Notes under the pieces: model-generated
Told to the model about the DNA's origin: nothing
Database searches by the model: none
Seen by the model: the letters and a program-made list of their open reading frames with translations, nothing else
Source: a bacterium
GTDB lineage: Bacteria > UBA9089 > CG2-30-40-21 > SBAY01
Assembly (NCBI GenBank): GCA_040757115.1
Contig: JBFLYA010000269.1
Location: 1 to 5,051 of the forward strand
Length of the DNA: 5,051 nt
Reading direction: 5' to 3'
Translations under genes and position numbers: made by a program
Shown here: positions 1 through 5,051 of the stretch, piece after piece
How the letters are laid out: every line of letters starts with the position of its first letter
Numbering within the stretch: the first letter of the stretch is position 1

Positions 1-10
1 GAGGATGTGG

Positions 11-1708
11 CTATTTTGCGACGATGTCCAAAAGAAATCGAGATAACGGTTGGGTATTAATGATTATGTCTTTAGTCAGTCCTGCCCTTCTGGCTACCCC
101 TACTCCTAATTTCATCATCCATAATTGTTGGAAGTGATGGGCATCGGTATCAATTACAAATTTACAGCCAAATTCTTTTGCCCTTCGGCAGTTTATATCA
201 TTCAAATCCAGCCGTTCATAATAAGAATTTATCTCAAGCACAGTTTGAGTTTGGCTTGCCTTTTGTAAAATCTTCTCCAGGTCAATTTCATATCCTTCCC
301 GAGTGCCAATTAATCTTCCGGTTGGATGAGAGATTATATCGACTAAAGGATGCTCCATTGCCCGACAGATTCTCTCGGTTACATTATGTTTGAATCCCAT
401 ATGAATTGCGGCAACAACTATATCTAACTGCTCTAATATTTTATCTGGATAATCTAAAGTTCCATCGGGTTTTATATCTACTTCATTGCCGGCTAAGATT
501 TTAATTCCGCCAATCTTTTCGTTTAATCTTCTAATTTCCTCAATCTGATGTAATAATTCATCGGCGGTCAAGCCACCGGCATATTTAACCGATTGAGAAT
601 GGTCACAGATAGCGATATATTTATATCCAAGGCTTTTCGCATAACGGGCAATATCTTCAATTGAAGAAGAACCATCAGAATAATTTGTATGAATATGAAT
701 ATCTCCTTGAATATCATCAAGTTGCACTAATTGGGGTAGATTGCTTGCTTGTTCTATCTCTCCTAAATCTTCCCGTAATTCTGGAGGTATCCAGGGTAAA
801 TCCAGTGAAAGATAAACATCCTCTTCGTTTTTCCCACCAATCCTCTCCTCACCTTTAAATACACCATACTCATTTATTTTCAATCCCTTTTTCTTTGCCA
901 TTTCACGAAGTTTAATATTATGAGCCTTTGAACCAGTAAAGTATTGCAGTGCCGCACCAAAAGACTCCTCCTCAACTACACGCACATCTACCTGTATTCC
1001 ATCTTCAGTAATTATTGAACCTTTAGTCTCACCAGCGGCTAAGATTTCTTTCACCTGCGGTAAATGGACGAAATAATCAATTATCTTTCGCCCATTTTTA
1101 CCTGTAACTAAAATATCAATATCGCCAATCGTTTCTTTTAATCGACGCAGACTTCCCGCGGGTGAAATTTTAGAGACCTCAGGTAATTTCTGTAATTTTG
1201 TAATTAATTCCTCTACCAGAGGCAAGGCAAATCCCAGTAAGATTCTTTCTCTGCTTGCCTGAAATAATTTAATCCCTCTTTTGATGTTTTCTATCTTTTT
1301 CTCACCCATTTGAGGTAATCTGGCTAAAAAACCATTTTCAATTGTTCGTTGCAGGTCTAATAGATTTTTAACCCCTAATTCTTTAAAAACAAGGGCTAAA
1401 GTTTTTGGTCCTAATCCCTGGATACCAAGTAATTCTATCAAACTATCCGGGACATCAGCCTTAATTTCCTCGTATTTTGTCATCATCCCTGTTTTTATGT
1501 ATTCATCAATTTTCTTTGCAATCCCTTCCCCTACCCCATCAATTTCCATTAATTTCCCTTGTTTTGCCAGTATTTCAATATCATCCGTTAGGTCTTCAAT
1601 TACGCGTGCCGCTTTACGGTAGGCATTAACCTTAAATGGATTTTCTCCTTTAAATTCTAAAATATCCGCCATATGATTGAAGATATTCGCAATCTGGGTA
1701 TTTTTAAT
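11..1708 (-). CDS. polX: DNA polymerase/3'-5' exonuclease PolX (Pol beta-like core + PHP domain), probable ATT start
   Basis: Family X repair polymerase of about 565 residues, close to the usual bacterial PolX length of about 570. It is expected to fill short gaps in base-excision or end-joining repair in the cytoplasm, with the PHP domain acting as a metal-dependent 3'-5' exonuclease or end-processing nuclease. Numbering from the ATT start: an N-terminal lyase-like domain (FKGENPFKVNAYRKAA, about 19-34); helix-hairpin-helix motifs near 57-67, 96-104 and 131-139; palm motif GSLRR (185-189); catalytic aspartates D196 and D198 (DID) and D241 (VDV); and YFTGSKAHN (256-264). The PHP domain (about 335-565) keeps the expected metal ligands: H338, H340, D345, H370, E409, H436, H461, D522 and H524. 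Both active sites look intact. The first ATG (1670-1672) would remove 12 family-like residues (KNTQIANIFNH after the initiator) and has no ribosome binding site, so the ATT at 1706-1708 is preferred. It is the last gene of the apparent operon, 40 bases after the J-protein gene. Confidence 0.95.
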   Translation of the reverse strand: MKNTQIANIFNHMADILEFKGENPFKVNAYRKAARVIEDLTDDIEILAKQGKLMEIDGVGEGIAKKIDEYIKTGMMTKYEEIKADVPDSLIELLGIQGLGPKTLALVFKELGVKNLLDLQRTIENGFLARLPQMGEKKIENIKRGIKLFQASRERILLGFALPLVEELITKLQKLPEVSKISPAGSLRRLKETIGDIDILVTGKNGRKIIDYFVHLPQVKEILAAGETKGSIITEDGIQVDVRVVEEESFGAALQYFTGSKAHNIKLREMAKKKGLKINEYGVFKGEERIGGKNEEDVYLSLDLPWIPPELREDLGEIEQASNLPQLVQLDDIQGDIHIHTNYSDGSSSIEDIARYAKSLGYKYIAICDHSQSVKYAGGLTADELLHQIEEIRRLNEKIGGIKILAGNEVDIKPDGTLDYPDKILEQLDIVVAAIHMGFKHNVTERICRAMEHPLVDIISHPTGRLIGTREGYEIDLEKILQKASQTQTVLEINSYYERLDLNDINCRRAKEFGCKFVIDTDAHHFQQLWMMKLGVGVARRAGLTKDIIINTQPLSRFLLDIVAK

Positions 1709-1721
1709 GGTAATTCACCTC
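1706..1721 (-). promoter_or_regulatory. Shine-Dalgarno and AUU start codon of polX
   Basis: On the minus strand GAGGTGA occupies 1721-1715, followed by six bases and then ATT at 1708-1706. From the GAGG core to ATT is nine bases, a normal spacing. An in-frame TGA at 1717-1715 closes the frame just upstream. Between it and the ATG at 1672 there is no in-frame ATG, GTG or TTG. The peptide read from this ATT (initiator Met, then KNTQIANIF) resembles the start expected for PolX proteins. The ATT at 1714-1712 would be only three bases from the GAGG core, too close. AUU starts are known for E. coli infC and pcnB. Confidence 0.75.
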
Positions 1722-1748
1722 TGTTGTAAGATGTAGGCATTCTGTATT

Positions 1749-2165
1749 TTATCTTTCCCCTGATAGATTCCGATATGCCTCCTGTATCTGAACAAACTTT
1801 TCATGAGCTAATTCTTTAAATTCATCACCCAGATGATTAACCTTATCCGGATGATACTTAGCGGCTAAATTAAGATAAGCCTTCTTTATCTCCTCTTGAG
1901 TGGCGTGTCGTGATACTCCAAGAATAGTATATGGATCTTCATCTATGTTCTCTTTTCTATCCTCTCTCTTCTGTCCTTTGTTTTCTGTCCTCTGATATGA
2001 AGTATATCTCCGAGGCAAATAAACATTAATAAACCAATATGTTAATCCTAAGACTATGAAATCATCTATGAGACTTATGAAATGAAAACCTGGCAGAAGG
2101 TCAATCGGACTGATAAGATAAAGGATAGCGCCTCCATAACATAATATTTTCCAGAACCAATTCAT
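1749..2165 (-). CDS. DUF1232-J-domain fusion protein, probably membrane-anchored Hsp40-like co-chaperone
   Basis: A 138-residue protein. Residues about 4-49 are hydrophobic and contain the DUF1232 (YkvA-like) signature [11 protein letters not shown] (15-25) followed by LIDDFIVLG, and probably associate with the membrane as one or two helices. A charged linker (about 52-76) follows, then a J domain (about 77-136) with [12 protein letters not shown], helix [16 protein letters not shown] and the HPD motif at 105-107, the residues known to stimulate DnaK ATPase. There is no G/F region, zinc finger or C-terminal substrate domain, so it is not DnaJ itself. The likely role is recruiting DnaK to a membrane site; the client is unknown. 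Its ATG overlaps the kinase stop as ATGA, and AGGAG lies 10 bases upstream within the kinase gene, indicating translational coupling. The linker is encoded by a 14-base tandem repeat. Confidence 0.9.
1941..1996. repeat. 14-base tandem repeat, four degenerate copies, inside the J-protein gene
   Basis: Plus-strand units are atctatgttctctt (1941-1954), ttctatcctctctc (1955-1968), ttctgtcctttgtt (1969-1982) and ttctgtcctctgat (1983-1996). Adjacent units match at 10, 10 and 12 of 14 positions. The coding strand is purine-rich and encodes linker residues about 57-75 between DUF1232 and the J domain. Because 14 is not a multiple of three, the protein itself is not repetitive. Confidence 0.75.
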
Positions 2166-3370
2166 CTTTGTTGCTCTCCTTTTACTGAATACTTACTTAC
2201 TGGCAAACTAAAGGTAAAAGTAGCTCCCCCTTCCGGCGGGCAATCTACCCAAATTTTGCCTTGATGATGGTCAATAATCTCCTTACAAATAGCCAGACCA
2301 AGCCCCATACCTGTTGGTTTATCAGATAAAATATTATCTTTTATCTGATAAAATTTATCAAATATTTTCTCTTGTTCCTCTGTCCTAATTCCAATTCCTG
2401 TATCACTAACTGAAATCCAAATTTCATCCTGAGCATTCGTTGCCGTAATCTTTATCTCTCCTCCAGAAGGAGTAAAATTAACAGCATTATTTATCAAATT
2501 AATTAGGACTTCTACCAATTTATCCTCATCACCATAAACATAAGGCAGATTATCTGAAACTTCCATTTTTAATTCTACCCCTTTTTTATTAGCCACGACA
2601 CTCATTTTAGACACGGTATCCTCTATTATTTTATCAATAGAGATATTCCTTTTTTCCCATTTCAGTTTACCTATTTCGATTCGTGATAGAGTTAATAAAT
2701 TATTAATTAACCGACCTAATCTCTCACTTTCGTCATTAATAATCCGGAGAAATTCCATTCTTTCATCTGGCTCTATCTGTTCATCCAATAGTATTTCTGC
2801 TAATCCTTTTATTGAAGTCAGCGGAGTTCTTAGTTCATGAGAGACCGTTACCAATAAATCAGATTTTACTTTGTTTAATCTCTCCAATTCTTTATTGAGT
2901 ATTTCTAACTCATTGCGTTCTTTTTCCACCTCCATCAGAGAAGTTCTCAAGACTCTGGTAGTTTTCTCCCATTCGTCATAGGCATGTTCTGCATCTTTAT
3001 CGACCGTCTCGAGTTCTCTTTTTGTTTTTTTTAATTCTTCAGTCAAGCGGATTTTCTCAAAAATTTTCTTTAGTTTAAATTGCAGGATTTCTAAAAAAAT
3101 TGGTTTAGTAATAATATCCAGGTATTGAGGGTTAAATTTACTCAGAATGGTCGTAGGTTCACCGAGAGCAATAATGGGAACATTTTCACCAATGTCTTTT
3201 ATTTCCAGGGTATTATCTAAATCCATGATAACTAATGGACATTTATCTTTAGTAATTCTGAATTCCTCGGATGTAGAAATAACCTGTGGTAAAAATCCTT
3301 CCTGTTCACAAAGTTTTTTTAGAACAGATATTATCTGGCTATCTTTGGATACAAGAATAATAGAATCCAT
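2162..3370 (-). CDS. Soluble sensor histidine kinase with degenerate receiver-like N-terminal domain
   Basis: A 402-residue cytoplasmic kinase; no signal peptide or membrane segment is visible. Residues 1-103 look like a CheY-type receiver: D50 (LVIMDLDNT) sits at the phospho-acceptor position and K89 (IITKP) at the conserved lysine. The acidic pair after strand 1 is K9-D10, and the conserved Thr/Ser position is G70, so it is atypical. A charged helical, probably coiled-coil segment spans about 104-170. HisKA follows with H178 in [14 protein letters not shown]. The HATPase domain has the N box (NLINNAVNF, 291-299), G1 (DTGIG, 323-327), F box (FDKF, 337-340) and G2 (GMGLGLA, 354-360). All catalytic motifs are intact, so it should autophosphorylate. 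AGGA lies nine bases before the ATG. It begins 6 bases after the FIST stop and overlaps the J gene by 4. No partner response regulator is in the window. The FIST protein upstream is the best candidate input. Confidence 0.93.
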
Positions 3371-3376
3371 TTTTTA

Positions 3377-4561
3377 TTATCCTAAGACGACAATAGCATC
3401 AGTCAAATTATGGAAGGTGCTGATTTTAAAGATTTTACCTTCTTTTTCTTGCTGAATTGGAGCAATTTCACCATAGGTATAAAATCCTATGAGAGGGACA
3501 TTTTCACCTAAAATGCCCTGGATAGCATCAATTTCTTTTTGTGTTCTGCGACCAAAGACTTTTTTCCGGGCACAGCAGTCAAAAACAAAGATAGCCGCTG
3601 GCGTGGTATTTTTTCCTAAATTTGACAAAGCGTATTCTGAGGCATCCCTGGCGGCTTTAATCGCATCAATCGTTGTTCCAGTAGTCATTTTGACAGTAGC
3701 ACCTTGAGGAACCTTGCCAGCAAAAGTAACTGTTCCTAATTTTCTATCGACAGCCACCGGACAACGAAGATATCGTTGATTATTTTCATCAATTACGCCA
3801 AAGGGAAATTCAAACGCCACCTGGGGTAACTCATCTGCCCTTTCCCCCAGATATTCTTCATAGAGTTTAAAGACACTTTCTCCATCAAGTTCATAAACAA
3901 CATTTCCTTCTGCCTTAGTTACTATTCTATCACGACCAATAAATGTCCAGCCATGTTTTACACCAGTACTTACTTTTACATTCCCGGAGATTAAAAGCCC
4001 AACTGCACCATTGGTTATAACCTGATTATCATAGTATTGATATGTTTTTTGAAATTCAAACCCATCGCCGGCTAAACCACCGACAATGTGAAATTCCTCT
4101 CCTAAAACTTCCTGTGCACCTCTAACCAAATCCACTCCATTGGCTTTAACTCCATCTCCAAACAAAAAGAAAACAGATATTTTTTTTTCATTACCACGAT
4201 TATCCATAGCCATTTGAGCCGTCATCAAACCTGTTTTTTTTGCATCTATATTTGCCTCAAGCCCATATCCCATTGAAAATGATAGGGCATCTGAATTTAG
4301 TATCATTAGAGAAACAGAATCTTCCATATAACCAGTGGTAAGTATTTCTCCATCCGTAGAACAACCTACCAGAGGAGCATTTTTAATAACTGAATTTACG
4401 CCATTAAGCATTTTCTCCTGGTCATACTTAATTGCACTAAAGACAAAGACAGCATCTGCCCTTCCATTAGTTTTTTCCATAGCCATTTCAGCCGCCTTAA
4501 TCCCAGCGGTAAAGGCATCTTCTGAACTGTGACAATATCCTACTGCGGCTTCTATTCCCAT
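3377..4561 (-). CDS. FIST-domain signal-transduction protein (FIST_N + FIST_C)
   Basis: A 394-residue soluble protein with the two-part FIST architecture, regarded as an intracellular sensor for small ligands such as amino acids. In FIST_N the hallmark LVGCSTDGEI is at 64-73, with AVFVFSAIKYD (37-47) before it and VGGLAGDGF (160-168) after it. FIST_C starts near 220 and shows FDCCARKKVFGRR (327-339), close to the family's cysteine-arginine motif, then the strongly typical PLIGFYTYGEIAPI (356-369). The length fits a complete stand-alone FIST protein with no kinase, receptor or GGDEF domain attached. Its signal is therefore probably passed by protein contact, most plausibly to the kinase encoded 6 bases downstream. 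The ATG start is supported by AAGGAGG (4571-4577) nine bases upstream, the strongest ribosome binding site in the window. The ligand is not predictable from the sequence. The coding strand holds long A runs (A9 at 4180-4188, A8 at 4234-4241). Confidence 0.93.
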   Translation of the reverse strand: MGIEAAVGYCHSSEDAFTAGIKAAEMAMEKTNGRADAVFVFSAIKYDQEKMLNGVNSVIKNAPLVGCSTDGEILTTGYMEDSVSLMILNSDALSFSMGYGLEANIDAKKTGLMTAQMAMDNRGNEKKISVFFLFGDGVKANGVDLVRGAQEVLGEEFHIVGGLAGDGFEFQKTYQYYDNQVITNGAVGLLISGNVKVSTGVKHGWTFIGRDRIVTKAEGNVVYELDGESVFKLYEEYLGERADELPQVAFEFPFGVIDENNQRYLRCPVAVDRKLGTVTFAGKVPQGATVKMTTGTTIDAIKAARDASEYALSNLGKNTTPAAIFVFDCCARKKVFGRRTQKEIDAIQGILGENVPLIGFYTYGEIAPIQQEKEGKIFKISTFHNLTDAIVVLG

Positions 4562-4631
4562 GATGTTTTACCTCCTTGTATTTGGTAATTGTGCCTTTCA
4601 CGAAATTCACAACATGTTGATTTGCTTGTAG

Positions 4632-4730
4632 TTACAGATACACTCTTTTTCTTATTGCCCTCCTGTCATCTAACTCCTTGATTTCAAAAGAGTTGCAAAC
4701 GTCAATTTCTTGCTTTTTCTTGATTTTCAC
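4632..4730 (-). other. Short open frame of about 32 codons, possible gene remnant
   Basis: Read from a GTG at 4730-4728 to TAA at 4634-4632, the frame gives a charged peptide ending EIKELDDRRAIRKRVYL, which looks more protein-like than random intergenic sequence. The frame stays open upstream of the GTG through the first hairpin as far as a TAG near 4780. The GTG lies directly against a G run with no ribosome binding site at usable distance, and there is no ATG. It is more likely the tail of a decayed gene or repeat-derived text than an expressed gene. I do not recognise a family. Confidence 0.25.
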
Positions 4731-4748
4731 CCCTTTTAAATAGGGGTG
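4728..4748. repeat. Palindromic hairpin with A/T loop
   Basis: CACCCCT (4728-4734), loop TTTAAAT, AGGGGTG (4742-4748): a perfect 7-bp stem, followed on the plus strand by GAGGG. The layout (C-run arm, A/T loop, G-run arm, second G run) resembles the repeats at 4816 and 4954, but the sequence is not a copy of them. There is no T run after the stem, so it is not an obvious terminator. Confidence 0.55.
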
Positions 4749-4767
4749 GAGGGCAATTTTACTTTTT

Positions 4768-4785
4768 TCCCTCTACCCAGAGGGA
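4768..4785. repeat. Second hairpin, CCCTCT/AGAGGG stem
   Basis: TCCCTCT (4768-4774), loop ACCC, AGAGGGA (4779-4785): a perfect 7-bp stem. On the plus strand a T run precedes the stem; on the minus strand an A run follows it, so neither direction gives a standard intrinsic terminator. It sits 19 bases from the preceding hairpin and 30 from the next repeat copy, as part of a palindrome cluster. Confidence 0.5.
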
Positions 4786-4815
4786 GGCTACACTTACCCC
4801 GGGTTTGCAGGCAAT

Positions 4816-4846
4816 TCCCCCTTAATAAAGGGGGTTAGGGGGTTGT
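4816..4846. repeat. C/G-rich palindromic repeat, copy A
   Basis: Plus strand: T, then the stem-loop CCCCCTT-AATA-AAGGGGG (4817-4834), then TTAGGGGGTTGT. It is a direct repeat of the element at 4954-4985, differing only by TTA versus CATA between the two G runs. On the minus strand it supplies the last codons (PPNPLY) and TAA stop (4824-4822) of the DUF559 remnant. Confidence 0.9.
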
Positions 4847-5051
4847 GATTGTTCAATCCATCCTTCAATTGCCCTTAAAACATTGTCTATATCTTTCTTT
4901 ACATCACTATCATTGAATCTTATGAGAGTTAAACCCATAGACTTTAATTTCCATCCCCCTTAATAAAGGGGGCATAGGGGGTTGTTTCTTTCCATATCGT
5001 ACTCAAATCTACTCTCGTTGTGGGTTTCTCCATCAATTTCAATTACCAGTT
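4822..5051 (-). pseudogene. DUF559 (Vsr-like fold) endonuclease, C-terminal part, interrupted by a repeat with an in-frame stop; 5' end beyond window
   Basis: Minus-strand translation from the window edge reads LVIEIDGETHNESRFEYDMER, the conserved core of DUF559 proteins (PD-(D/E)XK/Vsr-like nuclease fold, with IDG and H in their typical places). It then enters repeat copy B, reads PLCPLY and hits TAA at 4962-4960. The same frame resumes after the repeat with KLKSMGLTLIRFNDSDVKK and DIDNVLRAIEGWIEQ, the typical end of the family (SLGxxVxRF, then a helix). A second TAA (4824-4822) lies in repeat copy A. The domain is thus complete except for the insertion, and frame is kept on both sides. The insertion falls between the FEYDxxR helix and the following strand. 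The gene is probably inactivated, or makes a protein truncated at the first TAA without its last strand and helix. The N-terminal part is not visible. Confidence 0.8.
4954..4985. repeat. C/G-rich palindromic repeat, copy B, inserted in the DUF559 gene
   Basis: Plus strand: T, stem-loop CCCCCTT-AATA-AAGGGGG (4955-4972), then CATAGGGGGTTGT. It has the same orientation as copy A, 138 bases away, which is a multiple of three, so both place their TAA in the same frame of the DUF559 gene. On the minus strand the shared sequence starts ACAACCCCCTA. It splits otherwise contiguous coding sequence. Confidence 0.9.

Follow-up and report, generated by a model that had tools for sequence, protein, structure and literature searches.

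A polX gene that very probably begins at AUU behind an extended Shine-Dalgarno sequence

Introduction

Where does translation of a bacterial polX gene begin when its reading frame runs upstream past the first ATG and has no NTG codon to offer before the in-frame stop? The question is posed by a small contig (C269) of the draft genome of an uncultured bacterium (G000; 4.3 Mb, 462 contigs, 99.87% complete), and the window referred to below is that whole contig of 5,051 bases. A preliminary description of this DNA proposed AUU as the initiation codon. To our knowledge very few AUU-started genes have experimental support, and a literature search for polX, AUU and start codon together found no paper. 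We report here that an AUU start of polX is very probable from comparisons of sequence and that other genes of the same bacterium appear to begin in the same way.

Results

The polX frame and its surroundings

The features of the locus are as follows.

11..1708, minus strand: polX coding region of 565 codons, DNA polymerase/3'-5' exonuclease PolX (HHH_8, palm, thumb, PHP), from PRK08609, Pfam and the 3au2 alignment from residue 2
1706..1708, minus strand: proposed AUU (ATT) start codon, from the frame, homologue alignment and codon constraint
1709..1714, minus strand: ATTACC spacer, holding a second in-frame ATT (1714-1712) too near the Shine-Dalgarno (SD) sequence for a start, from the spacing distribution
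1715..1721, minus strand: GAGGTGA extended SD, separated from the ATT by 6 nt and containing the TGA that is the in-frame stop, from 16S 3' end complementarity and the spacing distribution
1670..1672, minus strand: first in-frame NTG (ATG) and gene-caller choice, inside the HHH_8 domain and lacking an SD, from sequence, Pfam and alignment
1749..2165, minus strand: gene of an upstream DnaJ-domain/DUF1232 protein (Pfam DnaJ, 65.8 bits), ending 40 nt before the ATT

The minus strand reads GAGGTGA-ATTACC-ATT at 1721-1706, with the ATT at 1708-1706 in frame with PolX. The frame opens at the TGA (1717-1715) that forms the last three bases of GAGGTGA itself, and only ATT and ACC separate this stop from the ATT. 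The codons that follow are AAA AAT ACC CAG ATT GCG AAT ATC TTC AAT CAT ATG, the last being the ATG at 1672, and a search of the frame from the TGA onward found no NTG before that ATG, as the preliminary description had stated. It had also warned that automated calling would give a protein 12 residues short, and ordinary ORF calling indeed yields 553 residues from ATG 1672 versus 565 from ATT 1708.

The product is a bacterial PolX. It matches the NCBIfam PRK08609 model over its full length (residues 5-560; 561.7 bits against a curated cut-off of 426) and has DNA polymerase beta-like domains plus a PHP domain. HHH_8, DNA_pol_B_thumb and PHP score above their Pfam cut-offs, and the palm domain falls just under (22.9 versus 25).

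A scan for promoters and terminators between the dnaJ-like gene and polX found neither a terminator-like site nor a supported promoter, and thus the two genes probably share one transcript. The window gave no Rfam match, and the local RNA structure over the polX SD was a weak, nonsignificant hairpin (CAUCUU/GAGGUG, z = 0.09). A search of viral contigs found no relative. Elsewhere in the window a short G-rich repeat, in which CCCCCTTAATAAAGGGGG is followed by TAGGGGGTTG, occurs at 4812-4845 and 4954-4985; it is a dispersed palindromic element with many copies in the genomes G001, G002 and G003.

The ribosome-binding site fits the ATT

The 3' end of the 16S rRNA of this genome (GGATCACCTCCTTTC) pairs with all seven bases of GAGGTGA. 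In the 2.2 Mb of the genome that were scanned, GAGGTGA preceded 13 ATG codons by 6 nt, 11 by 7 nt and four by 5 nt, and the spacing of GGAGG to ATG peaked at 8-9 nt. The polX ATT sits 6 nt after GAGGTGA, the commonest of these GAGGTGA spacings. The polX SD is therefore strong, ideally placed and complementary to the bacterium's own 16S 3' end at a usable spacing, in agreement with the placement that the preliminary description had given it. No purine-rich stretch was seen before ATG 1672, which bears out the earlier remark that this codon lacks an SD.

The codons upstream of the first ATG are coding

Over the 11 codons from the ATT to ATG 1672 we compared polX with that of G003, the nearest relative (79% identity). 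Four codons are identical, five differ synonymously and only two differ nonsynonymously, a total of nine nucleotide differences. When the same nine substitutions were placed at random over the 11 codons, so few nonsynonymous changes arose with P = 0.0003. Of the 30 nt that precede the ATT, only 14 are identical between the two genomes. These comparisons indicate that the 11 codons are coding and under purifying selection at the protein level.

The residues concerned are part of the HHH_8 domain (residues 4-76 of the protein, P0001), and the homologues compared have them as well. In a phmmer search of solved structures, residue 2 of the query (the lysine after the ATT) aligned with residue 2 of Thermus thermophilus PolX (3au2), and thus the ATT holds the place of Met1 of that protein. 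The earlier claim that PolX-like residues continue for 12 codons upstream of the first ATG is thereby sustained: homologue alignment, structure and codon constraint all place these 12 codons in the gene.

Start codons of polX in other genomes

We examined 28 PolX genes from the same phylum and others. In 27 an NTG codon precedes the aligned N-terminus, the polX of the window alone having none. The NTG lies at the exact position of the ATT in many of them, as ATG (L006, L013 and L015) or GTG (L007, L010 and L011), and none of the 28 supports a start at the position of the downstream ATG. The alignment of relatives' N-termini that the preliminary description called for therefore favors its proposal, and initiation at AUU is the best-supported reading.

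The G003 gene also has a near-cognate codon at this position. Its start region reads CAGGGGGTG-ATG-GAA-ATC-AAG-AAT, the ATC being homologous to the ATT. The ATG two codons before the ATC overlaps the SD, and the 2 nt that separate it from the final G of GGGGG are a rare spacing in G000. The SD match is six bases at a spacing of 8 for the ATC versus three for the ATG, and thus by SD spacing the ATC may be the better start. No polX match was found in G001, which belongs to the same genus as G000, or in G002. As the AUU is not conserved in PolX beyond the family and the rest of the phylum has ATG or GTG, it looks like a trait of its own lineage rather than a general feature of polX.

ATT at the start of infC and hflX

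The closest precedent for an AUU start is infC, which encodes initiation factor IF3. IF3 is present in G000 (IF3_C, 127.2 bits), and its own gene starts at ATT. When the codon after the SD, where the conserved N-terminus opens, is taken as the start, infC begins with ATT in G000 and ten others of the 12 genomes examined from the phylum and with ATC in the remaining one (L060-L071). In several genomes the arrangement is GGGGTGA-N6-ATT, the classic site of IF3 autoregulation.

A second gene is presumably hflX, an identity that we read from its N-terminal and GTPase sequence. In nine of the 12 genomes of the phylum it has no NTG near the conserved N-terminus (L151, at G000:C68:11601-12698 on the minus strand, and L206, L207, L209, L217, L224, L227, L231 and L232). 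The codon after the SD is ATT in four genomes (G000, G002, G003 and G011) and, less certainly, ACG, ATA or GTA in others. In G002 a TAA stop stands directly before the ATT, and the next NTG lies 40 codons on. Of 19 hflX genes compared outside the phylum, three lack an NTG (Fisher p = 0.004 versus the phylum, with L217 left out of the test). Two hflX genes from one family of a second phylum (L230 in G106 and L247 in G119) also lack an NTG and share an ATC after GGGGAGGTTAGT and GTGAGGTGACAT, respectively. Elsewhere in that phylum the hflX genes that we examined carry an upstream ATG, GTG or TTG, mostly ATG, and the ATC was seen in the one family only; near-cognate hflX starts are therefore not universal. 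G001, the one same-genus genome compared (100% complete, 5% contamination), gave no match to hflX or to polX, both of which are present in G000.

ATT codons at other sites in the genome

The genome-wide codon scan covered 2.2 Mb, about half of the genome. Twenty unmasked in-frame codons lay 6 nt after GAGGTGA: 13 ATG, three ATT, two GTG, one AAT and one GAA. The three ATT codons belong to polX and to genes for what we take, from their sequences rather than from a family search, to be a receiver-domain/kinase protein and a methyltransferase-like protein. At ORF openings with an SD of at least seven matches and a spacing of 8-10, ATT led the non-NTG codons with 4 of 22 (binomial p = 0.014), an excess that vanished (p about 0.2) once the SD was defined more loosely. 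In the whole genome the raw GAGGTGA-N6-ATT pattern was not enriched, with nine sites versus 14 in a reversed control. Unusually, three of the nine begin ORFs at least 188 codons long, whereas the ORFs at the other sites have at most 13 codons. Our first codon-enrichment scans, in which codons beside true starts and ORFs with any SD-like NTG were confounders, were refined to give the codon counts above. Taken over the genome, the ATT excess lends modest support, and the comparative evidence from infC and hflX is stronger.

The gene for the receiver-domain and histidine-kinase protein (L179, G000:C96, minus strand 11247-12624) reads GAGGTGA-TTTAAG-ATT, the encoded protein continuing as ATT-PKKKVLVIDDD, and its next NTG comes 58 codons later; by its sequence it is probably another AUU start. 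No clear orthologue of it was found in the relatives searched. Beyond polX, AUU thus appears to start infC and hflX in this genome, and probably two other genes.

Weighing other explanations

The main rival is an error of sequencing or assembly that hides an ATG (or GTG or TTG) at the head of an ordinary polX gene. A single G-to-T change separates ATG from ATT, the contig is a small one among 462, and most relatives carry ATG or GTG at this codon. Against it, ATT occurs independently at equivalent sites of several further genes in the genome, the infC and hflX ATT codons are conserved in other genomes and G003 has ATC at the homologous polX codon. Moreover, the remainder of the 565-codon frame is intact. 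Because of the independent ATT starts and the ATC of G003, we consider a miscalled base the less likely explanation, and an improbable one. Initiation at ATG 1672, giving a PolX without its first 12 residues, has in its favor that this is the first NTG and the codon that a gene caller would choose. Such a start would leave the protein-level constraint on the 11 upstream codons unaccounted for and would remove residues of a domain that the homologues retain, from an ATG that has no SD and that no homologue backs; we give it almost no credence.

Another non-AUG codon or a frameshift is likewise very unlikely. The ATT at 1714 directly abuts the SD. An out-of-frame ATG at 1740 (MPTSYNRGELPLK...) could be joined to the PolX frame by a -1 slip near TTAAAAATA, but nothing in G003 corresponds to the 1740 frame, the sequence upstream of the start having diverged as described above, and read in that frame the site does not form a standard X-XXY-YYZ heptamer. 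The frameshift was rejected on the absence of both a G003 counterpart and a standard slippery site. The AUU start has points against it as well: the missing polX of the congener G001, the earlier ATG of G003, the NTG codons of the other homologues and an ATT enrichment that loses significance with the looser SD. On balance, we are fairly confident that PolX translation starts at the AUU at 1708-1706, a near-cognate start that lies behind an extended SD and would hold the level of PolX low through IF3.

Discussion

In the mechanism that we propose, the strong extended SD (GAGGUGA with a 6-nt spacer) would place fMet-tRNA at the AUU and compensate for the weakness of that codon. IF3 would discriminate against the AUU as a near-cognate start and PolX would consequently be made at a low level, one that would rise, as with infC, when there is little IF3 activity for the number of ribosomes. 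Control of this type is established for infC and sigR, and for polX such sensitivity to IF3 and low expression are plausible by analogy with infC, pcnB, sigR and cvfC1. Since at least two translation-factor genes of the same bacterium, infC and hflX, also appear to be AUU-started, the polX AUU looks like a real weak-start device for keeping proteins scarce and not a reading mistake.

As far as the literature search shows, PolX would be the first AUU-started repair polymerase, and its gene is a warning that gene callers truncate AUU-started proteins. The near-cognate hflX starts are the more surprising by-product of this work and may be a more interesting lead than polX. Found across the phylum beside infC, they raise the testable hypothesis that the level of IF3 sets the expression of genes beyond its own. 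A tentative proposal, which we think more doubtful than not, is that the phylum has a small regulon of genes with near-cognate starts (infC, hflX and, in this genome, polX and some more) that have extended SDs in common and whose expression IF3 sets jointly. If it were true, IF3 and HflX, which are ribosome-splitting or anti-association factors, would be controlled together with a repair polymerase.

The best-known system of this kind is infC, which in E. coli and other bacteria has an AUU, AUC or AUA start behind a strong SD, against which IF3 discriminates. The polX gene resembles it in having a near-cognate start behind a strong SD, in a phylum whose own infC genes begin with ATT (one with ATC). 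The two differ in that infC autoregulates; we know of no role of PolX in initiation, and control of polX would therefore be one-way. Replacement of AUG by AUU is rare in evolution, since a genome comparison found one such switch among 61,358 ancestral AUG starts (PMC5622118). E. coli pcnB has an AUU start (Binns and Masters 2002, as cited in PMC13009471) and, as far as that citation describes it, is likewise a chromosomal AUU gene, the second; its product is a nucleic-acid enzyme that a weak start holds to a limited level, although the protein family is another. Streptomyces sigR has a GTC start repressed by IF3 (PMC5472188), a different codon in a different gene. The start was demonstrated by experiment for pcnB (according to the same citation) and the regulation by genetics for sigR, whereas polX is known from its sequence alone; polX shares with sigR the pattern of a non-NTG start, missed by annotation, that in the stress-response gene sigR is IF3-repressed. 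In Staphylococcus aureus, cvfC1 (AUU) and ccpN (AUA) have starts with extended SDs that were tested by reporters and Ribo-Ret (PMC13009471). Conservation is wider there, whereas the polX AUU is found in one genome, with ATC in a neighbor. In both settings, however, an extended SD stretching toward a weak AUU or AUA codon would make up for that weakness, in polX the GAGGUGA.
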